The notes under the pieces were generated by a model, which ran no database searches, was not told where the DNA came from, and saw nothing but the letters and a program-made list of their open reading frames with translations. 43,764 nt of DNA, from the NCBI GenBank assembly GCA_022824265.1, contig JAJEAG010000047.1:1-43764 (forward strand), given 5' to 3'. Origin of the DNA: Candidatus Poribacteria bacterium (GTDB taxonomy: Bacteria > Poribacteria > WGA-4E > WGA-3G). Below are positions 1 to 43,764 of the stretch, piece after piece. The position numbers and the translations under genes were made by a program. Numbering within the stretch: the stretch's first letter is position 1; each line of letters opens with the position of its first letter.

Positions 1-315
1 CAGACGTTACAAAGAGACATTGGTATACCAAAATCCTTCAGTGTGTTTACCGTCTTCAGTGTTTTCCGTGATTCAGAAACTGGCATTCATAACGTTGGTT
101 TAGCGTTTTCAACCACGGCATTGATACCGCTGATAACGACCGATTAAACTGGAGTGGAAGAAGAAAAACACAAAGAATTTGCTGTCAAATCATTCATAAC
201 AAAGAATCTCGACCTTGCACACAAAATCCTCAAGACCATCTCAATAGGATTAGTATTGGTATCAGGGTTATTTAGTTTTATAAATTGCCAGTTGAAGAGT
301 TGGACTAATAGTTAG
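1..315 (+). other. Possible gene remnant cut by the window edge
   Basis: Frame 1 is open from the window start to a TAA at 145-147, then open again to a TAG at 313-315. The second half reads as a charged stretch followed by a hydrophobic segment of about 20 residues that could be a membrane helix. I recognise no family. It may be the 3' end of a gene with a premature stop, or chance. No start or ribosome binding site is visible inside the window. Confidence 0.2.
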
Positions 316-340
316 GTTTGAACTGCATCGGTGCAAAGTA

Positions 341-495
341 GTAGACACACTCCGTGTGCCGTAAACTTCTCTCAGGTGGACGGCACACCAAATCAACGGT
401 ATGAATGCCTTGGCAGAATGCGCGTGTGGCATTCTGCATGATTCCCCGGAGTGTGCATGCTACCAGGTCGGAGATCGCTTTGCTCGCTCCGACCT
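341..495. repeat. Intergenic multi-hairpin element
   Basis: The 316-650 gap contains several exact inverted pairs. The outer arms are CACACTCCG (346-354) and CGGAGTGTG (447-455), extended by GTAG (341-344) and CTAC (460-463). Nested inside are GTGTGCCGT (354-362) with ACGGCACAC (380-388), and GCAGAATGC (413-421) with GCATTCTGC (429-437). A separate 9-bp hairpin follows: AGGTCGGAG (465-473) with CTCCGACCT (487-495). It is more GC-rich than its surroundings. The branched layout suits a folded RNA or single-stranded DNA, or a small non-autonomous mobile element. Its function is unknown. Confidence 0.55.
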
Positions 496-583
496 ACAGA
501 CAAATTTATCGCATTAACGTTTGTGATAAAATTCGCCAGTAAAATCGAAAACTAAATAATCCTGTATTGGTATAATATGTAAG

Positions 584-612
584 TTGACACATAAATGTTT
601 CTTGGGTATAAT
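584..612 (+). promoter_or_regulatory. Consensus sigma70-type promoter of the first LamG gene
   Basis: TTGACA (584-589), a 17-nt spacer and TATAAT (607-612) give a perfect -35/-10 pair, about 38 nt upstream of the LamG start at 651. No other gene on the plus strand lies between. Confidence 0.8.
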
Positions 613-650
613 ACAGCAATTTTATCACTTATTTTGGGAGGAGGCGAATC

Positions 651-1403
651 ATGTTATATTTGCAAAGGTTATCCATAATAATAATCCTTGTGTTATGCAC
701 AACTATTGTTTTTACAGCGAATTCTGCTGAGGATCTTATATTCCACTTTCCGTTTGATGAAGGAAACGGAGACAAAACATCCGATATTTCAGACAACGAA
801 TTTGAAGGGACGATCAAAAATGCCGATTGGGTAAATGGTGTTGTAGGTCAAGCATTACTATTTAACAATGGTGCTGTCACTGTACCGGCATTCGGTGGGG
901 ATGAACCCAAAAATATGACAATAGAGTTATGGTTCAAACCCTCAGAAAAGATTGCCGGTGGTAGGATTGATTTATTGTATCGTTTGCAAGGAGGTGGACG
1001 ACCGCATATTACTTTCAACCGTGGTGGAATACTATTCGGATGTTATATGGCAACAAAGGCAGTTGAATTTCAAGTAGTAAGTACTTATGATGCATTTGAA
1101 CCGCAATGGTATTACTTGGTGGTCTCACAAGATTCGGAAAAAGCGATTTTGTATATTGATGGTGAAAAAGATGGAGAAGCCGCTTCTGGTGGCGATGTCC
1201 GTATGGATTTCGGTGTCCACGGAATGTCTATAGGCGCAAATAGTGGAAATAGTAATTTCTTTAATGGAACGATTGATGAAGTAAAGATGTGGAGTGTTGT
1301 GCTCACAGAAGAAGAAATAAAGAAAAATATGGATAATGCACTCGCTGTGAATGCACAAGAGAAATTAACAACTACGTGGGGCAAAATTAAGTTGCGTAAA
1401 TAG
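651..1403 (+). CDS. Secreted LamG-domain protein with WGKIK tail
   Basis: A 250-aa exported protein. Residues 1-26 form a signal peptide (hydrophobic core, then A-N-S-A before the mature E-D). Residues about 28-220 match the LamG/concanavalin-like jelly-roll pattern: an early PFDEGNGD, a W-V-x-G-x-x-G-x-A motif, then IDGE and a late GTIDEVKMW strand. Such domains bind glycans or act as structural modules; no catalytic residues are apparent. The last residues (VNAQEKLTTTWGKIKLRK) match tails of four other secreted proteins in this window. The start is supported by GGGAGGAGG just upstream and by the consensus promoter at 584-612. The gene stands alone before an IS630 element. Ligand and location (periplasm or outside the cell) are unknown. 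Confidence 0.88.
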   Translation: MLYLQRLSIIIILVLCTTIVFTANSAEDLIFHFPFDEGNGDKTSDISDNEFEGTIKNADWVNGVVGQALLFNNGAVTVPAFGGDEPKNMTIELWFKPSEKIAGGRIDLLYRLQGGGRPHITFNRGGILFGCYMATKAVEFQVVSTYDAFEPQWYYLVVSQDSEKAILYIDGEKDGEAASGGDVRMDFGVHGMSIGANSGNSNFFNGTIDEVKMWSVVLTEEEIKKNMDNALAVNAQEKLTTTWGKIKLRK

Positions 1404-1412
1404 TTATCATTG

Positions 1413-1461
1413 AATGAACAATCGAATATGTTCATTAATAAACATTATGGTATAATACCAT
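1413..1461. other. Two hairpins downstream of LamG gene
   Basis: AATGAACA (1413-1420) pairs with TGTTCATT (1429-1436). ATGGTATAATACCAT (1447-1461) is a second, perfect palindrome. They lie between the LamG stop and the IS630 left end. The first may end transcription, but there is no clear T-run. Confidence 0.35.
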
Positions 1462-1490
1462 TTCTAACATATAATGTCTCTCTTTTGTAG

Positions 1491-2750
1491 CACAAACTTT
1501 ATGAAGATTAATTTATTAATTCGGTAATAATCCGACATAGCGTAGCAATGTCTGTGATCCTCCTATGAACTGCGACATAAAGGTAATCACCTTGTTTTTA
1601 AGAGTTTTCCAGTCATCGCAATGACGATGGAGATGCAAAACGGATTGCCGCACCCATCGCCATAACTTTTCAATCGGGTTCGTCCACGGGGCATAGGTCG
1701 GGAGTTGTATTATCTCAATCGGTAGTTTTTGAAGGTTTCCGATTTTCTTTGAGAGTTTCCCTGTCCAATTCGGTGGTGTCGGTTTTACAAACGACACTTT
1801 CTGAGGCAGAAGTGCTGCCAACAAGTTCGCATGAAAGTGGATTGCCCGATTATCTTGTATCAGATATATCCGTTGCACGCTTGCATAGCGTTGGCAAATC
1901 TCGGTGTAAAACGAATGGAGTGTTTCAACTGTGCAGCTTGAGACCTGCTGGTAAACAACATCTCCTGTGTGAGGGTTTAGCGCACCGATCCCATAACAAG
2001 TTTCGTTGTGTTTGTAGCTCTGACGGGCTAAAGGTGTTTTCGTGCCTGTGCGTGCCCAGTCTTTTGCTATGGTGGGATTGCGATAAAACGCGAACTCATC
2101 TTGGTAAAGCACAACAAAGGTCTGTGGATGGTGGTGGGTCTCTTCCAAAACTTGCTGGAGCCGGTCCATTTTTTCAGCGTAGTCTTTATCCGGACTTCGT
2201 ATATAGAGTCTGCCGCGTTTGTAGCTGATACCGAGTCGTGAGAGGATTTGATGGATACCCGGCACAGACACATTACAGAGCCAAGGGATGGTGTTTCCAA
2301 GTGTTCGGAGTGTCCAGCGCGTTTGGTGCGGATTGAGGTGTTCAGGGCTCTGTCCGATGGTATTATAGACCTCCGTCTCTGCTTCTTCGGGAGATTTAGC
2401 GGAATAGGCAGGTTTACGACCACGCCCGGGTTTTTGGAATAAACCTTGAATACCGTTTTCTTTGTATCGGCGGAGCCACGTATAGACTGTATCAGGGTCG
2501 CGTTCTTTCAAGAGTGCTTTTCGGGCGACTTTGTGAGGGGAAAGCCCCTCGTTTATTTTCAAAAGGGCAGCAGCACGTTCCCGTAGATATGCCGGTTTGC
2601 CTTTATCGCGGAGTTCAACGAGTTTTTGGTGGTCAGTTTCACTGAGTTCAAGTTTATGGTGTTTTGCCATGAATAAATACCTCCTTGGACAAAAGTATAA
2701 CACAAAAACAAAATTACCGAATTAATTATTTAATCTTCATTTAGTTTGTG
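1491..2750 (-). mobile_element. IS630-family insertion sequence, complete
   Basis: Terminal inverted repeats of 38 bp lie at 1491-1528 and 2713-2750; by eye they match at 34 of 38 positions. Both outer ends read CACAAACT inward. They enclose one intact transposase gene whose stop lies inside the left repeat. IS630 elements normally insert at and duplicate TA. A TA lies two bases left of the left repeat (1488-1489) but no matching TA abuts the right one, so the exact ends or the target duplication are uncertain. Length is about 1.26 kb, normal for the family. Confidence 0.9.
1516..2670 (-). CDS. IS630-family transposase
   Basis: A DDE transposase of about 384 aa. The N-terminal 130 residues hold helix-turn-helix modules (a DTVYTWLRRY stretch and a GRGRKP linker). 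The catalytic domain shows the first Asp in YQDEF (about residue 190), the second in IQDNRAIH (about 276) and the Glu in NPIEKLWRW (about 330). This is the usual IS630 DDE order and spacing. I chose the ATG at 2670 because AGGAGG lies 9-10 nt upstream; an in-frame ATG 33 nt earlier lacks that support. The frame is intact, with no programmed frameshift, so the element may be active. It sits within matching terminal inverted repeats. Confidence 0.92.
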   Translation of the reverse strand: MAKHHKLELSETDHQKLVELRDKGKPAYLRERAAALLKINEGLSPHKVARKALLKERDPDTVYTWLRRYKENGIQGLFQKPGRGRKPAYSAKSPEEAETEVYNTIGQSPEHLNPHQTRWTLRTLGNTIPWLCNVSVPGIHQILSRLGISYKRGRLYIRSPDKDYAEKMDRLQQVLEETHHHPQTFVVLYQDEFAFYRNPTIAKDWARTGTKTPLARQSYKHNETCYGIGALNPHTGDVVYQQVSSCTVETLHSFYTEICQRYASVQRIYLIQDNRAIHFHANLLAALLPQKVSFVKPTPPNWTGKLSKKIGNLQKLPIEIIQLPTYAPWTNPIEKLWRWVRQSVLHLHRHCDDWKTLKNKVITFMSQFIGGSQTLLRYVGLLPN

Positions 2751-2900
2751 TCCTGAAGGATTACAACCATAATAACCGTAAATGAGATTATTTTTAGAAA
2801 TGGTATAAGTATGTTTTATCTTCAATAACAGAATTTACAAGTTGGTATTGTAGACGAATTCTCTCTAATTACAACTTGATTCTATAAGGCAAATTCAATT

Positions 2901-3761
2901 ATGCGAAAAATAACTGACGACGAAATTCAATTCTTCAATGACAATGGGTACCTGATACTAAAACAGGTTATTCAACCCGATGAACTGGCAGTGATACGGG
3001 GTGAAAGTCAGCGACTTATTGATGAGATTTTGGATGGTGGACCAGCAGATGAATGGACAATGCGTGGTCCAGAAGGAATACCTTATTATTTGACATATCT
3101 TCATTCACATCCAAACGAATTTTCACTAAAGTTACTCGGACACCCATTTATAGGTGATCTGCTTCATAGGATTATTGGTCCAGATTTCATTCCTTGCTAT
3201 GAATCCCTTGTTTTCAAACTACCAAAACACGGTTCTTCTGTGCGATGGCACAGAGATGGAAATGCAATCCGTGAGAATCACCCTATCTTTAATGTTGACA
3301 TTTATATTGATCATTCAACTGTTGACAACGGATGTGTATGGGTCATTCCAAAAAGTCATCTTTGGGGAATTGAAGAGGCGCAGGAGATTATAGACAAGGG
3401 TGTAGAGAATTTTGATCGACCAGATGCTGTTCCAGCAGAAGTTGAACCAGGTGATATTCTGCTACATCACACCAAAGTTCTACACGGCAGTAAAATAAAT
3501 AAGAGTGATACGCTTCGAAGAGTTATATATTTCGATCAAAGAACACCAAGATGGAATGATCACTACAAATGGTGGCAATCAGAGTTTCTTATACAACGGT
3601 GTAAAATGTATCAACGCGCCCTCCACGAACGCCGAACAAATCCATATCCATCAGATACCGAGCAATTCGCTTATGAAGTGCCTTCTGATATGCCGACGTG
3701 GAACCCAGACGAAAATTTCGATCTAAGAATTCAACATCGTAACTACGCATACAACAAGTGA
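2901..3761 (+). CDS. Phytanoyl-CoA dioxygenase (PhyH) family protein
   Basis: A 286-aa protein of the PhyH group of Fe(II)/2-oxoglutarate-dependent oxygenases. The iron-binding triad is visible as WHRDG (H117, D119) and VLHGS (H195). An Arg at 206-207 (TLRRV) suits 2-oxoglutarate binding. An N-terminal FFNDNGYLIL motif is typical of the family. Members hydroxylate varied small molecules and the substrate cannot be read from sequence. It is a cytoplasmic single-gene unit between the IS630 element and a bidirectional terminator. The ribosome binding site is weak (AAGG about 10 nt upstream). PhyH paralogues are numerous in Poribacteria-like genomes. Confidence 0.88.
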   Translation: MRKITDDEIQFFNDNGYLILKQVIQPDELAVIRGESQRLIDEILDGGPADEWTMRGPEGIPYYLTYLHSHPNEFSLKLLGHPFIGDLLHRIIGPDFIPCYESLVFKLPKHGSSVRWHRDGNAIRENHPIFNVDIYIDHSTVDNGCVWVIPKSHLWGIEEAQEIIDKGVENFDRPDAVPAEVEPGDILLHHTKVLHGSKINKSDTLRRVIYFDQRTPRWNDHYKWWQSEFLIQRCKMYQRALHERRTNPYPSDTEQFAYEVPSDMPTWNPDENFDLRIQHRNYAYNK

Positions 3762-3777
3762 CATTTCATATAAAAAG

Positions 3778-3809
3778 AAGCATGGGAACTTCTGATTTCC
3801 CATGCTTTT
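3778..3809. terminator. Bidirectional rho-independent terminator
   Basis: AAGCATGGGAA (3778-3788) pairs perfectly with TTCCCATGCTT (3797-3807). There are T residues after it on the plus strand and, reading the other way, T residues after it on the minus strand. It separates the convergent PhyH and LamG genes. Confidence 0.85.
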
Positions 3810-3846
3810 CAAATACGAAGTAATCAATAGAATAGGACCAAGAACA

Positions 3847-4641
3847 TTATTGGAATGATGCTTTCATCTGCGCCCATCGTGTAGTAAGTTTGCCACGTGC
3901 TTCAACAGGAAGACCTTCTGCTTCATACAGCATTTTGACCTCTTTTTCAGATAGGGCTTTATTATATATTACAACTTCATCGATTAAACCGACAAATCCC
4001 CCATCACTTGCTTTTCCAATTTCATGTTCAGTTCCACCAGTCTGCATGGGTCCGTTGTAATTTTCCTCTTTTGCCAATTTGCCATCTGCATAGATATACT
4101 TCTTATTTCCATCAACAATACCTACGAGATGATGCCACTCACCTTTAGGGAATACTGGGACTCCAAACCCACCATCTCCTTGCCAACCAGGCATCGTGAT
4201 AAATTCCAGTTCACTGCCACCATTTCTTCCGTCAAACCTTATTGCCCATCCGTTTACATCACGTTGTGCAACAATTGTACCGCAACAACCAGCAACAACA
4301 CCTACAACTGGACTGTCACTATCGGCATTTATCCATGCTGCAACGGTAATTGCTTCAGCACCATTAAAATCTAATGTATCTGATCCTGGGATATGAACGA
4401 AATTTTCACCGTTGAATTCAAGGGCTTTATCGACTTTTCCATTAACTGTTTTTGGATTTCCATCAAGTTCACCATCGTTCTTACCTAATACATCCTGAAC
4501 TTTACCACCATTTATGGTTCCAGCATCAAATGACCAATATCCTACAACACCATCTTCTGGAAATTGAGCAATACCCAATGACGGAGTAAGAAGCAGCATG
4601 CATGTACAGAATGTAAGTATTACGAATATATATCTTGACAT
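3847..4641 (-). CDS. Secreted LamG-domain protein with divergent WAQMK tail
   Basis: A 264-aa exported protein. Residues 1-25 are a signal peptide ending S-L-G-I-A. The rest is a LamG-type jelly roll (GYWSFDAG near the start, VDKALEFNG, GEWHHLVGIVDG and GLIDEVVIYNKALS near the end). That set is typical of LamG/pentraxin-like domains. The C-terminus VEARGKLTTRWAQMKASFQ is the most diverged version of the tail on the other LamG proteins here (WAQMK instead of WGKIK). The start has AAGGAGA about 6 nt upstream. Two close Cys (CCG) in the middle could form a disulphide. A glycan-binding or structural role is the family expectation. Confidence 0.86.
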   Translation of the reverse strand: MSRYIFVILTFCTCMLLLTPSLGIAQFPEDGVVGYWSFDAGTINGGKVQDVLGKNDGELDGNPKTVNGKVDKALEFNGENFVHIPGSDTLDFNGAEAITVAAWINADSDSPVVGVVAGCCGTIVAQRDVNGWAIRFDGRNGGSELEFITMPGWQGDGGFGVPVFPKGEWHHLVGIVDGNKKYIYADGKLAKEENYNGPMQTGGTEHEIGKASDGGFVGLIDEVVIYNKALSEKEVKMLYEAEGLPVEARGKLTTRWAQMKASFQ

Positions 4642-4940
4642 TGTTGTCTCCTTATATGAAAAATATGTTTCTCAAAACTGAATATACAGATAGTCATTAC
4701 CAAAATTAGTAGCGGATAATTGTATAGTTTATGTCCAAATATAAAACTGTCTGGGATGTAATGTATTTCTAATTTGAAGTGAATAAAGGTTAATTCAATT
4801 ATATCTTTTTACGATTTTACTGTCAATGTTTTTAAGTTGTTGACATTACGTTTGATGCGATGACTATAACGTCATAATTCGTTGACATGATTTATCAGAT
4901 AGATTAACATGAAACAATAACACTACTTTGGAGGAGAACA
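4642..4940. other. Divergent intergenic region
   Basis: About 300 nt between the diverging LamG and amidohydrolase genes. It is AT-rich and carries the plus-strand promoter at 4882-4910 and a second TTGACA near 4840. I see no ORF and no strong hairpin. Confidence 0.5.
4882..4910 (+). promoter_or_regulatory. Promoter of the amidohydrolase gene
   Basis: TTGACA (4882-4887), a 17-nt spacer and TAACAT (4905-4910), about 30 nt before the start codon at 4941. Confidence 0.6.
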
Positions 4941-5792
4941 ATGGACAATATCCCGATTATAGATACACATGTTCACTTATGGCATCCGAAGCAGCTGAGA
5001 TACCCTTGGTTAAAGCAGGTACCAGAACTAAACAAACCGTATCTACTAAATGATTATGCTGCAGCGTATGAGAATCTTGATATAGAATCCATTGTCTTTG
5101 TCCAGTGTGATACACTCCCAGACGATGGATTGAAGGAAACAGAATGGGTGACATCACTAACTGTTGATGAACCGCGTATAAAAGGTATTGTTGCGTGGGC
5201 ACCGCTTGAGGAAGGTAATCAAGTTGAACCGTTTATTGAGAAATTAGCTGAGAATACACTGGTAAAAGGAATCAGAAGACTTATACAAGGAGAAAGTGTT
5301 AATTTCTGCATTCAATCAAACTTTGTGGATGGAGTTAATACGCTTGCATCTTACGGTTTGAGTTTTGATATTTGTATCTTTCATCCACAACTTGCCAATG
5401 CAATTCAACTTGTAGAACAGTGTCCTAATGTTCAATTCATCTTGGACCATATTGGTAAACCAGACATCAAGAATCAGCAATTTGAACCGTGGAAACGTGA
5501 GATTCGCACACTTGCTGAACATTCAAACGCCTACTGCAAAATATCCGGTTTGGTTACTGAAGCGGATCATGATTCTTGGACACCGTCAGACTTAAAACCT
5601 TATATCAACCACGTAATAGATTGTTTCGGATTTGACCGTGTGATATATGGAAGTGATTGGCCCGTATCAACACTTGCATCAGATTATCAACGTTGGGTGA
5701 ATACATTACATGATGCAGTATCAGGTTGTTCTCATGATGAGTTGTCTAAACTATTCCACGACAATGCGATAAGATTTTACAAACTTCACTAA
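4941..5792 (+). CDS. Amidohydrolase family 2 (COG3618) metal-dependent hydrolase
   Basis: A 283-aa TIM-barrel hydrolase. The metal-binding DTHVHLW motif is at residues 8-14 (H10, H12). Later strands show an ILDHIGKP motif with the third His and YGSDWPV with the catalytic Asp. This set is typical of the COG3618 group, which includes L-fuconolactonase-like and 2-pyrone-4,6-dicarboxylate-lactonase-like enzymes. A cyclic ester of a sugar acid is therefore a likely substrate, but the exact one is not readable. The start is supported by GGAGGAGAAC just upstream and a promoter at 4882-4910. It converges on malate synthase G with a 34-nt gap. Cytoplasmic. Confidence 0.88.
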   Translation: MDNIPIIDTHVHLWHPKQLRYPWLKQVPELNKPYLLNDYAAAYENLDIESIVFVQCDTLPDDGLKETEWVTSLTVDEPRIKGIVAWAPLEEGNQVEPFIEKLAENTLVKGIRRLIQGESVNFCIQSNFVDGVNTLASYGLSFDICIFHPQLANAIQLVEQCPNVQFILDHIGKPDIKNQQFEPWKREIRTLAEHSNAYCKISGLVTEADHDSWTPSDLKPYINHVIDCFGFDRVIYGSDWPVSTLASDYQRWVNTLHDAVSGCSHDELSKLFHDNAIRFYKLH

Positions 5793-5826
5793 TACAGTGT
5801 TGAGGTATATATTGTTACCGAAGTTT

Positions 5827-8013
5827 TTATCGATTTCTTGATTTAACTTCACGTCTACGTGGATGTAGAACAAACTCTGTATACCCGTTAGGTAATTCAC
5901 ACCCTTTAAACACTAAATCCAAGGCAGCTTGAAAAGCAATACTCTGATCATAATTTGGTGACATATTGCAGTAATTTGGATCATCAGCATTCTGTTTGTC
6001 AACAATCTTTGCCATACGTTCAAATGTTTCTTTAACCTGTTCCTTCGTTACAATACCGTGATGTAACCAATTTGCTATATGCTGGCTTGAAATCCGTAAA
6101 GTAGCACGATCTTCCATCAAACCAACGTTATTGATATCCGGTATTTTTGAGCAACCGATACCTTGGTCAACCCAACGAACAACATATCCGAGGATACCTT
6201 GTGCATTGTTGTCCATTTCAAGTTGAATTTCTTCGTTAGATAACTTACGTTCCTTAAGCAGGGGAGGGGTTAATAGGTCGCTTAAACTTGCTCGATCCCG
6301 TAAAGCAAGTTCTTCCAACCAATTCGCTACATTCACACGGTGATAGTGTATCGCATGTAAAGTAGCTGCAGTAGGTGATGGCACCCACGCTGTTGTTGCT
6401 CCTGCCATTGGATGATTTACTTTTGTCTCAAGCATCTCTGCCATCTCATCAGGTTTTGTCCACATCCCTTTGCCAATTTGTGTAATTCCTGGTAATCCTG
6501 TCTCAATCCCAACATCAACATTCCAATCCTCATACGCACGCATCCAAGGTTCATTCCGTATATCCATCTTTGGTATCATCGGACCTGCTACCATACTGGT
6601 ATGAATTTCATCTCCAGTTCTATCCAAAAATCCAGTGTTGATGAATACCAGTCGTTGTGATGCTATCCGTAAGACTTCCTTAAGATTGACGGTAGTACGC
6701 CGTTCTTCATCCATAATTCCTATCTTGATAGTATTCTTTGCAAGTCCCAATGCCATCTCAATCCTTTCAAACATTCGGACTGTCATATCTACTTCTTCAG
6801 GTCCGTGGAATTTCGGTTTTACAATATAAACACTACCCGTTTTGCTATTCGTAATCTTGTTGTTCCCCTGTAAATCGTGCATAGCAGCAAAGGTAGTAAC
6901 CATCGCATCTAAGAATCCTTCAGGTATTTCCTCTCCATCTGAAGTAAGTACTGCATCAGTATATATATGAAGTCCAACGTTTCGTATCAACAGTAGACTC
7001 CTACCAGACAATGTGAATGTGTCACCGTCGGGTGATGTGTAGGTTTTGTCAGGAGTTAAGCGACGGGTAATCATTTTGCCATTCTTCTCAAAGGTTGTTT
7101 CTAACGAACCTTTCATGATTCCGTTCCAGTTGCTGTATACTCGAACTTTATCCTCCGCGTCAACAGCAGCAACGGAATCTTCACAATCCTGAATAGTTGT
7201 GACAGCAGACTCAAGGATTACATCTGCAACACCAGCAGGATGTTCCTTACCAATTGGATGTTCACTATCAATCAGTATTTCAATATGCAATCCATGGTTT
7301 TGAAACAATATAGTAGCAAGTTTATCACCATCTTGTGTAAATCCAACAAATTTGCTGGTATCATTTAAACCAGTTTCCTCTCCATTTCTTAACACAACTC
7401 TCAGTTGCAATTTTCCATCTATGGTCTTAAGCAAAAACCTTGTTATATCAGAAAAGTTTCCAGTTTCAAGACTTAACACTTCATCTAAAAACTCCTCAGT
7501 ATAAGCAATTACTTTCGCACCACGAATTGGATTGTATGTATGTCCTCGAGTAGCACCCCCTGTTTCATCAATTACATTAGTGCCGTAAAGTGCATCATAC
7601 AGGCTTCCCCATCGTGCGTTTGTGGCATTTAAAGCATATCGTGCATTATCTACAGGTACAACTAACTGTGGACCAGCAATCAGAGCAATTTCTAAATCAA
7701 CATTTTCTGTTGTCACGATAAAATCGTCACCTTCGGGAACAAGGTAACCTATATCGGCAAGAAATGTAGAATATGTGTTATGGTCTATTGGCTTACCTTG
7801 GTTTTCAATATACCAAGTGTCAATCTGCTTCTGTAGTGAATCGCGTTTGTCCAAAAGCAATCTGTTTTCAGGGGCAAAGTCTCTTACGATTTCACCAAAT
7901 GCTGTCCAAAACTTATCTGGTTCAACACCAGTTCCCGGTGCAATCTCTTCTTGTACCAATTCATACAATCCCTTATCTATTTTGAGATTACCGATTTCAA
8001 TTCGGTTATCCAT
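5827..8013 (-). CDS. glcB: Malate synthase G
   Basis: A 728-aa enzyme condensing glyoxylate and acetyl-CoA to malate in the glyoxylate bypass or glycolate use. Length fits the single-chain G isoform (about 720-730 aa). Diagnostic stretches include [26 protein letters not shown] around the active-site Arg/Glu, [18 protein letters not shown] and the [10 protein letters not shown] segment. The ATG at 8013 has GGAGAAG 6-7 nt upstream; a 22-residue upstream extension in frame is unlikely coding. No isocitrate lyase or glycolate oxidase genes flank it, so it may serve glyoxylate from other routes such as purine or glycolate breakdown. Cytoplasmic. Confidence 0.96.
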
Positions 8014-8211
8014 GAATTCTTCTCCAATTGTCAATGTAATGTTTAGCAAATCAATGTAATATGTATATGCAACAATCAATGGTAAATGTTCCTATTAATT
8101 TACCAAGTGTTATAAATTGTGTCAATTGTAATCTGGATTAACACCAAATTTACCAACGTGACTCGTCATCAGATTCAAAGGAAATAAATTATAAATCTCA
8201 GTCTTTTGCCG

Positions 8212-8240
8212 TTGACATAATGACACTTTTCCATTATAGT
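8212..8240 (+). promoter_or_regulatory. Promoter of the Cys-rich protein/sugar kinase operon
   Basis: TTGACA (8212-8217), exactly 17 nt, and TATAGT (8235-8240), about 43 nt before the ATG at 8283. Confidence 0.75.
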
Positions 8241-8282
8241 AACAACATCTGATGTAGTAAGTCTACAAGAAGGATATTCACG

Positions 8283-8543
8283 ATGTTTTTTTACTTATGT
8301 GTGTTCATTGTCCCAATCATAATATTTCTAATATTACATTTTATAACGCGCGACAAGACTGACGATGAATCACAATTGACAGAACCTATGGAAGTTTGTG
8401 CATTCTGTCAAAGAGACTTTCCAATCAATCAAATGTTAGAAAAAGAGGTTGGAACTTACGGTAAAATATACTGTTTCTGCAGAGAATGCATTGAAAGCTT
8501 ATACAAAGAAATAAATAATACTGGAATAATGACAGGAGAATAG
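8283..8543 (+). CDS. Small membrane-anchored Cys-rich protein
   Basis: An 86-aa protein of no family I recognise. Residues 1-22 are a hydrophobic helix. The soluble part has C39-x-x-C42 and then C64-x-C66-x-x-C69, resembling a small zinc ribbon facing the cytoplasm. It is the first gene of a two-gene unit: the sugar kinase starts 3 nt after its stop, and a consensus promoter precedes it at 8212-8240. The AAGAAGGATATTC leader gives an AAGGA ribosome binding site. The tight coupling suggests co-expression with the kinase; a functional link is only inferred. Confidence 0.7.
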   Translation: MFFYLCVFIVPIIIFLILHFITRDKTDDESQLTEPMEVCAFCQRDFPINQMLEKEVGTYGKIYCFCRECIESLYKEINNTGIMTGE

Positions 8544-8545
8544 TA

Positions 8546-9589
8546 ATGTACGATTTGGTTACATTTGGGGAAGCAATGATCCGACTCACAGCACCTGAGT
8601 TTATGCGGCTTGAGCAGGTATCATCATTGTCTATAACAGCTGGTGGTGCAGAGATGAACGTTGCAGTGAACGCATCACAGCTCGGATTAAAAACCACATG
8701 GGTCTCACGACTTGTAGATAATTGGTCAGGTCGATATATTCGCAACAAAGGACAGGAACTTGGCGTTGATATGTCCAACATTGTGTGGGTTGACTTTGAC
8801 GGAGTTGGTTTTGAGCGAAACGGTTTTTATCACCTTGAAATGGGTGCAGGTCCACGCGCCAGCAGTGTCACCTACGACAGAGGACATTCTGCAATTTCCA
8901 ATGTACAACCCGGAGAAATAGATTGGTCATCTATCTTTAGCAATGCACGTTGGTTTCATTTGAGTGGTATCACACCTGCGTTGTCTGAATCTGCAGCAGC
9001 TGTTTCTGCTGAAGCATTACAAGCAGCCCGTGCCGCTGGTGTTAAGACCAGTTACGATCTCAACTTTCGTTCCAAACTATGGAATGCTGAGCAAGCACAA
9101 GCAGCCAACAGACCGATGATGGAGCACGTCTCTGTCCTTATTGGTAACGAAGAGGATTTTGAAAAATCTCTCGGTTTCGCAGCAGAAGGAACTACCGAAT
9201 CGTATAGCAAACTTGAACCAGATAGCTACAAAGAGGTAGCACAACGTGTCAAAGATGCGTTCCCCAATATAGAAATGATAGGTACTACGTTGCGTGATGC
9301 CAAAACAGGTTGGTTAAATGATTGGAGAACACTACTCTATGATGGGGAAGAGTTCTACTTATCCCGTATCTATGAAGATTTAGAATTGGTTGATAGAGTT
9401 GGCGGAGGTGATAGTTTCTCATCAGGTTTAATATACAGTCTACTGAACGAAAAATCACCGCAAGATGCTGTTGATTTCGCTGGCGGATATTCTGCATTGG
9501 CACATACTTTCCCTGGTGATTTTAACTGGGCAACGGTAGCAGAAGCAGAAAAAGCCATGCAAGCAGGCAGTGTGCGTATTAGTCGCTAA
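8546..9589 (+). CDS. PfkB-family sugar kinase, 2-keto-3-deoxygluconate kinase-like
   Basis: A 347-aa ribokinase-fold kinase. The N-terminus (LVTFGEAMIRL) and the GGAEMNVAVNASQLG stretch form the sugar-binding lid region. The PfkB signature RVGGGDSFSSGLIYSL near residue 288 carries the catalytic Asp and anion hole; GGGD rather than GAGD is typical of KDG-kinase-type members. The expected reaction is ATP-dependent phosphorylation of 2-keto-3-deoxygluconate or a similar sugar acid, feeding uronate breakdown. AGGAG lies 8-9 nt before the ATG, inside the upstream gene. Its stop overlaps by 4 nt the stop of the convergent methyltransferase gene. Confidence 0.88.
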   Translation: MYDLVTFGEAMIRLTAPEFMRLEQVSSLSITAGGAEMNVAVNASQLGLKTTWVSRLVDNWSGRYIRNKGQELGVDMSNIVWVDFDGVGFERNGFYHLEMGAGPRASSVTYDRGHSAISNVQPGEIDWSSIFSNARWFHLSGITPALSESAAAVSAEALQAARAAGVKTSYDLNFRSKLWNAEQAQAANRPMMEHVSVLIGNEEDFEKSLGFAAEGTTESYSKLEPDSYKEVAQRVKDAFPNIEMIGTTLRDAKTGWLNDWRTLLYDGEEFYLSRIYEDLELVDRVGGGDSFSSGLIYSLLNEKSPQDAVDFAGGYSALAHTFPGDFNWATVAEAEKAMQAGSVRISR

Positions 9590-10722
9590 CTTTTCTCAAG
9601 TAGAAATAGGAATTCTCGGTTGGGTTTTTCGGCAGCGTTCACCCATTCGTCAGTCCATTTCATACCAGCCATGACGTTACGTTTATAGTTCATTTCTACC
9701 ACAGCAAGAAGTTTACCGTTAGAATGCATAACGTCATTCAGTTCTTCCGCAGTCGCACGTCCTCCAGAACTGTATGAAAGGATAATCCAACGTGCTTGCG
9801 TCATCTTTATTAGTTTTTCTATGGCTTCAACAGCAATGAAACGACCCTTTTGGTTTCGTCTGAACTCCTCAAATACAGATGCAGAAAGTTGATCGGATGT
9901 ATCCTTTCGACGCTTTGCTTTCCCAAAAAGTTCCGGTTTATCGTATAGGATAATACTTTTCCATAGATGATAATATGCAGCATATCTCACGCGAGACGGT
10001 GGCATCTTCTCGTTGTTTGAACCGTAGGGTGGATCGAAATACGCAAGGTCTACAGAAACCTTTTGAACAAGATCGAAAATATCGGTTCGACAAACCTGAT
10101 GATTACCTTCTGACCTAATTACATTTGGCACTTCAAGAACAAGTTCTTTATATGAACGTGGTGACCAATCTTTGAGATATGCGGAAAAATGACCGAGAGT
10201 ACTGTCAACTCGGTCCAACGCCAAAATTAGGCTTGTCAGTGCAACCGCCTTATCAACCTTATTGAGTTTGATATTCTCAATTTCCTGCCGAATCGCATCC
10301 AATTTACGCGTATTGTGCCACTGCCAAGGTTTCTTTAATCCATCTGCTTGAACTGCACATCCATCATTTGCATATCCGCCATAATGTTCTGTGAACCATC
10401 CATCTATTGGTTGTACACTATTCAAATGATCAATAAGGGATTGATATTCAAATCTCGGTTTATTGTTGAGTAGATAGCACGTTCCCAACACCTCTGACCA
10501 ATGTGCGATGTCATTGCATACCACAGAATAACCGCATTTTGCGAATGCTTGTGATACGCGCGTTGTACCTGAGAAACCATCGAGAATTGTAGTGGCATCA
10601 ACTTTTTTGGCGAGTTGTAGGATTTGAGGGATTAGTTTTAGTTTGGAACCAGCGTATTTTATGCTTTCTGTGGGAGGAATTTCAAGGACAAAGTCACCAA
10701 AGAGAGGAAGTGTTTTTGGCAT
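9586..10722 (-). CDS. D12-class N6-adenine DNA methyltransferase
   Basis: A 378-aa Dam/D12-type enzyme that transfers methyl from SAM to adenine N6 in DNA. It shows the N-terminal IKYAGSKLKLIPQI (like K-x-x-G-x-K in Dam), motif I ILDGFSGTTRVSQAF (about 46-60) and motif IV DPPY at 230-233. It is longer than E. coli Dam (278 aa), so it may carry its own target recognition region, plausibly at residues 90-210. It is the last gene of a four-gene minus-strand run with DUF2283, DUF4258 and a NucS-like nuclease, with a 34-nt gap upstream. Its 3' end overlaps the convergent sugar kinase by 4 nt. Target sequence unknown. Confidence 0.88.
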   Translation of the reverse strand: MPKTLPLFGDFVLEIPPTESIKYAGSKLKLIPQILQLAKKVDATTILDGFSGTTRVSQAFAKCGYSVVCNDIAHWSEVLGTCYLLNNKPRFEYQSLIDHLNSVQPIDGWFTEHYGGYANDGCAVQADGLKKPWQWHNTRKLDAIRQEIENIKLNKVDKAVALTSLILALDRVDSTLGHFSAYLKDWSPRSYKELVLEVPNVIRSEGNHQVCRTDIFDLVQKVSVDLAYFDPPYGSNNEKMPPSRVRYAAYYHLWKSIILYDKPELFGKAKRRKDTSDQLSASVFEEFRRNQKGRFIAVEAIEKLIKMTQARWIILSYSSGGRATAEELNDVMHSNGKLLAVVEMNYKRNVMAGMKWTDEWVNAAEKPNREFLFLLEKS

Positions 10723-10756
10723 ACCTTTAAACCTTCTCTATTCAATGACTCCCCGA

Positions 10757-10990
10757 TTAAGAAACTTGGACATTGGAGAGTGAAAGTTCTTTAGCGTATC
10801 CCTTATCTAAAACTGTTTCCTGAATGAAAGTACTTGCGTTGAGAATTTCAATCCCGATAAGTTCACCGTTATCATTCAATTCAGCTGTGATATTAGGACT
10901 CAATTCCATACTTCCGCTTTGGGGTTCATCAGAAATCACAAGGTGTAAAATATCTTCTTTGTCAAAATATTTCATCATTGGCTTATTCAA
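10757..10990 (-). CDS. DUF2283 family protein, antitoxin-like
   Basis: A 77-aa protein if started at the TTG at 10990, which has GGAGG with a 7-nt gap; ATG starts at 10978 and 10975 are alternatives with poor spacing. The core (MKYFDKEDILHLVISDEP, then ITAELNDNGELIGIEIL) matches the DUF2283 pattern of a small beta-strand protein. DUF2283 genes often follow DUF4258 or RelE-like genes, and here the upstream DUF4258 stop overlaps this start region. A toxin-antitoxin or regulatory pair is the usual suggestion but is unproven. It lies in the nuclease-methyltransferase cluster. Confidence 0.75.
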   Translation of the reverse strand: MNKPMMKYFDKEDILHLVISDEPQSGSMELSPNITAELNDNGELIGIEILNASTFIQETVLDKGYAKELSLSNVQVS

Positions 10991-11252
10991 GTGTATACCT
11001 CCGTGTCCTAATCCTGAATCGAATCTGCTGACGAGTTGTCGCATGAATCGTTATAGGTGTGATTGAAGTTTGATTTGCCTCATAGGCAATCATCACTAAT
11101 TTTTGGTTATGATGTCCAATAACAATTTGTCGTCCTGTTTCGGTATCAAGATAACGCTCTGCTGAATACCTTACAATATCTTCAATTTTATCAAGGTCAA
11201 ACCCTCGTAAAGCTGCTCTATATTTCATATAATCGGTCCATACGAATTGCAT
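10983..11252 (-). CDS. DUF4258-like protein, possible RelE-fold toxin
   Basis: An 89-aa protein beginning MQFVWTDYMKYRAALRG. The C-terminal half (VIGHHNQKLVMIAYE, then TPITIHATTRQQIRFRI) matches the DUF4258-type pattern, a small fold thought to be related to RelE-like proteins. Its 3' end overlaps the DUF2283 start region (TAA at 10983-10985), so the pair is translationally coupled. The ribosome binding site is weak. A toxin role is inference from the gene pairing and size; no toxin residues can be assigned. Confidence 0.72.
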   Translation of the reverse strand: MQFVWTDYMKYRAALRGFDLDKIEDIVRYSAERYLDTETGRQIVIGHHNQKLVMIAYEANQTSITPITIHATTRQQIRFRIRTRRYTLE

Positions 11253-11294
11253 GGGATCACCGCGTTCTCTTTAAGTCGTTGTCCTACCCTGTTC

Positions 11295-12290
11295 CTATGC
11301 CGAATTCTCTGTCGTAGGTGTCGTTTGGTTCACCTCATTATCACCTTCCAACTTATCTTTTTCAGGATTAAATAGTCTGTATGTACCCCTGCCTACCCGC
11401 CAATATCTATCAATACGACTTGAATAATGATGGCGTGAAGGACTATTGACACAATCTGCTGTTATTTCCGGACTGACGTTACTCAATTTAAAACTTGGAT
11501 CTTGTTTATTGACGATTGTTTTTACTTCTGCAATAGTGAATTCAAAATCTGTTTTTCCATATGTCAATTCCTGTACTGCTTCCCAGACTACTTGTTTTAC
11601 TGATTTTTCACCTGACCAACGTAATTGAAGTGATTTCTTGGTTTGCTGTATTATTTGAGGGTCAATTACTTCATCTCCTACTTTTGTTTCTGTGTTGACA
11701 ATAACTTCACCAGATTCTGTTTGGAAGGTTGAAAAAACTATGCAGTTGATATCCATTCTATATGAAGATCTTAGAAAACTGCAAACACGGTATATCCTTG
11801 TAGGTATTTCCTCTGCAACTATAAACAAACGTATATTCCGATTTAGGGTTGGGATTTCATTTGTTTCATGTATGTCAAACACACATCTGAATGCATCAGA
11901 AAAGGATTTTCCTTTGAATTCCTCGCGGGTGTTTAAGTAAGTCTCAGCTATCTCATGAATCTGTAATTCTGAAAGACCATTTGCCCATGCGGTATACTCA
12001 AGCAGTTGTGCCACAACGGTTCGTGGGGCACGTCCTTTCTTTAGTTCAACTATCATGAGGTTACCTTCTGCATCAACCCCAAGTAAATCAGGATAGACAG
12101 TACCATCTTCATCTTTTGCACTTGGCTGTCTATCAATCCAAAGAATCGGTTCTTGAGCAAGTGTCCATGGATTACTCTCAAGCCAACCCTCAAGATGACT
12201 TTCAAGTTCTAAGTTTGTTTTCTCAGTAGGTATAAGTTCGGCATTAGATATATTTTCAGTATCTAAGATGTCTAATTTAAAAATTGGCAT
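11295..12290 (-). CDS. NucS/DUF91-like PD-(D/E)XK nuclease
   Basis: A 331-aa protein. Its N-terminal 110 residues carry a restriction-endonuclease-like core: LEGWLESNPW, then YPDLLGVDAEGNLMIVELKKG with D68, E82 and K84 as the D...E-x-K catalytic set, then AQLLEYTAWA. This is the NucS/DUF91 subgroup of PD-(D/E)XK nucleases. Residues about 110-310 are an uncharacterised extension containing a YRMDINCIVF stretch and a C-terminal basic region. Canonical NucS/EndoMS is shorter and has an N-terminal DNA-binding domain, so this is a different architecture. It heads the cluster (42 nt to DUF4258) that ends in a DNA methyltransferase. Substrate unknown. Confidence 0.8.
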   Translation of the reverse strand: MPIFKLDILDTENISNAELIPTEKTNLELESHLEGWLESNPWTLAQEPILWIDRQPSAKDEDGTVYPDLLGVDAEGNLMIVELKKGRAPRTVVAQLLEYTAWANGLSELQIHEIAETYLNTREEFKGKSFSDAFRCVFDIHETNEIPTLNRNIRLFIVAEEIPTRIYRVCSFLRSSYRMDINCIVFSTFQTESGEVIVNTETKVGDEVIDPQIIQQTKKSLQLRWSGEKSVKQVVWEAVQELTYGKTDFEFTIAEVKTIVNKQDPSFKLSNVSPEITADCVNSPSRHHYSSRIDRYWRVGRGTYRLFNPEKDKLEGDNEVNQTTPTTENSA

Positions 12291-12347
12291 TATTACCCAG
12301 AAATTATTTAAGAAATGAGAATAAATCTAAAATTACTACATAATGGT

Positions 12348-13211
12348 TCATCTAACAAAGCAGGATAGAAACTCATGAGAACGGAGTAAGCCATCAGACT
12401 CTGCTTCCCATGTCTTCCAATAACGGTAGTCTTCAAGTTCAACGCTGACAATACCATCAAAACCTGCATCCTCAAGAATCTGCACGACTCTGAGCCAGTC
12501 TACAACACCATCACCAGGAATGGTATATCGCCACCAATCCTCACCGAAACCACGTGGTCCATGAAAACTCGGTCCCAAATTCCCATGTAGGTACAGTGCT
12601 TCCTCGTCAAAAGCAGTATCTTTACCGTGTACATGTTTCACGTGCGGAGCAAATTCATATAAGGCGCGGATATGATCAATACCAATTCTGACAAGGTGTG
12701 ATGGGTCATAGTTGAGTCCTAATCCATCGGATTGACATTCTGCAAACATTGCACGCCACATCTCAGGGGTACATCCGAGTGCTGGATATGATGGTGCGCC
12801 ACCGGGCCAACCTTCTATAGCAATTGTAACACCTTTGGATTCAGCAAATTCTGCAATAGGTGGTACTGTATCTTTCCAGATTTCAAAGTTTTTCCCACGT
12901 CCAAGACTTGCATCTTCTGGAACAAACACACAGAACATAATATGAACGTCGTTATCAGCAGCTGCTTCAATAGCTGCTTTCGCTTTCTGGGCACCGGATT
13001 TTTGTGTTGACTTCTTCGCGCTAAGAAGTTCGCGAGTACCCGGCAAATCCGCAGAACCAATTTCTAATCCTGCATCTCGTGCAGTTTTCACGACTTCAGG
13101 GGTTGCTTCTCCAATATCAATTGCTTCAAAACCGTTATCAGCACACCACTTGCAAAACTCCGCAAACGGCATTTGTCGTGCTGTTCCCGGAATACGTAAA
13201 CCTATTTTCAT
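12348..13211 (-). CDS. Sugar phosphate isomerase/epimerase (xylose-isomerase-like TIM barrel)
   Basis: A 287-aa AP-endonuclease-2/xylose-isomerase-like TIM barrel. Family marks are the N-terminal IGLRIPGTARQMPF, IAIEGWPGG (metal Glu), LNYDPSHLVR (Asp/His), VKHVHGKDT and a C-terminal VSVELEDYR Glu. These match divalent-metal sugar isomerases and epimerases of the IolE/Hyi type; the substrate is not readable. AAAGGA lies 7 nt upstream of the ATG. The radical SAM gene lies 46 nt upstream on the same strand, so the two may be co-transcribed. Confidence 0.85.
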   Translation of the reverse strand: MKIGLRIPGTARQMPFAEFCKWCADNGFEAIDIGEATPEVVKTARDAGLEIGSADLPGTRELLSAKKSTQKSGAQKAKAAIEAAADNDVHIMFCVFVPEDASLGRGKNFEIWKDTVPPIAEFAESKGVTIAIEGWPGGAPSYPALGCTPEMWRAMFAECQSDGLGLNYDPSHLVRIGIDHIRALYEFAPHVKHVHGKDTAFDEEALYLHGNLGPSFHGPRGFGEDWWRYTIPGDGVVDWLRVVQILEDAGFDGIVSVELEDYRYWKTWEAESDGLLRSHEFLSCFVR

Positions 13212-13257
13212 ATTTTTCCTTTATATTATGTGTAAGTGAAATCTCACAGCGTATTCA

Positions 13258-14478
13258 TTAAAATCCCATTAAACCACAACAACGACGACATACTGGCATT
13301 GGACCTTCAGTACTAATAGACTGACGGAATTTCATTGCTTTCTGGTTATTCCACATATCAACAACCTTGTCTTCTTTGATGTTGCCAATAATATAATCAT
13401 GGTAGTCTCTACAAAGACTAACGTCACCATTGCTATCAATTTCAAGTGTCATGAAAATACTGACACACTGATTATATCCGAAGGTCTCCTCATGTTTTGT
13501 ATAGTAGGTTTGGATTTCACCCTTTGAGTTTAATCTGGGCATCATGACAGGTGGACATCGCTTCTGTTTATGTGACAGATTTTCCATCTCTTCAAAACGA
13601 TCCAGTATTTCTCCGTGATCAAAGTCATGCCACGTACCAATCCACCCATAATGTGTTTGTGGTTTGAACCCGAACCGTCTCTCAAAATCCTCTGTGTGTT
13701 CCTGCGCAGATTCCGCATCAATCCACCATGTTAAGTAGAAGATTTGTGCATCCGCAAATTGACTTGTGAACTTATATAGGTCTACAACAACATCTATGTT
13801 ATACATCGTAACGCAACTGAGTGGAATAATATAAGGGAACGTTTGGTTGCGACGTTCTTTCTCAGCACTGAGCGTTTCCAAAGCCGCTTTAACATCCTTA
13901 AAGTTGTCGTAATTATCAGTTACACCGGGTCGTTGTGTATTATGGATCTCTTCATTCGGTCCATCAACACTCAGATAGATAATTTTGCATGTTTCCAAAA
14001 TATCATCGGCACGTCTTGCAATGTTTGTCGCATTACTGACAAGTGAAATAGGCATTCCTTTCTCTTTAATGTAATGCATCAATTCAATGATACCAGGATA
14101 CAGCATCGGTTCACCACCCCAGATGTACCAGACTGGAGACCAACCTGCATCAACAATTTGGTCAACAAGGTCTTTATATACTTCTACAGGTACTTCACGT
14201 TGTTTCAACTCTTTAAGTGATTTTCCAACGAGATAACCGTTATCACCCCATTGTCCACAGGAATGACAACGCAAATTACACATATCTGTAATACGTAGAC
14301 TAACCAACTGAATATCATCACCTGTACCATGTTTTGCACCAAAAGGATGACGTAGGTTAAACGTTTCCTTCGCCAGTTGGTAACGCATAAACTTACGCGA
14401 TGTCTTCCAGTCTTGTGTCATAGCGGTTGCAAGTTGGTTTACAAGAAACCGTGATGAAATTCGACTTCTAAGTGACAT
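13258..14478 (-). CDS. Radical SAM/SPASM domain protein
   Basis: A 406-aa radical SAM enzyme. The [4Fe-4S]-binding CxxxCxxC is C67, C71 and C74 in DMCNLRCHSCG. The GGEPMLYPGI motif follows. The C-terminus carries a SPASM-like Cys set: a Cys before VSIFMTLEIDSNGDVSLC, then C-R-x-x-HDYIIGNI, and a final CRRCC. SPASM proteins modify peptides or small molecules, or mature other enzymes; no precursor-peptide gene is seen next door. Strong AAAGGAG upstream. It may be co-transcribed with the sugar isomerase. Substrate unknown. Confidence 0.88.
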   Translation of the reverse strand: MSLRSRISSRFLVNQLATAMTQDWKTSRKFMRYQLAKETFNLRHPFGAKHGTGDDIQLVSLRITDMCNLRCHSCGQWGDNGYLVGKSLKELKQREVPVEVYKDLVDQIVDAGWSPVWYIWGGEPMLYPGIIELMHYIKEKGMPISLVSNATNIARRADDILETCKIIYLSVDGPNEEIHNTQRPGVTDNYDNFKDVKAALETLSAEKERRNQTFPYIIPLSCVTMYNIDVVVDLYKFTSQFADAQIFYLTWWIDAESAQEHTEDFERRFGFKPQTHYGWIGTWHDFDHGEILDRFEEMENLSHKQKRCPPVMMPRLNSKGEIQTYYTKHEETFGYNQCVSIFMTLEIDSNGDVSLCRDYHDYIIGNIKEDKVVDMWNNQKAMKFRQSISTEGPMPVCRRCCGLMGF

Positions 14479-14560
14479 TAATACTCCTTTACTATCATCA
14501 ATTCATTAACTCATCTATAAGATATATTGATTGTAGAATTCCTTTTTGTATTTGATTTTA

Positions 14561-14974
14561 TTATTGGTCTTTATCGGTTTTCTCAAGTGTAAGTGCAGCA
14601 GAATTGAGACAGTAACGTTTTCCTGTCGGTTCTGGACCGTCGTTAAATACATGCCCCAAATGTGCATCACACCGACTACAAATAACTTCTGTGCGTGGCA
14701 TAAAAAAGATACTGAAATCTGATTTTGTCTCAATACAATCTTTGGAAACAGGTTCCCAAAAACTGGGCCATCCTGTTCCTGAATCATATTTTGTATCAGA
14801 AGTGAAAAGAGGACTGCCACAGCAAATACAATGATATGTACCATGTTCCTTACAATCGTGGTACTTGCCAGAAAAAGCGCGTTCAGTACCTTTCTTTCGG
14901 GTAATTTTATATTCTTCAGGTGACAGTTGGTCTTTCCATTCCTTATCTGTCTTTGTTATTTTATCTTCACCCAT
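14561..14974 (-). CDS. msrB: Peptide-methionine (R)-S-oxide reductase
   Basis: A 137-aa MsrB that reduces the R-sulfoxide of methionine in proteins. The zinc site is C49-x-x-C52 and C99-x-x-C102 (CSRC). The [11 protein letters not shown] and [18 protein letters not shown] motifs are present, with catalytic C122 in RYCLNS. It has no signal peptide, so it is cytoplasmic, and no MsrA domain is fused. AAGGAG precedes the ATG. It is a solitary gene. Confidence 0.96.
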
Positions 14975-15082
14975 ATATAACTCCTTAATTCATGCTCTAT
15001 ACTAACACATAATTTAAAGAAATTTCAAGACATTTACAAATCTGCTTGAGACATCAGATACGATATACTACAGACCTCTATG

Positions 15083-16294
15083 TTATTTTTTGTCCTTTAT
15101 ACGTCCTAATACTTTGCACGTCGTTGCTGATAAGATTTCATATCGGACGCCACCCCAAACGATCTTCCTTTGAAACATTGCATAAAATGCGTTAATACCG
15201 GCAAGAAAAATAGAGAACGGGGCAGCGTATTTACTGATGCGAAGTGTGTCCTGAACATTTGGCATGTCGCGCAGCCATTGTGGTAGGTTTCTACAACATA
15301 AACGAAAACCGATTACTTCAAAAAATGGTATAAAAACTACAGGCAGGAGTCCCGGTTGAGACCCAACAAAAGCAAATGGAATTGCCATTATCACTAAAAC
15401 TGCCTTAGGAAGAAAAAGAAACAAACACCCGAACCACTGCGCCCACAAACCCATGTGGCGTGTCATAATCATCTGTCTATTTGTAAATTCAAATATCTGT
15501 CCCAAAGTTCGGTTAGAAGTGTGAGTTACGGCAACACAATCGGGAACGAAATGTATTTTCTTTTTCACATCTCTGACAGCGCGTGTCGTATTTAAGTCTT
15601 CAATTGTAGCTTGTTCCCATCGCTGTAAGATCTTTCCCTTTTCAAGAAAATCACGTCTAAAGGCGTTAGAACCACCCCACACCATCGTCAGCCAATGATC
15701 CCCTTGTAATGCCATCTGAAAGTTAACCCAAGTGGCTTCAACAAGTGATGGAAAGTTCCATGTTTGTGGAAAATAGAACCTACCACCAACCGTTGCTCCT
15801 ATTGAATTATCTTGTAAAGGTGTAACCAACAAGCTTAACCAATCCTTTTGTATAGACACATCAGCATCAACAAAAGCAATTACTTCCACATCCTGAGGTA
15901 ATATATTTATCACTGTCATAAGGTTCTGAACTTTTTGAGATCGTGGTAGATCGTTGTCTATTATATTCGGGGCTAAATAAACATCAGCATTAGGAACATC
16001 TTTAACAAGTTCTTGCAGGTGTGGATATGATACATCGTAATCTGAACCATCTAAATCATGTGTGACAAAGAAAATTTGATAATCACCTTCATACTCTTGA
16101 TTGAGTAGACTGGTTACATGTTTAGCAGTATCATCATCCCAACCGTAATGAGGTGCAACTATCGCAACTTTCGGTGTATAAGACGGTCTTTTTATCTTAC
16201 GTTCTCTACGTGTATAAAAGAAGGATTGGCTGATTAACAATACCTCAAGTATAAAAAGAAAGTATGTTGTGAAAATAATAATAGATGTATTCAT
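15083..16294 (-). CDS. Membrane glycosyltransferase family 2, ceramide-glucosyltransferase-like
   Basis: A 403-aa integral membrane GT-A enzyme. An N-terminal helix (residues 1-22) is followed by the catalytic domain: DLDGSDYD, the metal-binding FVDADVSIQ (DxD-like), then a WGGSNAFRR acceptor region, a TIEDLNTTRAVR acidic motif and RQMIMTRHM in the place of the (R/Q)xxRW motif. Three or four hydrophobic helices follow to the C-terminus. This layout matches GT21-type lipid glucosyltransferases, including HpnI-like hopanoid enzymes. Sugar and lipid acceptors are not readable. It is a single gene with no clear operon partner. Confidence 0.85.
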   Translation of the reverse strand: MNTSIIIFTTYFLFILEVLLISQSFFYTRRERKIKRPSYTPKVAIVAPHYGWDDDTAKHVTSLLNQEYEGDYQIFFVTHDLDGSDYDVSYPHLQELVKDVPNADVYLAPNIIDNDLPRSQKVQNLMTVINILPQDVEVIAFVDADVSIQKDWLSLLVTPLQDNSIGATVGGRFYFPQTWNFPSLVEATWVNFQMALQGDHWLTMVWGGSNAFRRDFLEKGKILQRWEQATIEDLNTTRAVRDVKKKIHFVPDCVAVTHTSNRTLGQIFEFTNRQMIMTRHMGLWAQWFGCLFLFLPKAVLVIMAIPFAFVGSQPGLLPVVFIPFFEVIGFRLCCRNLPQWLRDMPNVQDTLRISKYAAPFSIFLAGINAFYAMFQRKIVWGGVRYEILSATTCKVLGRIKDKK

Positions 16295-16414
16295 ATCCTA
16301 AATATAAGACAGTGAAACATATTGAAAGGTTACAACAATCTATTTTCAGTGGTTATATGTCATTGCTTCTGGGATTCTGACGGTATATTATTATATCAAA
16401 TTTGTGAATGACTT

Positions 16415-18235
16415 TTATTCAGTTGTCCGAACCCACTCCAATTTGGTTTTTAGTTTTGGTATCAAATTGTTATCAAGCAAAAATATGTGGTCAGGTTGAT
16501 CAAGAAGTCTTGCATAATATCTTCCTACTTGGTCTTGTTTACCTATCTGCAACACATGCTCTTTTTGCTTATTTAATTCTATATTAATCTGTATGTGTGG
16601 TGAGTTTAAACCTGTAGTAGTTTCCTGATTTATTTTATTGTAGGTAATGTATTCTTCTACCTTCAAGTCAATCAATTCGTAAAGTAAAGAATTTATTTCA
16701 GCATTTTTTGCGTTTTCTTTTACAGGATACGTTAGTCTCCAATTTGTACCAAGTCGTTGACATGTAAATTGGACATCTCCGTTATCAACTGCATCTCTTG
16801 TGTATTTTATAGCAAGTCGAGATGGATCATCAATACTAAAATTGAATAAATTCTTATCACGAAGCCATGCAATACCTTTGCTAATTTTATCATATAGGTC
16901 ACGATTAACACTGACAATTTTATCTGAATTATTTACACTAACATAAACTGTCCCATCAGTAGCGATATTGCCAAAATGTATTCTAACAAGCTTTTCCTCA
17001 CCTTGTAATGTGAATATCACTTTTATTTTTGGATTTTCTAATCCATACTGAGCAAGGTTCTTTGACTGACCATTAACATGCGATGCCGCTTCTAAGGAGT
17101 CAGCACCAAATATCAGATCACTAACGGCTTTTGGGTTAGCATTAAAAATATTATTCTTATTATCTTGAAATTCCCACGTTTTGTCCTGTAACTTGATACC
17201 TACAATTTTTTGGATGTTGTTTTGTATCTCAAATTTTATGACATCTTTACGCTGAAAATCAAGTAAACGTTTATCACGGAAGTCGAATAAAGTATTATTG
17301 AGTAATTTGACGATATCATCGGTAACTGTATATACCCCACCTTGATGGACTGATCTAACATAAACATAACCTTTTTCCTCGTTATTCAGTGAAGAGGATG
17401 TTACAGTTGAACCTATGTCAAGTCCATAAGTTTCACTTCCATCTGTCATACTAAATTGGATACGAGGATTTTTTAACCCATATTTATCTAAATTAGAATC
17501 AACAGCTTTTCCATCTAATTCAAAGGTAGACACTTTCATAGAATGTAATCTTGTAAGAATGGATTTTATATATTCCGTATCAGCATTCGTAGCAATTGGC
17601 TGTGTGATTTTCCAATCGTAACCGTCTTTTTTACAAATAAACTGTTCCGGTTTCTGATACTGAATTTCTGTGATTGTTTCAGGTTCAAACTTTATAACTG
17701 ACTTGTCTCGGATATCTGTTGGGGATTTAGTTAAATCATCAAGTGCACTGGATTCTATAATGAATATATCTTCTTCTGACTTCTCTTTCGTATATACTGA
17801 AAAATTAATGCCCTTATTTCCTATAAGAAAGGTTTTAGGTGAACTCTCAACATCCTTCCACAATTCTACTATTATAGCAGGTTTTTCTAAACCATACTGA
17901 TGATATTCAGAAACCTCAAGAGTCTGTCTAACGCGTTTATTCAAAAAATCATCTAATATTTCGTTGACTTTCTCAATGTCTGTGTCTGCTTTAAAGGGTG
18001 TTGATATCATCCATACATTTTTATCCTTTCTTTCGACCGTCAGAGTCTGATATGATTCATCAGCATAGGTAAGACGCAGTTTATTAATCTTTTTGCGTGG
18101 CAAATCATAAACTTGGTAGATTCTGGGTTTATCCTTTTCAGTTTTCACTTGTTCTGGTTTCGGAAGTATTAAGAAGTATGCTATAGCGATCCCCACAAGA
18201 ACAACTATAATTATAAGGGTAGATCGGAAATTCAT
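16415..18235 (-). CDS. DUF4340 protein with four repeats
   Basis: A 606-aa protein with an N-terminal membrane anchor (residues about 4-22, MNFRSTLIIIVVLVG) and a long extracytoplasmic part. The recurring motif Y-G-L-x-x-P-x-I followed by a strand ending in I-G appears four times: YGLEKPAI, YGLKNPRI, YGLENPKI and TGLNSPHI. This fits tandem DUF4340 units. The start was chosen because the ATG at 18235 overlaps the upstream stop as ATGA and is preceded by GGAGG. DUF4340 proteins commonly sit after GldG in gliding-type ABC clusters, as here. Function is unknown; a partner of the transporter is likely. Confidence 0.85.
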   Translation of the reverse strand: MNFRSTLIIIVVLVGIAIAYFLILPKPEQVKTEKDKPRIYQVYDLPRKKINKLRLTYADESYQTLTVERKDKNVWMISTPFKADTDIEKVNEILDDFLNKRVRQTLEVSEYHQYGLEKPAIIVELWKDVESSPKTFLIGNKGINFSVYTKEKSEEDIFIIESSALDDLTKSPTDIRDKSVIKFEPETITEIQYQKPEQFICKKDGYDWKITQPIATNADTEYIKSILTRLHSMKVSTFELDGKAVDSNLDKYGLKNPRIQFSMTDGSETYGLDIGSTVTSSSLNNEEKGYVYVRSVHQGGVYTVTDDIVKLLNNTLFDFRDKRLLDFQRKDVIKFEIQNNIQKIVGIKLQDKTWEFQDNKNNIFNANPKAVSDLIFGADSLEAASHVNGQSKNLAQYGLENPKIKVIFTLQGEEKLVRIHFGNIATDGTVYVSVNNSDKIVSVNRDLYDKISKGIAWLRDKNLFNFSIDDPSRLAIKYTRDAVDNGDVQFTCQRLGTNWRLTYPVKENAKNAEINSLLYELIDLKVEEYITYNKINQETTTGLNSPHIQINIELNKQKEHVLQIGKQDQVGRYYARLLDQPDHIFLLDNNLIPKLKTKLEWVRTTE

Positions 18236-19815
18236 TCTTTTCCTCCCTCTCGCCTTTGCCACCATACCACTAAACCACTAATAAATACAGATAATGGTAT
18301 TAAAAACAGAGATATTAACTGCACAAGATTCGCTTCTTGTATAGTCATTCTACGTAAAACCTGGTTGCTCTTGTCAGGTTCTGTGATTGCAATTAGGTCT
18401 CCATCTTCAGTAAGCCAATTGATTGAATTGATCAATAGGATACCATTTGCTTCACCCCAAAAAAAGTTCATTGCAATCTGTGAACTCCCAAATACGACGA
18501 TTCGTGTGTGATTTATTTCTGAAGTTGCCTCATCTTCTGAATCAATAATCTTCTCTACTGCGACAGCTATAGAAACGGGTGCTGCTAAATCTACATCTGG
18601 TGTATAGCCATCACTGCTGAACTTCCCATCAGGATTACGTCCGCTCTCTGCCCAACTAACTGTTTTCGGGCTTGCTGTTTTTGCTAAAGATTTGATTATT
18701 AGTTCGGATTTTGAATTATTGATAGGTGTAACTGAACGCGTATTAGGAAATGCAAGACGATGACCTGCCAACGGACGTGTTATCTCGTGGAATTCAAAAT
18801 TAGGAAAAGGGGCACTCGGTCCAAGCATAATAGCTTGAGCAACCTTATCTAATACAAGATCGTTACCTACGGAAACACCCCATTTTTTTATGAGTTGAAC
18901 AAGTCCCTTGTTAACATCCTCAGTTTCCTTTGATGGATTAAACAGTATCAACAGTTTTCCATAGTTAGCTAAATATTTGTCTACCTTTCCTATATCTTTT
19001 TGCGAAAATGGGTATGTTGGTCCAGCAATAACAAGTAAGTCACAATCATCTGGAATATCTTGTTCTATCAGGAATGATAAAGAGATAGGTTCGTAATTAT
19101 TATTTTCTAATTTATCTTTTAGTTTGCTTAATCCAGAATCATTTAAATCACCTATCTTATGTTCACCATGATCTTCAAGGAAGTAGACTTTTTTTGATCT
19201 TTTTTGAATGAGTTTAAGAACAGCACTTGTGAACTTCTGTTCGCTGACAATAGTTACCTCTTCTTTTTTTTCATTAGTCGTAAATACTACTGTTCCATCA
19301 ACCAATTTTGTATCAACAAGATGTGTTTCAATATACGGGTTTTTAATTGAAAAAGATATAAATTCAGATTCTCGTTGATACAATTCTAACTTATCTATTG
19401 CTCTAACGGCATTTTGTGAGGTAGGATCACTAAAAAATGCTATTACATCGATTTTTTTATCCAATGACTTGAGAATTTTCAACGTTGAATCAGAAAGAGA
19501 ATTTTCTCTTAATTCTGTTAAATCTAACTTGTAATCCAATCTTTGTGCAACGATGATATTGACAAATACCGCAATACCTATGACCCCGATAATACTCAGG
19601 GTGACATTTGTACCATAACGTAATTGCCTACTGGCAAAAAAGTTGACAAATTCTTTGTAACGTAGTATAGCAAAAACAGCAAATGCAGCTATAAAAAGAA
19701 TAAAGAAAATCCAAAAAGCAATCCATACTTTAAGGACTAACCATACAATTACAAGAAAAGATAAAATTAGACTGACGAACCCAAAAAGCGAACCGGCAAC
19801 GTTTTTTCCTGCCAT
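18232..19815 (-). CDS. GldG-like ABC transporter auxiliary protein
   Basis: A 527-aa protein with two or three N-terminal membrane helices (residues 5-50 and about 68-88), a large extracytoplasmic domain (a LDLTELRENSLSDSTLKIL start, a FLEDHGEHKIGDL segment and VIAGPTYPFSQ) and a C-terminal helix before a basic WWQRREGG tail. This is the GldG family arrangement. In Bacteroidota GldG works with GldA and GldF in a gliding-related ABC complex; in other phyla the role is open. GGAG lies 7-8 nt before the ATG, and the gene follows the permease by 3 nt. It is coupled to the DUF4340 gene by an ATGA overlap. Confidence 0.88.
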   Translation of the reverse strand: MAGKNVAGSLFGFVSLILSFLVIVWLVLKVWIAFWIFFILFIAAFAVFAILRYKEFVNFFASRQLRYGTNVTLSIIGVIGIAVFVNIIVAQRLDYKLDLTELRENSLSDSTLKILKSLDKKIDVIAFFSDPTSQNAVRAIDKLELYQRESEFISFSIKNPYIETHLVDTKLVDGTVVFTTNEKKEEVTIVSEQKFTSAVLKLIQKRSKKVYFLEDHGEHKIGDLNDSGLSKLKDKLENNNYEPISLSFLIEQDIPDDCDLLVIAGPTYPFSQKDIGKVDKYLANYGKLLILFNPSKETEDVNKGLVQLIKKWGVSVGNDLVLDKVAQAIMLGPSAPFPNFEFHEITRPLAGHRLAFPNTRSVTPINNSKSELIIKSLAKTASPKTVSWAESGRNPDGKFSSDGYTPDVDLAAPVSIAVAVEKIIDSEDEATSEINHTRIVVFGSSQIAMNFFWGEANGILLINSINWLTEDGDLIAITEPDKSNQVLRRMTIQEANLVQLISLFLIPLSVFISGLVVWWQRREGGKE

Positions 19816-19818
19816 ATT

Positions 19819-20544
19819 CTATCTCCATTTTGAAGATTCAATTGACTTGAACGTTGCAAACAAGCAGACACAGGTAAAACTAATGTAGTAAATAATATCC
19901 TTAAATGACATTGCTCCACGCGAGAAATCACTATAATGTTCACTGAAGGATAGATAACTCAAAAATTTTCCGATAGTTTTATCTTGGTTTGAGACAGCAC
20001 CTATAATCCATAGTACCAATAGAAAACCAAAACTTGTCAATGCTGCTACGATCTGATTTTTACTCAGCGAAGACATCAATAACCCTAATGACAAAAAGCA
20101 TGAACAAAGCAGGATGAGTCCAAGGTATCCACTGATTATCAAACCACCGTCTAAATGTCCAAATCGTTGGGTAAGGAATGGGAAAAGTAGGGTTAAAGCA
20201 AGCATAAGTATGACAAGTGTCATACATGCCAAGTATTTTCCAAGAACAACTTGTCCGTCCGTAATTGGGGATGTTAGAAGCAATTCAATAGTCCCGGATT
20301 TACGTTCCTCTGCAAATAGTTTCATTGTTAAGACCGGCGTAAAAAAAAGTAGTATTGTTGCCATACTACCAAATGCAGTCTGCATGACTCCATCACCATA
20401 ACCACTATTACCGCTTGCTCGGAACAAATAATAGAAAAAGAGAAAACCCGATAATGCTGAAAAGACAAAACAGACGAAATAAGCTATGGGCGAAACAAAA
20501 TATGTATAGAGTTCTTTGGTGCAAACTGCAAGTATGTTTCTCAT
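19819..20544 (-). CDS. GldF-like ABC-2 permease
   Basis: A 241-aa membrane protein with about six hydrophobic helices in the ABC-2 permease pattern (ELYTYFVSPIAYFVCFVF start; FAEERKSGTIELLLTSP, the cytoplasmic loop typical of ABC-2 subunits). It pairs with GldG 3 nt downstream. No ABC ATPase gene is found in the window, so the ATP-binding partner (GldA-like) must be encoded elsewhere. The substrate is unknown. It follows the HemQ-like gene by 35 nt. Confidence 0.88.
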   Translation of the reverse strand: MRNILAVCTKELYTYFVSPIAYFVCFVFSALSGFLFFYYLFRASGNSGYGDGVMQTAFGSMATILLFFTPVLTMKLFAEERKSGTIELLLTSPITDGQVVLGKYLACMTLVILMLALTLLFPFLTQRFGHLDGGLIISGYLGLILLCSCFLSLGLLMSSLSKNQIVAALTSFGFLLVLWIIGAVSNQDKTIGKFLSYLSFSEHYSDFSRGAMSFKDIIYYISFTCVCLFATFKSIESSKWR

Positions 20545-20579
20545 GTAGTTTACTCATCATTAACAATTTATTGGATTTG

Positions 20580-21314
20580 TCATCCAAACTGTTTCCTAAC
20601 TTTTCCCACAAAGAATGGACCGAGGGATTCAATATATTTTGTTGTTTGTTCAGTTTTACGCATATCTTGAATTAAACGTGATAAAGGATATAATTCTGCA
20701 CCTACTAAGCCAATCACGAATTCATTATCATTCCTATCTAAACCGAAACATGCAAGCCTGATATCACTTGCATGCCCACCCGCAGCGTAACTACGTCCAA
20801 GCATGGCATGTTCTCCAAGAATCCGTCCACGATCCCGTGGTTCAAGCTGATAAAATTCAGATTTACGTCGGAGTGGGTACCATATTGCCCAAGGATAATC
20901 GGAATTAAGAACATTTCTACGCGGTTTATCTATAAGCCACTCTTTTAAGTCTGGTTCTCTGCCACTTGAATAGGTGCGTCCGATCATTGTCATTTCTGGA
21001 CGATATGTAAGATTAGATTCAACTTGTGCTTGATGAAGCAATGAACGGGATTCTTTCAGCAAGGTTGCTGGATCCTCTGCCATGAAAAGCACACCGATAC
21101 CGTTTGGATGGTTCATGTCGTCATAAAGAACAGCGTTCAAACGACACATATCAAGCATTTCAACAATTCTTGATGTGTCGTTGTCCGTTTCAAAAACATG
21201 AAGTTGAAAGAACAATCTATGATCGCTAAATTGTGGTTCTCCATCAATAGGTAGTCCTGTTTCACGGATATCTAATGACTCAGGTGGTTTTGGTATATCT
21301 CTTTCAGATTTCAT
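20580..21314 (-). CDS. Chlorite dismutase/HemQ-like heme protein
   Basis: A 244-aa protein of the chlorite-dismutase superfamily. The second half has the family core: WAIWYPLRRKSEFYQL, then GEHAMLGRSYAAGG, where H is the expected proximal heme ligand, then CFGLDRNDNEFVIGLVG and RKTEQTTKY. The length and YP-motif suggest a HemQ-like coproheme decarboxylase rather than a true chlorite dismutase. The position of HemQ's catalytic Lys appears to be Arg here (YPLRR), which is uncertain without alignment. The ATG at 21314 is used; a TTG six codons upstream is an alternative. It lies between ClpX-like and GldF-like genes. Confidence 0.78.
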   Translation of the reverse strand: MKSERDIPKPPESLDIRETGLPIDGEPQFSDHRLFFQLHVFETDNDTSRIVEMLDMCRLNAVLYDDMNHPNGIGVLFMAEDPATLLKESRSLLHQAQVESNLTYRPEMTMIGRTYSSGREPDLKEWLIDKPRRNVLNSDYPWAIWYPLRRKSEFYQLEPRDRGRILGEHAMLGRSYAAGGHASDIRLACFGLDRNDNEFVIGLVGAELYPLSRLIQDMRKTEQTTKYIESLGPFFVGKVRKQFG

Positions 21315-21343
21315 AAAGTGTATATTCGACAAATACCTTCGCT

Positions 21344-22918
21344 TTAGCTTTTTGTGTTATATGACTCTCGAATCCACTCCTCAAGTACTGGATCGGGATT
21401 ATCCACAACTTCCTTTGGTAAAGTAAATGAGGATCGTCCGGTATTCTGCTTTATAAGATTTAATCCATGTTCAAAACTGGACAGAATATCATCACAGACG
21501 TGTTGAATAGTGATTTCTTGTGACAACGCTCTTTCACAGATAGCATCTGTTGCTGATTCATCAAATTTTATTTCTAAGTCGTGGTCATCATAAAACTTTG
21601 CTTCATATCTACGTACTCGTTCTCGCAAGACCATATTTCTGTTGTATTTTTCATCATCAATAATTCGGTGTAGTTCAGTTTCAGGATCCTCTACGACTTC
21701 CGATGTTACAACAAATTCTTCTACACCTGTAGAGGGTAGTTCAAACTTATAATTGCGTAGTACCTTTTCACAGACAGTCATCAAAGCCCGAGCACCAGTT
21801 TTTTGTTCAATAGCTTGTTCAGCAATTTTACGTAATCCACAATCTGCAAATAACACATTAATTCCATAAGCGTTAAATGCGTTTTCATATTGACGAATAA
21901 TTGAACCTTCGGAGTGTTTCAGAATATAATAAAGATCATCAACAACTAATTCATTGCATACGACATGAACAGGAAGTCTACCGATAAATTCAGGTTCAAA
22001 TCCAAAATCAATAAAGTCCTTTGGAGTAACATTAGAAAGATATTGTGCTGCATCATCTGTTTGACTCGCGACTTCTGCGCTGAAACCGATTCTACTTTTA
22101 TGCATACGCTTCTTGATAATCTTTTCCATACCGGTAAATGCACCGCTAATAATGAAGAGTATATGTCGTGTATTGATAACTTCTTTTTCTACTTTACCGC
22201 GTTGTTGAAACTCCATAGCAGCACGCATCTGTGATGCAACATCATTACCACCCCTAAGGTCTACCTCTGTTTCCTCCATCAATTTTAGGAGTCCAATCTG
22301 TACGCCACGTCCACTAACATCACGTCCAATGATATTCGGTGGTGTTGCAATTTTATCTGCTTCATCAAGATATATTATTCCGTACTGTGCTAATTCAAGA
22401 TTATCCTCTGCTTGTGCAACAAGTTCACGGATCAGATCGTCTACATTGGCACCGACATAACCTGTTTCACTAAATCGGGTGGCATCGGCTTTAACAAATG
22501 GAACACCTATTAACTTCGCAATATGTCTAATCAAGTATGTTTTGCCAACACCTGTCGGTCCAAGCATAACAATATTCTGTTTAGAATAATCGGTTACCGC
22601 GGCATCAGGATTTTCATGGCATTCTCGCACGTGGTTGTAGTGATCGCATACAGCAATTGCAAGAGCTTTCTTAGCATCATCTTGCTTAATAACATAACGA
22701 TCTAAATAGTTCTTTATCTCTTTCGGCTTTAGGTCAAAATTCAGGTCAAATGTTGTCTGTGGTTCTGGTGTTTCATCTACTGTCGTTGTTGAGGAACTTT
22801 GTTGTCCACCCACATATCCGAGGCTGACACTTACACCATCACCGTATTTCTGTTTAAAGAATTCTTGAAAATCCTTTTCGATTTCTTCTTGAGTTGGAAT
22901 TTTCTTATCATATATCAT
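21344..22918 (-). CDS. ClpX-like AAA+ ATPase without zinc-binding domain
   Basis: A 524-aa AAA+ unfoldase. Walker A GPTGVGKT is at 120-127, the pore loop GYVG at 153-156, Walker B IYLDEA at 182-187 and sensor-2 GARALM near 360. An IGF tripeptide at 277-279 matches ClpX's ClpP-docking loop, so partnership with a ClpP protease is plausible. The N-terminal Cys4 zinc domain of ClpX is absent, replaced by a low-complexity Ser/Thr-rich linker (about 26-58). The C-terminus is about 100 residues longer than in standard ClpX. No clpP gene is in the window. It precedes the HemQ-like gene by 29 nt. Confidence 0.85.
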   Translation of the reverse strand: MIYDKKIPTQEEIEKDFQEFFKQKYGDGVSVSLGYVGGQQSSSTTTVDETPEPQTTFDLNFDLKPKEIKNYLDRYVIKQDDAKKALAIAVCDHYNHVRECHENPDAAVTDYSKQNIVMLGPTGVGKTYLIRHIAKLIGVPFVKADATRFSETGYVGANVDDLIRELVAQAEDNLELAQYGIIYLDEADKIATPPNIIGRDVSGRGVQIGLLKLMEETEVDLRGGNDVASQMRAAMEFQQRGKVEKEVINTRHILFIISGAFTGMEKIIKKRMHKSRIGFSAEVASQTDDAAQYLSNVTPKDFIDFGFEPEFIGRLPVHVVCNELVVDDLYYILKHSEGSIIRQYENAFNAYGINVLFADCGLRKIAEQAIEQKTGARALMTVCEKVLRNYKFELPSTGVEEFVVTSEVVEDPETELHRIIDDEKYNRNMVLRERVRRYEAKFYDDHDLEIKFDESATDAICERALSQEITIQHVCDDILSSFEHGLNLIKQNTGRSSFTLPKEVVDNPDPVLEEWIRESYNTKS

Positions 22919-23011
22919 TCTATGTTTTACCCATCAGAATCCTATAACTGGATTCCTACATACATGTGTCAGTTTTATCTAATGATAATGCATATTGGAA
23001 AGGATGAAATC

Positions 23012-24562
23012 TTATTCCTTCACATTTGCATAGAAGAAAGGGGGCATCGTCAAAGCAACGACATCATCCTCACCCGATATCTCGCGTGCCATTGATAGTG
23101 CGTCATCTAAATTCTTTGCCCAATCTACACCTAATTGTTGTGCAACCCTCGGCTCTTTTGGTCCAACCAGAATTACTTTAGATAGATATTTCAACGGATA
23201 AGTCGCCCAATACCACACTGTAAAAGGATGAAAACCGTGATGTGCATATCTATTACGATAACAGTCTATAAGATACTCATCCTTGGCGTATTTCTCCTGA
23301 TATTTCTGTTGCATCTCAAACGGTTCGGTTGTATCAGCAAGCACTTCATCGTAAAACATCTTATATGCAACATGATACTCCTCATGAAATATCTCATACG
23401 TCGGATTTAAAATAATGACAACCCCGTTCTTTTTTATCAACGGTTTGTTATAGAACCAATTAAATACATATCCAAGGATGTCACTCACTACTAAAACAGG
23501 ATTGATACGAGCATCCACAGCATAAGGACTCATATCTGGTAAACCAAAGACTAAAGTACTATATTGACGTGGAATATCAATTGACAACTGATCTTTCATC
23601 AATGATAATGTTTTTGCATGAACGGCATCGATGTCTCCAGCGTTTATTGCCATCGGTTCATAGTCAGTTCTTACGCTTTTGAGAATCTTATATCGTGCTG
23701 ATTCAGGTAAAAGCGACAAGGTTGCGGGTGTAAAAGTTTTGATTATTCGTTCAGCAATATTACAGTTTTTATTGGATTTTCCAACATAACGAAGATGGAA
23801 CGGATAAATTGCTCCATTCATCGCCGCTTCAATAACTAATATCGGTGTTTCTTTCTGAATAAGTCGACTCATCCGCTCAATACAAGCGTGCATGTGTGAA
23901 CCTTCAGGCTGCATCACATGGGGACTTTCTGATGTCATGTGTGGGGAATGATGCGGGGCAATTGAATTGTATGTGCCAAGACCCACAGCAACAGATTTAT
24001 GTCCACCATTGAGTGGAATCTGTATCATATCAACATATATAATTAGGTCTGCTTCAAGTGCTGCTTTATCAGTCTCAACGATCTCATCCTGATCTGTTTT
24101 CCCAACTTCAACAATTTGATCGGAATCTTCTGCATCAAAGTTTCGGAGTTGATGCGGATAGAACTCATCCATAATATCTTTCCCCAACATAAATTCGAGC
24201 TCATGTTCCTTCATCTTCCGGTGTAGGGCAACCGCACACATCAATTCAATTTTCTTTTTATAAACACCATATTCGTACAACATCTGCAATAGTGTTTCAA
24301 TCATTATCTGCCGCATATCCGGCTTCTTGGTTGCTGGAAACGGTTGGCAGTTGTCATCAAATAGTATTAACACTTTTGAATTACCATCTACAAGTTCTCG
24401 GAGCGGCGGCATATCAAGTGGGTTTTCAAAAGCATTTTTTGTATGATCAATGAGTTCAGAACGCTTAATTCCTGGAAGGGGTGGTTTGGCAAAAAACACC
24501 TCAGAATTGTCGGGCAATTTCGCATTTATGAGATGATTTCCGAAATATGTGAAGTATTTCAT
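23012..24562 (-). CDS. LarA-like DUF2088 protein
   Basis: A 516-aa protein related to nickel-pincer lactate racemase LarA. The N-terminal DUF2088 part shows LILFDDNCQPFPATKKPDMR (29-85), VALHRKM (H114) and GGHKSVAVGLGTYNSIAPHH (K189, H204/H205). K189 fits the cofactor-attaching Lys of LarA, and these His the nickel-region ligands. It is longer than LarA (about 425 aa), with an uncharacterised C-terminal part. The LarB-like gene lies 324 nt upstream on the same strand, which supports a pincer-cofactor-dependent racemase or epimerase. The substrate need not be lactate. LarC is not in the window. The start has a weak ribosome binding site. Confidence 0.82.
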   Translation of the reverse strand: MKYFTYFGNHLINAKLPDNSEVFFAKPPLPGIKRSELIDHTKNAFENPLDMPPLRELVDGNSKVLILFDDNCQPFPATKKPDMRQIMIETLLQMLYEYGVYKKKIELMCAVALHRKMKEHELEFMLGKDIMDEFYPHQLRNFDAEDSDQIVEVGKTDQDEIVETDKAALEADLIIYVDMIQIPLNGGHKSVAVGLGTYNSIAPHHSPHMTSESPHVMQPEGSHMHACIERMSRLIQKETPILVIEAAMNGAIYPFHLRYVGKSNKNCNIAERIIKTFTPATLSLLPESARYKILKSVRTDYEPMAINAGDIDAVHAKTLSLMKDQLSIDIPRQYSTLVFGLPDMSPYAVDARINPVLVVSDILGYVFNWFYNKPLIKKNGVVIILNPTYEIFHEEYHVAYKMFYDEVLADTTEPFEMQQKYQEKYAKDEYLIDCYRNRYAHHGFHPFTVWYWATYPLKYLSKVILVGPKEPRVAQQLGVDWAKNLDDALSMAREISGEDDVVALTMPPFFYANVKE

Positions 24563-24886
24563 TAACTGAAAAAACCTAATATAAACATGTTGTATTATGT
24601 ATTGAATTCTTACTTTATTTTAGCATAGTTAAGGACATTGTGCAAATATTTTGTATTGATAGCAGGTACATACATTTGCCGTATTACAATACGGTGAATT
24701 GATTTATAGTGAAATTCAAAAAATGTCTACACACCTGGTAGGTGCAGTTTCTAACCGCACTATTTACACAGGTTCGGTTAGGAAACCGAATCTACCAAAG
24801 TGTATAAGTAAATAGGTAAGTAAAGGGGAAAACTGAATAGAGAAAAATAGAAGAGATTAGTCCAATTAAGTCAATATAGACAATAA
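24563..24886. other. Intergenic region with inverted repeat
   Basis: 324 nt between the LarA-like and LarB-like genes with no ORF. It holds a 7-bp hairpin (CCGTATT 24679-24685 with AATACGG 24688-24694) and the imperfect inverted repeat at 24737-24796. The rest is AT-rich without a clear signal. Confidence 0.5.
24737..24796. repeat. Imperfect inverted repeat (possible REP/MITE-like element)
   Basis: GGTAGGTGCAGTTTC (24737-24751) is the near reverse complement of GAAACCGAATCTACC (24782-24796), 12 of 15 matching by eye. TAACCG (24752-24757) and CGGTTA (24775-24780) extend the arms almost to a loop. Such GTAGG-rich, AAACCG-type inverted repeats recur in some bacterial genomes; only this copy is visible here. 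Confidence 0.5.
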
Positions 24887-25639
24887 TTATTCATCGGATA
24901 AGCGATTTATAAGCGTTGCGCTATATCCTGCGCCAAAACCGTTATCAATATTAACAACGGTAACTCCAGAAGCACAACTGTTCAACATTCCGAGTAATGC
25001 AGCAAGTCCACCGAAACTGGCACCGTACCCAACACTTGTTGGTACTGCAATCACTGGAATATCAACCAATCCACCAACAACGCTTGGCAATGCACCTTCC
25101 ATTCCTGCAACTACTATAATGACTCTTGCCTGTAGAAGTTTCTCATGATTACCAATTAGCCTATGTAATCCGGCGACTCCAACATCGTATAGACGTTCTG
25201 GTGGACAACCCATCATATATGCAGTTTCAGCTGCTTCCTCTGCAACAGGTAAATCAGAAGTACCCGCAGATATGATAAGTACCCCATCTTTACCTTCTTT
25301 ATCAGATTGTATTACTGAGATTGTGCGACCGAGTTCGTTATAGCGAGCATCTGGATGAATTGCTTTTACAGCTTCGTACATCATAGGAGTAGCACGCGTT
25401 GCTAAAAGCGGATGTCCAGCATTAAGTATATGTTCACTAATTTTGGCAACTTGGGAATCGGTTTTACCTTCACAAAATATGACTTCAGGGAAACCGGTTC
25501 GAAGCTGCCTATGATGGTCAATTTTGGAAAAACCGAGGTCTTCAAAAGGTAAGGTGCGGAGAGATTGAAGTGCTTCATTCACCTCAATCTCTCCAGTTTT
25601 GACCTTCTCAAGGAGGGTTGTTAACTTTTCAACTTCCAT
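24887..25639 (-). CDS. larB: Nickel-pincer cofactor biosynthesis protein LarB
   Basis: A 250-aa LarB that carboxylates and hydrolyses nicotinic acid adenine dinucleotide as the first step to the pincer cofactor of LarA-type enzymes. The C-terminal PurE-like domain is visible: VIISAGTSDLPVAEEAA, VIIVVAGMEGALPSVVGGL and VPTSVGYGASFGG. The N-terminal part contains GFPEVIFCEGK, which is conserved in LarB. Length is normal (about 245). LarA-like is the next gene on the strand. LarC and LarE were not found in the window. The ribosome binding site is weak. Confidence 0.92.
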   Translation of the reverse strand: MEVEKLTTLLEKVKTGEIEVNEALQSLRTLPFEDLGFSKIDHHRQLRTGFPEVIFCEGKTDSQVAKISEHILNAGHPLLATRATPMMYEAVKAIHPDARYNELGRTISVIQSDKEGKDGVLIISAGTSDLPVAEEAAETAYMMGCPPERLYDVGVAGLHRLIGNHEKLLQARVIIVVAGMEGALPSVVGGLVDIPVIAVPTSVGYGASFGGLAALLGMLNSCASGVTVVNIDNGFGAGYSATLINRLSDE

Positions 25640-25741
25640 AGGCGTTGAAACTAAACTAAGAAGATGTAGTTCAAGATTTACTCAACTACGAAATAAAAAG
25701 ATTCTATGAAAAAGTATGACCAACTGATTGGTAATATGAGA

Positions 25742-26152
25742 TTATGCTTCTTCAGTTTCCTTTTTACCAGATTTCTTATCGTTAGCGAGTCCGGGAATCG
25801 TTTCAGTAATCTTATTTCGCACTTCCGATGAGACCTTTTTCCCTGTTTCAACAGCAGATTTCACCTGATTTGTCGCGTCTTTGACACGGTCCTTACCTAC
25901 TTCAACGAGTCCTTGTACACTTTCCTTCCCTTGGTCAACGATTTGTTGAACATTCTCTCTCGCTGATTCGCTTGCTTGTTGAGCGAGTTCCAGGGTCTTA
26001 TCTTTTGCTTGAATGGAAGTATCCTTGATTTTTTGTCGAGTTTCTTTACCCGGTGCTGGAGCGTAAAGTAGACTCAGCACTGCCCCCGTCAGAAAACCAG
26101 TGAAGAAAGCAAATATCATTGTCAAGCCATTGTTGCGTCCATCGTTACTCAT
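25742..26152 (-). CDS. YtxH domain membrane protein
   Basis: A 136-aa protein with the YtxH pattern: a membrane helix (residues about 10-30, MIFAFFTGFLTGAVLSLLYAP) followed by APGKETRQKIKD and an extended helical, Lys/Glu-rich stretch with repeated V-x-x-x-V units. These small proteins are of uncertain function; some are linked to stress. The start ATG at 26152 has AAAGGA 8-9 nt upstream; a longer upstream reading frame lacks support. It follows a DUF948-like gene on the same strand. Confidence 0.83.
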   Translation of the reverse strand: MSNDGRNNGLTMIFAFFTGFLTGAVLSLLYAPAPGKETRQKIKDTSIQAKDKTLELAQQASESARENVQQIVDQGKESVQGLVEVGKDRVKDATNQVKSAVETGKKVSSEVRNKITETIPGLANDKKSGKKETEEA

Positions 26153-26369
26153 GAGTTTATCCTTTCTGTCTATAGATTTGGGTCGGTATATCTTATCACT
26201 CAAACTATTAGAATGAAATTCATCAACCCTTAATAATATATACGTTTATTTTTCTTATTTCTTTTCAATTAAGTTGTTCTTTGATATCTTTTTTCAATAT
26301 TAAACTTGAATCTTATTACAATATCGTATCTTATGAAAGCAAATACATATAAATTGACTGAGTCAATTC

Positions 26370-26990
26370 TTATTCTGAAACTTCTGCTGTTTCTTCCGTT
26401 GTCTCTGATTCTGAATCAATATTTGGAACGGATGTATTAACTTCTTCGTTTACAGAATCAGGTTTGGTCGTTCCCTTTGAATTTGATGATTTGTATAATC
26501 TATCCCAACCTGCTTTTAATCCATGCCACATACCAATAACATCTGCAAGCGATACTGCAACCTGATTTCGAAAATATTCTGCTTGTTCTATTGTTTGACC
26601 TGAGAAAGTTGAGACCATTTGGACAAGTGATTCCAGTTCCTGTATACTTTGACTCAGTTTTTCTGTCATCTCTTGTACATTATGTAACGTTGGTTGTATC
26701 TCATCTTCGCTTATTTGCTGTATTGATGCAGTAACACCGTTGATGTTTTGAAGCAGTTGTGGTAATTCTTTGTTGATTTCCTTTACTGTTTGACTAACAT
26801 CTGTGATTAGTATTCCTACTTCCTGATTGACAAGATTCTCGGTTGAATTAAGAGTGTTCTGTATGCTATTCAGGGAATTCCTTAAACTACTAAGGGTCGC
26901 ACAGAAATAAATAAACAGTGCTGCTAAAGCAAGTAACGCTATCCCAAGACTGCATTGCCAAAAAATAGTTAACATTAAATTTGGTTCCAT
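26370..26990 (-). CDS. DUF948-like membrane coiled-coil protein
   Basis: A 206-aa protein with an N-terminal helix (residues about 8-30) and a long amphipathic coiled-coil region (about 35-150, many Gln, Glu, Ile and Leu at heptad spacing). It ends in an acidic tail rich in Glu, Thr and Ser. This matches the general DUF948 layout, and neighbouring DUF948 and YtxH genes are a known pairing. Role unknown; a membrane-proximal structural or methyl-accepting-like part has been suggested for such proteins but is not shown here. Confidence 0.7.
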   Translation of the reverse strand: MEPNLMLTIFWQCSLGIALLALAALFIYFCATLSSLRNSLNSIQNTLNSTENLVNQEVGILITDVSQTVKEINKELPQLLQNINGVTASIQQISEDEIQPTLHNVQEMTEKLSQSIQELESLVQMVSTFSGQTIEQAEYFRNQVAVSLADVIGMWHGLKAGWDRLYKSSNSKGTTKPDSVNEEVNTSVPNIDSESETTEETAEVSE

Positions 26991-27070
26991 GTATATTCAT
27001 CCTCTCTAAACATATTTGTGTAAAAGATGTGGTAACAGAAATGTCATCAATTCACAAACTAAGTTGAGTT

Positions 27071-29731
27071 CTATTTCATTAGTTCGTTCTCAACGATATT
27101 AGTTGTTGCTACAATTGCAGATTCCACTTTATTTAGGTTTTTGCAGCCACCTTGTGCTAATTCTGGACGACCACCACCGCGTCCATCCGCAATTTGCGTT
27201 ATATCTTGAATTAGTTTACCAGCATTCAAGCCACGTGTTTCCACAAGATCAGTTGTGACCCCAACAATAAATGCAGCGTCATCTCCTGTAATTGAAGCAA
27301 GAGCAACAACACCCGATTCAAGACGGGCTTTGAGCACATCCACCATCTGTCGTAGACTGTCTCTATCAGTTTTCTCTACAAGTTTTGCAACAACCTTTAC
27401 ACCATCAACGACTGATGCATCATTTACTAATACATCAATATTGGATAATGCGTTTTGATTTTTCAATTCCCGAACTTGCTGTTCCAATTCTCGTTGTTCC
27501 TGCAGCAGCAGTTCAATTCTATCTTGTAAACCTACTTTTGGAATTTTCAGTAAATTTGCTACACCAGCAAGTAGTGCTTCATCATCTTGAATTGTCTTGA
27601 CAGCAGAACTACCTGTCAATGCTTCAACACGCCGCACACCTGCGGCAATACTGTTTTCACTCATCAACTTCACATAACCTAACTCACCAGTAGCATCAAC
27701 ATGTGTTCCACCACATAACTCTATACTATATTCACCGGTTTGTACCACACGAACTATATCTCCATACTTATCTCCAAAAAATGCCAATGCTCCTTTTTCT
27801 TTTGCTTGTTCCAACGGCATTTCAGCAATCTCAATCATGTCGTTGTCTCGGATCTTCTCATTAATATAGGTTTCAATGTCTCGCAGCTGATCAGATGAGA
27901 CAGCCTCAAAATGATTAAAATCGAACCTTAACCGTCCATCTTCAACAAGTGAACCTGCTTGAGAAACATGTTTTCCAAGTATAGTCCGTAACCCACTGTG
28001 TAATATGTGTGTAGCAGTATGGCTAACAGCAATAGCATTACGTCTTTCACGATTTATTTCTGCTTTTACCCTCGTAAATGGAGTAATCTCTCCTTCAATT
28101 ACTTTACATCTATGGACCAACAGGTCCGGTGAAGGTTTTATTGTATCTGTCACTACAAGTTTCGCATCGGCACTTTCAAGTATTCCTATATCTCCAACTT
28201 GTCCACCTGATTCACCATAAAATGGTGTTCTATTAAGTAGAACAGATACTTCTTCATCATTTTTTGCCATAGCAACGGATTCTGTTCCAGAAATCAATGC
28301 TACGATTTCTACATCATCAGTATGTTCTGTATATCCAATAAATTCTGTTTTCCCTGTCTCTTTTAATACATCAGCGTAAAGTGCGATTTCACCATCTTCG
28401 GCACCACTCCCAGTTGCTTGCCATGCAGCGCGTCCACGTGCTCTCTGTTTAGCCATGCTGTTTTCAAATCCGTTCTCATCAACAGTGAATCCGTGTTCGC
28501 GTGTGAGTAGTTGGGTCAAGTCAAGTGGAAATCCGAATGTGTCGTATAATTCAAATGTCCGTTCTCCACTCAGTTCGGTTTCACCTTCAGTTCGGAGTGT
28601 ATCAATTGACTGTTCAAGTATATCTAACCCACGAGCAAGTGTCTGATGGAAACGTTTCTCTTCTGCTTGAATAGTCCGTGTGATGAACTCTTTACGAGGT
28701 AAGACATCCGGGAAAACATTACCAAGCAAGTCAACGACTTTATCAACAAGTTGGTAAATGAACGGTTCATTCATGTCCAATTTCTTACCAAATAAAACGG
28801 CACGTCTTAATATTCGACGGATAACATATCCACGTCCATCATTAGATGGCATCACCCCATCACCGATGGTAAAGGTCAAGCAACGTATATGGTCAGCAAT
28901 AACTCTATGTGGAAGACCACTGTCATCATGTGAATACGGTGTATCAGTGATTTCAGATATAGTATCAAGTAGCGGAGTAAAAAGGTCTGTCTTGTAATTT
29001 GAATCTACGCCTTGTAATATCGAAGTAATTCTTTCAAACCCCATACCTGTGTCAACATGAGTGGCTGGTAAAGGTTCAAGAGTCCCGCTTTGATCCCGAT
29101 TATATTGAATAAACACGAGATTCCAAAACTCAAGGAAACGATCACTTGTATTAGGTCCGGCATCAGGATCGTTTGCAGTTTCTGGATATGATTCTACCCC
29201 CATGTCTATGAATAGTTCGCTACACGGACCGCAGGGACCTGTCTCACCCATTTCCCAGAAATTGTCCTTTTCACATCGACGAATGCGGGAAAGTGGTAGA
29301 TCAGTTTCTTGAAGCCAAAGTTTTTCAGCTTCATCATCTTCAGTATACACCGTTGCCCAGAGCAGTTCTTGAGGTATTTTCCATATCTCCGTAACTAATT
29401 CCCATGCAAATGCAATCGCTTCCTGTTTATAGTAATCACCGAATGACCAATTCCCAAGCATCTCAAAGAAGGTGTGGTGACTTGGGGAATGTCCGACCTC
29501 CTCAAGGTCATTATGCTTACCACTGACGCGAAGACACTTTTGTGTATCTACTGCCCTTGTATATTCTCGTTGACCAATACCCAAAAATACATCCTTGAAT
29601 TGGTTCATACCTGCATTGGTAAACAGGAGTGTGGGGTCATCTGCAGGAATCAAGGAGGAACTTGGTACAACCGTATGTCCTCTTTTTCGGAAGTATTCTA
29701 AATAACTTGTTCTGATTTCATCTGATGTCAT
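27071..29731 (-). CDS. alaS: Alanyl-tRNA synthetase
   Basis: An 886-aa class II aminoacyl-tRNA synthetase that charges tRNA-Ala; length is typical (about 875). The N-terminal catalytic domain has the RKRGHTVVPSSSLIP and FTNAGMNQFKDVFLG motifs. A mid-protein editing domain carries HTATHILHSGLR and the late Cys/His set around ELCGGTHVDATGE. The C-terminal DHHA1 region contains DGRGGGRPELAQGG. A promoter at 29757-29786 drives it. recX lies immediately upstream, a common bacterial neighbour. Confidence 0.97.
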   Translation of the reverse strand: MTSDEIRTSYLEYFRKRGHTVVPSSSLIPADDPTLLFTNAGMNQFKDVFLGIGQREYTRAVDTQKCLRVSGKHNDLEEVGHSPSHHTFFEMLGNWSFGDYYKQEAIAFAWELVTEIWKIPQELLWATVYTEDDEAEKLWLQETDLPLSRIRRCEKDNFWEMGETGPCGPCSELFIDMGVESYPETANDPDAGPNTSDRFLEFWNLVFIQYNRDQSGTLEPLPATHVDTGMGFERITSILQGVDSNYKTDLFTPLLDTISEITDTPYSHDDSGLPHRVIADHIRCLTFTIGDGVMPSNDGRGYVIRRILRRAVLFGKKLDMNEPFIYQLVDKVVDLLGNVFPDVLPRKEFITRTIQAEEKRFHQTLARGLDILEQSIDTLRTEGETELSGERTFELYDTFGFPLDLTQLLTREHGFTVDENGFENSMAKQRARGRAAWQATGSGAEDGEIALYADVLKETGKTEFIGYTEHTDDVEIVALISGTESVAMAKNDEEVSVLLNRTPFYGESGGQVGDIGILESADAKLVVTDTIKPSPDLLVHRCKVIEGEITPFTRVKAEINRERRNAIAVSHTATHILHSGLRTILGKHVSQAGSLVEDGRLRFDFNHFEAVSSDQLRDIETYINEKIRDNDMIEIAEMPLEQAKEKGALAFFGDKYGDIVRVVQTGEYSIELCGGTHVDATGELGYVKLMSENSIAAGVRRVEALTGSSAVKTIQDDEALLAGVANLLKIPKVGLQDRIELLLQEQRELEQQVRELKNQNALSNIDVLVNDASVVDGVKVVAKLVEKTDRDSLRQMVDVLKARLESGVVALASITGDDAAFIVGVTTDLVETRGLNAGKLIQDITQIADGRGGGRPELAQGGCKNLNKVESAIVATTNIVENELMK

Positions 29732-29756
29732 AATTTGACCAATTCTCCTGAACCTA

Positions 29757-29786
29757 ATTATAGTTTATTTTTCCACCTGAAGTCAA
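29757..29786 (-). promoter_or_regulatory. Promoter of alaS
   Basis: Read on the minus strand: TTGACT (29786-29781), an 18-nt spacer and TATAAT (29762-29757), about 25 nt before the alaS start. Confidence 0.6.
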
Positions 29787-29819
29787 GATAAAAGATATAG
29801 CATATAGCAAACTAAAATT

Positions 29820-30443
29820 TTATAAGACCTGAGCAATTACTTGCATAATTACTTCTGATTCAAACCCACGGCGTGCCAGAAATCCGTGTAACCGTCGTTT
29901 TGCAACATGATTTGGTAACTTTGTATACATTTTTACACGTTTTTTCGCAATTTGCAGTGCTAACTTATTTTCATATTCACTCTTTAGTTCAGAGAGCACC
30001 TGTTCTGCTGTTTCCTGATCAACACCTTTATCAATCAGTTCCTGTCTCAACAATATTTTCCCACGAGGATTGGACTTTAACCTACGTTGAACCCATTTCT
30101 CTGCAAACTGTCGGTCACGGATATGACCAGAAACGATCAATTCACTTATGATAATTTCTATCGTTTCCTCTCCAAACCCTTCACGGTCAAGTTGTTTTTC
30201 CATCTGAGTTTTGCTATATATGTTTTCACTGAGTAAATCAAGAGCATACTTCTTCGCTCGCATCGCTTCGTCTGCTGCAATTAGTTTTTCAATAACTTCT
30301 GTTGTTATTTCTAAACCGATTCGTAGACCAAATTTATTGATTAGTATAGAAGGGATAACAATACGCGGTTCGTCATCCAAATATATCTTATGTTGCAATG
30401 GGTTTTCTGATACTTGCTGTATATCAGTGATTTTCTGCTTCAT
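29820..30443 (-). CDS. recX: RecX-family recombination regulator
   Basis: A 207-aa RecX, a modulator that binds RecA filaments and limits recombination. The three-helix repeats are visible in ALDLLSENIYSKTQMEKQLDREGF, a middle GHIRDRQFAEKWVQRR and the C-terminal RRLHGFLARRGFES. The N-terminal 50 residues are a small extra strand-rich region. The ribosome binding site is weak. recA is not in the window; alaS follows downstream with its own promoter. Confidence 0.9.
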   Translation of the reverse strand: MKQKITDIQQVSENPLQHKIYLDDEPRIVIPSILINKFGLRIGLEITTEVIEKLIAADEAMRAKKYALDLLSENIYSKTQMEKQLDREGFGEETIEIIISELIVSGHIRDRQFAEKWVQRRLKSNPRGKILLRQELIDKGVDQETAEQVLSELKSEYENKLALQIAKKRVKMYTKLPNHVAKRRLHGFLARRGFESEVIMQVIAQVL

Positions 30444-30461
30444 GTGTCTATATTACAAAAC

Positions 30462-30491
30462 AAGTGGGCAGATTTACAAATCTACCCACTT
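30462..30491 (-). terminator. Terminator downstream of the ThuA gene
   Basis: AAGTGGGCAGATTT (30462-30475) pairs with AAATCTACCCACTT (30478-30491) with one internal mismatch, and a T-rich stretch follows on the minus strand. It separates the ThuA gene from recX. Confidence 0.65.
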
Positions 30492-30552
30492 TACATCTAA
30501 CTTATGAAACGAATGCCTCAATATTTATCAACATACTGAGACAGAAACATGA

Positions 30553-31182
30553 TTACTCACCATTTGTTCCAGCCCAAAGTGCCCCGCGTTGAAGGAGTGT
30601 ACTGAACATATCGTGTTGGCAAGCAGCGGGGTCATGTCCAAGAGCGAGATAAAATACTTTACCTTCACCCCAATTTTTTGTCCATGCTACAGGCATAGCT
30701 GCACCTTTCCACAATGCTGATGCAAGCACATGATTCCGCGGATCATAATCGAGAATATACTGCTCATCTTTCACGACGAATTCGTCAAGTCCTTGCGTAA
30801 TTTCATGCTCATTATCCACAATGCTGACCTGATAATCACGATAACGTGGATGTGTGGTAAAGTAACCACCGACCATTGAACGATATTCTGGACATCCGCG
30901 AAATGAATCCGCAGCGGAATGTATCCCAACATAACCCTTCCCTGATGCTACATGGTTCAACAATCCATTTTTCTGTGCGTCAGATATTTCACCGACAGTA
31001 TAATAGAAAACGATTAGATCATACGAATCTAATTTCGGTGATACCAATGCGTCCAGATCATCTTCAACTACGGTTAGTTCAAATTCGTCTCGTTGAGAGA
31101 GAGATTTTACGATTTCCTCGCTGCAGCCTTTCCAGTTATGAATTGCACCACCTGCGAAAACGAGTGTATTAATTTTTGCCAT
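30553..31182 (-). CDS. ThuA-like domain protein
   Basis: A 209-aa protein with the ThuA/class-I-glutamine-amidotransferase-like fold: INTLVFAGGAIHNW near the start, LIVFYYTVGEISD, a GYVGIHSAADSF motif with the usual His, a GGYFTTHPRYRDY segment and GEGKVFYLALGHD at the end. The fold is found in trehalose-utilisation proteins and related sugar metabolism. The true activity is unknown; no nearby gene shows a trehalose or glucoside pathway. AGGAGG precedes the ATG and a possible promoter lies at 31211-31240. Confidence 0.85.
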   Translation of the reverse strand: MAKINTLVFAGGAIHNWKGCSEEIVKSLSQRDEFELTVVEDDLDALVSPKLDSYDLIVFYYTVGEISDAQKNGLLNHVASGKGYVGIHSAADSFRGCPEYRSMVGGYFTTHPRYRDYQVSIVDNEHEITQGLDEFVVKDEQYILDYDPRNHVLASALWKGAAMPVAWTKNWGEGKVFYLALGHDPAACQHDMFSTLLQRGALWAGTNGE

Positions 31183-31210
31183 TTTTGTCCTCCTAATGAA
31201 TTATACCAGA

Positions 31211-31240
31211 ATTATATCACATGCACAAAATAAATTACAA
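31211..31240 (-). promoter_or_regulatory. Possible promoter of the ThuA gene
   Basis: Minus strand: TTGTAA (31240-31235), 18 nt, TATAAT (31216-31211). A second TATAAT lies nearer the gene. Confidence 0.45.
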
Positions 31241-31582
31241 CCTAAGCAATTTGAAGGCAGGATTATTTAGTTTTCGGTTTTTCTGATGCATTTACCGTAC
31301 CGATTTACATATTGTTAGTTTCAATCACGCTAAAATTTTGGATGATATTTGCATTAATTATGTTCTCAAGATTCAGAGTTTTCAGAGTCAAAGGGAAAAT
31401 GACACTATTTTCTCATGTGCCACAAACCTATATTCTATCAGGGTTTACAGGGCAATTATGACTAAATTAGTCAAGAATGACTCTGAAAATTCGGATATTC
31501 TACTAAGTACAGTGACAACGGATTTTAGGATGTGGATTTAACCGATTCCGATAGTTACTTATTCAGAATTCATGGAAAATAA

Positions 31583-31607
31583 AAGGTATCAGTTAAACTG
31601 ATACCTT
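31583..31607 (-). terminator. Hairpin terminator downstream of secreted-protein gene
   Basis: A 12-bp stem, AAGGTATCAGTT with AACTGATACCTT, and a one-base loop on paper, followed on the minus strand by a T-rich run. It lies just after the gene that ends at 31648. Confidence 0.75.
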
Positions 31608-31647
31608 ATTCAAAATGAAATATTTGGAAGGTAAGTTATAATCTTCA

Positions 31648-32331
31648 TTAATGTTGCTTCAGTTCTCCCCACAAAACCGCAGCCTTTTCTTTAGGATGAA
31701 CATCCAAAATATTAGGACCAGAAATGACTAAGTCGTCTACTTGAAAACTTGCTAACCGTTTTTGATCCACATAAGCGATGATACCAAGACAATTAACGGT
31801 TGGCAGATTAGGTTCATTGAATTCAAGAATATGCTTTCTTTCAGACTTCAGTTGAAAATGTCCTTTGTTAAAGATAATCTCAAAATCTTTTTCAATATCA
31901 AATTGAGTTTCAGGTTGTTGACCTGGAAAATCTCTCGGAGACCATATAGAACGTTGAAAAAATTTGTAAGTCCCTCTCCAATTATTACTATTATTTTCTG
32001 TGTATTGACCAATAACAATTCCAACCATAGAATCAAATGTTTCAATGATAGTAAGTCTTACGTTGAGTCTTTCAGTGTTAAGTGGAAAACCTTTGAATTC
32101 AAGTATGTCTGTATACCGGAAAAATAACTTACCTATCGGAAAAGTGAAATTGTAATCCAAATACCCCTTCTTCGCCTGCCAAGTATTGAGCTTAGGGTCA
32201 GGATGCTTTATTATCCAAGAATCAAGATTTTCATCACTAAAATTCTCTATCCAAGGCTCAGCGGACACCATCTGTCCTTGAACGAATATCAATAGACCAA
32301 TAATCAGAAATAGTGTGTAGAGGCTTCTCAT
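31648..32331 (-). CDS. Secreted concanavalin-like protein with WGELK tail
   Basis: A 227-aa exported protein. Residues 1-24 are a signal peptide ending M-V-S-A. The body opens WIENFSDENLDSW and has the strand pattern of DUF1080-like or other concanavalin-like jelly-roll proteins (KGYLDYNFTF, VGIVIGQYTE). It is not a typical LamG domain. No catalytic residues can be assigned. It ends DVHPKEKAAVLWGELKQH, the same kind of tail as the four LamG proteins in this window. AGGAG precedes the ATG. A hairpin terminator follows the gene. Confidence 0.78.
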   Translation of the reverse strand: MRSLYTLFLIIGLLIFVQGQMVSAEPWIENFSDENLDSWIIKHPDPKLNTWQAKKGYLDYNFTFPIGKLFFRYTDILEFKGFPLNTERLNVRLTIIETFDSMVGIVIGQYTENNSNNWRGTYKFFQRSIWSPRDFPGQQPETQFDIEKDFEIIFNKGHFQLKSERKHILEFNEPNLPTVNCLGIIAYVDQKRLASFQVDDLVISGPNILDVHPKEKAAVLWGELKQH

Positions 32332-32418
32332 TATAATACTCCTATTGGGTTATGAAATGCGTCAAGTAGATTTCAATTGCTATTTTTACATTTTATTGTT
32401 GGTTCAACATTAAGGGAT

Positions 32419-32491
32419 GGGCGGTACAGGACTTGAACCTGTGACCTCTTGCATGTCAAGCAAACGCTCTAGCCACCTGAGCTAACCGCCC
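32419..32491 (-). tRNA. tRNA-Val (GAC)
   Basis: Cloverleaf of 73 nt on the minus strand with a GGGCGGT acceptor arm pairing ACCGCCC. The anticodon loop is TTGACAT, giving anticodon GAC. The T-arm has GGTTCAAGTCC. It is the third tRNA of the cluster in transcription order. Confidence 0.94.
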
Positions 32492-32505
32492 ATAGTTGGG
32501 AGTGG

Positions 32506-32577
32506 AGGTGGCGGTCGGAATCGAACCGACGAATAGGAGTTTTGCAGACTCCGGCCTTACCACTTGGCTACGCCACC
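32506..32577 (-). tRNA. tRNA-Cys (GCA)
   Basis: Cloverleaf of about 72 nt. The acceptor GGTGGCG pairs CGCCACC, the anticodon loop is CTGCAAA (anticodon GCA) and the T-loop region is GGTTCGATTCC. The second tRNA in transcription order. Confidence 0.94.
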
Positions 32578-32624
32578 AAATGTGTGCTCAAGGAAGCACA
32601 CCTAACAATTGGTATTGATAGTAA

Positions 32625-32696
32625 AGCGGGAGACGAGATTTGAACTCGCGACCTCCACCTTGGCAAGGTGGAGCTCTACCACTGAGCTACTCCCGC
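32625..32696 (-). tRNA. tRNA-Gly (GCC)
   Basis: Cloverleaf of about 72 nt. The acceptor GCGGGAG pairs CTCCCGC, the anticodon loop is TTGCCAA (anticodon GCC) and the T-loop region is AGTTCAAATCT. The first tRNA after the promoter at 32738-32766. Confidence 0.95.
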
Positions 32697-32737
32697 ACAT
32701 TCTCATAGGATTGTATATGAATCCCAAAAGCATTGTT

Positions 32738-32766
32738 ATTGTAACACATTATAAAAAAAATGTCAA
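32738..32766 (-). promoter_or_regulatory. Promoter of the tRNA cluster
   Basis: Minus strand: TTGACA (32766-32761), 17 nt including a T8 run, TACAAT (32743-32738), about 42 nt before tRNA-Gly. Confidence 0.7.
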
Positions 32767-32819
32767 ATTAAAATCAATATCCAATTTCCCAACACGATGT
32801 GTATATGGGTTAAATCGGG

Positions 32820-34685
32820 TTACTTGTGCATTTCACGATTCATTTCAATCAAATGTGCCCCATCTAAACCTTCTCGCACTTGTTCATCATAACTGGTAAC
32901 AATAACCTGATATTCTTGTGATAGTTGTCGGATAAAGTCAACCATCAATGACTTTCGTTCACCATCTAAATGTAATGTTGGATCATCAAAAACAAAGAAT
33001 CCTGTATTACCTAAAACCTTAGCAAGTGCTATCTTGAAACAGAGATACAGGAACATCTTTTCACTACCACTGAGTAACATAACGCTTCTATCCACACCAT
33101 CTATATTTAGTGAGGGAAGCAGATGTTGTCGTTGTAAATCAATTTGTGATTTACCAAACAACTCCATCTCACTAAGCCAACGTTGAAGTTCTAACTCTAC
33201 GGGTTTTAGGATTTGTCTTTGAAGTGTGTCTATGGTTTTTTCAACACCAGCACAAGCGAGTTCAAGACAAAGTGTTGTCTTTTCAACTTGCTCTGCCTCA
33301 GCATTTACTTCCTGAAGCCTATTAAATCTATCTTTCTGAACTGCATCCTCTCGCTTTAGCCTTTCAAGTTTTTGTCGTTCCCTATCTATTTGTGATTTTA
33401 GTTGTGTTTTGTCTAAATTGTTTACGATTTCGTTTGATGTGTCTGATTCTACGTCTAACTGTACTCCTCTCTCATTTAATCTCTTAGTAATATTATCAAG
33501 TTGTTCTTGTGTTTTCTTAATTTCCCTATCAAGTTGTTCTAAGCGTGTTAATCTTGTTTGTAGTGTATTTAAACGTTGATCAAGCTGATGTCTACTTTCC
33601 AAATTATTTGATTTCTCGGAAAGAGTTTTTTTATCAATTTCCAATTCCTCAGTAAGTTGTGATCTCTCAGTTTCCTTTTCGTCTACAATCTTCTGAATCA
33701 CTTCATTTTCAACCTTCTGAAGACATGTTGGACAGTGTCCATCATCATTCTCCATAAGATTGCGTAGGGTGTTACAAACATTTGTTAGTGCGTTGACTTG
33801 TGTGTCAAGACTACCTACTTTTTTTATTAATTCCTCGCGTTCAACTTCTAATCCTATGGATTCTTTAATAGCAGATTCAATAGTGCCAATCATTTCTCGC
33901 AAATGTGTAATGTTATTAAATCCACTAATTAATTCTGTCTGTTCTTGTGTCAATAAATCTAACTGTTCTTGTGCTTGTTTCCTGCTATTTCTCCATTCTG
34001 CGATTAATTCTGCATCCCCAGTTTCCATACTGAATGCCATATCAAGTTCTTTCAATTTTGCTTCAGATTTCTCAATTTCTATTTTGTTGGAATTTTGAGC
34101 GGTGACTCGTAAACTGCTTTGATGTGATTGTATCCTTCCTCTTTCGCGTTTTGCAAGACGGCGCGCATCGATAAACCTTTCTCGCACCTCTATCAATCTG
34201 TCTATACCAAGAAGAGCGTACAGTATGTCCCGTCTGGTCGCAGGTTGTCGTGCAAGGAATTCAAATATTTCTCCTTCACGTAGGAATGTTGTCAATGCAA
34301 GTTTATTGTATGAGAAACCAAATCGTTGTTTCAACGTTGCTTCAACGACTGTGATGCGGTTATCATCAAATATAATATTCCACACATCATTTTTTTCTTG
34401 TCTAAGTTGAAATCGTTTATGTGTGCCTCTGAAAAGTAAATATCTTTCGTCACTAACTTTAAATTGAAGTCCAGCTGTTCCACTATATGCTTTAGCATTT
34501 TTTATTGATGCAGCATCTACTCGTGGCACTATAGGTTTTCCAGTTAATGTGAAAAAAATTGCATTCACAAGCGTACTTTTTCCACTGAAATTTGGACCAA
34601 AAATGAGATTAATACCGTCAGACAGTTCAAAATCTTGTTGTTGAAAACAACCGAATGACTTGAGACGAATTCGTTCCAACTGCAT
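32820..34685 (-). CDS. Compact Rad50/SbcC-like ATPase with zinc hook
   Basis: A 621-aa SMC-family ATPase. Walker A GPNFSGKS is at 30-37. A coiled-coil arm with a CPTC zinc hook at 318-321 is followed by a second coiled coil, the LSGSEKM signature (about 540) and Walker B FFVFDDP (about 569). This is the Rad50/SbcC layout, but much shorter than SbcC (about 1000 aa) or Rad50 (about 880 aa), with short arms. The Mre11/SbcD-like nuclease partner is not in the window. A 68-aa gene starts 1 nt upstream on the same strand and may be a partner. DNA end processing is expected. Confidence 0.85.
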   Translation of the reverse strand: MQLERIRLKSFGCFQQQDFELSDGINLIFGPNFSGKSTLVNAIFFTLTGKPIVPRVDAASIKNAKAYSGTAGLQFKVSDERYLLFRGTHKRFQLRQEKNDVWNIIFDDNRITVVEATLKQRFGFSYNKLALTTFLREGEIFEFLARQPATRRDILYALLGIDRLIEVRERFIDARRLAKRERGRIQSHQSSLRVTAQNSNKIEIEKSEAKLKELDMAFSMETGDAELIAEWRNSRKQAQEQLDLLTQEQTELISGFNNITHLREMIGTIESAIKESIGLEVEREELIKKVGSLDTQVNALTNVCNTLRNLMENDDGHCPTCLQKVENEVIQKIVDEKETERSQLTEELEIDKKTLSEKSNNLESRHQLDQRLNTLQTRLTRLEQLDREIKKTQEQLDNITKRLNERGVQLDVESDTSNEIVNNLDKTQLKSQIDRERQKLERLKREDAVQKDRFNRLQEVNAEAEQVEKTTLCLELACAGVEKTIDTLQRQILKPVELELQRWLSEMELFGKSQIDLQRQHLLPSLNIDGVDRSVMLLSGSEKMFLYLCFKIALAKVLGNTGFFVFDDPTLHLDGERKSLMVDFIRQLSQEYQVIVTSYDEQVREGLDGAHLIEMNREMHK

Positions 34686-34686
34686 A

Positions 34687-34893
34687 TTATTTTTCTTTTT
34701 TTGTTTGAATCAGATCGTATAGCATTTGTGCCCTAACCTTTTCACGACCGTTTTTTAATGTAAAATCAAATGCTTCTACAATAGCATCAAGTTCATCTGG
34801 ACTAACCGTTATGTATTTGTCTTCATGCTGTATAAGTGCTTCAATTTCGGCTTTATATATTTCTCTGGTTTCATCATCAAGAACTGTATCCAT
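34687..34893 (-). CDS. Small acidic protein next to Rad50-like gene
   Basis: A 68-aa protein with no family I recognise. It is mostly helical and acidic at the start (MDTVLDDETREIYKAEIEAL) with a basic C-terminus (QTKKEK). AAAGGA precedes the ATG. Its stop lies 1 nt before the Rad50-like start, so translation is coupled and the two are likely made together. A small adapter or regulatory subunit is a guess. Confidence 0.65.
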   Translation of the reverse strand: MDTVLDDETREIYKAEIEALIQHEDKYITVSPDELDAIVEAFDFTLKNGREKVRAQMLYDLIQTKKEK

Positions 34894-34938
34894 TAGTTTA
34901 TCCTTTATAAATGCAATATTAGTTGATATTGAAAGGGA

Positions 34939-36132
34939 TTATATCTTGGATTTAATTTTCATCAGACGTTCTCCTGCTTCTAATAGAATATCATCTGCCA
35001 TACTAAACATAAAACGGAACTTAGTTTTTCCAAGATTTGTATTACTATAGAAACTTGAACCAGGAACCCCACCCACACCGATTTCTTTTACAAGCCAATG
35101 GGCAAATGTTGTGTCATCAGGAAATCCAAATTCAGAAATATCAGTCATTATGTAATATGCACCTTCTGGCGGGTCACAACGGAAGCCAGCCTTTGTAAGC
35201 GTATCAACGAGAAGTTTACGATTCTTATCATATTTTTCAATCAAATCTTGATAATAACTCTGTGGTAGGTTTAGTGCAACAACACCTGCACGTTGTAATG
35301 GATGTGGTGCGCCAACAGTTAGAAAGTCATGCATTTTTCGGATAGCATTGGTCAATGTTTCTGGTGCTACAACATATCCTAAACGCCATCCAGTCATGGA
35401 ATATGTTTTACTTAATCCAGATACAGTAATTGTTCGCTCCTTCATCTGTGGTAGACATCCAATGCTGATATGCGGCTTCCCGTCATAAATCATATGTTCG
35501 TATATCTCATCGGTTACTGCAATACTATCATATTCACAGCACAGATCAGCAATATGTTGTATTTCATTCTGTGTAAATACTTTACCAAGAGGATTATTTG
35601 GTGTGTTTAGAATTATAGCTTTCGTGTTAGGTGAGAATGCACTATTTAATTCATCAGGATCATAGGTTAAGGTTGTTCCTTGGTCTTTTGTGGGTGTCTC
35701 CTGTAGTGCAACATATTTAGGTTTTGCCCCTGAAATAATAGTATCAGGTCCATAGTTTTCATAAAATGGTTCAAAAATGATGACTTCATCACCGGGATTA
35801 ATTATCGCAAGCAGGGCAGACAACATGCCTTCTGTAGACCCACAGGTGACAGTAACATTCTTTACTGCATCGGTTTGAATACCGTTGAAAGTCGTCATTT
35901 TATGTGCGATTGCTTCGCGAAACTCAGGTGCACCCCAAGTAATACTATACTGGTTATAGCCTTCTTGAATAGCCTCAATTGCTGCAGCTTTAACCTCTGG
36001 GGGAGGTTGATATGCTGGTGTTCCTTGTGAGAGATTAATTGCATTATGCTGTAGACACAACTGAGTCATACCACGGATAACAGATTCTGTGAAACGTGTG
36101 GATTTGTGTGATAGTTTGGATTTTAGTGACAT
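34939..36132 (-). CDS. PLP-dependent aminotransferase class I/II
   Basis: A 397-aa fold-type-I aminotransferase. An AINLSQGTPAYQPPPEV start, NTPNNPLGKVFT and the PLP-lysine motif SGLSKTYSMTGWRLGY fix the class. The sequence resembles aspartate or kynurenine/methionine-type aminotransferases. Substrate specificity cannot be settled from sequence alone. The ribosome binding site is weak. It is next to a small acidic gene and the Rad50-like gene but probably unrelated. Confidence 0.9.
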   Translation of the reverse strand: MSLKSKLSHKSTRFTESVIRGMTQLCLQHNAINLSQGTPAYQPPPEVKAAAIEAIQEGYNQYSITWGAPEFREAIAHKMTTFNGIQTDAVKNVTVTCGSTEGMLSALLAIINPGDEVIIFEPFYENYGPDTIISGAKPKYVALQETPTKDQGTTLTYDPDELNSAFSPNTKAIILNTPNNPLGKVFTQNEIQHIADLCCEYDSIAVTDEIYEHMIYDGKPHISIGCLPQMKERTITVSGLSKTYSMTGWRLGYVVAPETLTNAIRKMHDFLTVGAPHPLQRAGVVALNLPQSYYQDLIEKYDKNRKLLVDTLTKAGFRCDPPEGAYYIMTDISEFGFPDDTTFAHWLVKEIGVGGVPGSSFYSNTNLGKTKFRFMFSMADDILLEAGERLMKIKSKI

Positions 36133-36484
36133 ATAATGTTGAACGTTGACAGGAAATTACCTCTTATTTAGCAATACCTTCGCCATTTTTCGGAGTTTGT
36201 ATTGATTGTTTAGTCAACAAATATCACGAGTTGATCTGAAATGTTGGATGATATTTTGAATAAAAATACCTTCAGGTTTGTGCTGATGTATTTTATTTTT
36301 GTGTGTTTCTATATACCTGTCGCCCCGCTGGGGCTTATCGTCTATCAGATAACCGTTTCTATACACCTGTCGCCCCGCTGGGGCTGTTAATATACATAAG
36401 GTCTGTTGACTAATATAAAGCGTATATTTTGGCGTCAGATATATTTTCATCATTACTGATTTGTTTGAATGGAATATTCTTCTT
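36133..36484. other. Repeat-rich intergenic region
   Basis: 352 nt holding a 31-bp direct repeat (see 36305-36385) and the start of a 38-bp tandem duplication that reaches into the next gene. A 79-codon minus-strand ORF across the repeats is judged non-coding. Confidence 0.6.
36305..36385. repeat. Pair of 31-bp GC-rich direct repeats
   Basis: Copies at 36305-36335 and 36355-36385 differ at one base by eye and are 50 bp apart. Each contains GCCCC-gct-GGGGC, a 5-bp hairpin. GC-rich islands like this, with a palindromic GCCCC core, recur in scattered bacteria as dispersed repeats. The 19-bp gap and two copies do not make a CRISPR array. Confidence 0.7.
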
Positions 36485-36539
36485 TTATTTTACCCCATAT
36501 ATTTGAATGGAATATTCTTCTTTTATTTTACCCCATATA
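36464..36539. repeat. Exact 38-bp tandem duplication at a gene end
   Basis: 36464-36501 is repeated exactly at 36502-36539. The unit spans the last codons of the LamG gene, which ends at 36485. Because 38 is not a multiple of 3, the second copy changes frame and rewrites the end of that protein. Confidence 0.9.
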
Positions 36540-37285
36540 GTCGAAGCTTTGTTTGTCGCATCAACTGAGAGTGCTCCTTCAAAACCTTTTTCCATTAACA
36601 TTTTGATATCATCTTCTGCTAATGAGACATTAAAAAGTAACATTTCGTCAAACATCCCTTCCCATTCTCTACCTCCGCCATCCCATGAACCAATACGTCC
36701 AGGACCAAATTCACCAGATAAAGGTCCCCATTTACCTTCGGCATCCAATTCACCATCAAAATAGACGCGTACTGTTTCTTCCGTGCTGCTGTATGCAATT
36801 GCAAGATGGATCCATTTATTCAGTATACTTGCATCTGCAGTAAAATTTGAAGCTTCCCACCCAGGGTGTCGCACAGGATTGTTAGAATGAATTGCCATTT
36901 CCATCTTATTGTCAGGACGAAATTGATAATGGACAAATCCTGCTGCCCAACCATTCCGGTTAAAAAAGCATCTCCACATGCCAACTCTACCTGTGGAATT
37001 GAACCATTTTAGCAATGTAAAATCCTCAAGAGGAGCGATTTGCGGTACAGTGACCCAAGCATCTGTGCCGTTAAGTTCAATGGCGTTTCCAAATTTACCC
37101 TTGACCCATTTCGCACCACCTACAAGGTTGCCATCATTGTTCATATCGGATGAATCTGCTGCTACTTTTCCATCTGATTCATTAAACAACCATGCCCCGA
37201 CAACAGTTGTCGGATCGATTTCAGCGTGACTAAATTGTACAATCATAAAACCTATTACGATGGTAAAAATTATAAAACGTTTCAT
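36485..37285 (-). CDS. Secreted LamG-domain protein with WGKIK tail and altered C-terminus
   Basis: A 266-aa exported protein. Residues 1-20 are a signal peptide ending S-H-A. The LamG body shows VVGAWLFNESDGK, WVKGKFGNAIEL and FDEMLLFNVSL near the end. The tail VDATNKASTIWGKIKEEYS matches the tails of the other LamG proteins. It is followed by IQIYGVK, which comes from the second copy of a 38-bp tandem duplication. Without the duplication the frame would read WGKIKEEYSIQTNQ then stop. The start ATG at 37285 has AGGAGG upstream; a 14-residue upstream extension is less likely. Confidence 0.87.
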   Translation of the reverse strand: MKRFIIFTIVIGFMIVQFSHAEIDPTTVVGAWLFNESDGKVAADSSDMNNDGNLVGGAKWVKGKFGNAIELNGTDAWVTVPQIAPLEDFTLLKWFNSTGRVGMWRCFFNRNGWAAGFVHYQFRPDNKMEMAIHSNNPVRHPGWEASNFTADASILNKWIHLAIAYSSTEETVRVYFDGELDAEGKWGPLSGEFGPGRIGSWDGGGREWEGMFDEMLLFNVSLAEDDIKMLMEKGFEGALSVDATNKASTIWGKIKEEYSIQIYGVK

Positions 37286-37384
37286 TTTATTCCTCCTTGT
37301 CTCAAGGTATATAGTGATACAAGACAATAGAAATCAAATTTAAGATTTTATATCAGATTGTCAAAAAAATGTGTTAGTAGCAAT

Positions 37385-37948
37385 TTATGATTCTTGTCGA
37401 TAACTTAAAATAATGCCATCATCTAAAGGAATGTCAACAGAATTAAGAATAGGTGTGTTAAAAACAAAGTCAACATAATCTAACATTTCAGCACGCATTG
37501 TCACGGTATCATCAGCGACAATTAAACCACCCGTACGGATATTCGGTAATACTAATTCAAGATATCGTAGATATTCATCTTTCTCAGCGTCAAGAAAAAC
37601 GAGGTCGAATGTTGTATTACATTTCGGTATTTCATCAAGTGCATTACCTACACGAATCTCAACCAATTCATCAAGTCCTACCTCATTTAAGTTTGATTGT
37701 GCTTCTTTCGCACGTTTTTGATCATACTCCAAAGTTGTGAGTCTTCCCCCTGTCTCTTTTAGGGCAGCAGCAAGCCAGATCGTTGAATATCCGTTGCTTG
37801 TTCCTATCTCAAGTACATTTTGTGCCTGAATTGAACGGATTAGAATGTATAGAAATTGTCCGTTTTCTGGAGCGATATTTGTATACTGTTTTGCAGTTTT
37901 TTCAAGTCGTTTTAATGTTTGTTCGTATTTTCCATAGAATTCAGACAT
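37385..37948 (-). CDS. Class I SAM-dependent O-methyltransferase (COG4122-like)
   Basis: A 187-aa small O-methyltransferase with the COG4122 order: VLEIGTSNGYSTIWLA (motif I), TTLEYD (motif II Glu/Asp), FDLVFLDAEKDEYLRY (motif IV Asp) and GGLIVADDTV near the metal site. These proteins methylate catechol-type hydroxyls, commonly with a divalent metal. The natural substrate here is unknown. AAAGGA precedes the ATG. It stands between two LamG genes and is probably unrelated. Confidence 0.88.
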   Translation of the reverse strand: MSEFYGKYEQTLKRLEKTAKQYTNIAPENGQFLYILIRSIQAQNVLEIGTSNGYSTIWLAAALKETGGRLTTLEYDQKRAKEAQSNLNEVGLDELVEIRVGNALDEIPKCNTTFDLVFLDAEKDEYLRYLELVLPNIRTGGLIVADDTVTMRAEMLDYVDFVFNTPILNSVDIPLDDGIILSYRQES

Positions 37949-37978
37949 TTACCGTCCTTTATGAATCAATATGAAAAA

Positions 37979-37997
37979 GGCGGCATGTTTTGCCGCC
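37979..37997 (-). terminator. Rho-independent terminator downstream of LamG gene
   Basis: GGCGGCA (37979-37985) pairs with TGCCGCC (37991-37997). On the minus strand a T5 run follows. It ends the LamG transcript that finishes at 38006. Confidence 0.85.
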
Positions 37998-38005
37998 TAT
38001 CAAAA

Positions 38006-38788
38006 TTAACGTTGTCGTTTAATTTTCCCCCATGAAGTAGCAAGTTTGTCCTTTGGATTAACATCCAAGAAATCTCCTTCACCTACGTTCATACTCATTT
38101 CAATTTCATCATCAGATAGTGCCCGATTCCATAAACGCACTTCATCAACAACACCAGGCCATGCTTCTCCTGCCCACGTACCAATCTGAACTCGGCTTGT
38201 TACGCCTGCAGGTGCGACAGGATTACCTGAATCGTTGTCAAGGGTGACTTCGCCATCTACATATATCTTTACTTTTCCGTTGTTATCAGAAGTATGTGTA
38301 TATGCGAGGTAATACCACGTCCCAGGTTGAAGTTTTGTGGCATTATCGTTGATATCTTTGAAACCCCCACCTGCACCGTTAGTCCAAACTTTGATGCCAT
38401 TTCCAGGATTCATTCCGTAACCGAAACCGATATGTCGTGCACCACCACCACCACGCGTGCCGAAGATGATCGCATGTGCTCCCGGTAGGCGATTGAGTTT
38501 GATCCATGCAGCTTGTGTTATTTCATCCTCAATATGAAATGCATCGTTATCAACTAACTCAACGAAATCAGCAGATACATTAAATTCAAGGGCTTCACCA
38601 AATTTACCTTCAACCCATTTGGCACCACCTTTGAGTGCCCCCGTAAATCCATTCTCAGATAAATCCTTTGCCTCATTCCCATTCCCTTCATCAAGAGGCA
38701 TATATAATACGAGTCCTTCCGCCAAATCAGCGGAAACATAGGGACTACATATCAAGGCAAGGGCTATAACAATTAACAAATGTTTCAT
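38006..38788 (-). CDS. Secreted LamG-domain protein with WGKIK tail
   Basis: A 260-aa exported protein. The signal peptide ends Y-V-S-A at residue 20. The LamG body has LVLYMPLDEGNGNEAKDLSE, WVEGKFGEALEF, GTWYYLAYTHT and VDEVRLWNRALS. A Gly-rich stretch sits in the middle. It ends VNPKDKLATSWGKIKRQR, close to the tail of the LamG protein at 651-1403. AGGAGG lies 5-6 nt upstream and a promoter at 38823-38851. A terminator closes the gene. A glycan-binding or structural cell-surface role is the usual expectation. Confidence 0.88.
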   Translation of the reverse strand: MKHLLIVIALALICSPYVSADLAEGLVLYMPLDEGNGNEAKDLSENGFTGALKGGAKWVEGKFGEALEFNVSADFVELVDNDAFHIEDEITQAAWIKLNRLPGAHAIIFGTRGGGGARHIGFGYGMNPGNGIKVWTNGAGGGFKDINDNATKLQPGTWYYLAYTHTSDNNGKVKIYVDGEVTLDNDSGNPVAPAGVTSRVQIGTWAGEAWPGVVDEVRLWNRALSDDEIEMSMNVGEGDFLDVNPKDKLATSWGKIKRQR

Positions 38789-38822
38789 GATATTCCTCCT
38801 AAATCATTTATATATATTCACA

Positions 38823-38851
38823 AGAATATCATAAATACCATTCTGAGTCAA
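38823..38851 (-). promoter_or_regulatory. Promoter of LamG gene
   Basis: Minus strand: TTGACT (38851-38846), 17 nt, TATTCT (38828-38823), about 35 nt before the start at 38788. Confidence 0.55.
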
Positions 38852-39691
38852 TTATCTATGGTATAACATCGAACTTCTACCTGCCACGTTAACACGAAAC
38901 ACCTCAACATTCCCTCTATCTGCCATCGTGACATAACAAGTGCGTCCATCAGGACCACCGAATGCAACATTTGTGCAATTCTTGCCTGACAATTCTACTT
39001 CCAACAATACCTCACCATTAGGCGAGAGTTTCGCCACTGTCCCTTTGCCATGTCGGGTAACATAAAGATTACCTTCAACATCACATCGCATACCGTCCAT
39101 CCCAAAATCTGGAAACTGTATTAGTAACTGTTTGTTGCTTATTTCACCATCTGGTGAAAGGTCGTATTTCCAGATATTTCTTTGTGATGATTCATTGACA
39201 TATAGAACCTTCTCATCAGGACTAACTTCAATACCGTTAGTCGTTCCCATGTCTGCTTCCAATAGAGTTGTCTTACCATCTGTATCAACTCGCCAAAGTT
39301 GCCCAGTTGATGCACCCCAATTTGGGTCGCTTGCATAGAGAATATCGTTAGCACCAATAGCAAGGTCATTTGGTTGATTCATTCTCGGTTCATGAGCATG
39401 TACACTGATCTCAAGCGTATCCATATCTACCTTCAGAACATTGTGGTTTGTATAGTCAGCGATGAACATATAACCTTGGCTGTTGAACCGAATACCGTTG
39501 CCTATGCTTCCATTTGACAATTCGACAAATACACTTGCTTCACCCTCTGGTGTCACTTTACCGATTGTATGTTGTCTTTCAAAGTTGACAGCATATAGGT
39601 TACCATCAGAATCACATGCTGGTCCTTCAATACCAGATGTGAATCCGTTGACTGGTGTAAATTCTGAACTAATAAAAAGTTCTTCGTTCAT
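38852..39691 (-). CDS. SMP-30/gluconolactonase-like protein
   Basis: A 279-aa six-bladed beta-propeller of the SMP-30/gluconolactonase/LRE family. Calcium-site residues fit: an early GIEGPACDSDGNLYAVNF (Glu), the PNDLAIG Asn, a TNGIEVSPDEKVLYV Asn and DGMRCDVEGNLYV (Asp). Expected activity is lactone or sugar-acid-ester hydrolysis; the substrate is open. There is no signal peptide. AAGGAGAA precedes the ATG. It may share a sugar-acid theme with the amidohydrolase and KDG-kinase-like genes, an inference only. Confidence 0.87.
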   Translation of the reverse strand: MNEELFISSEFTPVNGFTSGIEGPACDSDGNLYAVNFERQHTIGKVTPEGEASVFVELSNGSIGNGIRFNSQGYMFIADYTNHNVLKVDMDTLEISVHAHEPRMNQPNDLAIGANDILYASDPNWGASTGQLWRVDTDGKTTLLEADMGTTNGIEVSPDEKVLYVNESSQRNIWKYDLSPDGEISNKQLLIQFPDFGMDGMRCDVEGNLYVTRHGKGTVAKLSPNGEVLLEVELSGKNCTNVAFGGPDGRTCYVTMADRGNVEVFRVNVAGRSSMLYHR

Positions 39692-40040
39692 ATTCTTCTC
39701 CTTGAAAAAACTATTTACTGTTGATGTTTTACAGATATATTATCACATTCCTGGATTATACAGACTCAATTTATACAAATCTGAATTATTAGTGTAAATA
39801 ATTTTCGACTTAATTACAGATTTTCTTTTACAATTTATTCATCACTTTTTCATACCAATTTACACTTTCATACACAAATTAAACCTACAATATGACACGT
39901 AGAAAATCGGACATTCGTTAAGTAATTGCGTAGTTGATAAATTTTCAATGTACTAAAATATGTCTAAGTATATAATCTGGAAATTCATTACTACAACTTT
40001 TATTCTCATGATTTATATATTCTATGGAGGAATTAAAATA
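39692..40040. other. Divergent intergenic region
   Basis: About 350 nt of AT-rich DNA between the SMP-30 and PhoX-like genes. TATAAT boxes occur on both strands (one at 39971-39976 on plus) but no clean -35 partner was found. No convincing ORF or hairpin. Confidence 0.45.
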
Positions 40041-42458
40041 GTGTATCAACAAATGAAGTTTTCAACATTCTTCTTAATTGTAGCAGTCACATTGCTTTCT
40101 GCCTTTAATGTTTCTGCACAGGTAATTCAAGGAGTCAGCAGTTCAGAAACACCATATATTGTACCAGTAGCACCGGGTGTACAAACATGGTCTATCTTAA
40201 CAGTTGGCGATGATGTAGGTGGTTATCGTTTGGTCGGGATACCGGATGGTACAGGTGCTTATAACAACGGTAACGGCACATTTACGTGGTTGGTTAACCA
40301 CGAACTTCGTTCCACGCAAGGAGTGCCAAGAGCACATAGCACTACAGAAGGTGGTGCTTTTGTTTCAAAATGGATCGTAAATGGATTAACCGGGAATTCA
40401 CAAACTATGTTGGAAGTACAATCTGGTGAAGACTTGATTCAACTCACAGCATTTTGGAATTCTGATACAAATACATACAATGAGCCTGCAAAAGGGGCAG
40501 TTTTTAATCGTTTCTGTTCCTCTGATTTACCTGCAATGGACGCATTTTACAACCATGAGACAGGAAATGGTTATGCAGGTAGAATCTATATGAATGGTGA
40601 AGAAACACGTGAAGGACGTGCATTTGCCCATATTGTTGATGGAGCAAGTGCAGGAGTAACCTATGAGTTACCTTATTTTGGTAAATCTGCATGGGAAAAT
40701 GTAGTCGCTCATCCAAATACTGGAGACCAAACACTGGTGATCGGAATTGACGATTCATCACCAGGACAAATATATGTCTACATAGGAACAAAAACCGATG
40801 AAGGAAATGATGCGGAGAAAGCAGGATTAGTGCATGGACAACTTTACGGTGTCGTGGTTGATGGTAATCCTGCGGAAGAACGTGAACTGGGAATACTGAC
40901 AGGTACACGCTTCTCTCTCCACCATTTTGAAAATGTTGCAGCTATGAGTGGTGCAGAATTGGAATCTGTAAGTGATGATGCGCAAGTAACTCGGTGGCTT
41001 CGTCCAGAAGATGGTGTATGGGATCCAAATAATCATTCTGATTTCTACTTTGTAACCACAGACCGTTTTGACCAAACACAGGATGGTCTCGGGGATACTA
41101 TCGGTCGTAGTCGTTTATATAGATTGCGTTTCGACAATGTAATGAATCCACTTCAAGGTGGTATTGTGTATCAGATGTCTGATGGAACTATGGGTGTTAT
41201 GTTTGACAACATGACAATGGATAACTATGGAAACATCCTAATTCAGGAAGATCCAGGTGGTTCTCCGAGAACCGCTAAAATTTGGCAGTATAGTACACGA
41301 AATAGCACGTTAAAAATCATCGCTGAACACGATCCTGCCCGATTCGGTAGCCTAAATTCGGATGCAGTAGAACCGTTTACAACAAACGAAGAGTCTTCAG
41401 GTATCATTGATGCAACCGAAGTTCTTGGGGCAGGATGGTTTTTGCTTAATGTTCAAGCACATTATAGCCATGAGGATCCGGAACTTGTACAAGGTGGACA
41501 ACTGGTAGCACTTTTCAACCCGGATAGTGCAGCTGAAGGTGTAGTAGCAGAACATTCCGATTATGTATTTTTCAAGGAATTAAATGCAGGTCTAAATATG
41601 GTCAGTTTGCCATTGAAACCTGTTGCGCAATATACTGCTCGTTCTTTAATGGATGAAATCGGGGCATCTGTCGTAATAAAATTAGATGAATCTTCAAATC
41701 GCTTTGTCGGGTTCACTGCTATGAATGATGGTGACGGATTTGCAATTGAAGGTGGTAGCGGTTACATTGTTAATGTATCTGAGGCAAAAGTCGTATCGTT
41801 TGTTGGCGGCGCATGGCAAAACTCAGTACCTATCCATTCTGCACCTTCAGTTCTAAATTCAAAGGATGCATGGGCATTTATCCTTTCTGCTGATGTTTCT
41901 TCATTAGATATTGGCAAAATAACTGTCCAAAATTCTCGTATAGGTGATGTTCAAACAATGACGGCAACTGACTCACATGGAAATATGCAAGCAGTTTGGG
42001 CTGATCTCAACCGTCAATCTGTAGCCGCTGTGGGTGATGTATTGGAAATCCACGTTTTCAGTGATGAAGGACAGTTAGTCGGTGTCTTACATCATGAAGT
42101 TACACCGCAAGATATTAACAGGGCATTTACACACCTGAATTTAGATATAGAAATGATGAAACCAACGCGTACCGCTTTGTTCACAAACTATCCAAACCCC
42201 TTCAATCCAGAAACATGGATGCCGTATCAATTGGGTGAAGGCACAAACGTTGTGTTCCGTATCTACAATTCGTCTGGACATTTAGTCAGAAATTTAGATC
42301 TCGGATTCAAAAACAGCGGTTTTTATCTCAACAGAGATCAAGCTGCATACTGGGATGGTCGCAACAATGCAGGTGAAAAAATGGCAAGTGGTGTATATTT
42401 CTATCAACTTAATGCGGGGAAATATACTTCTACGCGAAGGCTTGTAATTGTGAAATAA
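40041..42458 (+). CDS. Secreted PhoX-like (DUF839-type) protein with FlgD-like C-terminal domain
   Basis: An 805-aa exported protein. I place the start at the GTG at 40041, with GGAGG 10 nt upstream; the ATG at 40053 is next best and an ATG at 39960 lacks support. A signal peptide (core TFFLIVAVTLLSA) ends N-V-S-A. The body (FTWLVNHELRST, GNGYAGRIYMNGEE and RTAKIWQYSTRNS) resembles the PhoX/DUF839 beta-propeller of bacterial phosphatases; catalytic residues were not confirmed. The C-terminus (YPNPFNPETWMPYQLGEG, then AAYWDGRNNAGEKMASGVYFYQL) is a FlgD-Ig-like domain of the kind used for type IX-style sorting or surface display. Confidence 0.75.
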   Translation: MYQQMKFSTFFLIVAVTLLSAFNVSAQVIQGVSSSETPYIVPVAPGVQTWSILTVGDDVGGYRLVGIPDGTGAYNNGNGTFTWLVNHELRSTQGVPRAHSTTEGGAFVSKWIVNGLTGNSQTMLEVQSGEDLIQLTAFWNSDTNTYNEPAKGAVFNRFCSSDLPAMDAFYNHETGNGYAGRIYMNGEETREGRAFAHIVDGASAGVTYELPYFGKSAWENVVAHPNTGDQTLVIGIDDSSPGQIYVYIGTKTDEGNDAEKAGLVHGQLYGVVVDGNPAEERELGILTGTRFSLHHFENVAAMSGAELESVSDDAQVTRWLRPEDGVWDPNNHSDFYFVTTDRFDQTQDGLGDTIGRSRLYRLRFDNVMNPLQGGIVYQMSDGTMGVMFDNMTMDNYGNILIQEDPGGSPRTAKIWQYSTRNSTLKIIAEHDPARFGSLNSDAVEPFTTNEESSGIIDATEVLGAGWFLLNVQAHYSHEDPELVQGGQLVALFNPDSAAEGVVAEHSDYVFFKELNAGLNMVSLPLKPVAQYTARSLMDEIGASVVIKLDESSNRFVGFTAMNDGDGFAIEGGSGYIVNVSEAKVVSFVGGAWQNSVPIHSAPSVLNSKDAWAFILSADVSSLDIGKITVQNSRIGDVQTMTATDSHGNMQAVWADLNRQSVAAVGDVLEIHVFSDEGQLVGVLHHEVTPQDINRAFTHLNLDIEMMKPTRTALFTNYPNPFNPETWMPYQLGEGTNVVFRIYNSSGHLVRNLDLGFKNSGFYLNRDQAAYWDGRNNAGEKMASGVYFYQLNAGKYTSTRRLVIVK

Positions 42459-42498
42459 TTTACCTAACACAATTCTTAGCAATTTAACATGTATAGCA

Positions 42499-42538
42499 AA
42501 AATAGTCTCTTAACCTAAAACGGTTGAGAGACTATTTT
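42499..42538 (+). terminator. Strong rho-independent terminator
   Basis: A 17-bp stem pairs 42499-42515 with 42522-42538 (one T-G wobble), with a 6-nt loop and a final T4. It ends the PhoX-like transcript. Confidence 0.88.
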
Positions 42539-42614
42539 ATTATTCTATATTCAAATGTAGCAGAAAATGATATAATCACATAAACCGATACAGTTATAGT
42601 GAATTATCAATCTT

Positions 42615-42658
42615 CGGTGTCAAGACCCCGTTGCTTTAGTTCGGAGATGTAGACACCG
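42615..42658 (+). other. Hairpin resembling an IS200/IS605 end or reRNA tail
   Basis: CGGTGTC (42615-42621) pairs GACACCG (42652-42658) around an inner ACCCCG...CGGAG segment with a GCTTTAGT loop. The 3'-terminal hairpin of TnpB guide RNAs often has a CCCCG-GCTTTAG-CGGGG form. Here it lies upstream of a tnpB gene rather than downstream, so it may be a left-end structure or a remnant of an older element. Confidence 0.35.
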
Positions 42659-42699
42659 CTAAGTTCCTTGTCGTATCAAAAAACTTGACTTTTACGTGT

Positions 42700-43764
42700 A
42701 TTTTTAGTATGATATGTTCAGCATTGTCGCGGTGGGTTCTACCTCTTGCTTGAGAGTGCCACCGCACCATTTAGAAATGGTATGACAACGTGAAAGGAAC
42801 TGACAATGCGCACCTACAAATACAAGATACAGAACCATAAGCGTAATCGTCTTATGCAAAAAGACTTGCATATCATTGCACATGTCCACAACCATTTTGT
42901 TGCGTTGTGGCAACGCCACTACAGGATATATGGAGAATGCGAAGGCTACAAGCGACCGAGTGCGTTTCGGATGATCAAACATCTGACGAAACTGAAACGT
43001 CTTGAGAAATACCAACACTGGACTATCCCCTATTCTTGGGTGTTGCAAGAGTGTATCCAACGCATTGACAGAGGTTGGCAAAACTTTTTTGAAGGTAGAG
43101 CCAAGCGTCCACCAAAGTTTAGAAGTAGACATAAATACAAGTCCATGACGTTTGATGGTAGCCAAGTCAAAATAGAAACTATTGAGAAAGAAAATGGATG
43201 TCCTGTTGCGAAAATCCGTATCAATAGAAGATGGTATCGTTTCTGGTATAGCCGACCGATTGAAGGCAACATCAAAAGGGTTACCGTCAAGAAAGATTTT
43301 GTAGGGGATTGGTATATCACGCTCACAACAGATGCACAAGTCCTTGAACTCGCACCTAAGACTAGTAGGACAGCAGGGTTTGACTTTGGGCTCAAGCACT
43401 TTCTCACCTGTTCGGATGGCACGAAATATCAATCGCCAGAGTTCTATAAATCTGCTTCTAAACTGGTCAAGCGCGCAAGCCGTGCGTTATCTCGGAAGCA
43501 GAAAGGCAGTAATAATCGCAACCGCGCAAGAAAAGATTTGGCACGTGTGCATCTGAAAGTCAACAGACAACGCGAAGATCATCATTGGAAACTCGCACTT
43601 GAACTTGTCGGAGAGTTTGATGTCTGCTACTTTGAAGACCTCAACCTTGAAGGCATGAAACGCCTTTGGGGTAGAAAGGTATCCGATTACGCATTCGGAG
43701 ACTTCATGCAGAAAATCAAGTGGCAAGCACAAAAACGAGGCAAGCACGTTGCGCAGATTGACCG
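42700..43764 (+). mobile_element. IS200/IS605-family element with TnpB, right end outside window
   Basis: Hairpins at 42729-42765 (GCGGTGG with CCACCGC) and 42766-42781 (ACCATTT with AAATGGT) precede the TnpB gene and could be left-end palindromes. The right end and guide-RNA region lie beyond the window. No TnpA transposase is seen here, so the element may be non-autonomous. The left boundary is approximate. Confidence 0.55.
42806..43764 (+). CDS. tnpB: TnpB RNA-guided nuclease of IS200/IS605 family (3' truncated by window)
   Basis: At least 319 codons are open, with no stop before the window end. The N-terminus is basic (MRTYKYKIQNHKRNRL) with the usual OrfB/TnpB start. RuvC-I Asp is D193 in GFDFGLKHFL and RuvC-II Glu is E277 in CYFEDLNLEGM. 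The RuvC-III Asp and zinc finger lie beyond the window. AAGGAAC precedes the ATG by 6-7 nt. TnpB is a guide-RNA-directed DNA nuclease, ancestor-like to Cas12, that keeps the element in place. Reading frames on the opposite strand over this gene are shadows. Confidence 0.93.
   Translation, partial: MRTYKYKIQNHKRNRLMQKDLHIIAHVHNHFVALWQRHYRIYGECEGYKRPSAFRMIKHLTKLKRLEKYQHWTIPYSWVLQECIQRIDRGWQNFFEGRAKRPPKFRSRHKYKSMTFDGSQVKIETIEKENGCPVAKIRINRRWYRFWYSRPIEGNIKRVTVKKDFVGDWYITLTTDAQVLELAPKTSRTAGFDFGLKHFLTCSDGTKYQSPEFYKSASKLVKRASRALSRKQKGSNNRNRARKDLARVHLKVNRQREDHHWKLALELVGEFDVCYFEDLNLEGMKRLWGRKVSDYAFGDFMQKIKWQAQKRGKHVAQID

Follow-up and report, generated by a model that had tools for sequence, protein, structure and literature searches.

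Conserved pseudoknotted leaders in front of Poribacteria tnpB genes as candidate two-state translational switches

The stretch of DNA analysed here (the window, 43,764 nucleotides) is the whole of contig C83 of a 4.45-Mb Poribacteria genome assembled in 100 contigs. At its 3' edge lies a forward-strand tnpB gene (42806–43764) that is cut by the contig end. As the earlier note had stated, the open frame (42806–43762) leaves the contig with no stop before its end, and its product matches OrfB_IS605 (Pfam PF01385, E = 5.9e-23). The last 141 bases of contig C21 are identical to the window end, which is probably an assembly k-mer overlap, and C21 carries the remainder of tnpB, its stop and then the right end GAATCCCCATGCTTTAGCAGGGGGAGTATGTCAA. 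The two pieces of the gene were searched separately against Pfam, and the C-terminal domain PF07282 was found on C21 (E = 1.1e-20). The 35 relatives of this tnpB in named records are all from Poribacteria. The gene 5' of the element (39960–42458) encodes a PhoX-like protein with a FlgD_ig-like C-terminus.

The boundaries of the element are given by an empty site in a related genome, where both flanks are joined without it (GAATTAT|AACAAT, 93% identity over 1,060 bases); a difference of 16 bases is found a few bases past the junction. From this site it follows that C83 and C21 are neighbours, and that the element begins at 42608, directly after the target TTAT (42604–42607), which is not duplicated. 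The element thus comprises 1,157 bp in the window (42608–43764) and 268 bp on C21, for a total of 1,425 bp. TTAT is found 5' of the left end in 17 of 18 relatives, and the remaining one (L087) has TTTAA. The right flank, on the C21 side (~487–617 of the joined query), belongs to an interspersed repeat, matched many times throughout the genus, and the element is inserted at the edge of it. With OrfB_IS605 and the C-terminal domain, hairpins at both ends and a target that is not duplicated, its boundary, copies and relatives identify it as a tnpB-only IS200/IS605-type element. Hairpins at both ends of such elements are needed for transposition according to the available text of PMC7290912, and are likewise given as a family feature in that of PMC8612924; the former describes the two as alike in IS608, although not in every member of the family. 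The only Y1 transposase match in the same assembly is weak (G000:C37:49704–49955, L029) and appears by eye to be RAYT-like, not TnpA. Y1 matches occur in 53 of the 57 genomes of the family, and the left-end palindrome may be bound by a Y1 TnpA acting in trans.

The left-end hairpin (42615–42658) starts 7 nt inside the 5' boundary. Its outer arms, CGGTGTC (42615–42621) and GACACCG (42652–42658), are complementary at 7/7 positions, lie 30 nt apart and enclose a short inner stem (CCCCG...CGGAG). Folded alone as DNA the hairpin is only mildly special (−7.5 kcal/mol against −4.1 ± 1.71 for shuffled sequences, with 8 of 200 shuffles folding as well or better), and conservation carries its case. The stretch matches 15 other places in its own genome, and a related query, through its left-end portion, adds 8 more, so that the left end occurs at about two dozen places, and also 5' of tnpB in relatives. 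By eye, the two sides of the outer stem change together in relatives (GGTGTC/GACACC, GTTTTC/GAAAAC, CCGCTAC/GTAGCGG). Among the 19 relatives tested, taken from 28 with upstream sequence, a sequence pattern picked out the left form in 18 and the right one in 17; the nineteenth, L062, has a short internal repeat within the left form (by eye). For a right-end piece that was cut within the right hairpin, 33 of 200 shuffles folded as well, a score that carries no information on that hairpin.

The earlier note had likened this hairpin to the tail of a TnpB guide RNA, and the resemblance is real: the cores of the left ACCCCGTTGCTTTAGTTCGGAGATGT and the right ATCCCCATGCTTTAGCAGGGGGAGTATGTCAA resemble each other. 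Its suggestion of a left end is borne out by the position inside the empty-site boundary, the multiple copies and this likeness. The right end that it expected past the contig end was found on C21 together with a guide-RNA-like scaffold, and is not unrelated to the hairpin, which itself is not unique in the genome. The hairpin is therefore the ordinary left end of an IS200/IS605-type element. Neither it nor the leader described below is placed as a guide-RNA scaffold, both lying 5' of tnpB; a guide RNA at the left end was considered and ruled out, the scaffold-like sequence being at the right end on C21.

More interesting than the hairpin is a structured RNA between it and the gene, which the earlier note overlooked. 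This leader of ~90 nt (42720–42809) consists of a helix junction with a pseudoknot. It is preceded by a promoter-like site, read from the sequence as TTGACT (42685–42690) and TATGAT (42708–42713) separated by 17 nt; a −10-like hexamer (at least 5 of 6 positions) is found there in 102 of 115 leaders, compared to 20 of 115 in shuffles. Arm A (GCATTGTC, 42721–42728) forms the 5' strand of P1 and is followed by P2 (42729–42735/42759–42765), inside which lies P3 (42743–42747/42752–42756). The pseudoknot joins the P2/P3 bulge, where its 5' strand TTCTA is located (42737–42741; also seen in relatives), to the loop of P4 (42766–42769/42778–42781), which contains the 3' strand TAGAA (42772–42776). The first partner of A is B (GACAACGT, 42784–42791), with one mismatch in the window copy. 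A Shine-Dalgarno-like AAAGGAA (42793–42799, read from the sequence) separates B from its repeat B' (GACAATGC, 42802–42809), which lies over the ATG and is complementary to A at 8/8 positions. Arm A can thus pair with either B or B'.

Five short copies without tnpB occur in the same genome (L012, L013, L048, L049 and L050, on C81, C87, C65, C82 and C68). L012, L048 and L050 keep the left end, the promoter-like site and the right-end scaffold, while L013 and L049 were seen in part; these copies may supply guide RNAs in trans. In a tnpB-less element of ~550 bp (L026 on C53, L027 on C10) the left end is similar but the right end GGGGAGCGGTCAT is not, and the leader is matched weakly (model R2, E = 0.056 and 0.0033). 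Another TnpB family (L015–L019, L021 and L022, on C5, C99, C47, C46, C33, C54 and C37) also has a similar left end, and there the leader appears by eye to be replaced by a variable number of short tandem repeats around TTACAATGCTAAAGGCT. Four tnpB copies in OY282383.1 (L082, L083, L085, L086) carry the same-looking ~40-nt insert where the frame ends, as though disrupted copies had gone on spreading. Near the right end of another tnpB (L088, 4152–4252) there is a sub-threshold match to the Rfam HgcC RNA (22.3 bits, gathering 50).

The leaders fall into three groups, which were aligned apart because joint alignments (A1, A2) mis-registered helices between them. Four group alignments were used: A3 (13 rows), A4, A6 (41 distinct rows, drawn from the 42 of 56 group III references that share one length) and A7 (19 rows, from 19 of 24 group II or unassigned references). 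All share P1 (A:B), P2, P3, P4 and the pseudoknot. The main structure is paired in 95.7% of cells in A3 (85.7% when shuffled), 91.0% in A4 with the pseudoknot left out (80.1%), 97.5% in A6 (84.6%) and 96.2% in A7 (80.4%). The observed percentage was reached by 0 of 500 shuffles in each of the four, and the covariation score by 0 of 500 in A3, A6 and A7; these fractions are not probabilities, since the alignment rows are related. Sliding the partners by 1–3 columns leaves fewer than 50% of cells paired. In A6 and A7 every cell of the pseudoknot is paired (100%), and across the 41 distinct rows of A6 both bases vary in five of the seven pairs. The weak spots are P4 in A3 (80% of cells) and P1 in A4 (81%), where group III rows are out of register. 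The count of further pair types for the main structure was reached by 188 (A3), 104 (A4) and 5 (A6) of 500 shuffles.

The alternative pairing A:B' shows a similar pattern. It is paired in 96.5% of cells in A3, 94.1% in A6 and 88.1% in A7 (79.4, 81.9 and 67.2% when shuffled), and neither this percentage nor the covariation score was reached in 500 shuffles of any of the three. Fewer than 50% of cells pair when it is slid, except in A3 at +3 (65.4%, four pairs). Of 500 shuffles, 10, 2 and 8 had at least as many pairs with changes in both strands, and 213, 34 and 13 at least as many further pair types (A3, A6 and A7, respectively).

The pairings were also assessed by swapping A arms between leaders within groups. 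Of 135 leaders kept, P2 was found in 131, and 115 were distinct; 20 of the 35 tnpB-relative loci entered this set. L101, L114, L139, L143 and L151 (contig edge, out of register) and L105, which is the window itself, were dropped before counting. The second A helix, A:B', scored at least 6 in 92 of 115 leaders with their own strands and in 161 of 1670 swapped combinations, and the pseudoknot scored at least 5 in 113 of 115 and 262 of 1670. Both were absent from the structure of the search models, in which the B' columns were modelled as sequence. The corresponding figure for the first A helix (113 of 115 against 509 of 1670, score at least 6) is biased because P1 was part of those models. Among the 115 leaders, arm A has 49 distinct 8-nt cores. 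Taken together, covariation supports the predicted helices, the pseudoknot and the pairing of A with either partner.

Under strict filters (E ≤ 0.001), model R1 finds the leader in 35 of 84 genomes of the phylum and 2 of 21 genera, and model R2 in at least 56 of 84 genomes and at least 3 of 21 genera. A single genome contains up to 34 leader matches among those listed. Outside the phylum, the leader was not found by one exact pattern in viral contigs or by blastn of the window leader against plasmids and phages. A TnpB-like sequence lies downstream of 97 of the 115 distinct leaders, a share that is not unbiased because the loci came from the top of match lists; 15 have none and 3 are too short to tell. 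Two of the 15 (L118, L123) look by eye like truncated elements. The other 13 front non-TnpB genes, and by eye the left-end hairpin is not seen in the 250 nt upstream of them. The second A helix is kept in all 13, compared to 14 of 173 swapped combinations.

Genes near these 13 leaders were inspected within about 1.5 kb for a subset of open reading frames, several of them some hundred bases away. They include GIY-YIG genes (L144, L147), a DNA methylase (L137), an MvaI/BcnI restriction enzyme with a methylase (L138), a DDE transposase (L136), a trypsin-like peptidase (L202) and a sub-cutoff HTH match (L155). A ThsB-like TIR gene of the Thoeris family is located about 1 kb past L130 and L188, preceded at L188 by a DUF4268/PDC-S11 candidate defence gene. 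No match was obtained for the tested proteins of L134, L148, L153 and L200. Nuclease, methylase, transposase or defence-like genes are thus near 7 of the 13, a raw count taken without a background rate. In a comparison of 82 TnpB proteins, those of L121 (type I leader) and L187 (type III) are 87.8% identical, and leader types I and III each serve TnpBs that are about 20–25% identical, so leader type does not track TnpB lineage. Since widely divergent TnpBs, and also some other genes (several of them nuclease, restriction-modification or defence-like), can stand behind leaders of a single type, the leader seems to behave as an exchangeable expression module, which would probably keep potentially harmful products low or conditional.

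The position of B' suggests how such a module could act. Among TnpB leaders, the ATG lies inside B' in 27 of 31 cases in group I and in 11 of 13 in group II. In group III, B' overlaps B and sits upstream of the ATG, within about 12 nt of the start codon in 48 of 55 cases under a lenient count that allows four start codons. Two exclusive conserved pairings are therefore present, one of them at the start codon, with the group III start codon just downstream. In constrained folds without the pseudoknot, the two pairings come out close in energy: the mean for A:B minus that for A:B' is +0.55, −1.66 and −2.24 kcal/mol in groups I, II and III (28, 21 and 49 leaders), with a standard deviation of about 3, and the two states lie within 3 kcal/mol of each other in 17 of 28, 14 of 21 and 30 of 49 leaders. 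In the window copy, where B carries its mismatch, A:B' is favoured (−33.0 against −26.4 kcal/mol).

Because B' holds or adjoins the start codon in all three groups, the two pairings can be read as ON and OFF states. The mRNA would start behind the promoter-like site, its first ~90 nt being the pseudoknotted leader. In the ON state, pairing of A to B would close the junction, with the start codon and its Shine-Dalgarno-like stretch left accessible. In the OFF state, pairing of A to B' would instead hide the start codon itself in groups I and II, and the bases immediately 5' of it in group III. Control of translation by the two states is something we infer, as would be any choice of one of them as the default. 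On this basis the leader is probably a two-state translational switch carried behind the left end of an IS200/IS605 element, with covariation behind the structure and the placement of B' suggesting the switching. However, A, B and B' are also retained at several non-TnpB loci where B' contains no ATG (L144, L147, L188, L200), which means that covering the start codon cannot be its sole role.

The same observation bears on an unlikely alternative, in which TnpB or a regulator of the host docks on the leader, recognises B and B' as two copies of its site and, once bound, blocks translation. Retention of B' at all 13 non-TnpB loci, even without an ATG, would be expected of such a site, and a duplicated site suits cooperative binding. 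However, the many different A cores show that the sequence of A, B and B' is not fixed, although a protein could read shape, and the leader also precedes genes without TnpB. It is improbable that the leader is a small-molecule riboswitch whose ligand-bound state is A:B. The closing helix shared with a start-codon partner, the pseudoknotted junction and the occurrence before several unrelated genes are all in keeping with one, but by eye few unpaired bases are common to the groups, the downstream genes point to no common metabolite and no Rfam class matches: searches of release 15 on the leader's own strand gave no match at E ≤ 1 or, in a second search, at E ≤ 5. Rfam NrrF overlaps the L155 leader on the opposite strand at chance level (22.6 bits, gathering 60). 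Still less probable is that the repeats act as DNA, as repressor operators or transposition sites. A, B and B' are indeed inverted or direct copies of one sequence beside a promoter-like site, but P2, P3, P4 and the pseudoknot covary too, and G.U cells outnumber A.C cells by 116 to 31, mainly from A6 (89 to 10, against 10 to 12 in A3 and 17 to 9 in A7), with an undecided 11 to 7 for A:B' alone across the alignments. Finally, the other option in the earlier note, by which a second, decayed element is nested here and has its right end in the hairpin, possibly together with its own guide RNA, is scarcely credible despite the likeness of the cores, since the empty site has one clean boundary and the same hairpin form precedes the tnpB genes of relatives.

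Such a leader was not found in the literature searched, which consisted mostly of papers open without subscription. On balance, and with some hesitation, we favour the view that these two-state switches form an undescribed class of pseudoknotted leaders that travels with Poribacteria TnpB transposons, has been swapped among unrelated families of TnpB and provides other genes for DNA cutting or defence (GIY-YIG, a restriction-modification pair, a Thoeris-like TIR) with a safety switch. To our knowledge, little is known of how the dosage of the TnpB nuclease is controlled inside its transposon, and a conserved leader that is separable from the protein makes this question directly testable. The 115 distinct natural variants could be used for the study of RNA switching. 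The occurrence of the leader before restriction, homing-endonuclease-like and TIR genes hints at a regulatory part common to mobile elements and defence.

In translational riboswitches and other mRNA leaders with alternative pairings, one arm of the closing helix is shared by two exclusive partners, one of them at the start codon, and the same arrangement is found here. Unlike in those leaders, the partner strand here clearly exists in two copies, the groups have few unpaired bases in common and the leader sits on mobile nuclease genes. In ISPpu9, expression of the transposase is regulated via the structure of the mRNA 5'-UTR and also by two small RNAs, according to the available text of PMC8450116; the present leader would be similar in using the 5'-UTR structure as a regulator, but ISPpu9 is a different IS and involves the small RNAs. 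The element as a whole resembles the tnpB-only IS200/IS605 elements and TnpB guide RNAs covered by the accessible portion of PMC8612924 in its TnpB domains, its hairpins at both ends, its insertion beside a tetranucleotide without target duplication and its scaffold-like right end, which overlaps the 3' end of tnpB. It differs from the IS200/IS605 elements described there in that this copy has no tnpA and a long two-part left hairpin, and in that a structured leader sits between the left end and tnpB.
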